Origin: Mycobacteriales bacterium | GTDB lineage: Bacteria > Actinomycetota > Actinomycetes > Mycobacteriales > QHCD01 | Direction of reading: 5' to 3' | Assembly (NCBI GenBank): GCA_036497565.1 | Contig: DASXJE010000148.1 | Location: 1-41,641, forward strand | DNA: 41,641 nt | In this document: positions 1 to 41,641 of the stretch, piece after piece | Layout: the number at the start of each line of letters is the position of its first letter | Position numbering within the stretch: the first letter of the stretch is position 1 | Notes under the pieces: generated by a model | The model's input: only the letters and a program-made list of their open reading frames with translations | What the model was told of the DNA's origin: nothing | Database searches by the model: none | Made by a program: the position numbers and the translations under genes

Positions 1-11
1 ACGGCGCTCGT

Positions 12-17
12 TAGCAT
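12..17 (+). promoter_or_regulatory. Putative -10 hexamer of valS (leaderless start)
   Basis: TAGCAT fits the actinobacterial TANNNT -10 pattern and ends 7 bases before the valS ATG, so transcription would begin at or next to the start codon. No Shine-Dalgarno sequence lies between. The -35 region falls outside the window, so this rests on the hexamer and its spacing alone. Confidence 0.4.
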
Positions 18-24
18 TTAGGTC

Positions 25-2583
25 ATGACCCCGCCCCGCGTGCCCGACAAGCCCAGCCTCGACGGCCTCGAGGACAAGTGGCTCGCGGTATGGGACGAAG
101 AGGCCACCTACCGCTTCGACCGCAGCCGCGGCCGGGACGAGGTCTACTCGATCGACACCCCGCCGCCGACGGTGAGCGGGTCGCTGCACCCTGGGCACGT
201 CTTCTCCTACACCCAGACCGACGCGATCGCCCGGTATCAGCGGATGCGCGGCAAAGCGGTGTTCTATCCGATGGGGTGGGACGACAACGGCCTGCCCACC
301 GAGCGGCGGGTGCAGAACGTCTACGGCGTGCGCTGCGACCCCGGCGTGCCCTACGACCCCGATTTCACCCCGCCGGCCAAGCCCGGCAAGCAGGAACTGC
401 CGATCTCCCGCCGCAACTTCGTCGAACTGTGCGTGCAGCTCAGCGCGGAGGATGAGACGGCGTTCAAGGAGCTCTGGCGCCGGGTCGGGCTGTCGGTCGA
501 CTGGGATCTGACCTACCAGACCATCGGCCCGATCGCCCAGGCCACATCGCAGCGGGCGTTCCTGCGCAATCTGGCCCGCGGCGAGGCCTACAAGGCCGAG
601 GCGCCCACCCTCTGGGACGTCACGTTCCGCACGGCCGTCGCCCAGGCCGAGTTGGAGGAGAAGGACGTCGAGGGTGCCTACGCCCGGGTCGCGTTCCACG
701 GCGCCGCGGGTCCGGTGCACATCGAGACCACCCGGCCCGAGCTGATCCCGGCCTGCGTGGCCCTCGTCGCGCACCCCGACGACGAGCGCTATCAGCCGCT
801 GTTCGGCCAGACCGTGCGGACGCCGCTGTTCGACGTCGAGGTGCCGATCGTCGCCCATCACCTGGCCGAGCCGGACAAAGGCTCGGGCATCGCCATGATC
901 TGTACCTTCGGCGACACCACCGACGTCACGTGGTGGCGTGAGTTGGCGCTGCCGACGCGGTCGGTCATCGGCTGGGACGGCCGGCTGCAGCCGGACACCC
1001 CGCCCTGGCTGGAATCGGAGCCGGGCCGCGCTGCCTACGAGCAGCTGGCCGGCAAGACCCCGAAGTCGGCGCAGGCACAGATCCTCGACCTGCTGCGGGC
1101 CTCGGGCGACCTCGACGGCGAGCCGCGGCCGATCACGCACCCGGTGAAGTTCTACGAGCGGGGCAGCCGGCCGCTGGAGATCGTCACCACCCGGCAGTGG
1201 TACATCCGCAACGGCGGCCGCGACCTCGATCTGCGGGCGGCGCTGATCGAGCGGGGCCGCGAGCTGCGCTGGCACCCGCCGTTCATGCGGCACCGCTACG
1301 AGAATTGGGTGGACGGTCTGACCGGCGACTGGCTGGTCAGCCGGCAGCGCTTCCTCGGCGTGCCGTTCCCGCTGTGGTACCGCGTCAACGAGCTGGGCGA
1401 GCCGCAGTACGACGACCCGATCGTGCCGGCGGAGTCCGAGCTCCCGATCGACCCGGCGAGCGCCGTCCCGCCCGGCTACATCGAGGACCAACGGGGCAAG
1501 GCCGGCGGGTTCGCCGCCGACCCCGATGTCATGGACACCTGGGCGACGTCGTCGCTGACCCCGCAGATCGCCGGCGGGTGGGAGCGTGACCCCGACCTGT
1601 TCGCCCGGGTCTTCCCGATGGACCTGCGCCCCCAGGCGCACGACATCATCCGCACCTGGCTCTTCGACACCATCGTGCGGGCGCACCACGAGCACGACAG
1701 CCTGCCGTGGACCGACGCCGCGCTCTCCGGCTGGATCCTCGACCCGGACCGCAAGAAGATGTCGAAGTCCAAGGGCACCGCGGTCACCCCGATGCAGCCG
1801 CTCGAGCGGCACGGCACCGACGCCTTCCGCTACTGGGCCTGCAACGGCCGGCTCGGCACCGACATGGCCTACGACGAGGGCGCGATCAAGGTGGGCCGCC
1901 GGCTCGCCGTGAAGCTGCTCAACGCCAGCCGGTTCGCGCTCGGTACCGGCGTGACCGCGCAGCCCGCGGACGCCGCCGCCGCAGCGACGGTCACCTCCCC
2001 GCTGGACCGGGCGCTGCTCGCCGAGCTCGCCGCGGTGGTCGACTTCGCCACCGCGTCCTACGACGCGAACAACTACGCCGCCGCGCTCGAGCGCACCGAG
2101 GCCTTCTTCTGGTCCTTCTGCGACGACTACCTCGAGCTGGTGAAGGCGCGTGCGTACGGCGAACGCGGCGAGCCTGACGCCGCCTCGGCCCGGGCCACGC
2201 TGTCGATCGCGCTCGCCACGCTGCTCCGGCTCTTCGCCCCGGTCCTGCCGTTCGTGACCGCCGAGGTGTGGTCGTGGTGGCAGGACGGGTCGGTGCATCT
2301 GGCGTCGTGGCCCGAGGCTGCGCCGCTGCGCGCGGCTGCGGGCGAGATCGTGCCCGGCATGCTCGCCGCGGCCGCCGACGCGATCGCCGCCGTCCGCAAG
2401 GCGAAGTCCGACGCCAAGCTGTCGATGCGGGCCGACGTCGTCAAGCTGGTCGTCTCCGGCGACGATGCGGCGCTCACCGCGCTGCGGACGGTCCTCGACG
2501 ACGTCAAGGCCGCCGGCCGGGTCGCCACGGTCGAGTTCGCCGCGTCCGACGCCGCTCCGCCGCAGTACGAGGTCACGTTGTGA
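25..2583 (+). CDS. valS: Valyl-tRNA synthetase
   Basis: Class Ia aminoacyl-tRNA synthetase that charges tRNA-Val in the cytoplasm; 852 aa. The HIGH signature is present as HPGH at residues 55-58, followed by the GWDDNGLPTERR segment of the Rossmann fold, and the KMSKS loop is at 578-582. The CP1 editing domain lies between them (around 220-300, with an ETTRPE motif). The C-terminal third is the anticodon-binding helical domain, and the end (AVRKAKSDAKLSMRADV) is typical of the shorter ValS type found in actinobacteria. The ATG at 25 is the only sensible start, and a -10-like TAGCAT 7 bases upstream suggests leaderless translation. The stop overlaps the folC start by 4 bases (GTGA), so the two genes are co-transcribed. 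No frame damage is seen. Confidence 0.97.
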   Translation: MTPPRVPDKPSLDGLEDKWLAVWDEEATYRFDRSRGRDEVYSIDTPPPTVSGSLHPGHVFSYTQTDAIARYQRMRGKAVFYPMGWDDNGLPTERRVQNVYGVRCDPGVPYDPDFTPPAKPGKQELPISRRNFVELCVQLSAEDETAFKELWRRVGLSVDWDLTYQTIGPIAQATSQRAFLRNLARGEAYKAEAPTLWDVTFRTAVAQAELEEKDVEGAYARVAFHGAAGPVHIETTRPELIPACVALVAHPDDERYQPLFGQTVRTPLFDVEVPIVAHHLAEPDKGSGIAMICTFGDTTDVTWWRELALPTRSVIGWDGRLQPDTPPWLESEPGRAAYEQLAGKTPKSAQAQILDLLRASGDLDGEPRPITHPVKFYERGSRPLEIVTTRQWYIRNGGRDLDLRAALIERGRELRWHPPFMRHRYENWVDGLTGDWLVSRQRFLGVPFPLWYRVNELGEPQYDDPIVPAESELPIDPASAVPPGYIEDQRGKAGGFAADPDVMDTWATSSLTPQIAGGWERDPDLFARVFPMDLRPQAHDIIRTWLFDTIVRAHHEHDSLPWTDAALSGWILDPDRKKMSKSKGTAVTPMQPLERHGTDAFRYWACNGRLGTDMAYDEGAIKVGRRLAVKLLNASRFALGTGVTAQPADAAAAATVTSPLDRALLAELAAVVDFATASYDANNYAAALERTEAFFWSFCDDYLELVKARAYGERGEPDAASARATLSIALATLLRLFAPVLPFVTAEVWSWWQDGSVHLASWPEAAPLRAAAGEIVPGMLAAAADAIAAVRKAKSDAKLSMRADVVKLVVSGDDAALTALRTVLDDVKAAGRVATVEFAASDAAPPQYEVTL

Positions 2584-3947
2584 CCAGCCAGGGGCCGGTG
2601 CCCGACGAGGCGGCTGTGCACGCCGCCTTCGCCCGGGTCGAGGCCGAACTCGCAGCCCGGTGGCCGGAGTCGCGGCTCGACCCGACACTGGAGCGGATCG
2701 AGGCGCTGGTCGACGTACTCGGCTCGCCGCAGCGCAGCTACCCGGTCGTCCACATCACCGGCACCAACGGGAAGACCTCGACCGCCCGGATCGTCGACGC
2801 GCTGTTCCAGAGCTTCGGGCTGCGGACCGGCCGCAGCACCAGCCCGCACCTCGCGTCGGTCACCGAGCGCATCAGCATCGACGGCGACCCGATCAGCCCG
2901 GCCCGGTTCGTCGAGATCTACGACGACATCGCGCCCTATCTGGAGATGGTCGACGCCAAGCTGCCGATCCCGCTGTCCTACTTCGAGGTCCTCACCGCGA
3001 TGGCCTTCGTCGCGTTCGCCGACGCGCCGGTCGACGTCGCGATCGTCGAGGTCGGGATGGGCGGCTCGTGGGACTCCACCAACGTCGCCGACGGGCGGGT
3101 CGCCGTCGTGACGCCGGTGGCGATCGACCACGCCAATTACCTCGGCGACACGGTCGAGAAGATCGCCACCGAGAAGGCCGGCATCATCAAGCCGGACGCG
3201 GTGGCCATCCTCGCCGACCAGCAACCGGCCGCGGCGCAGGTGCTGCTGTCCCGCGCCGTCGAGGTCGGCGCCACCGTCGCCCGAGAGGGGATGGAGTTCG
3301 GGATCCAGGAACGCCGGGTCGCCATCGACGGCCAGATGCTGTCCCTGCAGGGCCTCGGCGGCACCTACGACGAGATCTTCCTCCCGCTCTACGGCGCCCA
3401 CCAGGCGCAGAACGCCGCCGTCGCTCTCGCCGCAGTGGAGGCGTTCTTCGGCGCCGGTCAGGACCGCGCGCTGGTCGTCGAGACCGTGCGGGAAGGGTTC
3501 GCCGCAGTCACCTCACCCGGCCGGCTCGAGGCGGTTCGCAGCTCGCCGACCGTGCTCATCGACGCGGCCCACAACCCGCACGGCATGCGCGCGACCGTGG
3601 CGGCGCTCGAGGAGTCCTTCCACTTCCGCCGGTTGGTCGGTGTGGTCGCGATGCTCGCCGACAAGGACGTGCGCGGCATGCTCGAGGTGCTCGAACCCGT
3701 GCTGGACGCGGTCGTCGTGACGGAGAACTCCTCGCATCGGCGGATGTCGGCCGACGAGCTGGCCGATGCGGTGGTCGACGTCTTCGGGCACGACCGGGTC
3801 ACCGTCGAGCCCCGCCTCGACGATGCGATCGAATCGGCCGTCGCGCTGACCGAGGAGGACGCCGACATGGTCGGCGGGGCCGGCGTACTCGTCACCGGTT
3901 CGGTCATCACCGCCGGCGATGCCCGGCTGCTGCTCGCCGGACGATGA
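2580..3947 (+). CDS. folC: Dihydrofolate/folylpolyglutamate synthase
   Basis: Mur-ligase-family enzyme that adds glutamate to dihydropteroate and folates (folate retention); 455 aa from the GTG at 2580. The ATP-binding P-loop GTNGKTST is at residues 61-68, followed by the SPHL segment and VEVGMGG, and the C-terminal ligase domain carries DAAHNPHG. The start was placed at the GTG overlapping the valS stop (GTGA). The open frame runs further upstream, but only across valS in another frame. The gene ends in an ATGA overlap with the DUF4233 gene. The valS-folC-DUF4233-ndk order is the usual actinobacterial arrangement. Confidence 0.95.
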   Translation: MTSQGPVPDEAAVHAAFARVEAELAARWPESRLDPTLERIEALVDVLGSPQRSYPVVHITGTNGKTSTARIVDALFQSFGLRTGRSTSPHLASVTERISIDGDPISPARFVEIYDDIAPYLEMVDAKLPIPLSYFEVLTAMAFVAFADAPVDVAIVEVGMGGSWDSTNVADGRVAVVTPVAIDHANYLGDTVEKIATEKAGIIKPDAVAILADQQPAAAQVLLSRAVEVGATVAREGMEFGIQERRVAIDGQMLSLQGLGGTYDEIFLPLYGAHQAQNAAVALAAVEAFFGAGQDRALVVETVREGFAAVTSPGRLEAVRSSPTVLIDAAHNPHGMRATVAALEESFHFRRLVGVVAMLADKDVRGMLEVLEPVLDAVVVTENSSHRRMSADELADAVVDVFGHDRVTVEPRLDDAIESAVALTEEDADMVGGAGVLVTGSVITAGDARLLLAGR

Positions 3948-4309
3948 CCGGCGACCCGAGCACGGAGCACGCGGAGCGCACGCAGCGCGCCGAGCGGGCC
4001 GTGCGCGGTGTGCTGGCCGGCACCCTCGGACTCGAGGCCCTGATGGTGCTGTTCGTGCCGCGGGCGATCGCCCAGACCGGCCCGGGGCTCACCACCGGCC
4101 GGCTGGTGATCCTGTTGGTCCTCTTCGCGCTGCTGCTGGTCACCGCGTTCGTCGTCCCGCGCCGGGCCGGGCTGATCCTCGCCACGGTGCTGCAGTTCGC
4201 GGTGATCGCCTGCGGCGTGTTCACGCTCGCGATGTACGTCCTCGGTGTGATCTTCCTGGCGATCTGGGTCTACGAGCTGCGGGTGCGGTCGCAGCTCTTA
4301 CGCCGCTGA
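3944..4309 (+). CDS. DUF4233 family membrane protein
   Basis: Small integral membrane protein of 121 aa, placed in the DUF4233 family by its size, its hydrophobic pattern and its position directly after folC. The N-terminus is short and charged (residues 1-20). At least three hydrophobic helices follow (about 23-45, 52-71 and 74-110), ending with a basic tail. The ATG overlaps the folC stop (ATGA), which indicates translational coupling. Its biochemical function is unknown. In actinobacteria the gene is a regular neighbour of folC and ndk, which suggests but does not show a link to folate or nucleotide metabolism. Confidence 0.85.
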   Translation: MTGDPSTEHAERTQRAERAVRGVLAGTLGLEALMVLFVPRAIAQTGPGLTTGRLVILLVLFALLLVTAFVVPRRAGLILATVLQFAVIACGVFTLAMYVLGVIFLAIWVYELRVRSQLLRR

Positions 4310-4310
4310 C

Positions 4311-4327
4311 CTACGACAGTGGTGTAG
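4311..4327 (+). promoter_or_regulatory. Candidate BlaI/MecI-type operator
   Basis: The sequence CTACGACAGTGGTGTAG is a hyphenated dyad: positions 1-4 and 7-8 pair perfectly with 10-11 and 14-17. TAC/GTA half-sites resemble the operators bound by BlaI/MecI winged-helix repressors in Gram-positive bacteria. It lies 99 bases before the start of a BlaI-family gene and just after the preceding stop, where an autoregulated operator is expected. Repressor binding is inferred. Confidence 0.55.
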
Positions 4328-4425
4328 TTGGCAGGTCGGGTCGGGCAGCACGATGGTGGCCCGGTGCGGGAGAATGGCTTGAGGTGCCGTCGCGCAGGCG
4401 GCGCCACGTCCGGGAGGTGCGTGCG

Positions 4426-4803
4426 GTGAGCGAGAGTCGACGGCCGGCCGGTGCCCTGGAGGCCGAGGTGCTGGCAACGCTCTGGGCCGCCGCCGCGCCG
4501 CTCACCGCCGCGCAGGTCCGCGACTCGCTCGGCGGCGATCTGGCCTACACCACGGTGATGACGATCCTGACCCGGCTGCACGACAAGGCGGTGGTCGAGC
4601 GGCATCGCAGCGGCCGCGCCTACGCCTACGCCCCGGTCCTCGACCAGGCCGGTATCGCCGCGGCCCAGATGCGGGCGCTGCTCGATCACGGCGCCGATCG
4701 GGCGTCGGTGCTCGCGCTGTTCGTCGACGGCCTCAGTGGCGAGGATGAGCGGGTGCTCACCGACCTGATCCGCCGGGCCGAGGGGACGGACGGGCCCAAC
4801 TGA
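4426..4803 (+). CDS. BlaI/MecI/CopY-family transcriptional repressor
   Basis: Penicillinase-repressor-type winged-helix DNA-binding protein of 125 aa. Residues 8-70 match the family (LEAEVLATLW, then the recognition helix region YTTVMTILTRLHDKAVV, then a wing with RSGRAYAYAP). The C-terminal half is the dimerization region. The GTG at 4426 has a GGGAG Shine-Dalgarno 9 bases upstream; GTG 4417 is a less likely alternative. Its stop overlaps the M56 peptidase start (TGATG), the classic BlaI-BlaR1 pairing in which proteolysis inactivates the repressor. The dyad at 4311-4327 is the likely operator. The signal sensed is unknown, and no beta-lactamase is encoded nearby. Confidence 0.9.
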   Translation: MSESRRPAGALEAEVLATLWAAAAPLTAAQVRDSLGGDLAYTTVMTILTRLHDKAVVERHRSGRAYAYAPVLDQAGIAAAQMRALLDHGADRASVLALFVDGLSGEDERVLTDLIRRAEGTDGPN

Positions 4804-5720
4804 TGCGGTTCGACGTCTACCTGCCCCTGGCGCTCTCCCTGGTCTTCGGTCTCGGCGGCCCGTGGGTGGCGCGCCGACTCCCGCCGGCCCACGCCACCTG
4901 GCTGCTGACCATCGGAGCCGTGACGTCCGCAGTCGGCGCGGCGGCGGCGCTCGGGATGCTCGCCCTGACGATCATCGGCCAGGTGCCGGACATCGCGGTC
5001 GCGGGGCACTGGACGGTCGCCGCCCTTCGGCACGCCGACCCGGTCGGGCGCCCGGTCGGGTGGGTCGCGCTGGCCTGCGTCGTCGTCGTCGGCGTCCTGG
5101 CCCTGACCGCGCTGGTCCGGCGCCTCGGCGCACTGGTGGAGGCCTACCGCACCTGTCACCGGCTGCCGCAACCGTCGACCCCGCTGCTCGTCCTGGCCGA
5201 CGCCGGGATGAATGCCTACGCCGTCCCCGGCCGCCCGGGCCGCGTCGTCGTCTCCCGCGAACTCCTGGCCACGCTGCCGCCCGAGCACCGCCGGGTGGTC
5301 ATCGCCCACGAACGGGCCCATCTCGAGCACCACCACCACTGGCACAACACCGTCGTCTCGGTGGCGGCCGCGCTCAACCCCATGCTTGCGGCGCTGCCCG
5401 CAGCCGCCCGGCTGGCCACCGAGCGCTGGGCGGATGAAAGCGCGGCCCGTGCCGCCGGCGACCGGAAGGTCGCGGCCGCGGCCCTCGCCCGGGCCGCGCT
5501 CCTCGGCCGGCACTCAGCCCGGGTGCCGGTCGGTGCGATGGCGGCCGGCGGAGCCGACGTCGTCGTCCGGGTGCGGGCCCTGCTCGCCGAACCGGTGCGT
5601 TCGCGGCCGCTGCTGCTGCTCGCCGCGGCCGTGCCCCTGGTCCTCGCCACGGTGGCGGTCGCCGCGGCGACCCACGACGTGCACGCCCTGTTCGAGTTGG
5701 CCCAGGCGACGTCGGTCTGA
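4803..5720 (+). CDS. M56-family membrane metallopeptidase (BlaR1-like, no sensor domain)
   Basis: Integral membrane zinc peptidase of 305 aa. Hydrophobic helices lie at about 5-20, 30-62 and 79-101. The catalytic HExxH is HERAH at 169-173, and a downstream ERWADESAARAAGD segment supplies the third zinc ligand, as in M56/M48 enzymes. A final hydrophobic helix is near 260-285. Unlike BlaR1 or MecR1, the protein ends shortly after this helix and has no extracellular penicillin-binding sensor domain. It is coupled to the BlaI-type gene (TGATG overlap), so it probably cleaves that repressor, but its trigger cannot be read from the sequence. It is convergent with yjbQ, with 12 bases between the stops. 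Confidence 0.9.
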   Translation: MRFDVYLPLALSLVFGLGGPWVARRLPPAHATWLLTIGAVTSAVGAAAALGMLALTIIGQVPDIAVAGHWTVAALRHADPVGRPVGWVALACVVVVGVLALTALVRRLGALVEAYRTCHRLPQPSTPLLVLADAGMNAYAVPGRPGRVVVSRELLATLPPEHRRVVIAHERAHLEHHHHWHNTVVSVAAALNPMLAALPAAARLATERWADESAARAAGDRKVAAAALARAALLGRHSARVPVGAMAAGGADVVVRVRALLAEPVRSRPLLLLAAAVPLVLATVAVAAATHDVHALFELAQATSV

Positions 5721-5721
5721 T

Positions 5722-5740
5722 CCGGCGACGGCTCAGCCGG
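5722..5740. terminator. Weak bidirectional hairpin between convergent genes
   Basis: CCGGC (5722-5726) and GCCGG (5736-5740) form a 5-bp stem around a 9-base loop that includes the yjbQ stop codon. There is no T-tract on either strand. The hairpin is short and may be coincidental in GC-rich DNA. Confidence 0.25.
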
Positions 5741-6137
5741 CGAGGAACGACAGCCGGACCTCGCGGGTCGCGTTGTCGACGTTGAGGTCCACCAGGCACA
5801 GGCTCTGCCAGGTTCCCAGCGCCAGCCGCCCGTCGAGCACCGGAACGGTCGCGTACGGCGGGATCAGCGCCGGCATGACGTGGGATCGGCCGTGACCCGG
5901 CGACCCGTGCCGGTGCCGCCACCGACCGTCGGCCGGCAGCAGATCGCGGAGCGCGGCGAGCAGATCCTCGTCGCTGCCCGCCCCGGTCTCGATGAGAGCC
6001 AGGCCCGCGGTCGCGTGCGGGACGAAGACCTGCAGCAGGCCGTCCCCGCCGCCGGCCACGAACTCCCGGCACTCGTCGGTCAGGTCGTACACCGTCTCGG
6101 CGGACCCGGTCCGCACGGTGATCAGCTCGGAGCGCAT
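5733..6137 (-). CDS. yjbQ: YjbQ/UPF0047 family protein
   Basis: Small cytosolic protein of 134 aa in the YjbQ (UPF0047) family; some members show weak thiamine-phosphate synthase activity in vitro. Family landmarks are [11 protein letters not shown] at 40-50, a His-rich region ending in [11 protein letters not shown] at 85-94, and the C-terminal GRLALGTWQ at 103-111. The start is the ATG at 6137, preceded by a G-run (GGGGGG). It is divergent from ndk, with 46 bases between the starts. The in vivo role is uncertain. The presence of a thi operon in the same window is suggestive, but the two are 22 kb apart. Confidence 0.9.
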
Positions 6138-6170
6138 CCCCCCATTGTCCGGGACGGCCCGCGCACCCGT

Positions 6171-6176
6171 TACCGT
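6171..6176 (+). promoter_or_regulatory. Putative -10 hexamer of ndk (leaderless start)
   Basis: TACCGT (TANNNT) ends 7 bases before the ndk GTG, and no Shine-Dalgarno sequence intervenes, so a leaderless transcript is likely. No -35 box with good spacing is seen. Confidence 0.35.
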
Positions 6177-6183
6177 CTGGCCC

Positions 6184-6597
6184 GTGACTGAACGCACTCT
6201 CGTCCTCGTCAAGCCCGACGGTGTCCGCCGCGGCCTCGTCGGGGAGGTGATCGGCCGATGCGAGCGCAAGGGTCTCGACCTGGTGGCGCTGCAATTGCGC
6301 ACCCTCGATCGGGACAGCGCGCAGACGCATTACGCCGAGCACGACGGCAAGCCCTTCTTCGCCGACCTGGTCGACTTCATCACCTCGGGCCCGCTCGTCG
6401 CGATGGTCGTCGAGGGCCCGCGGGCCATCGCGTCGTTCCGCGCGCTCGCCGGCGCCACCGACCCGCTCAAGGCCGCGACCGGCAGCGTGCGTGGGGATTT
6501 CGCCCTCGAGGTGCAGGAGAACATCGTGCACGGGTCGGACTCTCCGGAGTCGGCAGCGCGCGAGATCAAGCTCTTCTTCCCCGACATCGGCGACTAG
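6184..6597 (+). CDS. ndk: Nucleoside diphosphate kinase
   Basis: Transfers the gamma-phosphate of ATP to nucleoside diphosphates through a phospho-histidine; 137 aa, the normal length. The N-terminal [14 protein letters not shown] and the catalytic motif NIVHGSDS, with His116, are intact, as is the C-terminal EIKLFFP. The start is the GTG at 6184, with a -10-like TACCGT 7 bases upstream and no Shine-Dalgarno. A GC-rich hairpin follows the stop directly, so ndk is probably transcribed alone. Confidence 0.97.
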
Positions 6598-6614
6598 CCC
6601 GGCGGCTCGCCGGG
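6598..6614 (+). terminator. GC-rich hairpin after ndk
   Basis: CCCGGCG (6598-6604) and CGCCGGG (6608-6614) form a perfect 7-bp stem with a 3-base loop immediately after the ndk stop. There is no T-tract, as in many actinobacterial terminators. Its position between two independently promoted genes supports termination. Confidence 0.5.
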
Positions 6615-6658
6615 TCGCAAAGATCACCAACCTGACCGAAAGTGCATCGCCGCCCGGT

Positions 6659-6664
6659 TAGGTT
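6659..6664 (+). promoter_or_regulatory. Putative -10 hexamer of the ABC exporter operon
   Basis: TAGGTT (TANNNT) ends 8 bases before the GTG of the ABC ATPase gene. The sequence between is pyrimidine-rich, so no ribosome-binding site exists and a leaderless mRNA is likely. Confidence 0.4.
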
Positions 6665-6672
6665 TTTCTCCT

Positions 6673-7611
6673 GTGGACCCCGATCGTGGCGAGCCGCTGA
6701 TCCGTGCCGAAGGGCTGACCAAGCGCTTCGGTGACTTCGTCGCGGTCGACGGCATCGACATCACGGTCGAGCGCGGCGAGGCGTTCGGCTTCCTCGGGCC
6801 CAACGGCGCGGGCAAGAGCTCCACCATGCGGATGATCGGGTGCGTCTCCCCGGTCAGCGAAGGGGTGCTGCGCATCCTCGGCATGGATCCGGCAGCGGAC
6901 GGCCCGGCGATCCGGGCGCGGCTGGGCGTGGTGCCGCAGGAGGACACCCTCGACCGCGACCTGACCGTGCGGGAGAACCTCTACATCTACGGTCGCTACT
7001 TCGGCATCCCGCGGGCCACGATCCGGGAGCGCTGCGACCGGCTGCTCGACTTCGTCCAGCTCACCGAGCGGGCCGACGACCAGGTCGAGCCGCTCTCCGG
7101 CGGCATGAAGCGCCGGCTGACGATCGCCCGGTCCTTGATCAACGAGCCCGAGCTGATGCTCCTGGACGAGCCGACCACCGGGCTGGACCCGCAGGCACGG
7201 CACGCGCTGTGGGACCGGCTGTTCCGGCTCAAGCAGCAGGGGGTGACGCAGGTACTGACCACGCACTACATGGACGAGGCCGAGCAGCTGTGCGACCGGC
7301 TGGTCGTCATGGACAAGGCGCGCATCGTCGCGCACGGCTCGCCGCGGGACCTGATCGCCCGCTACAGCACCCGGGAGGTGCTCGAACTGCGCTTCGAACC
7401 CGGTGAGCACGAGGACATGGCCGGGAAGGTCGACGGGCTCGCCGACCGGGTCGAGGTGCTGCCCGACCGGCTGCTGCTCTACACCGACGACGGCGACGCC
7501 GCGGCGGCCGCGGCCCACCGCCGCGGCCTGCGGCCGCTGAGCGTCCTGGTACGCCGCAGCTCGCTGGAGGACGTCTTCCTCCGGCTGACCGGCCGAAGCC
7601 TGGTGGAGTGA
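6673..7611 (+). CDS. ABC-2 exporter ATP-binding protein (NodI/DrrA-like)
   Basis: ATPase subunit of an ABC-2 exporter; 312 aa. Walker A is GPNGAGKS at 42-49, the signature is LSGGMKRR (around 140), Walker B is LLLDEP with D165/E166, followed by TTGLDP and the switch histidine in TTHYMDE. Residues after 230 form the accessory domain usual in NodI/DrrA proteins. The GTG start lies 8 bases after a TAGGTT hexamer. Two permease genes follow, separated by 3 bases and then by a 4-base overlap, so the three form one transporter. The substrate is unknown; relatives export lipo-oligosaccharides, antibiotics or lipids. No biosynthetic partner gene adjoins. Confidence 0.92.
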   Translation: MDPDRGEPLIRAEGLTKRFGDFVAVDGIDITVERGEAFGFLGPNGAGKSSTMRMIGCVSPVSEGVLRILGMDPAADGPAIRARLGVVPQEDTLDRDLTVRENLYIYGRYFGIPRATIRERCDRLLDFVQLTERADDQVEPLSGGMKRRLTIARSLINEPELMLLDEPTTGLDPQARHALWDRLFRLKQQGVTQVLTTHYMDEAEQLCDRLVVMDKARIVAHGSPRDLIARYSTREVLELRFEPGEHEDMAGKVDGLADRVEVLPDRLLLYTDDGDAAAAAAHRRGLRPLSVLVRRSSLEDVFLRLTGRSLVE

Positions 7612-7614
7612 CGC

Positions 7615-8397
7615 GTGTCGACGACCTTCGCCTTCCGGTCCATGCGGCACTGGGCCTACCAGTACAAGCGGGCCTGGCGTGGGTCGGTCGTCTCCAGCGT
7701 GATCAGCCCGGTGCTCTTCCTCGCCGCGATGGGGGTGGGCCTCGGCACCCTGGTCAACCACCATTCGGGCAGCTCCGCCTCCCTCGGCGGGGTCAGCTAC
7801 ATCGACTTCATCGCCCCGGGGCTGCTCGCGGCCACCGCGATGCAGACCGCCACGGGTGAGTCGACGTACCCGGTCATGGACGCCGTCACCTGGGGCAAGA
7901 CGTACTTCGCGATGATGGCGACACCGCTCGGCGCGGCCGACGTCATGCTGGGGCACCTGGCCTGGATCGGGGTGCGGCTGCTCTCGACCTGCACGGTCTA
8001 CCTCGCCGTGATGGCCGCGTTCGGCGCGGTCCGCTCGCCGCTGGCGCTGCTGGCGGTGCCGGCCGGCGTCCTGACCGGGCTGGCGTTCGCCGCACCGGTC
8101 ATGGCCTACGCCGCGACCCGCCGCAACGATGCGGGCCTCGCGGCGCTGCTCCGCTTCGTGATCGTGCCGATGTTCCTGTTCTCCGGGGTGTTCTTCCCCG
8201 TCACCCAGCTCCCCGCGGTGATCCGTCCGATCGCCTACGCCACGCCGCTGTGGAACGGCGTCGACCTCTGCCGCAGGTTCACCCTCGGTACGGCGACCCC
8301 GGGCGCCAGCCTGCTGCACATCGGGTACCTGCTGGTCTGGGTCGTCCTCGGCGTGGCCCTGGCCCGCTGGGCCTACCGCACCAGGCTGGTCCGGTGA
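7615..8397 (+). CDS. ABC-2 type permease 1 (NodJ-like)
   Basis: Integral membrane subunit of 260 aa with about six hydrophobic segments. The N-terminal AWRGSVVSSVISPVLFLAAMG stretch is typical of NodJ-like ABC-2 permeases, and so is the FLFSGVFFPVTQLP segment near residues 184-197. The GTG start lies 3 bases after the ATPase stop. The stop overlaps the next permease start (GTGA). With the second permease it would form a heterodimeric channel driven by the upstream ATPase. Confidence 0.9.
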   Translation: MSTTFAFRSMRHWAYQYKRAWRGSVVSSVISPVLFLAAMGVGLGTLVNHHSGSSASLGGVSYIDFIAPGLLAATAMQTATGESTYPVMDAVTWGKTYFAMMATPLGAADVMLGHLAWIGVRLLSTCTVYLAVMAAFGAVRSPLALLAVPAGVLTGLAFAAPVMAYAATRRNDAGLAALLRFVIVPMFLFSGVFFPVTQLPAVIRPIAYATPLWNGVDLCRRFTLGTATPGASLLHIGYLLVWVVLGVALARWAYRTRLVR

Positions 8398-9218
8398 GTG
8401 GCCCGGCCGGCGGCGGGACCGCCACCCTGCTCGCCCGGATCGCGCCGCTGCCCCCGGTGAGCAGCCGGGCCTGGCTGATGGTCGAGCGCAACCTGATGGT
8501 CTACCGGCGGGCCTGGCTGATCATCGTGTCCGGCTTCTTCGAACCCCTGTTCTACCTGTTCTCGGTCGGCGTCGGCATCGGAGCCCTGGTCGGGCACGTC
8601 ACGGTGGCCGGGCACTCGATCGGCTACACCACCTTCGTCGCCCCCGGACTGCTCGCCTCCTCGGCCATGAACGGCGCGGTCTACGACTCGACCAACCTCT
8701 TCTTCAAGCTCCACTACGCCAAGCTCTACGACTCGATCCTGTCCACACCGGTCGGCGCCGGCGACGTCGCAGTGGGGGAGATCACCTGGGCCCAGCTGCG
8801 CGGGCTGGGCTACTCCGCCGCGTTCCTGATCGTCATGCTGGCGATGGGCCTGGTCGACTCATGGTGGGCGGTGTTCGCCCTGCCGGCGACCGCCGTGATC
8901 GGCTTCGCGTTCGGCGCGGTCGGCATGGCCGCGACGTCGTACATGCGCAGCTGGCAGGACTTCGAGTTCGTCCAACTGGCCATCCTGCCCATGTTTCTGT
9001 TCGCGACGACCTTCTACCCGCTCTCGACCTACCCCCGGACCCTGCAGATCGTGGTGGAGTGCACGCCGCTCTACCACGGGGTCGAGCTGATCCGGGCGCT
9101 CACGACCGGGGTGGGCGTCGGGCCGGGCCTGCTCGGGCACGTCGCCTACCTGATGATCATGGGTCTGGCCGGCCTCGCGGTCACCTCCCGGCGGCTGGAG
9201 CGGCTGCTGCTGCGGTGA
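8394..9218 (+). CDS. ABC-2 type permease 2 (NodJ-like)
   Basis: Second membrane subunit, 274 aa, clearly homologous in layout to the preceding permease: a membrane-entry helix with FEPLFYLFSVGVGIGALVG (about 48-66), a central YTTFVAPGLLASSAMNG block and a late ILPMFLFATTFYPLSTYP segment. The GTG at 8394 overlaps the upstream stop (GTGA). It has a longer hydrophilic N-terminus (residues 1-30) than permease 1. The last gene of the exporter operon, it is followed at once by a hairpin that overlaps its stop codon. Confidence 0.9.
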   Translation: MSGPAGGGTATLLARIAPLPPVSSRAWLMVERNLMVYRRAWLIIVSGFFEPLFYLFSVGVGIGALVGHVTVAGHSIGYTTFVAPGLLASSAMNGAVYDSTNLFFKLHYAKLYDSILSTPVGAGDVAVGEITWAQLRGLGYSAAFLIVMLAMGLVDSWWAVFALPATAVIGFAFGAVGMAATSYMRSWQDFEFVQLAILPMFLFATTFYPLSTYPRTLQIVVECTPLYHGVELIRALTTGVGVGPGLLGHVAYLMIMGLAGLAVTSRRLERLLLR

Positions 9219-9232
9219 CCGCCGGGGCGGTC
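9217..9232 (+). terminator. Hairpin at the end of the exporter operon
   Basis: GACCGC (9217-9222) pairs with GCGGTC (9227-9232) around a 4-base loop; the left arm overlaps the TGA stop. There is no T-tract. Position supports termination before the mreB region (9233-9350), which otherwise shows no clear element. Confidence 0.4.
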
Positions 9233-9350
9233 CGGGGTGTGACCGGAACGAGACTTGCGCAGTTCGGGTAGTTCCCCGGCAATATCGGCATCCGACGGTA
9301 CGATCGGACCGCTGTTGACTGACGAGATCTGGCCGCCGGGGGTCCCGCTA

Positions 9351-10400
9351 ATGACACGAAGCTCACTGTCGTTCCTCGGTCGAGACATGGCCGTCGACCT
9401 GGGCACCGCCAACACGCTGGTCTATGTCCGGGGCCGCGGTATCGTGCTCAACGAGCCGTCGGTGGTGGCGATCAACACCAACACCGGTGAGATCCTCGCG
9501 GTCGGCAGCGAGGCCAAGCGGATGATCGGGCGGACGCCCGGCAACATCGTCGCGGTCCGCCCCCTCAAGGACGGCGTCATCGCCGACTTCGAGACGACCG
9601 AGCGGATGCTCCGCTACTTCATCCGCAAGGTGCACCGCCGCCGGCACCTGGTGCGCGGCCCCCGGGTGGTCGTGTGCGTGCCGAGCGGGATCACCGGAGT
9701 CGAGCAGCGGGCGGTCAAGGAGTCGACCTACAACGCCGGCGCCAACAAGGTCTTCATCGTCGAGGAGCCGATGGCGGCGGCGATCGGCGCGGGCCTGCCG
9801 GTCAGTGAGCCCACCGGCAACATGGTCGTCGACATCGGCGGCGGAACCACCGAGGTCGCGGTCATCTCGCTGGGCGGGATCGTGACCAGCCAGAGCATCC
9901 GGGTCGCCGGCGACGAGCTCGACGCGTCGATCATCCAGTACATCAAGAAGGAATACTCGCTCATGCTCGGCGACCGCACCGCCGAGGAGATCAAGATGGC
10001 CATCGCCTCGGCGTTCCCCATCGCCGAGGAGCAGCAGGCGGAGATCCGGGGCCGCGACCTGGTCAGCGGACTCCCGAAGACGATCGTGGTGAGCGACGCC
10101 GAGATCCGCAAGGCGATCGAAGAGCCGGTCAATTCGATCATCGACGCGGTCAAGACGACGCTCGACAAGTGCCCGCCGGAGCTCGCCGGCGACGTGATGG
10201 ACCGCGGCATCGTGCTCACCGGCGGGGGCGCGCTGCTGGGCGGGCTCGACGAGCGGCTGCGGCACGAGACGGCGATGCCGATCATCGTCGCCGACAACCC
10301 GCTGCATTCGGTCGCGCTGGGTTCGGGTCGGTGCGTGGAGGACTTCGACGCTCTCCGGCAGGTGCTGGTATCCGAGCCGCGGCGCGAGCTGCGGCGCTGA
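9351..10400 (+). CDS. mreB: Rod-shape determining protein MreB
   Basis: Bacterial actin that organizes peptidoglycan synthesis on the inner membrane face; 349 aa, normal length. Phosphate-binding loop 1 is DLGTANT at 16-22 and loop 2 is DIGGGTTEV at 161-169; the C-terminal adenosine motif is [11 protein letters not shown]. The N-terminus ([12 protein letters not shown]) matches Streptomyces-type MreB. The ATG at 9351 is chosen because homology begins a few residues later; an in-frame TTG at 9315 would add 12 residues. It heads mreB-mreC-mreD-PBP2-rodA. A strong hairpin separates it from mreC. Confidence 0.97.
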
Positions 10401-10424
10401 CCGCCCGGCGATCTGGTCGGGCGG
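10401..10424 (+). terminator. Intra-operon hairpin between mreB and mreC
   Basis: CCGCCCG (10401-10407) and CGGGCGG (10418-10424) form a perfect 7-bp stem around a 10-base loop, starting directly after the mreB stop. There is no T-tract. It could be a partial terminator or a 3'-end stabilizer that keeps mreB mRNA above the levels of the downstream genes. Confidence 0.5.
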
Positions 10425-10449
10425 GCCACATCAACGTGAAGATTCCACG

Positions 10450-11319
10450 ATGAACCGGCCCACCCGTCGACAGCGGCGGGTCACCGTCGTCCTGCTCCTG
10501 GTGTGCATCAGCCTGCTCGCGCTCGATTACGGCGGCAACGGGTTGGGCGGGGCGCGCCACGCGACCTCCAGCGCGTTCGGGCCGGTGGAGCGCGGGTTCA
10601 ACACCGTGGTGATGCCGGTCGGCCGCTTCTTCGCCGGGCTGCCCAAGATCGGCAGCACCACCGCCACGATCGACTCGCTGCGGCGCAAGAACGCCGAGCT
10701 GCGCAGCCGCCTGAGCACCAGCTCGCTGGACGGCGCCCGGTCGGCCGAGCTGCGCCGGCTCGGCCTGCTGGTCGGCGCATCGCACTTCACGGCCGTGACC
10801 GGCACCGTCCTGGGGCTCGGACCGTCGCTCGGCTACGAGTGGACCGCGCAGATCGATGCGGGCAGCCGTAACGGGGTCAAGGCGGGGATGACCGTGATCA
10901 ACGCCAATGGGCTCGTCGGGCGGATCAAGATGGTCGGCCCCACCACCAGCACGGTCATCCTGGCCGTCGATCCGGGGTCGTCGGTCGGCGTCCGGGTCGC
11001 CCGCACCGGCGAACTCGGAATCGTCACCGGGGCCGGACTCAAGTCGATGTCCTACGTGCCACTCAATCCGGGGTCGACCTTCCGGGTGGGTGACGAACTC
11101 GTCACCGGCCCCTACGGCGCGTCGACCTACGCCGCCGGCGTCCCGTTCGGCAAGGTCACCAGGGTGATCCGCGGCGGCACGACGTCGACCCCCACGGCCA
11201 AGATCTCCCCGGACGTCGACTTCACCAGCCTCGACGTGGTGGCGGTCGTCCTGGTCGCCCCCCGACCGGTCGCGCGGGTGCCCGTGCCGCCGACGAAGCC
11301 GAAGAAGCACCAGCCGTGA
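10450..11319 (+). CDS. mreC: Rod-shape determining protein MreC
   Basis: Elongasome scaffold, anchored in the membrane, with its bulk outside the cytoplasm; 289 aa. A basic N-terminus (NRPTRRQRR) precedes one transmembrane helix at about 11-26. A short coiled coil lies near 72-95 (TIDSLRRKNAELRSRL). The two beta domains follow, with the family segments VLGLGPS, INANGLVGRI and VPLNPGSTFRVGDELVTGPYG. The C-terminus is Pro/Lys-rich (VPVPPTKPKKHQP). The ATG start has only a weak GAAGA upstream. The stop overlaps mreD (GTGA). Confidence 0.95.
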   Translation: MNRPTRRQRRVTVVLLLVCISLLALDYGGNGLGGARHATSSAFGPVERGFNTVVMPVGRFFAGLPKIGSTTATIDSLRRKNAELRSRLSTSSLDGARSAELRRLGLLVGASHFTAVTGTVLGLGPSLGYEWTAQIDAGSRNGVKAGMTVINANGLVGRIKMVGPTTSTVILAVDPGSSVGVRVARTGELGIVTGAGLKSMSYVPLNPGSTFRVGDELVTGPYGASTYAAGVPFGKVTRVIRGGTTSTPTAKISPDVDFTSLDVVAVVLVAPRPVARVPVPPTKPKKHQP

Positions 11320-11825
11320 CCGGCCGCCCGGCCCGGCTGCTGGTCGCCGCGCTGTCGATCGTCCTCGCGCTGGCGCTGCAGACGACGGTCTTCTCCCGCC
11401 TGCCGCTACCCGGCGGCACCCCGAGCCTGCTGCTCGTCCTCGTGGTGGCGTGCGCCCTGGTCGGCGGAGTGCCGTGGGGCGTCGGGATGGGCTTCACCAT
11501 CGGGCTCGCCGCCGACCTGCTCAGCAACCACCCGGCCGGCCTGTTGGCGCTGGTCTTCCTGCTGGTGGGGTGGGCGGTCGGTCTGGTCGAGGCCGACGGG
11601 ACCCACCTGGTGCTGCGCGGGATCGTCGCGGTCGCGCTCTCGGCGGTCGGGTCGTTCGCGCTCTACGTCGCGCTGCTCGCCCTGATCGGACCCGACCGTG
11701 TGCAATGGGCGTCCCAACTGGCCGACCTTCCGACCACGGTTCTCTACGATGTGATCTTGACACCTGTCGTCGTACCACTCGTTGCGATGGTTGAGCGTCG
11801 GCTACGGGCGGCGAGCTACCGGTGA
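11316..11825 (+). CDS. mreD: Rod-shape determining protein MreD
   Basis: Integral membrane partner of MreC; 169 aa with about five hydrophobic helices spread over the whole length. The recognisable pattern is an early TTVFSRLPLPGGTPSLLLVLVV block and a GMGFTIGLAADLL segment. MreD proteins diverge strongly, so the call also rests on position between mreC (GTGA overlap) and the PBP2 gene. Confidence 0.9.
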   Translation: MTGRPARLLVAALSIVLALALQTTVFSRLPLPGGTPSLLLVLVVACALVGGVPWGVGMGFTIGLAADLLSNHPAGLLALVFLLVGWAVGLVEADGTHLVLRGIVAVALSAVGSFALYVALLALIGPDRVQWASQLADLPTTVLYDVILTPVVVPLVAMVERRLRAASYR

Positions 11826-11835
11826 GGATCGGTCG

Positions 11836-14142
11836 ATGAAAGACGCCGCGGGGCTTCGGCTTCTTGTGCTGCGGGTGCTGGTGCTGTCGTTGCTGCTGAC
11901 CCTCGGCGCCCGGTTGTACTACCTGCAGGTGCTCGACAAGAACAAGCTGACCCAGACCGCCAACGCCCAGCACACCCGGCAGATCGTCGTTCCGGCGCCG
12001 CGCGGCTCGGTCGTCGACGACGTGGGCCGGCCGTTGATCGACAACCGCACCGCGCTCGTCATCGCCGTCGACCGCAGCGCACTGGATCGTCAGGCCGACG
12101 GCGGCAAGGCGGTGCTGGCCCGCCTGGCCGCGCTGATCCACGTTCCGGCGCAGCACCTGTCCCGGCAGGTGACGCCGTGCGCGCCGCACGTTCCGAAGCC
12201 CTGCTGGACCGGGTCGCCGTATCAGCCGGTGCCGGTGCTGAACAACGCCTCACCGGCGGCCGTGCTGCACATCTCCGAGCACCGCGAGGACTTCCCCGGC
12301 GTGGTCGCCGACGCGCAGGAGGTGCGCCAGTACCCCGCGCACACCGTCGCCGCCCACGAGCTGGGTTACGTCGGGCCGGTCACCCAGGAGGAGCTCGACA
12401 CCAACGCCGCCGACGGCAAGTCCACACTCAACTCCAGCGATCTGGTCGGCCGCAGCGGTCTCGAGGAGAGCTACGACTCGACGTTGCGCGGCGTGGACGG
12501 GATCAAGACCGTGACCGTCAACAACTCCGGTCAGGTCACCGGAACCGCCTCCGCCACCGCCCCCCGGCCCGGCGACACGCTGGTCACCAGCATCGACGCG
12601 AAGGTGCAGGCTCTGGCCGACCAGTCGCTCGCCGCGCAGATCAAGAAGAGCCGGGCCACCTTCGACCCCAAGAGCGGGAAGAACTTCGCCGCACCCAGCG
12701 GCGCGGCGGTCGTGATGGATCCGCGCACCGGCCGCGTCCTCGCCCTGGCGAGCTACCCGACGTTCGACCCCAACGTCTTCGTCGGCGGAATCAGCCAGAA
12801 GGAATTCCAGCAGCTCAGCGGCCCCGACAGCGGCGATCCGATGGTGTCCCGGGCCACCCAGGGTCAGTTCGCCCCCGGGTCGACGTTCAAGCTGTCGACG
12901 TCGTCGGCGATCGTCATGGACGGGCAGACGACGCTCAACCAGACCGGCAACTGTCCCCCCAAGCTGCAGGTCGGCAACCAGACCAAGACCAACTACGACA
13001 GCGAGAGCATCTCCGGGCCGATCACCCTGGGCCGGGCGCTCGCCTTCTCCTGCGACACGTTCTTCTACCGCTACGCCATCCAGGCGTGGTACGCCGACCA
13101 GAACCAGGCGCTGGCCGGTAAGAAGCCGGCGGAGAACCTGCAGAACATGGCCCGCGACTTCGGATTCGGCAGCAAGCCCGGCATCGACCTTCCCGGGGGA
13201 CAGCAGACGGCCGGGCAGATCGTCGGCCGCGCCTTCCTCAAGCAGCGGTGGGAGGCCAACAAGGCGCAGTACTGCGGCAACGCCAAGAAGGGCTACCCGC
13301 AGGTCAGCGACCCGACCCGGCGCGCGTTCCTGACCTTGCTCGCGAAGGAGAACTGCTCCGACGGCTGGCGTTACAACATCGGTGAGGCCGCCGACCTCGC
13401 CATCGGTCAGGGCGAGACCACCGTGAGCCCGCTGCAGCTGGCCACCGCCTACAGCGCGATGGCCAACGGCGGAACGCTCTTCCAGCCGACCATCGGCAAG
13501 GCGATCGTCAACTCCCACGGCAAGGTCGTCAAGCGGATCACCCCGCAGGTGCGCCGTAAGGTGCCGGTGCGCAAGGACGTGCTCAACTACATCAAGAACT
13601 CCCTGAAGTTCGGCAAGGGCCTGGCCTCTGGCGAGATCGCGTTCGGCGGCTTCCCGTTCGCGAAGGACTCCATCGGAGGCAAGACCGGCACCGCGGAGGT
13701 CTTCGGCAAGCAGGACACCTCCTGGTTCGCCTCCTGGTCGCCCACCAAGGATCCGAAGTTCGTCGTCGTCGGGATGATCGAGCAGGCCGGCCTCGGGTCC
13801 GGCGCCGCGGCGCCGATGGTGCGCAAGATCTACGACGGTATCTACGGTCTGACCGGACGCAAGCACACCCCGGTCATCGCGGGCAGCGAGCCTCCCTCGG
13901 CGCTGCCGAAGATCGCGCCCTACGCGCAGTCCGTTCCCCCCGGCGACATCGTCGGGTCCGGCGACGCGGCGACGCCGACGGCGACCCCGGCCGCGGACCG
14001 CCAGGTCCGACCAATGCCCTGGTCGCCGGACACGATCCTCGCGCTGCCGCCGCTGCGCTCCACCCTCCGGCGGTCCGGCCGACGAGCCCGACGCCGCGGA
14101 CCACCTCGACGGGCGAGAGGGGCGCCGCCATGGTCCAGCTGA
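11836..14142 (+). CDS. mrdA: Elongasome penicillin-binding protein 2 (transpeptidase)
   Basis: Class B PBP that cross-links peptidoglycan during elongation, with RodA as glycosyltransferase partner; 768 aa. There is one transmembrane helix at about 8-27, then the PBP dimer domain, then the transpeptidase. Catalytic motifs are S349-T-F-K352 (SxxK), S405-C-D407 (SxN equivalent, SCDTFF) and K616-T-G-T. The ATG follows GAGGA with 7-base spacing. The last 25 or so residues are odd: a very Arg-rich tail whose codons lose the GC-rich third position after about 14080, while the rodA frame, open upstream of its ATG for at least 300 bases, shows the better pattern there. The gene overlaps rodA by 13 bases. 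The catalytic part is intact. Confidence 0.95.
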   Translation: MKDAAGLRLLVLRVLVLSLLLTLGARLYYLQVLDKNKLTQTANAQHTRQIVVPAPRGSVVDDVGRPLIDNRTALVIAVDRSALDRQADGGKAVLARLAALIHVPAQHLSRQVTPCAPHVPKPCWTGSPYQPVPVLNNASPAAVLHISEHREDFPGVVADAQEVRQYPAHTVAAHELGYVGPVTQEELDTNAADGKSTLNSSDLVGRSGLEESYDSTLRGVDGIKTVTVNNSGQVTGTASATAPRPGDTLVTSIDAKVQALADQSLAAQIKKSRATFDPKSGKNFAAPSGAAVVMDPRTGRVLALASYPTFDPNVFVGGISQKEFQQLSGPDSGDPMVSRATQGQFAPGSTFKLSTSSAIVMDGQTTLNQTGNCPPKLQVGNQTKTNYDSESISGPITLGRALAFSCDTFFYRYAIQAWYADQNQALAGKKPAENLQNMARDFGFGSKPGIDLPGGQQTAGQIVGRAFLKQRWEANKAQYCGNAKKGYPQVSDPTRRAFLTLLAKENCSDGWRYNIGEAADLAIGQGETTVSPLQLATAYSAMANGGTLFQPTIGKAIVNSHGKVVKRITPQVRRKVPVRKDVLNYIKNSLKFGKGLASGEIAFGGFPFAKDSIGGKTGTAEVFGKQDTSWFASWSPTKDPKFVVVGMIEQAGLGSGAAAPMVRKIYDGIYGLTGRKHTPVIAGSEPPSALPKIAPYAQSVPPGDIVGSGDAATPTATPAADRQVRPMPWSPDTILALPPLRSTLRRSGRRARRRGPPRRARGAPPWSS

Positions 14143-15326
14143 TCCGGTCGTCACCCTCGCGCGGGCTGCGGTCGCTCTCGGAGCCGGTACGCCGTGAGCC
14201 GACCTGGCACCGGGTCGACTGGGTGCTGGCCGGCACCTCCATCGTGCTCGCGCTGCTCGGCGGGGTCCTGATCTGGGCGGCCACCCGCCAGCACCAGATC
14301 GACCTGCACGCCGACCCGCAGTACTACCTGAAGAAGCACCTCATCAACCTCGCCATCGGGTTGCTCATCGGCGGCGTCGTCGCGGTGGTCGACTATCGCG
14401 CACTGCGCACCTATGCGCCGATCGTCTACGTGCTGTCGTGCATCGGCCTGGTCGCCGTGCTCGCGGTCGGTTCCACGGTCAACGGTGCCCACTCCTGGAT
14501 CCTGCTGCCGGCCGGTTTCGCCATCCAGCCGTCGGAGTTCGCTAAAGTCGCGCTCATCGTCGGGATGGCGATGCTGCTGACCGAACGCCGGGAGCGGGAA
14601 AATCGGCGCCCGGTCGCCGACGTGCCCCTGCTGCTGGCGCTGGCCGCCGTACCGATGGCGCTGATCATGCTGCAGCCGGACGTGGGCACCGTGATGGTCT
14701 TCGTCTTCACGATCCTCGGTGTGCTATCTGTGGCCGGCGTCTCGTGGAAGTGGATCCTGGGGCTGATCGCCCTCGGCGCGCTGGTGGCCTACGCCGCCGT
14801 CGCCCTGCACCTGCTCAAGAGCTACCAACTCGACCGGTTCCGCTCCTTCGCCAACCCCAACGTCAGCAACGCCGCGACCTACAACGTCACCCAGGCACGG
14901 ATCGCGATCGGATCGGGCGGGTTGACCGGCAGCGGGCTCTTCCACGGCTCGCAGACCAACGGCCGCTTCGTGCCGGAGCAGCAGACCGACTTCATCTTCA
15001 CCGTCGCCGGTGAGGAACTCGGCCTGCTCGGCGCCGGGGGCATCATCGTGCTGTTCGGGATCATGATGTGGCGGGCCCTGCGCATCGCCGGGCGCTCGCC
15101 CGACCCGTTCGGCCGGCTGGTCGCGGTCGGGGTCGTCGCCTGGTTCTCGTTCCAGATCTTCGTGAACATCGGGATGACCCTCGGCATCATGCCGGTGACG
15201 GGTCTGCCGCTGCCGTTCATGTCCTACGGCGGATCGTCGATGTTCGCGAGCTTCCTGGCGGTCGGCCTGCTCGAGAACGTGCACATGCGCACCCAGGAGA
15301 CCGGGCGGGTCCGCGCCGCGCTCTGA
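14130..15326 (+). CDS. rodA: Rod-shape determining protein RodA (SEDS glycosyltransferase)
   Basis: Polytopic membrane peptidoglycan polymerase that works with PBP2; 398 aa with about ten transmembrane helices. Family landmarks are the N-terminal HRVDWVLAG and GGVLIWAATR, the central LQPDVGTVMVF, the extracellular region with RFVPEQQTDFIF (the key Asp-containing loop), and the C-terminal GITGL-equivalent VTGLPLPFMSYGGSSM. The ATG at 14130 has GAGAGGGG with 7-base spacing. It overlaps the PBP2 end by 13 bases. It is the last gene of the mre operon; a long inverted repeat begins immediately after its stop. Confidence 0.97.
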   Translation: MVQLIRSSPSRGLRSLSEPVRREPTWHRVDWVLAGTSIVLALLGGVLIWAATRQHQIDLHADPQYYLKKHLINLAIGLLIGGVVAVVDYRALRTYAPIVYVLSCIGLVAVLAVGSTVNGAHSWILLPAGFAIQPSEFAKVALIVGMAMLLTERRERENRRPVADVPLLLALAAVPMALIMLQPDVGTVMVFVFTILGVLSVAGVSWKWILGLIALGALVAYAAVALHLLKSYQLDRFRSFANPNVSNAATYNVTQARIAIGSGGLTGSGLFHGSQTNGRFVPEQQTDFIFTVAGEELGLLGAGGIIVLFGIMMWRALRIAGRSPDPFGRLVAVGVVAWFSFQIFVNIGMTLGIMPVTGLPLPFMSYGGSSMFASFLAVGLLENVHMRTQETGRVRAAL

Positions 15327-15327
15327 C

Positions 15328-15398
15328 CCCCAATCCCTTGATCAAGAGGGGATTCGTACGGCGTTTCGCACCTGAATCCCCTCTTGATCAAGATGGGG
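15328..15398. repeat. Long inverted repeat between rodA and the ileS leader
   Basis: The 19-base arm CTTGATCAAGAGGGGATTC (15337-15355) has a perfect reverse complement at 15374-15392, around an 18-base loop. Outer CCCC (15328-15331) and GGGG (15395-15398) extend the stem past a bulge. Each arm also contains its own palindrome TTGATCAA. No T-tract follows, so it is not a typical intrinsic terminator. It may be a REP-like element, a rho-independent-like structure acting on rodA readthrough, or a protein-binding site. Confidence 0.85.
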
Positions 15399-15414
15399 CC
15401 GCACCACGTATGCT
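15384..15414 (+). promoter_or_regulatory. Putative promoter of the ileS T-box transcript
   Basis: TTGATC (15384-15389) and TATGCT (15409-15414) resemble -35 and -10 boxes, spaced 19 bases apart, which is long. Transcription would start near 15421, at the beginning of the T-box stem I. The -35 lies inside the right arm of the inverted repeat. Confidence 0.4.
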
Positions 15415-15419
15415 GAAAT

Positions 15420-15634
15420 GACCGTGGCGTTGATCCGGCCATCACCGGTGAGCCTCCGGAAGAACGGGCGCCGCTGAGCGAGCGGCGCCTCAGTAGAACC
15501 GGGCGGGTCCGGCCCGTCATAGCCGGCGACGAGCGGGCGATCGGCCTCCGGGCGGATCGCCAAGCGGGGTGGTACCGCGGGGCCCGTGCCTCGTCCCTGC
15601 ACTGTGGTGGAGGTGACGAGGAAGGGAGCGAGCG
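15420..15634 (+). promoter_or_regulatory. T-box leader of ileS (translational, tRNA-Ile)
   Basis: The T-box sequence GGGTGGTACCGCGG is at 15567-15580; its TGGT can pair with the ACCA end of tRNA-Ile. A very short stem I, CCGG-CCATCA-CCGG (15435-15448), holds an ATC isoleucine specifier at 15441-15443, as in actinobacterial ileS T-boxes. A further perfect hairpin, GGCGCCGCT with AGCGGCGCC (15467-15489), lies between. Downstream, CCTCGTC (15589-15595) pairs with GACGAGG (15615-15621), which overlaps the Shine-Dalgarno GGAAGGGAG (15620-15628). There is no terminator with a T-tract. Uncharged tRNA should therefore open the ribosome-binding site, so control is of translation. Confidence 0.95.
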
Positions 15635-18600
15635 GTGGCATACCCCTTGGACGGCTCGGGTCGCGACGTCGAGCCGTCGCCGTCATTCCCCGGTCTCGAG
15701 GAGCGGATCCTCGACTTCTGGGAGCGCGACGGCACCTTCCGCGCCTCGATCGCCAACCGGCCGGCGGGGGAGAACGGCAGCAACGAGTTCGTCTTCTACG
15801 ACGGACCGCCGTTCGCCAACGGGGTCCCGCACTACGGGCACCTGCTGACCGGCTACGTCAAGGATCTCGTCCCGCGCTACCAGACCATGCGCGGCCGGCG
15901 CGTGGAGCGTCGGTTCGGCTGGGACTGCCACGGGCTGCCCGCCGAGATGCAGGCCGAGCACGAACTCGGCATCACCACCAAGCGCCAGATCCTCGAGATC
16001 GGCATCGCGAAGTTCAACGACACCTGCCGGCGCTCGGTGCTGCGCTACACCAAGGAGTGGGAGCGGTACGTCACCCGGCAGGCGCGCTGGGTCGACTTCG
16101 ACAACGACTACAAGACCCTCGACCTGGGCTACATGGAGAGCGTCCTGTGGGGGTTCAAACGCCTGTGGGACAAGGGTCTGGTCTACGAGGGCTTCCGCGT
16201 CCTGCCCTACTGCTGGCGGTGCGAGACTCCGCTGTCCAACCACGAGCTGCGGATGGACGACGACGTCTACCGGCCACGGGCGGACCCGGCGGTGACGGTG
16301 TGGTTCGAGCTGGACAGCGGCGAGCGGCTGCTCGTCTGGACAACCACGCCGTGGACACTGCCGAGCAACCTTGCCGTCGCCGTCGCACCGGACGTGTCCT
16401 ACGCCGTCATGGAGCGCGACGGCGAGCGCTACGTGCTGGCCGAGGACCGGCTGCCGGCGTACTCCCGCGAGTTCGGCGAGGACACCGACGCGCAGCGGGT
16501 CGCAACGCTGACGGGCAGCGAGTTGGTCGGTCGCCGCTACCGGCCGATGTTCGACTTCCTTGCCGACACCGACAACGCCTTCCAGGTGCTTGCCGGTGAC
16601 TTCGTCACGGTCGAAGACGGCACCGGCGCGGTGCACATGGCGCCGGCCTACGGCGAAGACGACCAGAACCTCTGCGCGGCGGCCGGGATCCCGGTCGTGC
16701 TCACCGTCGACGACCGAGCCCACTTCACCGACGTCGTTCCCGACTACGCCGGCATGCACGTCTTCGACGCCAACCCGCGCATCATCGCCGACCTGAAGGC
16801 CCGCGGGATGCTGGTGCGGCACGAGACCTACGAGCACAGCTACCCGCACTGCTGGCGCTGCGACACCCCGCTGGTCTACAAGGCGCTGTCGTCGTGGTTC
16901 GTGTCGGTCACGTCGTTCCGCGACCGGATGGTCGAGCTCAACAAGCAGATCGACTGGGTGCCCGAGCACATCCGCGACGGTCTCTTCGGCAAATGGCTGG
17001 AGAACGCCCGGGACTGGTCGATCTCGCGCAACCGCTTCTGGGGCAACCCGTTGCCGGTGTGGCGCAGCGACGACCCGGCGTACCCGAGGATCGACGTCTA
17101 CGGGTCGCTGGCGGAGATGGAGCGGGACTTCGGGGTGCGCCCGACCGATCTGCACCGACCGGCGATCGACGAGCTGACCCGGCCCAACCCGGACGACCCG
17201 TCCGGCCGGTCCACGATGCGCCGGGTCCCGGAGGTGCTCGACGTGTGGTTCGACTCCGGGTCGATGCCGTACGCGCAGGTGCACCACCCGTTCGAGAACG
17301 CCGAATGGTTCGAAGACCACTACCCGGGCGACTTCATCGTCGAGTACTTCGCGCAGAGCCGCGGCTGGTTCTACACGTTGCACGTGTTGGCGACCGCGAT
17401 CTTCGACCGGCCGGCATTCGCCACGTGCGTGACGCACGGGATCGTTCTCGGCGACGACGGCCAGAAGATGTCCAAGAGCCTGGGCAACTTTCCCGACGTC
17501 TACGAGATGTTCGACCGCTACGGCGCCGACGCCATGCGGTGGTTCCTGATGGCCTCACCGATCCTGCGCGGAGGCGACCTCGTCGTCACCGAGCAGGGGA
17601 TCCGCGACGCCGCCCGCCAGGTGATGCTGCCGCTCTGGAACGCGTACTACTTCCTCACGCTCTATGCCAACGCCGACAACTACCAGGCCACCTGGCGCGC
17701 CGATTCCACGCAGGTCCTCGACCGCTACATCGTGGCGAAGCTGCACGACCTGGTCGCCGACCTCACGACCCGGCTCGACCGCTACGACATCGCCGGGGCG
17801 TGTGCAGCGGTGCGCAGCTTCCTCGACGTGTTGACCAACTGGTACGTACGCCGTAGCCGGAGCCGTTTCTGGGGCTCGGACCGGGACGCCTTCGACACCC
17901 TCTTCACCACTCTCGAGGTGCTGACCCGGGTCGCCGCGCCGCTGCTGCCGATGGAGACCGAGGAGGTGCACCGCGGGCTCACCGGCCGGCGCAGCGTGCA
18001 CCTCACCGACTGGCCGGACGCCGGCGGGCTGCCCGCCGACCCCGGCCTGGTGAGCTCGATGGACGCCGTCCGCGACGTGTGCTCTGCGGCGTTGTCAGTG
18101 CGCAAGTCGCTCGGACTGCGGGTGCGTCAGCCGCTGGCGTCGCTGACCGTCGCCGGCCCCGACGCGCAGTCGCTGGCGCCGTACACCGACCTCATCGCCG
18201 ACGAGGTCAACGTCAAGGAGGTCCGGCTCTCGGCCGACGTGGACGCGTTGTGCACCCGGGTGCTGGCGCTGGTTCCGCGGGCGCTCGGCCCGCGGCTCGG
18301 CCGCGACGTGCAGCGGGTGATCGGCGCCGTGCGGTCCGGCGACTGGTCGGAGATCGACGGCGTGGTCACCGCGGGCGGAGTTCCGCTGCAGGAGGGCGAA
18401 TACATCGTGCGACTGGAGCCCGCGTCCGGGCAGGCCGCCGCGGCGCTGCCCGGGCGGGCGGGCGTCGTGCTGCTCGACACCGAGATCGGTCCGGAGCTCG
18501 CCGCCGAGGGAGTGGCCCGCGACGTCGTGCGTGCGGTTCAGGCGGCCCGGCGCACGGCCGGGCTCGACGTGTCCGACCGGATCGAATTGACGATCGAGGC

Positions 18601-18757
18601 GTCGCCGGCCGTGCAGGCCGCGGTCGAGGCCCACCGGGCCTTCGTCACGGCCGAGACGCTGGCGACCGGGATCACCTTCGGGCCGGTCGCCGACGGCGCG
18701 CCGACGACCGAGGTCGGCGACGGCGAGTCGGTGCGGGTGGCGGTCACCCGGGCTTGA
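15635..18757 (+). CDS. ileS: Isoleucyl-tRNA synthetase
   Basis: Charges tRNA-Ile; 1040 aa, the length of the eukaryote-like IleS type common in actinobacteria. HIGH is HYGH at 66-69 and KMSKS is at 611-615. The CP1 editing domain lies between, with the [10 protein letters not shown] motif near residue 235. CWRC pairs occur twice ([10 protein letters not shown] and HCWRCDTPL). The GTG at 15635 is preceded by GGAAGGGAG, which is the sequence sequestered by the T-box leader. The 3' end overlaps the convergent oxidoreductase gene by 14 bases. In many actinobacteria ileS lies elsewhere, so its position between rodA and the radical SAM gene is notable. Confidence 0.97.
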
Positions 18758-19751
18758 TCCCCTCCTCGCCGACCGGCACCCGCCGGCCGGTCTCGTGGGA
18801 CTCGATCGCCGCGTACGCGAGCAGCAGCGCCCGCCGGCCCGCGGTGGCCGGTACCGGCGGTGGCTCGCCCGCTCGCAGTGCCCCCAGCATGTCGTCGACG
18901 TATCGGTCCACGGTGTGGTGGAAGCTGCGCGCGGCGTCGTTGAAATAACCGGGGCGCCAGACGGTGGTGTCTTCCGCGCCGACCCGGGACAGCTCGAAGG
19001 ACTGCACGGTGTCGGTCGCGACGGCCCGTCCGGCCGTCCCGTTGACCTCGAGCTGGTGCGTCCCGTGATACGCGTACGACGAGTCGTAGGAGCCCAGCAG
19101 GGTGCCAACCGCGCCGCGGCGGAATTCGAGGGCCAACGCCACGGTGCTCCATGCCCCGTAGGTCCTGTTCGTCATCTGCGCCATCACCGAGGTGATCGGC
19201 CCGAGCAGGTATTCGAGCATGTCGAAGGCATGACACTGCGTCTCGATGAGGTTCTTGTGCAGCGAGACGCCCCGATTGGGTTCGCCGCCGAAACGCCAGG
19301 TGGCGAACACCGGCTCGCCCACGGATCCGTCCTCGATCGCCGTTCGGGTGCGCAACACCGGTTCGGCGTATCGGTGGTTGAAGTGGATGGCGAAGAATGT
19401 GTTGTGCTCCTGCGCCCTGGCCAGCAGCGCGTCGGCCCGCTCGAGCTCAAACACCAGCGGCTTCTCCACCAACAGCGGGACACCGGATTCCAGGAGCCGC
19501 ATGGTGGGCTCGAAGTGATGCTCGTTCGGCAGCGATACCGTCACCAGGTCGGGCCGCACCTTCTTCAGCATTTCGCCGATGTCGGTATATGCATCGACGC
19601 CGAGCCGGTTCGCCTCGGCCGACGTGCGCCCGAGGTCGCGCCCTACGACGGCGCACAGTTCGGTGTCCGGGTGCTGACTGAAGACCCGAGTGTGCTGGCG
19701 TCCCCAACCGCCCGGGCCGACGACGGCAACCCGCAGCAGATCCTGGGTCAT
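18744..19751 (-). CDS. Gfo/Idh/MocA-family oxidoreductase A
   Basis: NAD(P)-dependent sugar or polyol dehydrogenase family; 335 aa. The N-terminal Rossmann fold has GPGGWG at 12-17; the family Lys motif EKP is at 96-98. The C-terminal domain has a conserved histidine block ([16 protein letters not shown]). The ATG overlaps the stop of the upstream alcohol dehydrogenase (ATGA), showing coupling. The stop lies inside the 3' end of convergent ileS. The substrate cannot be assigned. With the neighbouring zinc dehydrogenase and a second Gfo/Idh protein it may carry out an oxidation-reduction (epimerizing) sequence on a sugar, amino sugar or cyclitol. Confidence 0.9.
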
Positions 19752-20749
19752 CGAGCATCCTGCTCGACGACGACCTTGCCCGTCTCACCGGCGAAGAACA
19801 GTTCGAACGCGCGGTCCAGCTCGGCGACCGGCATCCGGTGGGTGATGACCTTGGAGATGTAGTCGGTGTGGACGCGCAACAGATCCAGGTTGCGGGGCAG
19901 GTCGTCGAACGGGAAGTACTCGCTGCCCAGCACTGCGTGCTCGGGCGCGATCAGGTCGCGGGAGACGTTCAGCGTCACCTGCTCACCGTGGCCGACACAG
20001 ACCAACACGCCACGCCGGCCGAGGATGTCGACAGCGCTGCGGCGGGCCACCTCCTTGCCTGAGGCGTCGAAGGCGACGTCCGGGCTGCCGACGGGCGACA
20101 GGTCGGTCACGTCGACCGGTATTCCGCCGAGGGTGCCCGCGAACTCACGGCGCCAGGGCGAAACATCGCTGATGTACACCGGGATGTGCTGGCCAAGCAG
20201 GAGTTTCGACATCACCAGCAGGCCGAGCCCGATCGGTCCGGCACCGGCGACGTACACCGAGGTGATGTCGGTGCGCACCAGCCGGGCGCGCATGATCGCG
20301 TGGCCACTGGTGCCCATCACGTCGAGCAGCATCGTGGCGGTGGGGAAGTCGATGTCATCGGTGATGGGGAAGAAATTGCTTTCGTGGATCACCTCGTACG
20401 GCCCGTAACCGCCGTCGTCAGCGATGCCCATGTCACCGCGTTTGGCCAGGCACTGGTTGGTGACGCCCAGCCGGCAACTGCGGCAGTCACCGCAGAAGTC
20501 CATGAGGTACACCACGCCGCGGGTGCCAACCGGCGACGTGGTCCCGTCGCCGGCTTCGACAACCACGCCGGCTGTCTCGTGACCGGGCACGTGGTCAGCT
20601 CCGTGACTCCAGAAGCCGCGATCGGACCCGCACAGCGCGTTCGCGCGCGGCGAGATCAGCAACTCGCCCGCGCCGGGCCGGCGATAGCTGCGCTCGACGT
20701 ACTCGATCCGCCCGTTTCCGCGGAACAGGGGTGCGCTGGCTCTGGTCAT
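19748..20749 (-). CDS. Zinc-dependent medium-chain alcohol/polyol dehydrogenase
   Basis: MDR-superfamily dehydrogenase of 333 aa. Catalytic zinc ligands are C40 (CGSD) and H57-E58 (GHE); the four structural-zinc cysteines C85, C88, C91 and C99 are all present. The NAD(P)-binding motif is AGAGPIGLG. The ATG at 20749 is chosen because GAGG lies 9 bases upstream; ATG 20758 and TTG 20779 are in-frame alternatives. It is the middle gene of a minus-strand cassette: 42 bases after oxidoreductase B and overlapping oxidoreductase A by 4 bases. Resemblance is to polyol and threonine-type dehydrogenases, but the substrate is unknown. Confidence 0.9.
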   Translation of the reverse strand: MTRASAPLFRGNGRIEYVERSYRRPGAGELLISPRANALCGSDRGFWSHGADHVPGHETAGVVVEAGDGTTSPVGTRGVVYLMDFCGDCRSCRLGVTNQCLAKRGDMGIADDGGYGPYEVIHESNFFPITDDIDFPTATMLLDVMGTSGHAIMRARLVRTDITSVYVAGAGPIGLGLLVMSKLLLGQHIPVYISDVSPWRREFAGTLGGIPVDVTDLSPVGSPDVAFDASGKEVARRSAVDILGRRGVLVCVGHGEQVTLNVSRDLIAPEHAVLGSEYFPFDDLPRNLDLLRVHTDYISKVITHRMPVAELDRAFELFFAGETGKVVVEQDAR

Positions 20750-20791
20750 TGCGCCCATCCTCGTAGCGATGGTCGCCAACCGGTGGCGGGC

Positions 20792-21904
20792 CTACCCCAG
20801 GCCGATCGAGTCGGCGGCGACCGCGACCTCGCGGCCCTCCCGGGCCGAGGCGTAGCAGGCGTCGATGATGCGCGCGCGGGCCAGGGCGTCCGTGCCGATG
20901 TGCTGCGCCCAGTCGTCGCCGCGGACCTTCTCGACGAACGACCGGACGACCGCACGGTGGCCCTCGCCACGGCCTACCCGGGGCGCGATCACCGCCGGCG
21001 CGTCGGCGACGTCGGAGTAGAGCCGCAGGGTGTCCTCCCACGCATAGTTGGGGACGTTGATCTCCGCCCCGCCCTCGGTGCCGTAGAGCGTCACGCCGAA
21101 GTCGTCGCCATCGGGCCGGTAGGTCGCCCAGCTCGCCTCGAGCAACAAGGTCCCGCCGCCGGCCAGCCGCAGGAACGCCGTACCGAGATCCTCGACCTCG
21201 AAGCCGGAGCCGACCTGCTGCTTGTCGGTGCCGGCGGTGCCGCCGCGGCCGCGGGAGCCGAGCTCGGAGTAGGTGTTGGCGCTGACGCTGGTGACCTGCG
21301 GCTCGCCGAGCAGGAACAGCGTGAGGTCGAGCATGTGCACGCCGAGGTCGATCATCGGCCCGCCGCCGGACATCTCCTTGTTGGTGAACCAGCTGCCCAG
21401 GCCGGGGATGCCGCTGCGGCGTACCCACCGGGTCTTCGCGTAGTAGATGTCGCCGAGGCCACCGTCGTCGATGTGCTGCTTGAGGGTGTGCACGTCGCCG
21501 CGCTCGCGGTGGTTGAACGCGATCTGCAGGACTCGGCCGGCCTTCGCGGCCGCCCGCACCATCTGCTCGCCCTCGGCGCCCGTGCGGGCCAGCGGCTTCT
21601 CGCACAGCACGTGCCGGCCGCTCTCCAGCGCGGCGATCGTGATCGGCGCGTGCAGATGGGTCGGGGAGCAGACGCTGATCGCGTCGAGGTCGTCGCGGGC
21701 GACCAGGTCCTCCCAGCGGGCGTGCAGGTGGGGGACGCCGTGCTCCGCACCGAGCGCCTGGAGCCGGTCCGGCTCGAGGCCGGCCAGCGCGACCACCTCG
21801 ACGCCCGGAATCGGAAGGTAGGAGGTGAGATGGGTGCGCCCGGCGTACCCGAGCCCGACCACGCCGACGCGGAGCGGCCGGGCCGCTGGATCTTCAAAAG
21901 GCAT
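20792..21904 (-). CDS. Gfo/Idh/MocA-family oxidoreductase B
   Basis: Second member of this family in the cassette; 370 aa from the ATG at 21904. The Rossmann motif is GLGYAG at 17-22, EKP is at 102-104, and the C-terminal domain has GGGPMIDLGVHMLDL, the usual metal- or substrate-positioning histidine region. GGTAGG lies 9 bases before the ATG; a GTG at 21934 would add 10 residues. It is the first gene of the minus-strand cassette and is divergent from the radical SAM gene, with 64 bases between the starts. It is only distantly similar to oxidoreductase A, so the pair is not a recent duplication. Confidence 0.9.
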   Translation of the reverse strand: MPFEDPAARPLRVGVVGLGYAGRTHLTSYLPIPGVEVVALAGLEPDRLQALGAEHGVPHLHARWEDLVARDDLDAISVCSPTHLHAPITIAALESGRHVLCEKPLARTGAEGEQMVRAAAKAGRVLQIAFNHRERGDVHTLKQHIDDGGLGDIYYAKTRWVRRSGIPGLGSWFTNKEMSGGGPMIDLGVHMLDLTLFLLGEPQVTSVSANTYSELGSRGRGGTAGTDKQQVGSGFEVEDLGTAFLRLAGGGTLLLEASWATYRPDGDDFGVTLYGTEGGAEINVPNYAWEDTLRLYSDVADAPAVIAPRVGRGEGHRAVVRSFVEKVRGDDWAQHIGTDALARARIIDACYASAREGREVAVAADSIGLG

Positions 21905-21956
21905 GCCCGAATGCCTACCACTCCGGTGCGACACGACCTCCGGCGGCCATCACCGT

Positions 21957-21962
21957 TACCCT
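21957..21962 (+). promoter_or_regulatory. Putative -10 hexamer of the radical SAM gene (leaderless start)
   Basis: TACCCT (TANNNT) ends 6 bases before the ATG at 21969. No purine-rich ribosome-binding site precedes that ATG, so a leaderless transcript is likely. The 64-base divergent region must also hold the promoter of the minus-strand cassette, which I could not place. Confidence 0.35.
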
Positions 21963-21968
21963 CGGTCC

Positions 21969-23891
21969 ATGAGCGTCGAGTCGGTCTTTCCGCGTCTCGA
22001 ACCGCTGCTGCCGCGGGTGCACAAGCCCATCCAGTACGTCGGCGGCGAGCTCAACGCGACGACCAAGGACTGGGACGACGTCGACGTCCGGTGGGCGCTG
22101 ATGTATCCCGACGCCTACGAGGTGGGCCTGCCCAACCAGGGCGTCATGATCCTCTACGAACTGCTCAACGAGCGCCCGGACGTGCTCGCCGAGCGCACCT
22201 ACAGCGTGTGGCCCGATCTCGAGGCACTGATGCGCGAGCATCACCTGCCGCAGTTCACCGTCGACGGCCACCGGCCGGTCGGTGCGTTCGACCTGCTCGG
22301 TGTCTCCTTCTCCACCGAGCTCGGCTACACCAACCTGCTCACCGCGCTGGACCTGGCCGGCATCCCGATCGAGGCGGCCGACCGCAGCGCGGACCACCCG
22401 GTGGTGATCGCGGGCGGGCACGCGTCCTTCAACCCCGAACCGGTCGCCGACTTCATCGACGCCGCGGTGCTCGGTGACGGCGAGCAGGCCGTCCTCGACA
22501 TCAGCGACGCGGTGAAGCAGTGGAAGGCGGACGGGCGGCCGGAGGGTCGGGACGGCCTGCTGCTCCGCCTCGCCGGTGTGTCCGGTGTCTACGTGCCGCG
22601 GTTCTACGACGTCGACTACCTGCCGGACGGGCGGATCCGGCGGGTGGCGCCCAACCGGTCCGGCGTGCCGTTCCGGGTGCACAAGCGCACCACGATGGAT
22701 CTCGACGCCTGGCCCTACCCGAAGCAGCCGCTGGTGCCGCTGGCCGAGAGCGTGCACGAGCGGATGAGCGTCGAGATCTTCCGGGGCTGCACACGCGGCT
22801 GCCGGTTCTGCCAGGCCGGAATGATCACCCGCCCGGTCCGTGAGCGGAGCATCACCGGGATCGGCGAGATGGTCGAGAAGGGCCTGCAGGCCACCGGTTT
22901 CGAGGAGGTCGGCCTGCTCTCGCTGTCCAGCGCCGACCACTCCGAGATCGGCGACGTCGCCAAGGGACTCGCCGACCGCTACGACGGCACCAACACCAGC
23001 CTGTCGCTGCCGTCCACCAGGGTCGACGCCTTCAACGTCACCCTCGCCAACGAACTCTCCCGCAACGGCCGCCGGTCCGGGCTGACCTTCGCCCCGGAGG
23101 GCGGCAGCGAACGGCTGCGCCGGGTCATCAACAAGATGGTCTCGACGGAGGACCTGATCCGCACCGTCACGACCGCCTACGAGCACGGCTGGCGCCAGGT
23201 GAAGCTGTATTTCATGTGCGGCCTGCCGACCGAGGAGGACGACGACGTCCTCGCGATCGCCGACATGGCCCACCAGGTCATCCGCGCCGGGCGGTCGGCG
23301 ACCGGTGGCCGCGACGTGCGCTGCACCGTGTCGATCGGCGGCTTCGTGCCCAAGCCGCACACGCCGTTCCAGTGGGCGTCGCAGGCCGACGCGGAGACCG
23401 TCGACCGGCGGCTGCGGCTGCTCCGCGACGCCATCAACGCCGACCGCAGCCTCGGCCGCCAGATCGGCTACCGCTACCACGACGGCCGCCCGTCGATCGT
23501 GGAGGGCGTGCTCTCGCGCGGCGACCGGCGGATCGGGGCGGTGATCCGCAAGGTGTGGGAGGACGGCGGCCGGTTCGACGGCTGGCGGGAGTATTTCTCC
23601 TACGAACGCTGGGAGAGCGCCTGCGCCGACGTACTTCCGGCGTACGGCCTCGACCTCGCCTGGTACACGACGCGCGAGCGGGGCGAGCAGGAAGTCCTGC
23701 CCTGGGACCACCTCGACGCCGGCTTGGACAAGGAGTGGCTCTGGTCGGACTGGCAGGACGCGATCGACGAGACCGAGCTCGACGACTGCCGGTGGACACC
23801 CTGCTACGACTGCGGCGTCTGCCCCGAGATGGGGACCGAGATCCAGATCGGCCCGACCGGCCGCAAGCTGCTCCCCGTCACGCCCCTGTGA
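21969..23891 (+). CDS. B12-binding-type radical SAM protein (TIGR03960 family)
   Basis: Radical SAM protein of 640 aa. The N-terminal third resembles a cobalamin-binding Rossmann domain (DVRWALMYPDAYEVGLPNQG, then VIAGGHASFNPEP). The 4Fe-4S cluster motif CxxxCxxC is C274, C278, C281. The core continues with LSLSSADHSEIGD and FAPEGGSERLR. The C-terminus has a Cys-rich patch (CYDCGVCPEMG). The stop overlaps the next gene (TGATG). This gene and its DUF2344 partner are a conserved pair next to rne/rng and rplU in actinobacteria. The substrate is unknown; RNA or ribosome modification is suggested only by context. Confidence 0.93.
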   Translation: MSVESVFPRLEPLLPRVHKPIQYVGGELNATTKDWDDVDVRWALMYPDAYEVGLPNQGVMILYELLNERPDVLAERTYSVWPDLEALMREHHLPQFTVDGHRPVGAFDLLGVSFSTELGYTNLLTALDLAGIPIEAADRSADHPVVIAGGHASFNPEPVADFIDAAVLGDGEQAVLDISDAVKQWKADGRPEGRDGLLLRLAGVSGVYVPRFYDVDYLPDGRIRRVAPNRSGVPFRVHKRTTMDLDAWPYPKQPLVPLAESVHERMSVEIFRGCTRGCRFCQAGMITRPVRERSITGIGEMVEKGLQATGFEEVGLLSLSSADHSEIGDVAKGLADRYDGTNTSLSLPSTRVDAFNVTLANELSRNGRRSGLTFAPEGGSERLRRVINKMVSTEDLIRTVTTAYEHGWRQVKLYFMCGLPTEEDDDVLAIADMAHQVIRAGRSATGGRDVRCTVSIGGFVPKPHTPFQWASQADAETVDRRLRLLRDAINADRSLGRQIGYRYHDGRPSIVEGVLSRGDRRIGAVIRKVWEDGGRFDGWREYFSYERWESACADVLPAYGLDLAWYTTRERGEQEVLPWDHLDAGLDKEWLWSDWQDAIDETELDDCRWTPCYDCGVCPEMGTEIQIGPTGRKLLPVTPL

Positions 23892-24724
23892 TGGCGCGTA
23901 CGCCGGACGGGCCGCCGCCGGCGCCGGTCGCGGCGCGGGTGCGGATCCGCTACGCGAAACGGGGCCGGTTGCGGTTCACCTCCCACCGCGACGTCGCCCG
24001 CGCACTCGAACGCGCTCTGCGCCGCGCGGGCACACCCGTCGCGCACTCGGCCGGCTTCAACCCGCACCCCAAGATCTCCTACGTCGGCGCCTCACCCACC
24101 GGCGCCGCCAGCGAGGCCGAATACCTCGAGATCGGCCTGGTCCGGTCGGTCGACTCGCGGGCACTGGGAGAGGCCCTCGACGCGGCGCTCCCGGCCGGCA
24201 TCGACGTGCTCGAGTGCGTCGCGGCGGGCCCGGGATCGCTCGCCGAGCGGATCGACGGAACCTGCTGGCGGCTCGACCTGCCCGGGGTCCCGGTCGAGCT
24301 GCTGCGGCGGGCGGTCGACGCCTTCCTGGCGACCGAGCACGTCGCCGTACCCCGGGTGACGAAGAGCGGCCGGCGGGAGGTCGACGCCCGGACGGCGGTG
24401 GTGTCCGCGGTCGTCGCAGAGCCCGACCCGAGCGCGTCATCAGGAGGCTCATCGGGTGACTGTGCGATACTGAGAATGGTCGTACGTCTGGTGACACCGG
24501 CCGTACGACCGAACGACGTGCTCGCCGCGTTAAGGATTGTGGCGGACTTTTCGCCGCCGGTGCCCGCTCTGGTCACCCGGCTGGCGCAGGGCCGACTCGA
24601 TGACGGCGGCCGGCTCGCCGACCCGCTCGCGCCTGACCGCGCGACCACCGCACCCGGTGGCCCGCCTGCGGTCGGTGTGTCCGAGGACCCGGCGCCGTCG
24701 TTGCACGCACCATCCGCGGGCTGA
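23891..24724 (+). CDS. DUF2344 / TIGR03936 family protein
   Basis: Protein of 277 aa. The conserved N-terminal half starts RVRIRYAKRGRLRFTSHRDVARALERALRRAG and continues AGFNPHPKISYV. In other bacteria this domain is fused to the radical SAM protein encoded just upstream; here the two are separate but coupled (TGATG overlap). The C-terminal 90 residues are low-complexity, rich in Ala, Pro and Asp, and probably disordered. Function is unknown, presumably in the same reaction as the radical SAM partner. Confidence 0.9.
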   Translation: MARTPDGPPPAPVAARVRIRYAKRGRLRFTSHRDVARALERALRRAGTPVAHSAGFNPHPKISYVGASPTGAASEAEYLEIGLVRSVDSRALGEALDAALPAGIDVLECVAAGPGSLAERIDGTCWRLDLPGVPVELLRRAVDAFLATEHVAVPRVTKSGRREVDARTAVVSAVVAEPDPSASSGGSSGDCAILRMVVRLVTPAVRPNDVLAALRIVADFSPPVPALVTRLAQGRLDDGGRLADPLAPDRATTAPGGPPAVGVSEDPAPSLHAPSAG

Positions 24725-24759
24725 CGCATCCAGTCGCCTGGCCGGCGGACGACGACAGA

Positions 24760-24788
24760 CTTGCGTGTCCGCCACCGGCGGCCACGAT
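24760..24788 (+). promoter_or_regulatory. Weak candidate promoter of the RNase E/G gene
   Basis: TTGCGT (24760-24765) and CACGAT (24783-24788) are separated by 17 bases or so, which would give a leader of about 55 bases. The -10 is poor. The short hairpin CCGCC-ACC-GGCGG (24769-24781) lies within it. The rest of 24725-24850 shows nothing else. Confidence 0.2.
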
Positions 24789-24850
24789 GACCCGCCCCGT
24801 GCGGATGTCGGCTCAGGCCGAGCGTCCCGGGGCCGAACGGAGATGTGCCG

Positions 24851-27724
24851 ATGCTCGATTCCGAGCCCACCACTGGCCCACCGGCCACCCCAACGACAGA
24901 GACACCGGACAATCCAGCACCGCAGGACACGGGGGACGCGCCCGCGAAGGCCACCCGTCGCCGCCGGAGCGCAGCGAGCAAGTCGACCACCGAGCCGACG
25001 ACCGCGAAGGCCACCAAGGCAACGAAGGCCACGAAGGCAGCCAAGGCCACCAAAGCGACGAAGGCTACTAAAGCCACCAAGGCGACTAAAGCCACCAAGG
25101 CGTCGAAGGCCACGAAGGCGGCGGCCGCCGATGCCGCCGCCCAGGCCGACGACAGCTCCGGCACCTCGCCGGCGGCGCCCACCGCCGACGCGGGCACCGA
25201 CCGGCCGGCGGCAGACGCCGCCGCTCCCACCAAGGCCACCCGCGGCCGCGCGGCGACCTCGATGACCTTCATGGCGCCCCCGGCCGAGACGGCCGCGCCC
25301 GCGGCGACCGACGACAATGAGCCGGCCGCCCGCAGTCGCCCGGCGAAGGCGTCCAAGGCCGCGAAGGCCGCGACCCCGCCGGCCGAGCCCGAGCCGGCCC
25401 GTGCGGACGGCGACGAGGCCGAGGACGGTACCCGGCGCCGCCGCCGCGGACGGCGTGGGCGAGGACGCGCGCACACCGATGAGGCCACCGGGTCGGGTGA
25501 CGCCCCGGCCGCTGCGGACGACTCGACGTCCGACGACACCGCGCCGCGGAAGGCCACCCGGTCCCGCAAGGCGACGAAGAAGACGTCCGCCGCCGAGGCC
25601 GACTCCGCCACGGGCGACGACACGGCGAACCAGGGCTCCCGGACCGATGACGCCCCGGCCGGCGACGCCGACGAGGATGGCGCGGGCGGGACCAGCCGGC
25701 GCCGCCGGCGTCGGCGCCGGCGTTCGGGAGGCGGCGACGGCGAGGCAGCCTCCGACGACCAGCCGACCCGCAGCCGGTCCGAGGGACGCTCCGAGAGCCG
25801 TTCCGACGGCGACGACGAGGTCAAGGCCATCCGCGGCTCGACCCGGCTCGAGGCCAAGCGCCAGCGTCGTCGCGACGGTCGCGACCAGGGCCGCCGCCGG
25901 GCCCCGATCCTCTCCGAGGCCGAGTTCCTCGCCCGCCGCGAATCCGTCGACCGCTCGATGGTCGTGCGGCAGCGCGGCGACCGGACCCAGATCGGTGTCC
26001 TCGAGGACGGCGTACTGGTCGAGCACTACGTCACGACCGCGAAGAGTTCGTCCTACGCCGGCAACGTCTACCTCGGTCGGGTGCAGAACGTGCTGCCGAG
26101 CATGGAGGCGGCGTTCATCGACATCGGCAAGGGCCGCAACGCGGTGCTCTACGCCGGCGAGGTCAACTGGGACGTCGCCGGCCTGGAAGGCCGGGCCCGC
26201 TCGATCGAGCACGCGCTGAAGTCCGGCGACACCGTCCTGGTGCAGGTCAGCAAGGACCCGATCGGCCACAAGGGCGCCCGGCTCACCAGCCAGATCAGCC
26301 TCCCGGGCCGCTACCTGGTCTACGTTCCTAACGGCTCGATGACCGGGATCAGCCGCAAGCTCCCCGAGAACGAGCGGGCGCGGCTGAAGACCATCCTTCG
26401 CAAGGTCGTCCCGGACGACGCCGGGGTGATCATCCGGACCGCCGCCGAAGGCGCGAGCGAGGACGAACTCACCCGCGACGTCGCCCGGCTGCAGGCGCAG
26501 TGGGAGGTCATCGAGAGCAAGGCGGAGAAGCAGAAGGGGTCGGCTCCGGTGCTGCTGCACGAGGAGCCCGACCTCGCGATCCGCGTGGTCCGCGACGTGT
26601 TCAACGAGGACTTCGCCAGCCTGATCGTGTCCGGGGACGAGGCGTGGGACACGCTCGAGCAGTACGTCGACCACGTCGCTCCCGAGCTGCGGCCGAGGCT
26701 GAAGCGCTATGAGGGCGACTCCGACATCTTCGAGGACACCCGGGTCCACGAGCAGCTCGCCAAGGCTCTCGACCGCAAGGTGTGGCTGCCCTCGGGCGGT
26801 TCGCTGGTCATCGACCGCACCGAGGCGATGACGGTGATCGACGTGAACACCGGCAAGTTCACCGGCAAGGGCGGAAACCTCGAGGAGACCGTCACGCGCA
26901 ACAACCTCGAGGCGGCCGAGGAGATCGTCCGGCAGCTCCGCCTGCGCGACATCGGCGGGATGATCGTGATCGACTTCATCGACATGGTGCTGGAGAGCAA
27001 CCGGGAGCTGGTCCTGCGCCGGTTGACCGAGTGTCTCGGACGCGACCGCACGCGGCACCAGGTGTCGGAAGTGACCTCGCTCGGCCTGGTGCAGATGACC
27101 CGCAAGCGGGTCGGCCAGGGTCTGCTGGAGGCGTTCTCCGAGCCCTGTGAGCACTGCGGCGGCCGCGGCATCATCGTGCACAGCGAGCCGGTCGACGAGA
27201 AGGGTCAGAACGGCCGGAGCAAGTCCGAGACCGCGACCAAGCGCATCGCCTCCGCCAAGGGCAAGAGTTCCGGCGGTGGCGGCCGGGACACGGCGAAATC
27301 CGGGTCCGGCGGCCGGGACGAGGCGGACGGCGGCTCCGACCGGCCGGCGTCCGAGAGCGCGGCGTCGGACAGCTCGGCGTCGGACAGCGCTGCCGCCGAC
27401 AGCCCGGCGTCTGCCGGCTCGGAGGCGACCGACACCCCGCAGCTCGATTTGCCGGCCGTCGAGGCGGCCCGACCCGTCGACACGTCGCCCAACGGCAGGG
27501 TCGACGTCGACCCGCAGTTGGCGTCCGCCCTGCGCGAGCCGGCGCAGTCGGCCGACGACGACCCCGACGACATGCCCGACCCGGCCGGCGACGACGACGA
27601 GCCGGTGAGCCCGGCCGTCTCCGAGCCGGTCGATCTCGAGCCGACGGCGGGTTCCCGACGCCGGGGGCGCCGGCGGGCCGCGAGCCGACCCGCCGGACCG
27701 CCGGCTCCCGTCGAGGCGGGCTGA
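24851..27724 (+). CDS. rng: Ribonuclease E/G family endoribonuclease
   Basis: Endoribonuclease of RNA decay and rRNA processing; 957 aa. Residues 1-340 are a low-complexity extension: a Lys-Ala-Thr tandem repeat (about 52-91), acidic Ala/Asp stretches and Arg clusters (RRRRRGRRGRGR). The S1 domain follows at about 365-450 (SSYAGNVYLGRVQNVLPSMEAAFIDIG). The DNase I-like catalytic domain has D664 in DVNTGKF and D708 in DFIDM; the Zn-link is C766-EH-C769. The C-terminus is again acidic and disordered. The ATG at 24851 is preferred, with GGAG 8 bases upstream; GTG 24845 is an alternative. It could equally be called rne. It precedes the thi operon and then rplU-rpmA, its usual neighbours. Confidence 0.95.
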   Translation: MLDSEPTTGPPATPTTETPDNPAPQDTGDAPAKATRRRRSAASKSTTEPTTAKATKATKATKAAKATKATKATKATKATKATKASKATKAAAADAAAQADDSSGTSPAAPTADAGTDRPAADAAAPTKATRGRAATSMTFMAPPAETAAPAATDDNEPAARSRPAKASKAAKAATPPAEPEPARADGDEAEDGTRRRRRGRRGRGRAHTDEATGSGDAPAAADDSTSDDTAPRKATRSRKATKKTSAAEADSATGDDTANQGSRTDDAPAGDADEDGAGGTSRRRRRRRRRSGGGDGEAASDDQPTRSRSEGRSESRSDGDDEVKAIRGSTRLEAKRQRRRDGRDQGRRRAPILSEAEFLARRESVDRSMVVRQRGDRTQIGVLEDGVLVEHYVTTAKSSSYAGNVYLGRVQNVLPSMEAAFIDIGKGRNAVLYAGEVNWDVAGLEGRARSIEHALKSGDTVLVQVSKDPIGHKGARLTSQISLPGRYLVYVPNGSMTGISRKLPENERARLKTILRKVVPDDAGVIIRTAAEGASEDELTRDVARLQAQWEVIESKAEKQKGSAPVLLHEEPDLAIRVVRDVFNEDFASLIVSGDEAWDTLEQYVDHVAPELRPRLKRYEGDSDIFEDTRVHEQLAKALDRKVWLPSGGSLVIDRTEAMTVIDVNTGKFTGKGGNLEETVTRNNLEAAEEIVRQLRLRDIGGMIVIDFIDMVLESNRELVLRRLTECLGRDRTRHQVSEVTSLGLVQMTRKRVGQGLLEAFSEPCEHCGGRGIIVHSEPVDEKGQNGRSKSETATKRIASAKGKSSGGGGRDTAKSGSGGRDEADGGSDRPASESAASDSSASDSAAADSPASAGSEATDTPQLDLPAVEAARPVDTSPNGRVDVDPQLASALREPAQSADDDPDDMPDPAGDDDEPVSPAVSEPVDLEPTAGSRRRGRRRAASRPAGPPAPVEAG
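25004..25122 (+). repeat. Lys-Ala-Thr coding tandem repeat in the RNase E/G gene
   Basis: About a dozen imperfect copies of a 9-base unit (AAG GCC ACC and synonyms) encode KAT/KAA/KAS triplets. Synonymous third-base changes (GCC/GCT/GCA/GCG, ACC/ACG/ACT, AAG/AAA) show that the protein repeat is kept while the DNA has diverged. It resembles histone H1-like lysine-alanine tails and could contact RNA or DNA. Confidence 0.9.
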
Positions 27725-27750
27725 CTGCAGGCGGGTCTGTTCAGTAGAGT
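27721..27750 (+). promoter_or_regulatory. Putative promoter of the thi operon
   Basis: CTGACT (27721-27726, overlapping the upstream stop) and TAGAGT (27745-27750) are 18 bases apart. Transcription would begin near 27757, exactly where the TPP aptamer starts, which supports the call. Confidence 0.5.
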
Positions 27751-27756
27751 CCACGT

Positions 27757-27839
27757 GCTGACGCGGGGTGCCCTGTCCCCAGGGCTGAGAACAGACCCGT
27801 CGAACCTGCTCTAGTTCGCGCTAGCGGAGGGACGTCACC
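27757..27839 (+). promoter_or_regulatory. TPP riboswitch (THI element)
   Basis: The conserved thi-box core is present: GGGGTGCC (27764-27771), CTGAGA (27785-27790), ACCCGTCGAACCTG (27795-27808), then a CTAG-TTCGCG-CTAG hairpin, GCGGAGGGA (27824-27832). P1 is formed by TGACG (27759-27763) and CGTCA (27833-27837). The Shine-Dalgarno of thiM, GGAGGGA (27826-27832), is part of the conserved 3' side of the aptamer, and no terminator follows. Binding of thiamine pyrophosphate should therefore hide the ribosome-binding site directly. Confidence 0.96.
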
Positions 27840-28655
27840 GTGGCCGATGCTGCGACCGTGCTGCCCGGTTCCCTGGTGGCCGCCGACCTGGCCGCCGTAC
27901 GCCTGCAGAATCCGCTCACCCAGTGCATCACCAACACGGTGGTGACCGGCTTCACCGCCAACACGCTGCTCGCGGTCGGGGCCTCGCCGGCAATGGTGGA
28001 GGCGGTCGAGGAGGCCGGCGAGTTCGCCGCCGTCGCCGACGCGCTACTGGTCAATCTCGGGACCTTGTCGGCGGCCCAGGTCGCCGGCATCCGGGCCGCG
28101 GTCGACGGCGCCACGACGGCCGGTACGCCGTGGGTCCTCGACCCGGTCGCCGTCGGCGGGCTGCGATTCCGCACCGGCTTCGCGGTCGAGCTGCTCGACC
28201 GTCGGCCCACCGTGGTGCGGGGCAATGCGTCGGAGATCATGAGCCTCGCCGGAGCAGGTGGGGTGGCCGGCAGGGGCGTCGACTCGCGGGCCGACTCCGG
28301 GGAGGCGCTCGATGCCGCCCGGTCTCTCGCCGCCGCGCGCCGGTGCGTGGTGGCGGTGAGTGGCGTGGTCGACTACGTGACCGACGGCGACCGCGTGATC
28401 GCCGTGACCGGCGGGCACCCGCTGATGACCCGGGTCACCGGGGTGGGCTGCGCGCTCGGCGCGCTGCTGGCCGCCTTCCTTGCCGTCGACCCGGACCCCG
28501 TGTCGGCGAGCGTCGCCGCGTCGACCGTGCTCGCCGCCGCGGGTGAGGCGGCCGCGGAGCGCGCAGCCGGACCCGGTTCGTTCGCCACCGCACTGCTCGA
28601 CCAGCTCCACCTCGTCGACCCCGACGACCTCGCCGCCCGCAGGGGCGTGTCGTGA
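27840..28655 (+). CDS. thiM: Hydroxyethylthiazole kinase
   Basis: Phosphorylates the thiazole moiety of thiamine for salvage; 271 aa. The family pattern includes NPLTQCITNTVVTGFTANT near 24-42, the LDPVAVGGL segment, RGNASEI, and the late GVGCALGALLAAF with the catalytic-site cysteine. The GTG at 27840 lies 7 bases after the Shine-Dalgarno embedded in the TPP riboswitch. The stop overlaps thiE (GTGA). It is the first gene of thiM-thiE-thiD-tenA. Confidence 0.96.
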   Translation: MADAATVLPGSLVAADLAAVRLQNPLTQCITNTVVTGFTANTLLAVGASPAMVEAVEEAGEFAAVADALLVNLGTLSAAQVAGIRAAVDGATTAGTPWVLDPVAVGGLRFRTGFAVELLDRRPTVVRGNASEIMSLAGAGGVAGRGVDSRADSGEALDAARSLAAARRCVVAVSGVVDYVTDGDRVIAVTGGHPLMTRVTGVGCALGALLAAFLAVDPDPVSASVAASTVLAAAGEAAAERAAGPGSFATALLDQLHLVDPDDLAARRGVS

Positions 28656-29287
28656 CCCGGCTCGACCTCGCCCTCTATCTCGCCACCGACACCGGCCAGT
28701 GCGGACACCGTGGCGTGCCGGCCACCGTGCGTGCCGCGGTCGCCGGTGGGGTGACCGCTGTCCAGCTGCGCGACCCGCGGGCCACGACCCGGGCGCTCTA
28801 CGACCAGACCAGGACGCTGGCCGCCGAGCTCGATGGCACGGGGGTTCCACTCCTCGTCAACGACCGGCTCGACGTCGCACTGGCGGCCGGGGCCGACGGT
28901 GTCCACCTCGGACAGGCCGACCTTCCCGTCGAGGAGGCCCGGCGGATCGCCGGTCCCCAGCTGGTGATCGGCTGGTCGGTGTCGACCGCGGAGCAGCTCG
29001 AGGCGGCGGTGGCGATGCCCGCCGGGACCATCGACTACCTCGGCGTCGGCCCGGTCTTCGCGACCGGCACGAAACCCGACGCCGGCCCCGCGCTCGGGCT
29101 CACCGCGTTGCGCCAGTTGTGCGAGAAATCGACCCTGCCGTGCGTCGCCATCGGGGGCGTCGGCATCGACAACGCCCGTACGGTGTCGGACACCGGGGTC
29201 GCCGGGGTGTGTGTGGTCTCGGCACTGTGCACTGCGCCCGACCCCGAACAGATGGCCAGGTCACTACGCCGGGAGGTCGCCGCATGA
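28652..29287 (+). CDS. thiE: Thiamine-phosphate synthase
   Basis: Joins HMP pyrophosphate and thiazole phosphate into thiamine phosphate; 211 aa TIM barrel. Visible motifs are VQLRDP, the GADGVHLGQADLP block, DYLGVGPVFATGTK (phosphate binding) and AIGGVGIDN near the C-terminus. The GTG overlaps the thiM stop (GTGA) and the TGA overlaps the thiD start (ATGA), so translation is coupled throughout. Confidence 0.96.
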   Translation: MTRLDLALYLATDTGQCGHRGVPATVRAAVAGGVTAVQLRDPRATTRALYDQTRTLAAELDGTGVPLLVNDRLDVALAAGADGVHLGQADLPVEEARRIAGPQLVIGWSVSTAEQLEAAVAMPAGTIDYLGVGPVFATGTKPDAGPALGLTALRQLCEKSTLPCVAIGGVGIDNARTVSDTGVAGVCVVSALCTAPDPEQMARSLRREVAA

Positions 29288-30105
29288 GGATCCCGAACGT
29301 GCTCTCGATCGCGGGTACCGACCCCAGTGGCGGGGCCGGGGTGCAGGCCGACCTGAAGACCTTCTCGGCGGTCGGCGGCTACGGGATGGCCGTGGTCACC
29401 GCCCTGGTCGCGCAGAACACCGTCGGCGTCGACGCCGTGCACCAGCCGCCGGCGGAGTTCGTGACGGCGCAGCTGGACTCGCTGTTCGCCGACGTGCGGG
29501 TCGACGCCGTGAAGATCGGCATGCTGGGCAGCGCCGACGTCGTCGGCGCCGTCGTCGCCGCGCTCGACCGGCACCACCCCCCGTACGTCGTGCTCGATCC
29601 GGTGATGGTCGCCAAGAGCGGCGACCGACTACTCCCCGCCGACGCGGTCGCCGTGCTCCGCGACGAGTTGCTGCCGCGCGCCGACCTGGTCACGCCCAAC
29701 CTGCCCGAGGCCGCCGACCTGCTCAGCGAGGACGAGGTCACCGACCCGGCCAGCGACGAGGCCGTGATGGCCGACCACGTCGCCCGCCTGGTCAAGCTCG
29801 GTGCCCGCCGGGTGCTGCTCAAGGGCGGTCACCTCTACGGCGCGGCCAGCGTCGACCTGTTCTACGAGGACGGCGAGATCCGGCGTTTCACCGGCCCGCG
29901 GATCCCCACCCGCAACACGCACGGCACCGGGTGCACGCTTTCCTCGGCCATCGCGGCGCTGCGCCCCCAGCGACCCGGGTGGGGGAGTGCCATCACCGAC
30001 GCCAAGCGCTACCTCACCGGCGCGCTGCGCGCCGCCGACCGGCTCGACGTCGGGCGCGGCCACGGGCCGGTGCACCACTTCCACGAGCTCTGGGCGCGCC
30101 AATGA
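29284..30105 (+). CDS. thiD: Hydroxymethylpyrimidine/phosphomethylpyrimidine kinase
   Basis: Phosphorylates HMP and HMP-phosphate; 273 aa ribokinase-like fold. Motifs are SIAGTDPSGGAGVQADLKTF at the N-terminus, VKIGMLGS, VLDPVMVAKSGD, VTPNLPEA and the catalytic-site NTHGTGCTLSSAIAA. The ATG overlaps the thiE stop and the TGA overlaps the tenA start (ATGA at both ends). Confidence 0.97.
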   Translation: MRIPNVLSIAGTDPSGGAGVQADLKTFSAVGGYGMAVVTALVAQNTVGVDAVHQPPAEFVTAQLDSLFADVRVDAVKIGMLGSADVVGAVVAALDRHHPPYVVLDPVMVAKSGDRLLPADAVAVLRDELLPRADLVTPNLPEAADLLSEDEVTDPASDEAVMADHVARLVKLGARRVLLKGGHLYGAASVDLFYEDGEIRRFTGPRIPTRNTHGTGCTLSSAIAALRPQRPGWGSAITDAKRYLTGALRAADRLDVGRGHGPVHHFHELWARQ

Positions 30106-30830
30106 GTTTCTGCGCCATGGCCTGGTCGCGTACCGCCGACCTGCAGCAGGCGATCCTGGAGCACCCCTTCAACGTCGCGCTCGCCGCCGGCACGCTGGAC
30201 CAAGACCGGTTCGCCTTCTACCTCGTGCAGGACTCCCGCTACCTGGTCGGCTTCGCGAAGGCGCTCGCGGCGGCCGCCGCCCGGCTGCCGAACCCCGTCG
30301 ACGCGGCCTTCTTCGCCGGCAGCGCCCAGACCGCGCTCGCCGTGGAGCGGAGCCTGCACGGGGAGTACCTCGCCGGGTTCGGCGTGTCCGCGGCGGAGAC
30401 AGCCGGTATCGAGACCTCACCGGCCTGCGAGGCCTACACGTCGTACCTGCACTCGGTCGCCCTCACCGAGCCGCACCAGGTGCTCGTCGCGGCCCTGCTG
30501 CCCTGCTTCTGGGTCTACGAGCACGTCGGTAGGACGATCCGCGACAAGGCGGGTGATCTGTCCGGCCACCCGTACGCCCGCTGGATCGCCACCTACGCGC
30601 ACGAGGACTTCGCCGAGTCGGTACGGCGGGCCCGCGAGGTCGCCGACCGGCTGGCCGCCGGGGCGGACCGGGAGCTCGAGCGCCGGATGGGCGCGGCCTT
30701 CACCCGCGGGTGCGAGTACGAATGGCTATTCTGGGACTCGGCCTGGCGCCTCGAGACCTGGCCCACCCGGCGGTGGCGGACGCCTGAGGACGCCCGGAAT
30801 GGGATGTCGGGCGACGATCCGGTAACCTAG
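30102..30830 (+). CDS. tenA: TenA-type thiaminase II / aminopyrimidine aminohydrolase
   Basis: Salvages the pyrimidine from degraded thiamine, giving HMP for ThiD; 242 aa. The residues known as catalytic in Bacillus subtilis TenA occur here at the same numbers: D44, Y47, Y112, C135 ([12 protein letters not shown]) and E205. That supports both the start codon and full activity. The ATG overlaps the thiD stop. As the last gene of the riboswitch-controlled operon, it completes a salvage route; the de novo genes thiC and thiG are not in this window. Confidence 0.95.
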
Positions 30831-30836
30831 ACCGTC

Positions 30837-30886
30837 GGTGCGCTCGACGCGCCCCTTCTGCACGTGCCGCACGCAGGGCACGCACC
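30837..30886 (+). promoter_or_regulatory. Structured 5' leader of rplU (candidate)
   Basis: GGTGCG (30837-30842) can pair with CGCACC (30881-30886), and inside it CTGC (30858-30861) pairs with GCAG (30873-30876) next to CCC/GGG. A TAACCT hexamer at 30823-30828 could be a -10 box starting this leader. L21 leaders that autoregulate are known in other bacteria, but this one does not match a pattern I can name. Confidence 0.3.
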
Positions 30887-30913
30887 TCGACGAGCAAGGA
30901 AGTAGGTCCCGCG

Positions 30914-31228
30914 GTGTACGCGATCGTGAAGACCGGCGGACGGCAGTACCGCGTCGCGGTCGGCGACGAGGTGGAGGTCAACACCCTCGACGGCGAGCCG
31001 GGCAGCAGCGTCACGCTGCCCGCGCTGCTGCTGGTCGATGGTGGCACCGTCACCGCCGACGCCGACGCGCTGGCAGCGGCCACCGTGACCGCCGAGGTCG
31101 TCGGCCACACCAAGGGCCCGAAGATCAAGATCCACAAGTTCAAGAGCAAGACCGGCTACCACAAGCGGCAGGGGCACCGCCAGGCGCTCACCCGCGTCAA
31201 GGTCACCGGCATCGAGAGCGGAAAGTAG
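30914..31228 (+). CDS. rplU: 50S ribosomal protein L21
   Basis: Large-subunit ribosomal protein; 104 aa, normal length. It begins [17 protein letters not shown] and ends in the conserved [16 protein letters not shown] basic segment that binds 23S rRNA. The GTG at 30914 follows AAGGAAG. rpmA follows after 8 bases, then obgE, the standard ribosome-assembly operon. Confidence 0.98.
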
Positions 31229-31236
31229 GCCGCGAC

Positions 31237-31500
31237 ATGGCACACAAGAAGGGCGCTTCGTCCTCCCGTAACGGTCGCGACTCCTCCGCGCAGCGGCTCG
31301 GCGTCAAGCGCTTCGGCGGGCAGGAAGTCAACGCCGGCGAGATCATCGTGCGGCAGCGCGGCACCCACTTCCACCCCGGTGTCGGGGTCGGGCGGGGCAA
31401 GGACGACACGCTGTTCGCCCTCTCGGCGGGCGCCGTCCAGTTCGGGTTGAAGCGCGGCCGCAAGATGGTCAACATCGTCCCGGCCGCCGCCGACAACTAA
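31237..31500 (+). CDS. rpmA: 50S ribosomal protein L27
   Basis: Ribosomal protein near the peptidyl-transferase centre; 87 aa. It begins directly with [15 protein letters not shown], so there is no N-terminal cleavage extension like that of Firmicutes. [20 protein letters not shown] is the conserved core. Confidence 0.98.
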
Positions 31501-31537
31501 GCCAACACACCATCCCTCGACGTCCATGAGGTGAGCA

Positions 31538-32968
31538 ATGACCTCGTTCGTCGACCGCGTCGTGCTGCACGTGTCCGCCGGAAACGGCGGCCACGGTGCT
31601 GCCTCCGTGCACCGCGAGAAGTTCAAGCCGCTGGGCGGTCCGGACGGCGGTAACGGCGGCGACGGCGGCGACGTCGTCCTGGTCGTCGACTCCGGCGTCC
31701 ACACGCTGCTCGACTTCCACCACCATCCGCACCAGCGGGCGACCAACGGGCGCGGCGGGCAGGGCAGCAACCGCGGTGGAGCGGCCGGCTCCTCGCTGGA
31801 GCTCCGCGTCCCGGACGGCACCGTCGCGCACACCCCCGCCGGCACGGTGCTCGCCGACCTGGTCGGCGCCGGCACCCGCTACGTCCTGGCCCGCGGCGGC
31901 AAGGGCGGCCTCGGCAACGCGGCCCTGGCCAACCGCCGGCGTAAGGCCCCCGGCTTCGCGCTGCTGGGAGAGGCCGGCGAGCAGCTCGATGTGGTCCTGG
32001 AGCTCAAGAGCGTCGCCGACGTCGGCCTGATCGGCTTCCCCAGCGCCGGGAAGTCCTCGTTGGTCGCCGCGTTGTCCGCCGCCCGGCCCAAGATCGCCGA
32101 CTACCCCTTCACCACGCTGGTGCCCAACCTCGGCGTCGTGACCGCGGGGGACACGATCTTCACCGCCGCCGACGTCCCCGGGCTGATCCCCGGTGCGGCG
32201 ACGGGGCGCGGCCTCGGGCTGGAGTTCCTGCGGCACGTCGAGCGCTGCGCCGTACTCGTGCACGTCGTCGACTGCGCGAGCCCGGAGTCCGGCCGCGACC
32301 CGGTGTCGGACGTCGACGCCGTGGAACACGAGCTCGCGCAGTACGTCGGCGACCTGTCCGGCGATCTGGCCGACCGGCCACGCATCGTGGCGTTGAACAA
32401 GGTCGACGTGCCCGAGGCGCGGGACCTGGCCGAGCTCGCCCGGAGCGAGCTCGAGGCGCGTGGCCTGCCGGTGTTCCTGATCAGCGCCGCGACGCACGAG
32501 GGGCTGCCGGCGCTGCGTTACGCGATGGCCGAGCGGGTCAACGAGCACCGCTCGGCGACCCGGTCGGAGGAACCGACCCGGATCGTGCTCCGCCCGGCCG
32601 CCGTCGACGAGATCGGCTTCACCGTCGTGGCCGACCCGGAGATCCCCGACGGCTTCCTGGTCACCGGCGACAAGCCCCGGCGCTGGGTGCAGCAGACCGA
32701 CTTCTCCAACGACGAGGCGGTCGGCTACCTCGCCGACCGGCTCGCCCGGCTGGGGGTCGAGACGGCGCTGGCCGAGGCCGGCGCCCACCCCGGGGACGCC
32801 GTACGCATCGACGACGTCACCTTCGACTGGGAGCCCAGCAGCGGTGCCGACGAGGAGCTCGCGCCGGGGCCGCGTGGGGAGGATTCCCGGCTGGATCGGT
32901 CGACCCGGACCCGGGCCGACGAGCGGCTGGCCGCCAAGCGGGCCCGCCGTCGCCCCGACCAGCCGTGA
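31538..32968 (+). CDS. obgE: GTPase ObgE/CgtA
   Basis: Ribosome-assembly GTPase with a link to stress and growth control; 476 aa. Residues 1-158 form the glycine-rich Obg fold ([14 protein letters not shown]). The G domain has the P-loop GFPSAGKSS at 166-174, DVPGLIPGA and NKVD. The C-terminal OCT domain follows at about 350-430 and then an acidic/basic tail ending [10 protein letters not shown]. The ATG has GAGG 6 bases upstream. The stop overlaps proB (GTGA). Confidence 0.97.
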
Positions 32969-34080
32969 GCGCCGACGCCGCCGGCAGGCGAACCGTCCGC
33001 GACGCCTCCCGGGTCGTGCTCAAGATCGGGTCGTCCTCGCTGACCACGGTCGAAGGCGGCCTCGATCCGGCCCGCCTCGACCGGCTCGTCGACGCCGTTG
33101 CGGCCCGCCGCCGCGCCGGGCACCAGGTGGTGCTGGTGTCCTCGGGGGCGATCGCCGCCGGGCTGGCGCCGCTCGGGCTGCCGCGCCGCCCCCGCGACCT
33201 CGCGACCCAGCAGGCCGCCGCGAGCGTCGGCCAGATGATCCTGGTCGAGCGCTACGCCGCGTCCTTCGCCCGGCACGGCCTGACGGTCGGCCAGGTCCTC
33301 CTGACGGTCGACGATCTGGTCCGCCGGGCCCACTACCGCAATGCCCTGCGCACCCTCGACCGCCTGCTCGGGCTCGGCGTCGTGCCGATCATCAACGAGA
33401 ACGACGCCGTGGCCACCGACGAGATCCGGTTCGGCGACAACGACCGGCTGGCCTCGCTCGTCTCCCATCTCGTCACGGCGCAGGCGCTCGTCCTGCTTTC
33501 CGACGTCGACGCGCTCTACACCAACGATCCGCGCAAACCCGACGCCCGCCGGATCCCCGTGGTCCGCAGCGAGGCCGAACTCGCCGACGTACGCGCTCGG
33601 CGGACCGGCGCCGGTGGCGTCGGCACCGGCGGGATGGCCAGCAAGCTCGACGCCGCACGGATGGCCGGCGGCGAGGGAATCACCGTGCTGCTCGCCTCGG
33701 CCGAAGACGTGGCGCCGGCCCTGGCCGGCGAGGAGGTCGGCACCGTCTTCGCGCCGACCGGGCGCCGGGCGACCTCCCGGCTGTTCTGGCTGCGGCACGC
33801 CACCACCGCGCGGGGGGCTCTGGTGCTCGACGCCGGAGCCGTCGCGGCCGTCGTACGCCGACGCGCCTCGCTGTTGCCGGCCGGGGTCACCGCCGTCCGC
33901 GGGGACTTCACCGCTGGTGAGCCGGTCGAATTGCTCGGGCCGGACGACACGGCCGTGGCTCGCGGACTTGTCGGCTACGACGCGGGGGAGTTGCCGGCGA
34001 TGCTCGGTCGTTCCACCCGCGAACTCGACGCCGAACACCGACGCGAGGTGGTGCACCGCGATGACCTCGTCCTACTCTGA
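32965..34080 (+). CDS. proB: Glutamate 5-kinase
   Basis: First step of proline synthesis, ATP-dependent phosphorylation of glutamate; 371 aa. The amino-acid kinase domain (1-260) has [25 protein letters not shown] and a [12 protein letters not shown] motif. The C-terminal PUA domain occupies about 285-365. The GTG overlaps the obgE stop. Its usual partner proA is 3.2 kb downstream because a three-gene sugar cassette lies between. The 118 bases after it hold no clear terminator or promoter. Confidence 0.97.
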
Positions 34081-34198
34081 CCGGGCTCTGACGGGCGCCG
34101 TCGCGGTCCGGCCGTGTGCGACCCTGAGGCAGATACGGACAGTGTCGGCGCCCTGGATGAGCTGCGCGGACCACACAACCGAGTAGGGGATTCGATCC

Positions 34199-35398
34199 AT
34201 GGTGGGCGGTTTCGAGCGGGATGTCGTGGTGATCGGTGGCGCCGGTCGGGTCGGCCTGCCGTTGGCGATCGCGTTGGCCGACCGGGGCGCGTCGGTGACG
34301 ATCTACGACGTCAGCGACGAGGCGGTCAAGCTGGTCAACGATGCGGTGATGCCGTTCGACGAGCCGGGCGCGGCCGAGATCCTGGCTCGGGTGCGGGCGG
34401 CGGGGTCGTTGGTGGCCACCACCGATCCGGGTGCGGTCGGCGACGCCGAGCACGTCGTCGTGGTGATCGGCACGCCGGTGGACGAGCATCTCAACCCGGA
34501 TCCGCAGGCGATCCCGGTGGCGCTGGCGGCCTGTGCGGAGTACCTGCGGGACGGTCAGTTGATCATCCTGCGGTCGACCGTCTACCCGGGCGTGACCGCT
34601 CTGGTGGAGTCGATGGTCGCGCAGTGGGGCCGCGACATCGAGGTGGCGTTCTGCCCGGAGCGGATCGCCGAGCATCAGGCGATGACCGAGCTGGTGAGCC
34701 TGCCGCAGATCATCTCGGCCCGGTCGGACTCGGCGCGGGAGCGGGCCAGCGCCCTGTTCTCCCGGCTCACCTCGACGCTGGTGCAGTTGGAGCCGGAGGA
34801 GGCCGAGCTCGCGAAGCTGTTCACCAACACCTGGCGCTACATCAAGTTCGCCACCGCCAACCAGCTGTTCATGATGGCGAACGACCGGGGCCTGGACTTC
34901 GACCGGATCCGCACCGGGCTGATGACCGACTACCCCCGCGCCGCGGACATGCCCGGCCCAGGGTTCGCCGCCGGGCCCTGCCTGTTCAAGGACACCATGC
35001 AACTGGCGGCATTCAGCGACAACAACTTCGGTCTCGGGCATGCCGCGATGCTGGTCAACGAGGGCCTCCCGCTCTACCTGGTCAGCCGGCTCGCCGAACG
35101 CCACGACCTGGCCCGGATGACCGTCGGGATCCTCGGGATGGCCTTCAAGGCGCGGTCGGACGACACCCGCTCCAGCCTCTCCTACAAGCTCAAACGGGTT
35201 TTGGCGTTCAAGGCCGCCCGGGTGCTCACCACCGACCCCTACGTGAAGACCGACCCCACCCTGATCCCGCTCGAGCAGGTCCTCGCCGACGCCGATCTCC
35301 TCATCATCGCGACCCCCCACCCCGACTACGCCGACCTGTCCACCCACAAACCCGTCATCGACATCTGGAACCTGCTCGGTCACGGGACGCAGGTGTGA
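34199..35398 (+). CDS. Nucleotide-sugar dehydrogenase (UDP-Glc/UDP-ManNAc DH family)
   Basis: NAD-dependent enzyme that oxidizes C6 of a nucleotide sugar to a uronic acid in two steps; 399 aa. The N-terminal Rossmann motif is VVIGGAGRVGLPLA; the catalytic cysteine C261 and K264 lie in GPCLFKDT. The C-terminal domain has GILGMAFKARSDDTRSSLSYKL, typical of the WecC/Ugd family. The ATG at 34199 follows AGGGGA. The stop overlaps the glycosyltransferase start (GTGA). Exact substrate is uncertain. With the following transferase and epimerase it suggests synthesis of a uronic-acid-containing surface glycan. Confidence 0.92.
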   Translation: MVGGFERDVVVIGGAGRVGLPLAIALADRGASVTIYDVSDEAVKLVNDAVMPFDEPGAAEILARVRAAGSLVATTDPGAVGDAEHVVVVIGTPVDEHLNPDPQAIPVALAACAEYLRDGQLIILRSTVYPGVTALVESMVAQWGRDIEVAFCPERIAEHQAMTELVSLPQIISARSDSARERASALFSRLTSTLVQLEPEEAELAKLFTNTWRYIKFATANQLFMMANDRGLDFDRIRTGLMTDYPRAADMPGPGFAAGPCLFKDTMQLAAFSDNNFGLGHAAMLVNEGLPLYLVSRLAERHDLARMTVGILGMAFKARSDDTRSSLSYKLKRVLAFKAARVLTTDPYVKTDPTLIPLEQVLADADLLIIATPHPDYADLSTHKPVIDIWNLLGHGTQV

Positions 35399-36153
35399 GT
35401 ACGTCGAACCGGCCTCGGGTGTCCGTCGTCGTACCCGCGTACCAGGAGGGGCCGGCCATCGTGCCCTTCCTCGACCGGCTCTTCGAATCGGTCACCCTCG
35501 ACTGTGAGGTGTTGATCGTCGTGGACACCGACCAGGACATCACCATCCCGGTCGTCGGGCACTACGCCGAGGACGAGCCACGGCTGCGCTGTGTGGTCAA
35601 CAGCTACGGACCAGGACCGGCGAACGCTATCCGCTACGGCATCGACGTCTCCCTGGCACCGACCGCCGTCGTGACGATGGCGGACGGTAGCGACGATCCC
35701 CGCCAGATCGACGAACTCGTCCGACTCGTCGAACGCGGCGTCGTCATCGCCGCCGCCTCCCGCTACATGCCCGGCGGTCAGCAGGTCGGTGGCCCGCTCC
35801 TCAAGTCGCTGCTCTCCCGCACCGCCGGGCTGTCGCTGCACACCCTCGCCCGGGTCGGCACCCGCGACGCAACCAACTCCTACAAGGCCTACAACACGCA
35901 GTTCGTGCGCGACGTCGGCATCGACAGCAGGCACGGGTTCGAGATCGGACTCGAGCTCACCGCGAAGGCGAAGCGACTCGGCCGTCCGATCGCCGAGATC
36001 CCCACCATCTGGCTCGATCGTCAGGTCGGTGACTCGCACTTCGACCTCACCCGGTGGATTCCGCGCTACCTCCACTGGTACCGCTACGCCTTCGGCCCGA
36101 CCCGCACCGTCGAAGAGATCAACAAGGCGGCCCCGGATTCCCGAGATGCCTAG
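35395..36153 (+). CDS. Family 2 glycosyltransferase (polyprenyl-phosphate-type)
   Basis: GT-A-fold glycosyltransferase of 252 aa. It begins PRVSVVVPAYQEG at 7-19; the metal-binding region is VVTMADGSDD with D97 and D100. It resembles dolichyl- or polyprenyl-phosphate sugar synthases, but there is no C-terminal membrane segment, so it would be soluble or peripheral. The GTG overlaps the dehydrogenase stop (GTGA), which ties the two in one operon. Donor and acceptor are unknown. Confidence 0.9.
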   Translation: MSTSNRPRVSVVVPAYQEGPAIVPFLDRLFESVTLDCEVLIVVDTDQDITIPVVGHYAEDEPRLRCVVNSYGPGPANAIRYGIDVSLAPTAVVTMADGSDDPRQIDELVRLVERGVVIAAASRYMPGGQQVGGPLLKSLLSRTAGLSLHTLARVGTRDATNSYKAYNTQFVRDVGIDSRHGFEIGLELTAKAKRLGRPIAEIPTIWLDRQVGDSHFDLTRWIPRYLHWYRYAFGPTRTVEEINKAAPDSRDA

Positions 36154-36210
36154 CCGCAGAATCGGTTCCGACGCGTCGCACACGTCCATGGATTCCCAGG
36201 AGTTGGCACT

Positions 36211-37230
36211 GTGAAGGTATTGGTCAGCGGTTCGTCCGGCTTCATCGGCGGATACGTCGTCGAGGAACTGCTGCGGCGCGGGCACACCGTCGTCGGCGTC
36301 GACAACTTCTCCAAGTACGGGCGGGTCGCCAAGTCCTACGACGACCACCCGAGCTACCAACTGGTCGAGGGCGACGCGCGCGACACCGAGCTGATGACCC
36401 GGCTCCTCTCCGACTGCGACCACTTCATCGCCGGTGCGGCAATGATCGGCGGGATCTCCTACTTCCACGCCTACGCCTACGACCTGCTGGCCACCAACGA
36501 ACGGATCATGGCGGCGCAGTGCGACGCGGCGATCGCCGCGCACCGCGACGGCCGGCTGGCGAAGGTCACCTACCTGTCCAGCTCGATGGTCTACGAGTCG
36601 ACCGACCACTGGCCGTCGGCGGAGGGCGACGAACGCCGGATCGCGCCGCCGCTCTCGTCGTACGGGTTCCAGAAGCTGGCCGTGGAGTACTTCGCCCGGG
36701 CCGCGTGGGACCAGTACCAACTGCCCTACACGATCGTGCGGCCGTTCAACTGTGTCGGGACCGGCGAAGGACGCGCGCTCGGCGACGTGGAGGTCGCGTC
36801 GGGCAACGTCAAGCTGGCGATGAGCCACGTCGTCCCGGACCTGGTGCAGAAGATCGTCAAAGGTCAGGATCCGCTGCACATCCTCGGCGACGGCAACCAG
36901 ATCCGGCACTACACGTACGGCGGCGACCTCGCCCGCGGGATCGTCACCTGCATGGAGTCACCCGCCGCGGACAACGACGACTTCAACATCTCCACCGCCG
37001 AGTCCACGTCCGTGCAGGCGTTGGCCGAGACGATCTGGCGCAAGGTGAAGGGCGACGCGCCGCTGACCATCGCCCACGACCCGGCGTACGAGTACGACGT
37101 GCAGAAGCGGGTGCCGTCGGTGGCGAAGGCCAAGCGGGTGCTCGACTTCGAGTGCACCACCACCCTCGACCAGATGCTCGACGAGGTCATCCCGTGGATC
37201 ACCCAGGCCGTGGCCGAGGGCCGGATCTGA
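36211..37230 (+). CDS. NAD-dependent epimerase/dehydratase (extended SDR)
   Basis: Nucleotide-sugar modifying enzyme; 339 aa. The N-terminal NAD motif is GSSGFIGG at 7-14, and the catalytic YxxxK is Y151/K155 (SSYGFQK), with SSSMVYES before it. The region [30 protein letters not shown] is the substrate domain. The GTG at 36211 has CAGGAG 8 bases upstream. It lies 57 bases after the glycosyltransferase and 49 before proA. Family members epimerize at C4 or dehydrate C4/C6; which applies here cannot be told. Confidence 0.92.
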
Positions 37231-37279
37231 GCGCCGTTCGGGCGGCCTAGGCTTAAGGGCACGGAAGGGGGTTGCGGCG

Positions 37280-38542
37280 ATGGACGACGCGCAGGTCGCC
37301 GATCAGGTGCACGCCGCGGCGCGTCGTGCCCGGGAGGCCGCCGCGCAGTTGGCGCCGCTGACCCGCGCGGTCAAGGACGGCGCCCTGGGCGCGATGGCCG
37401 ACGCCCTGGTCGAGCACACCGCCGACGTGCTGGCAGCCAACCGCGCCGACGTCGACGCCGGCCGGGCCGACGGCCTCGCCGAGTCGCTGCTCGACCGTCT
37501 CACCCTGACCGCCGAGCGCATCGAGACGATGGCGCAGGGACTGCGGGACATGGCCGCGCTGCCCGATCCGGTCGGCGAGGTGATCCGCGGGTTCGCCCTC
37601 CCGAACGGCCTCAGTGTCGAGCAGCGGCGGGTCCCGCTCGGCGTCGTCGCGATCGTCTACGAGGCCCGTCCCAACGTCACCGTGGACGCGGCCGGGCTCT
37701 GCCTGAAGAGCGGCAACGCCGTGCTGCTGCGCGGTTCGGGGTCGGCGTACCGCTCGAACGCGGCACTTGTCGACGTGCTCGCCGCCGCCGGGGAGAAGGC
37801 AGGGCTGCCGGCCGACGCAGTCACGCTCGTGCCCGGCACCGACCGCGCCTCGGTCACCGCGTTGCTCAAGGCGCGCGGCCTGGTTGACGTCGTGATCCCG
37901 CGCGGCGGCGCGGGCCTGATCCGCCACGTCGTCGACACGGCGGTGGTCCCGGTGATCGAGACCGGGATCGGCAACTGCCACGTCTACGTCGACGCGGCCG
38001 CCGACCTCGACATGGCGCTGGCCATCACGGTGAACGCCAAGGTCTCCCGGCCCAGTGTCTGCAACGCGGCCGAGACCCTGCTTGTGCACCGCGACGCCGC
38101 CGAAGCATTCCTCCCCCGGATCCTGCCCGCCCTGCATGACGCCCGGGTCACCGTGCACGGCGACGAGACCGTCTGCGGGCAGGACCCGCGCGCGGTCCCG
38201 GCCACCGACGAGGACTGGGCGGTCGAATACCTCTCCCTCGACCTGGCGGTCCGGGTCGTCGACACGCTCGACGACGCCGTGGCCCACATCCGGCGATGGG
38301 GGAGCGGGCACACCGAGGCGATCGTCAGCGACTCGCAGCCGGCGATCCGGCGGTTCGTGGCGCACCTGGACAGCGCCGCGGTCATGGTCAACGCCTCGAC
38401 CCGGTTCACCGACGGCGCCGAGTTCGGCTTCGGCGGCGAGATCGGCATCTCGACCCAGAAATTGCACGCTCGCGGGCCGATGGGCCTGCCGGAACTGACC
38501 AGCACGACCTACGTCGTCACCGGCGACGGTCAGGTGCGCTGA
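37280..38542 (+). CDS. proA: Gamma-glutamyl phosphate reductase
   Basis: Second step of proline synthesis, NADPH-dependent reduction of glutamyl phosphate; 420 aa. The aldehyde-dehydrogenase-like fold has [20 protein letters not shown], the catalytic C261 in [12 protein letters not shown], and [18 protein letters not shown] near the C-terminus. The ATG follows GGAAGGGGG with 8-base spacing. It usually follows proB; here the sugar cassette separates them. Confidence 0.97.
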
Positions 38543-38650
38543 CGGCCCGCCGAGGTCGGATCGAAAAAACATTGCGAAAACCGCGTCATAACCGCACGCC
38601 TGCGTCGTGTCTTCACTGCACGCGGCGAGTCGGGGGAGCGCCGGGCAGGC

Positions 38651-38690
38651 GGCGGGGTCTCGCGGCCATGGGGGTACTGCGAGACCCGCC
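38651..38690 (+). terminator. Strong hairpin before nadD
   Basis: GGGTCTCGC (38655-38663) pairs perfectly with GCGAGACCC (38679-38687) around a 15-base loop; with one bulged G the stem extends by GGC/GCC to 12 bp. No T-tract follows. It may terminate the proA transcript, or bind a regulator, since it directly abuts the nadD promoter region. Confidence 0.5.
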
Positions 38691-38694
38691 CCAC

Positions 38695-38700
38695 TAGCAT
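38695..38700 (+). promoter_or_regulatory. Putative -10 hexamer of nadD (leaderless start)
   Basis: TAGCAT ends 7 bases before the ATG at 38708, the same hexamer and spacing as upstream of valS. There is no Shine-Dalgarno, so nadD is probably translated from a leaderless mRNA. Confidence 0.4.
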
Positions 38701-38707
38701 CGGTGTG

Positions 38708-39319
38708 ATGACCGGACGAAGCGCCCAGGACGCGGGAAAGCCGCGATTGGGCATCATGGGCGGCACCTTCGACCCGATCCACCACGGCCACCTCGTCGCG
38801 GCCAGCGAGGTCGCCGACCTCTACGCGCTCGACGAGGTGCTGTTCGTCCCGACCGGCCAGCCGTGGCAGAAGGAGGGCGTGACGGTCAGCCCGGCCGAGG
38901 ACCGCTACCTGATGACGGTCATCGCGACCGCGTCAAATCCACGCTTTTCGGTCAGTCGGGTCGACATCGACCGCGGCGGTCCGACGTACACCATCGATAC
39001 GCTGCGCGACGTCGCCGCCGAGCGCCCCGACAGCGAGCGGTTCTTCATCACCGGGGCGGACGCGCTCGACGCGATCCTGTCCTGGAAGGACGTGGACGAA
39101 CTCTTCGGGCTCGCCCACTTCGTCGGGGTCACCCGGCCGGGCTATTCGCTCACCGACGCCCACGTGCCGCCGGACAGCGTCAGCCTGCTGGAGGTGCCGG
39201 CCATGGCCATCTCCTCCAGCGCCTGCCGGGCCCGGGTCGCCGCCGGCCGCCCGGTCTGGTACCTCGTGCCCGACGGGGTCGTGCAGTACATCGAGAAGCG
39301 TCGGCTCTACCGCGCGTGA
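38708..39319 (+). CDS. nadD: Nicotinate-nucleotide adenylyltransferase
   Basis: Makes deamido-NAD from nicotinate mononucleotide and ATP; 203 aa. The nucleotidyltransferase motif [12 protein letters not shown] is at the N-terminus and the [10 protein letters not shown] (SSTxxR-type) motif near the C-terminus. ATG 38708 is chosen because a -10-like TAGCAT lies 7 bases upstream; the GTG at 38705 would add one residue. rsfS follows after 13 bases, the standard nadD-rsfS pairing. Confidence 0.96.
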
Positions 39320-39332
39320 GAGGCTTGACTGC

Positions 39333-39725
39333 GTGACCGCATCTGACCGCGCCCGCGATCTCGCCGATGTGGCGGCCCGGGCCGCCGCCGAGAAACTTGC
39401 CCACGACATCATCGCTCTGGATGTGAGCGACCGGCTCGTGATCACCGACGTCTTCCTCATCGCCTCCGCGCCTAACGAGCGGCAGGTGTCCGCGATCGTC
39501 GACGAGATCGAGGAGCGGCTGCGGCAGGCCGGGGCGAAACCGGTCCGCCGCGAGGGCGAACGCGACGGGCGGTGGGTGCTCCTGGACTACGTCGACATCG
39601 TCGTCCACGTGCAGCACGCCGAGGAGCGGACCTACTACGCCCTCGAGCGGCTATGGAAGGACTGCCCCGTCCTCCCGCTGCCGGAGAACGTGGCCAGCGG
39701 GATCGGCGACGGAGACCGCTCCTGA
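39333..39725 (+). CDS. rsfS: Ribosome silencing factor RsfS
   Basis: Binds L14 and blocks subunit joining when nutrients are scarce; 130 aa. The family segments DIIALDVSDRLVITDVFLIASAPNERQV and EGERDGRWVLLDYVDIVVHVQH are intact, followed by YYALERLWKDCP. The GTG start follows nadD after 13 bases. The TGA overlaps a CTG that may be the start of the phosphatase gene. Confidence 0.96.
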   Translation: MTASDRARDLADVAARAAAEKLAHDIIALDVSDRLVITDVFLIASAPNERQVSAIVDEIEERLRQAGAKPVRREGERDGRWVLLDYVDIVVHVQHAEERTYYALERLWKDCPVLPLPENVASGIGDGDRS

Positions 39726-40357
39726 CCGGCGACCGTCGGGTCGTGCTGTGGCGACACGGACAGACCCGATGGAATGTCGAACACCGCTTCCAGGGCAGCA
39801 CCGACATCGCACTCGACGAGGTCGGCCGCGAGCAGGCGGTGCGCGCGGCCAAGCTCCTGGCCGGGCTGCGGCCCGACGCGATCATCTGCTCCGACCTGAG
39901 CCGGGCCACCGAGACCGCGGCGGAGCTGGCGAAACTGACCGGGCTGCCGGTGGCCACCGACCCGCGGCTGCGGGAGCGTTCGGGCGGCCTGTGGGAGGGC
40001 CTCACCGGCACCGAGATCCGGCAGCGTTACCCCGAGGAGTGGGCCCGCTGGGACCCGCCGCAGGGCGAGGCCGAGGTCGACGTCGCCGCGCGGGTGGTCG
40101 CTGCGGTGCAGGAGGCCATCGTGGGCCTGCCCGCCGGGGCTACCCTCGTGGTGGCGAGCCACGGCGGCGCGATCCGCGCCGGGATGGCGGCGATGCTGGG
40201 CCTCGACCCGGCGACCTGGGACCGGCTCGGCCCGCTGGCCAACTGTGCGTGGTCGGTCGCCGGGGAGGCGCCGGCGGGATGGCGGCTGACCGGCTGGCGC
40301 CTGCTCGAGCACAACGCCGGCACGCTGCCCGAGCCGGTGCTGAGCGACGACAGATAG
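39722..40357 (+). CDS. Histidine phosphatase family protein (phosphoglycerate-mutase-like)
   Basis: Phosphoesterase that works through a phospho-histidine; 211 aa if started at the CTG. The catalytic RHG is at 11-13 (VVLWRHGQTRWN), a conserved CSDLSRATETA follows, and the second histidine is in VVASHGGAIRAG. The start is unclear: the first beta strand requires a start before GTG 39743, and no ATG, GTG or TTG fits between the rsfS stop and that point. CTG 39722, which overlaps the stop as CTGA, is the best-placed candidate. The open frame upstream lies inside rsfS. Substrate unknown; members hydrolyse phosphosugars or phosphoserine-type esters. Confidence 0.85.
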   Translation: MTGDRRVVLWRHGQTRWNVEHRFQGSTDIALDEVGREQAVRAAKLLAGLRPDAIICSDLSRATETAAELAKLTGLPVATDPRLRERSGGLWEGLTGTEIRQRYPEEWARWDPPQGEAEVDVAARVVAAVQEAIVGLPAGATLVVASHGGAIRAGMAAMLGLDPATWDRLGPLANCAWSVAGEAPAGWRLTGWRLLEHNAGTLPEPVLSDDR

Positions 40358-40375
40358 CCACACCGGGAGTTGCAG

Positions 40376-40479
40376 CAGTCGACGCCTACACCTGGGCCAA
40401 GACCGCCCTGATCCAGCGGCTGGTCGACCGGGCCCGCGACGACCGCGGGCTGCCCAGAGTCGATGTATGGGAGGACTAG
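40376..40479 (+). pseudogene. Possible decayed coding remnant before leuS
   Basis: The frame ending in the TAG at 40477-40479 reads VDAYTWAKTALIQRLVDRAR and on to PRVDVWED, with GC-rich third positions over most of its length, like real genes here. It has no ATG, GTG or TTG in frame after the phosphatase stop. It may be the remainder of a lost gene or a small gene with a rare start. I do not recognise the family. Confidence 0.3.
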
Positions 40480-40480
40480 C

Positions 40481-40486
40481 GATACT
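40481..40486 (+). promoter_or_regulatory. Putative -10 hexamer of the leuS leader
   Basis: GATACT (or the overlapping TACTAT at 40483-40488) lies 6-8 bases before the GTG of the leader peptide, so the leader would be leaderless itself. No clear -35 box is seen. Confidence 0.4.
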
Positions 40487-40494
40487 ATGAGCGG

Positions 40495-40536
40495 GTGATC
40501 ACAGTAATTCGCCTGCTCCTTATCGGGCCGCGCTGA
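40495..40536 (+). CDS. leuS leader peptide
   Basis: A 13-codon open frame from GTG to TGA reads [13 protein letters not shown]. Three consecutive leucine codons, CTG CTC CTT, sit in the middle, with three Ile and two Val codons around them; CTT, ATT and GTA are rare in this GC-rich genome. It is followed 26 bases later by an intrinsic terminator and then leuS. This is the layout of a transcription attenuator in which ribosome stalling at Leu codons favours readthrough. The call rests on the codon pattern plus the terminator. Confidence 0.85.
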
Positions 40537-40561
40537 CCGGCGATATTCCGGCAGTGCGGCG

Positions 40562-40588
40562 AGCCCTTGCGACAGCAGGGGCTTTTTT
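40562..40588 (+). terminator. Attenuator terminator upstream of leuS
   Basis: AGCCCTTGC (40562-40570) and GCAGGGGCT (40575-40583) form a 9-bp stem with one G-U pair and a GACA loop, followed by TTTTTT (40583-40588). It is the only classic hairpin with a T-tract in the window, placed between the leader peptide and leuS. GGGCCGC (40525-40531) can pair with GCGGC (40556-40560) and GCCC (40563-40566), a possible antiterminator. Confidence 0.85.
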
Positions 40589-40633
40589 CGTGGCATTTCT
40601 GCCCCCGAAGCACCCCGACGAGGAGCCCACACC

Positions 40634-41641
40634 ATGACCAGCACCCCGCAGGTGCCGCCGTACCGGTACACCGCCGCGATGGCGGACCGGATCGAGACGG
40701 CGTGGCAGGACAGATGGGCGCGGGAGGAGACCTTCGCCGCGCCCGACCCGGTCGGGCCGAGGTCGAAGGGCTTCGACCGGGTGGCCGACCGGCCCAAGCT
40801 GTACGTGATGGACATGTTCCCCTACCCGTCCGGGGCGGGTCTGCACGTCGGGCACCCGTTGGGGTACATCGGCACCGACGTCTACGCGCGCTACGCCCGC
40901 ATGACCGGGCACAACGTGCTGCACACCATGGGTTTCGACGCGTTCGGGCTGCCCGCCGAACAGCGTGCGGTCGAGACCGGCCAGCACCCGCGGGTGTCAA
41001 CGTACGCGAACATCGACATCGCCCTGCGCCAGCTACGCCGGCTGGGCCTGGGCCACGACGAGCGGCGCCGGGTCAACACCACCGACCCGGAGTTCTACCG
41101 GTGGACGCAGTGGATCTTCCTGCAGATCTTCAACTCCTGGTACGACACCCACGCCGACAAGGCCCGGCCGATCGCCGAGCTGATCGAGGAACTAGACGCC
41201 GGCAGCCGCGAGCCGGCTGAGGGCACGAACGAGACCGGCCGGCCCTGGGCCGAGCTGTCCGACGTCGAGAAGCGGCGCGTCGTCGACAACCACCGGCTGG
41301 CCTACCGCGCCGAGGCGATGGTCAACTGGGCGCCCGGGCTGGGCACGGTGGTGGCCAACGAAGAGGTCATCGACGGGCGCAGCGAGCGCGGCAACTTCCC
41401 GGTGTTCCGCAAGCCGCTGATGCAATGGATGATGCGCATCACCGCGTACGCCGACCGATTGCTGGCCGACCTGGACCAGCTGGACTGGCCGGACAAGGTG
41501 CGCACCATGCAGCGCAACTGGATCGGCCGGTCGAGCGGTGCGCACATCGCGTTCCCGACCCCGGTAGGTCCGCTGGACGTGTTCACCACCCGTCCGGACA
41601 CGGTGTTCGGCGCCACCTACATGGTGGTGGCGCCGGAGCAC
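40634..41641 (+). CDS. leuS: Leucyl-tRNA synthetase (N-terminal part, cut by the window)
   Basis: Charges tRNA-Leu; 336 codons are visible and the gene continues past the window end. HIGH is HVGH at 71-74, preceded by [10 protein letters not shown]. The segment [26 protein letters not shown] is typical of actinobacterial LeuS. The visible part ends within the CP1 editing domain, at [19 protein letters not shown] lies beyond the window. The ATG follows GAGGAG. Expression should depend on the leader-peptide attenuator just upstream. Confidence 0.97.

Follow-up and report, generated by a model that had tools for sequence, protein, structure and literature searches.

Leucine-rich leaders have been described upstream of leuS in Streptomyces. 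The 2005 study of Seliverstov predicted classical leuS attenuators in Streptomyces avermitilis and Streptomyces coelicolor, and the figure in that paper marks an antiterminator hairpin (PMC1262725). RNA sequencing of Streptomyces lividans TK24 placed a leaderless leader peptide, LeuL2 (MRAVRLLLSEPR), upstream of leuS, followed by a hairpin and a run of uridines (PMC8079986). Related leaders precede the biosynthetic gene ilvB (ilvBNC) of Corynebacterium, Mycobacterium, and Streptomyces, where branched-chain amino acid (BCAA) codons include the rare control codons CUU and GUA (PMC11857589, PMC13236596, and PMC1262725), antiterminator and terminator hairpins are adjacent, and the 5′ untranslated region is short or absent in several cases. 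For this group, mutation or reporter experiments with ilvB of Corynebacterium glutamicum and Mycobacterium tuberculosis support attenuation by a BCAA leader, and in C. glutamicum ilvBNC the two adjacent hairpins overlap by three bases, with mutational support (PMC11857589). PMC1262725 also cites a mutation of the control codons in the ilvB leader of S. coelicolor that had no effect; a leader of similar appearance may therefore fail to act in the classical way. The LEU element of actinobacterial leuA likewise has a leader of Leu codons, but it contains a pseudoknot and no terminator. In Escherichia coli, the trp, leu, and pheST attenuators combine a run of control codons, hairpins, and an intrinsic terminator, and pheST is also a tRNA synthetase operon. 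These E. coli systems use an ordinary leader led by a Shine-Dalgarno (SD) sequence and mutually exclusive hairpins, unlike the probably leaderless element described here.

Here, we analyzed a 41,641-nucleotide stretch of DNA from a Mycobacteriales bacterium (contig DASXJE010000148.1 of assembly GCA_036497565.1; the whole stretch is called the window), whose source genome is a bin with 4.4% contamination. The element upstream of leuS in the window belongs to the known Streptomyces leuS attenuator family. It shares with leuL2/leuS the target gene, a leader of 12 to 13 codons (probably leaderless in the window) with three consecutive Leu codons followed by xxPR and a stop codon, and a hairpin plus U-tract terminator; it differs in its GTG start, its extra Val and Ile codons (GTA and ATT), and its host lineage. 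For Streptomyces, descriptions of precisely this kind of leuS attenuation date back to 2005. The switch is thus sound yet mostly ordinary, similar ones having already been described in Streptomyces.

All features of the element lie on the forward strand. The window contains the 5′ part of leuS (40634 to 41641, with ATG at 40634), which runs off its end; the product is up to 77% identical to proteins of relatives, and this is a genuine leucyl-tRNA synthetase gene. Its SD sequence, GAGGAG, occupies 40620 to 40625. Upstream, sequence and relatives together delineate a 13-codon leader open reading frame (ORF) of the leuL type at 40495 to 40536 (GTG ATC ACA GTA ATT CGC CTG CTC CTT ATC GGG CCG CGC TGA). 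As a preliminary description of this DNA had pointed out, 8 of the first 10 codons specify Val, Ile, or Leu, provided that the initiator GTG is counted as Val, and CTT, ATT, and GTA are rare: in the genes of the window they make up 2.1% of Leu, 0.8% of Ile, and 3.0% of Val codons, respectively. From the relatives and the codon counts, we take the control codons to be CTG CTC CTT (Leu-Leu-Leu, 40513 to 40521), with the rare CTT last. The −10-like hexamer that had been noticed ahead of the GTG is TACTAT (40483 to 40488), of the form TANNNT, and it ends 6 nt before the start codon. With this gap, transcription should begin at or beside the start codon, so that the leader probably lacks a 5′ untranslated region.

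An intrinsic terminator lies between the leader and leuS. Terminator scanning and folding identified hairpin B, GAGCCCUUGC-GACA-GCAGGGGCUU with U6 (40561 to 40588), as the sole terminator-like site in the 1.8 kb scanned. The earlier reading of a terminator hairpin with six T after the leader agrees with this; we count a stem of 10 pairs (40561 to 40584), of which the two outer ones are A-U and G-U, a GACA loop, and the six T at 40583 to 40588. The RNA from 40495 to 40633, whose folding had been suggested as a check, is stable (−70.6 kcal/mol; z = −6.2; no shuffled sequence that low), and the segment from 40522 to 40588 reaches −43.7 kcal/mol, compared to −25.4 kcal/mol (standard deviation 3.0) in shuffles. 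Past the U tract, a YCCG motif occurs within 3 to 6 nt in 48 of 79 loci (L026, L034, and L091, for example); the background rate, taken over all positions of 22-nt windows, is 26%.

We compared the region upstream of leuS across actinobacteria. With 80 loci from a genome collection and the matches found by searching 61 genomes, most of them from the same order, the upstream scan covered 111 LeuS-related loci. Contig ends truncate a few of these, which made them unscorable, so the leuS counts are lower bounds. A leader was scored where a start codon was followed, after a few codons, by three Leu codons and then by 1 to 6 further codons and a stop; at least 58 of the 111 loci have one. All 58 of these leaders, which were chosen without regard to the hexamer, have TANNNT 4 to 8 nt ahead of the start codon, a motif found at ∼0.3% of positions elsewhere in the same upstream regions. 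Allowing two Leu codons raised the count to at least 82 loci (a set chosen with the hexamer), in which the hexamer gap is 6 or 7 nt and the Leu run ends with CTT in 74 and with CTC in 8. The leader reads MTAPSRLLLPGPR in the one genome of the same family (L090), VRRALLLEWPC in a Jatrophihabitans bin (L007), and VRDYGHLLLPGPR in a Pseudonocardiales bin (L009), and two Streptomyces loci (L070 and L085) encode the same peptide as LeuL2 of S. lividans. The upstream scan found no recognizable leader at several Pseudonocardia, mycobacterial, Gordonia, Corynebacterium, and other loci.

In many genera, the leader, a first hairpin (hairpin A), and the terminator stand in the same order upstream of leuS. 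At the level of sequence, these comparisons confirm that the leucine-rich leader and terminator form a real element: the preliminary description had proposed a Leu-codon leader and intrinsic terminator before leuS, and both are kept in close and distant relatives, in place of the absence from close relatives that it had named as evidence against the idea. A chance short ORF lying ahead of the terminator of the upstream histidine-phosphatase gene could in principle produce such an arrangement, since that gene ends at 40357 and terminators after genes are common. Against it, dozens of genera retain the whole set of hexamer, leader, codon run, hairpin A, and terminator together, making this explanation extremely improbable.

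Two observations concern duplicate leuS copies. Genome G262 has two diverged leuS genes (L152 and L153), which match the query at 65% and 39% identity; both have a three-Leu leader and a terminator of their own. A second leuS fragment in the genome of the window (L002, contig C311), 74% identical and with its start lost at the contig end, may be contamination.

Hairpin A, the proposed antiterminator, was located by covariation and folding at 40527 to 40560 (GCCGCGCUG / CAGUGCGGC plus CCGG/CCGG). Its 5′ arm shares sequence with the final leader codons and the stop codon, and the leader arm CCG[C/T]GCTGA pairs with a downstream CAGC[G/A]CGG. Close to the stop codon, the leaders of relatives have either Arg (CGC) or Cys (TGC), and the opposite arm changes to match, giving 20 U-A and 18 C-G pairs. 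The covariation score of hairpin A was reached in 0 of 500 shuffles. Paired cells (81.5%) and double changes (22) are by far most frequent in its true register, although a register slid by +3 scores slightly higher in covariation. For helix B, the covariation count is blurred in alignment A1, where two clades are shifted by one base. A hairpin that overlaps the leader end, as in classical attenuators, is thus backed by covariation. The leader-end motif LLL-x-x-P-[R/C]-stop resembles a peptide motif. However, in L078 (MRSSLLLS) and L109 (MAAYGLLLT) the stop codon is shifted ahead of the arm and the arm is retained, which, together with the compensated C/T choice, indicates that the constraint after the Leu run acts on the RNA. 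The geometry is also fixed: among the 72 loci with both hairpins resolved, hairpin A starts 5 nt past the Leu run in 65 and is separated from hairpin B by 0 nt in 61. The loop of hairpin A varies widely. Sequence and comparison together show the leader, its codon run, the promoter position, both hairpins, and their fixed order and spacing. The covariation and the 0-nt spacing were worked out in the present analysis, while an antiterminator hairpin is already marked in the 2005 figure. The attenuator predicted in two Streptomyces species in 2005 is thus widespread in actinomycetes, now with covariation support.

We propose, with a probability of about 85%, that the element ties leuS to the supply of charged tRNA-Leu through ribosome-mediated attenuation of transcription, and that it would probably raise synthetase output under leucine shortage. 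RNA polymerase would start at the GTG, and a 70S ribosome would initiate straight on the 5′ end. With ample Leu-tRNA, the ribosome would reach the UGA at 40534 to 40536 and sit on the 5′ arm of A, so that terminator B would form and most transcripts would stop near 40588. With scarce Leu-tRNA, the ribosome would stall within CUG-CUC-CUU, leaving hairpin A free to fold before B, and the abutting A would hinder proper closure of B inside the polymerase, resulting in read-through into leuS. The direction of control, leaderless translation in this host, and, above all, the manner in which A opposes B are what we infer.

Does hairpin A exclude the terminator by base pairing? The preliminary description had paired 40525 to 40531 with 40556 to 40566, which would take up part of the 5′ arm of the terminator, as in classical attenuators with exclusive structures. 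The complementarity exists: this pairing is the outer part of the hairpin at 40527 to 40560 plus a three-pair extension across a bulge. A related overlap of adjacent hairpins at a boundary trinucleotide has mutational support in C. glutamicum ilvBNC (PMC11857589). However, the GCC overlap found there is not conserved for leuS, and the extension lies outside the minimum free energy (MFE) structure of the window. When partial transcripts of 79 loci were folded, at least two extra pairs from hairpin A or its flank into the terminator arm were possible in only 19, and in the Micromonospora type the flanking GAG is mismatched to the terminator CCC. The terminator is present in the MFE structure both with free RNA and with a ribosome placed on Leu codon 1, 2, or 3 or on the stop codon (ribosome edges assumed ∼15 nt from the P site). 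Since they abut directly, A and B are able to coexist at equilibrium. Given this coexistence, the 0-nt spacer, and the 19 of 79 relatives, we found no mutual exclusion of A and the terminator by base pairing; the complementarity reported earlier stands, but its antiterminator role is not a conserved feature. Exclusive pairing is therefore an unlikely mode of action. Pairing of the 3′ arm of A with the terminator loop (CRCGG:CUGYG), considered separately, showed no matching R-Y covariation by eye.

These results raise the question of how two hairpins that are able to coexist work as a switch. In our reading, hairpin A would act by direct juxtaposition: with a stable helix reaching right up to the terminator's first base, the basal pairs of the terminator should close less readily in the RNA exit channel. 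It is also conceivable, though improbable, that hairpin A is mainly a pause hairpin, holding RNA polymerase until the ribosome comes without opposing the terminator. The terminator loop has a conserved pyrimidine-G step (UGYG in most relatives) ∼10 to 12 nt downstream of hairpin A, which is the geometry of hairpin-stabilized pauses. However, pausing would leave nothing to stop termination in starvation, as the terminator arm showed no conserved alternative partner among the relatives.

Another alternative is translational control, in which the Leu run masks the SD sequence of leuS until a ribosome frees it, as proposed for the LEU element of leuA. The MFE structure of the window does pair GCUCCUU (40515 to 40521, in the Leu codons) with GAGGAGC (40620 to 40626, in the leuS SD region), a duplex of −17.8 kcal/mol. 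Across 73 loci, however, we detected no conserved pairing of this kind, as its strength did not exceed that of controls in which the Leu codons were synonymous or the SD regions swapped; masking by the Leu run was rejected as a general mechanism at leuS on this ground. Translational control would also leave the conserved terminator unexplained, and we regard it as distinctly unlikely.

To ask where else the two-hairpin design occurs, we used a covariance model of hairpins A and B (R1). It scored the window element at 66 bits and found nothing else convincing in that genome; counting any target gene and not leuS alone, it matched in 148 of 297 genomes of the class at an E value of ≤0.01. Among 20 R1 loci examined, mostly weaker or second matches, 4 were leuS, and most others preceded acetolactate synthase (ilvB) or citramalate synthase (cimA) genes. 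These assignments are consistent with scores above the cut-off of TIGR00977 for four of four cimA products tested and of TIGR00118 for three of three ilvB products tested. At cimA, the leaders have runs of Ile codons, as in VLHASIIIA of L167. Direct inspection of 31 cimA genes, including that of the window's own genome, found an Ile-run leader in 25, the last Ile codon being ATT in 18 and the A-B spacer being 0 nt in 22. The genome of the window carries leuS, ilvB, and cimA versions of the design: on contig C18, VHHHVIIST precedes cimA (L172, 1392 to 1490) and VLRCVIVLS, read by eye, precedes ilvB (L173, 1350 to 1440).

We tentatively suggest, as a possibility somewhat short of even odds, that leuS, ilvB, and cimA share one stereotyped actinomycete BCAA attenuator module, made up of a leaderless leader, consecutive control codons of which the last is a rare NTT codon, a hairpin at the end of the leader, and a terminator abutting at 0 nt, with the first hairpin opposing the terminator by juxtaposition and not by exclusive pairing, and with an Ile-run branch at cimA that would be new to the literature. 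Our search, which covered mainly openly available papers, found no paper on a cimA attenuator. The same design before cimA suggests a shared logic of BCAA supply that could be usable in producer strains.

Further observations were made at individual cimA and ilvB loci. The cimA genes at L172, L154, L156, L161, L163 to L165, L167, L170, L171, and L174 to L203 are preceded by an Ile-run leader that is likely leaderless, by a hairpin located at its stop codon or beyond it, and by an abutting terminator. Most cimA promoters have a TGTG-GC-like stretch before the −10 element instead of a plain TANNNT. The ilvB leader at L173 is followed by two nearly abutting hairpins and a U tract, the known ilvB attenuator type.

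Searches against Rfam gave no T-box match at 40360 to 40660, even at E values up to 5; the only matches to known families at the leader fell far below gathering scores, and Rfam holds no model for the leuS leader element. Elsewhere in the window, a subthreshold T-box match at 15421 to 15601 (24.7 bits, with a gathering score of 93; E = 0.0026) lies upstream of an ileS-like gene. The T-box core GGTGGTACCGCGG is present there and a terminator-like site is missing, in keeping with reports of translational T-boxes at ileS in actinobacteria. An ordinary TPP riboswitch (Rfam RF00059; 63 bits) occupies 27754 to 27849, directly ahead of a thiM-like gene at ∼27840.
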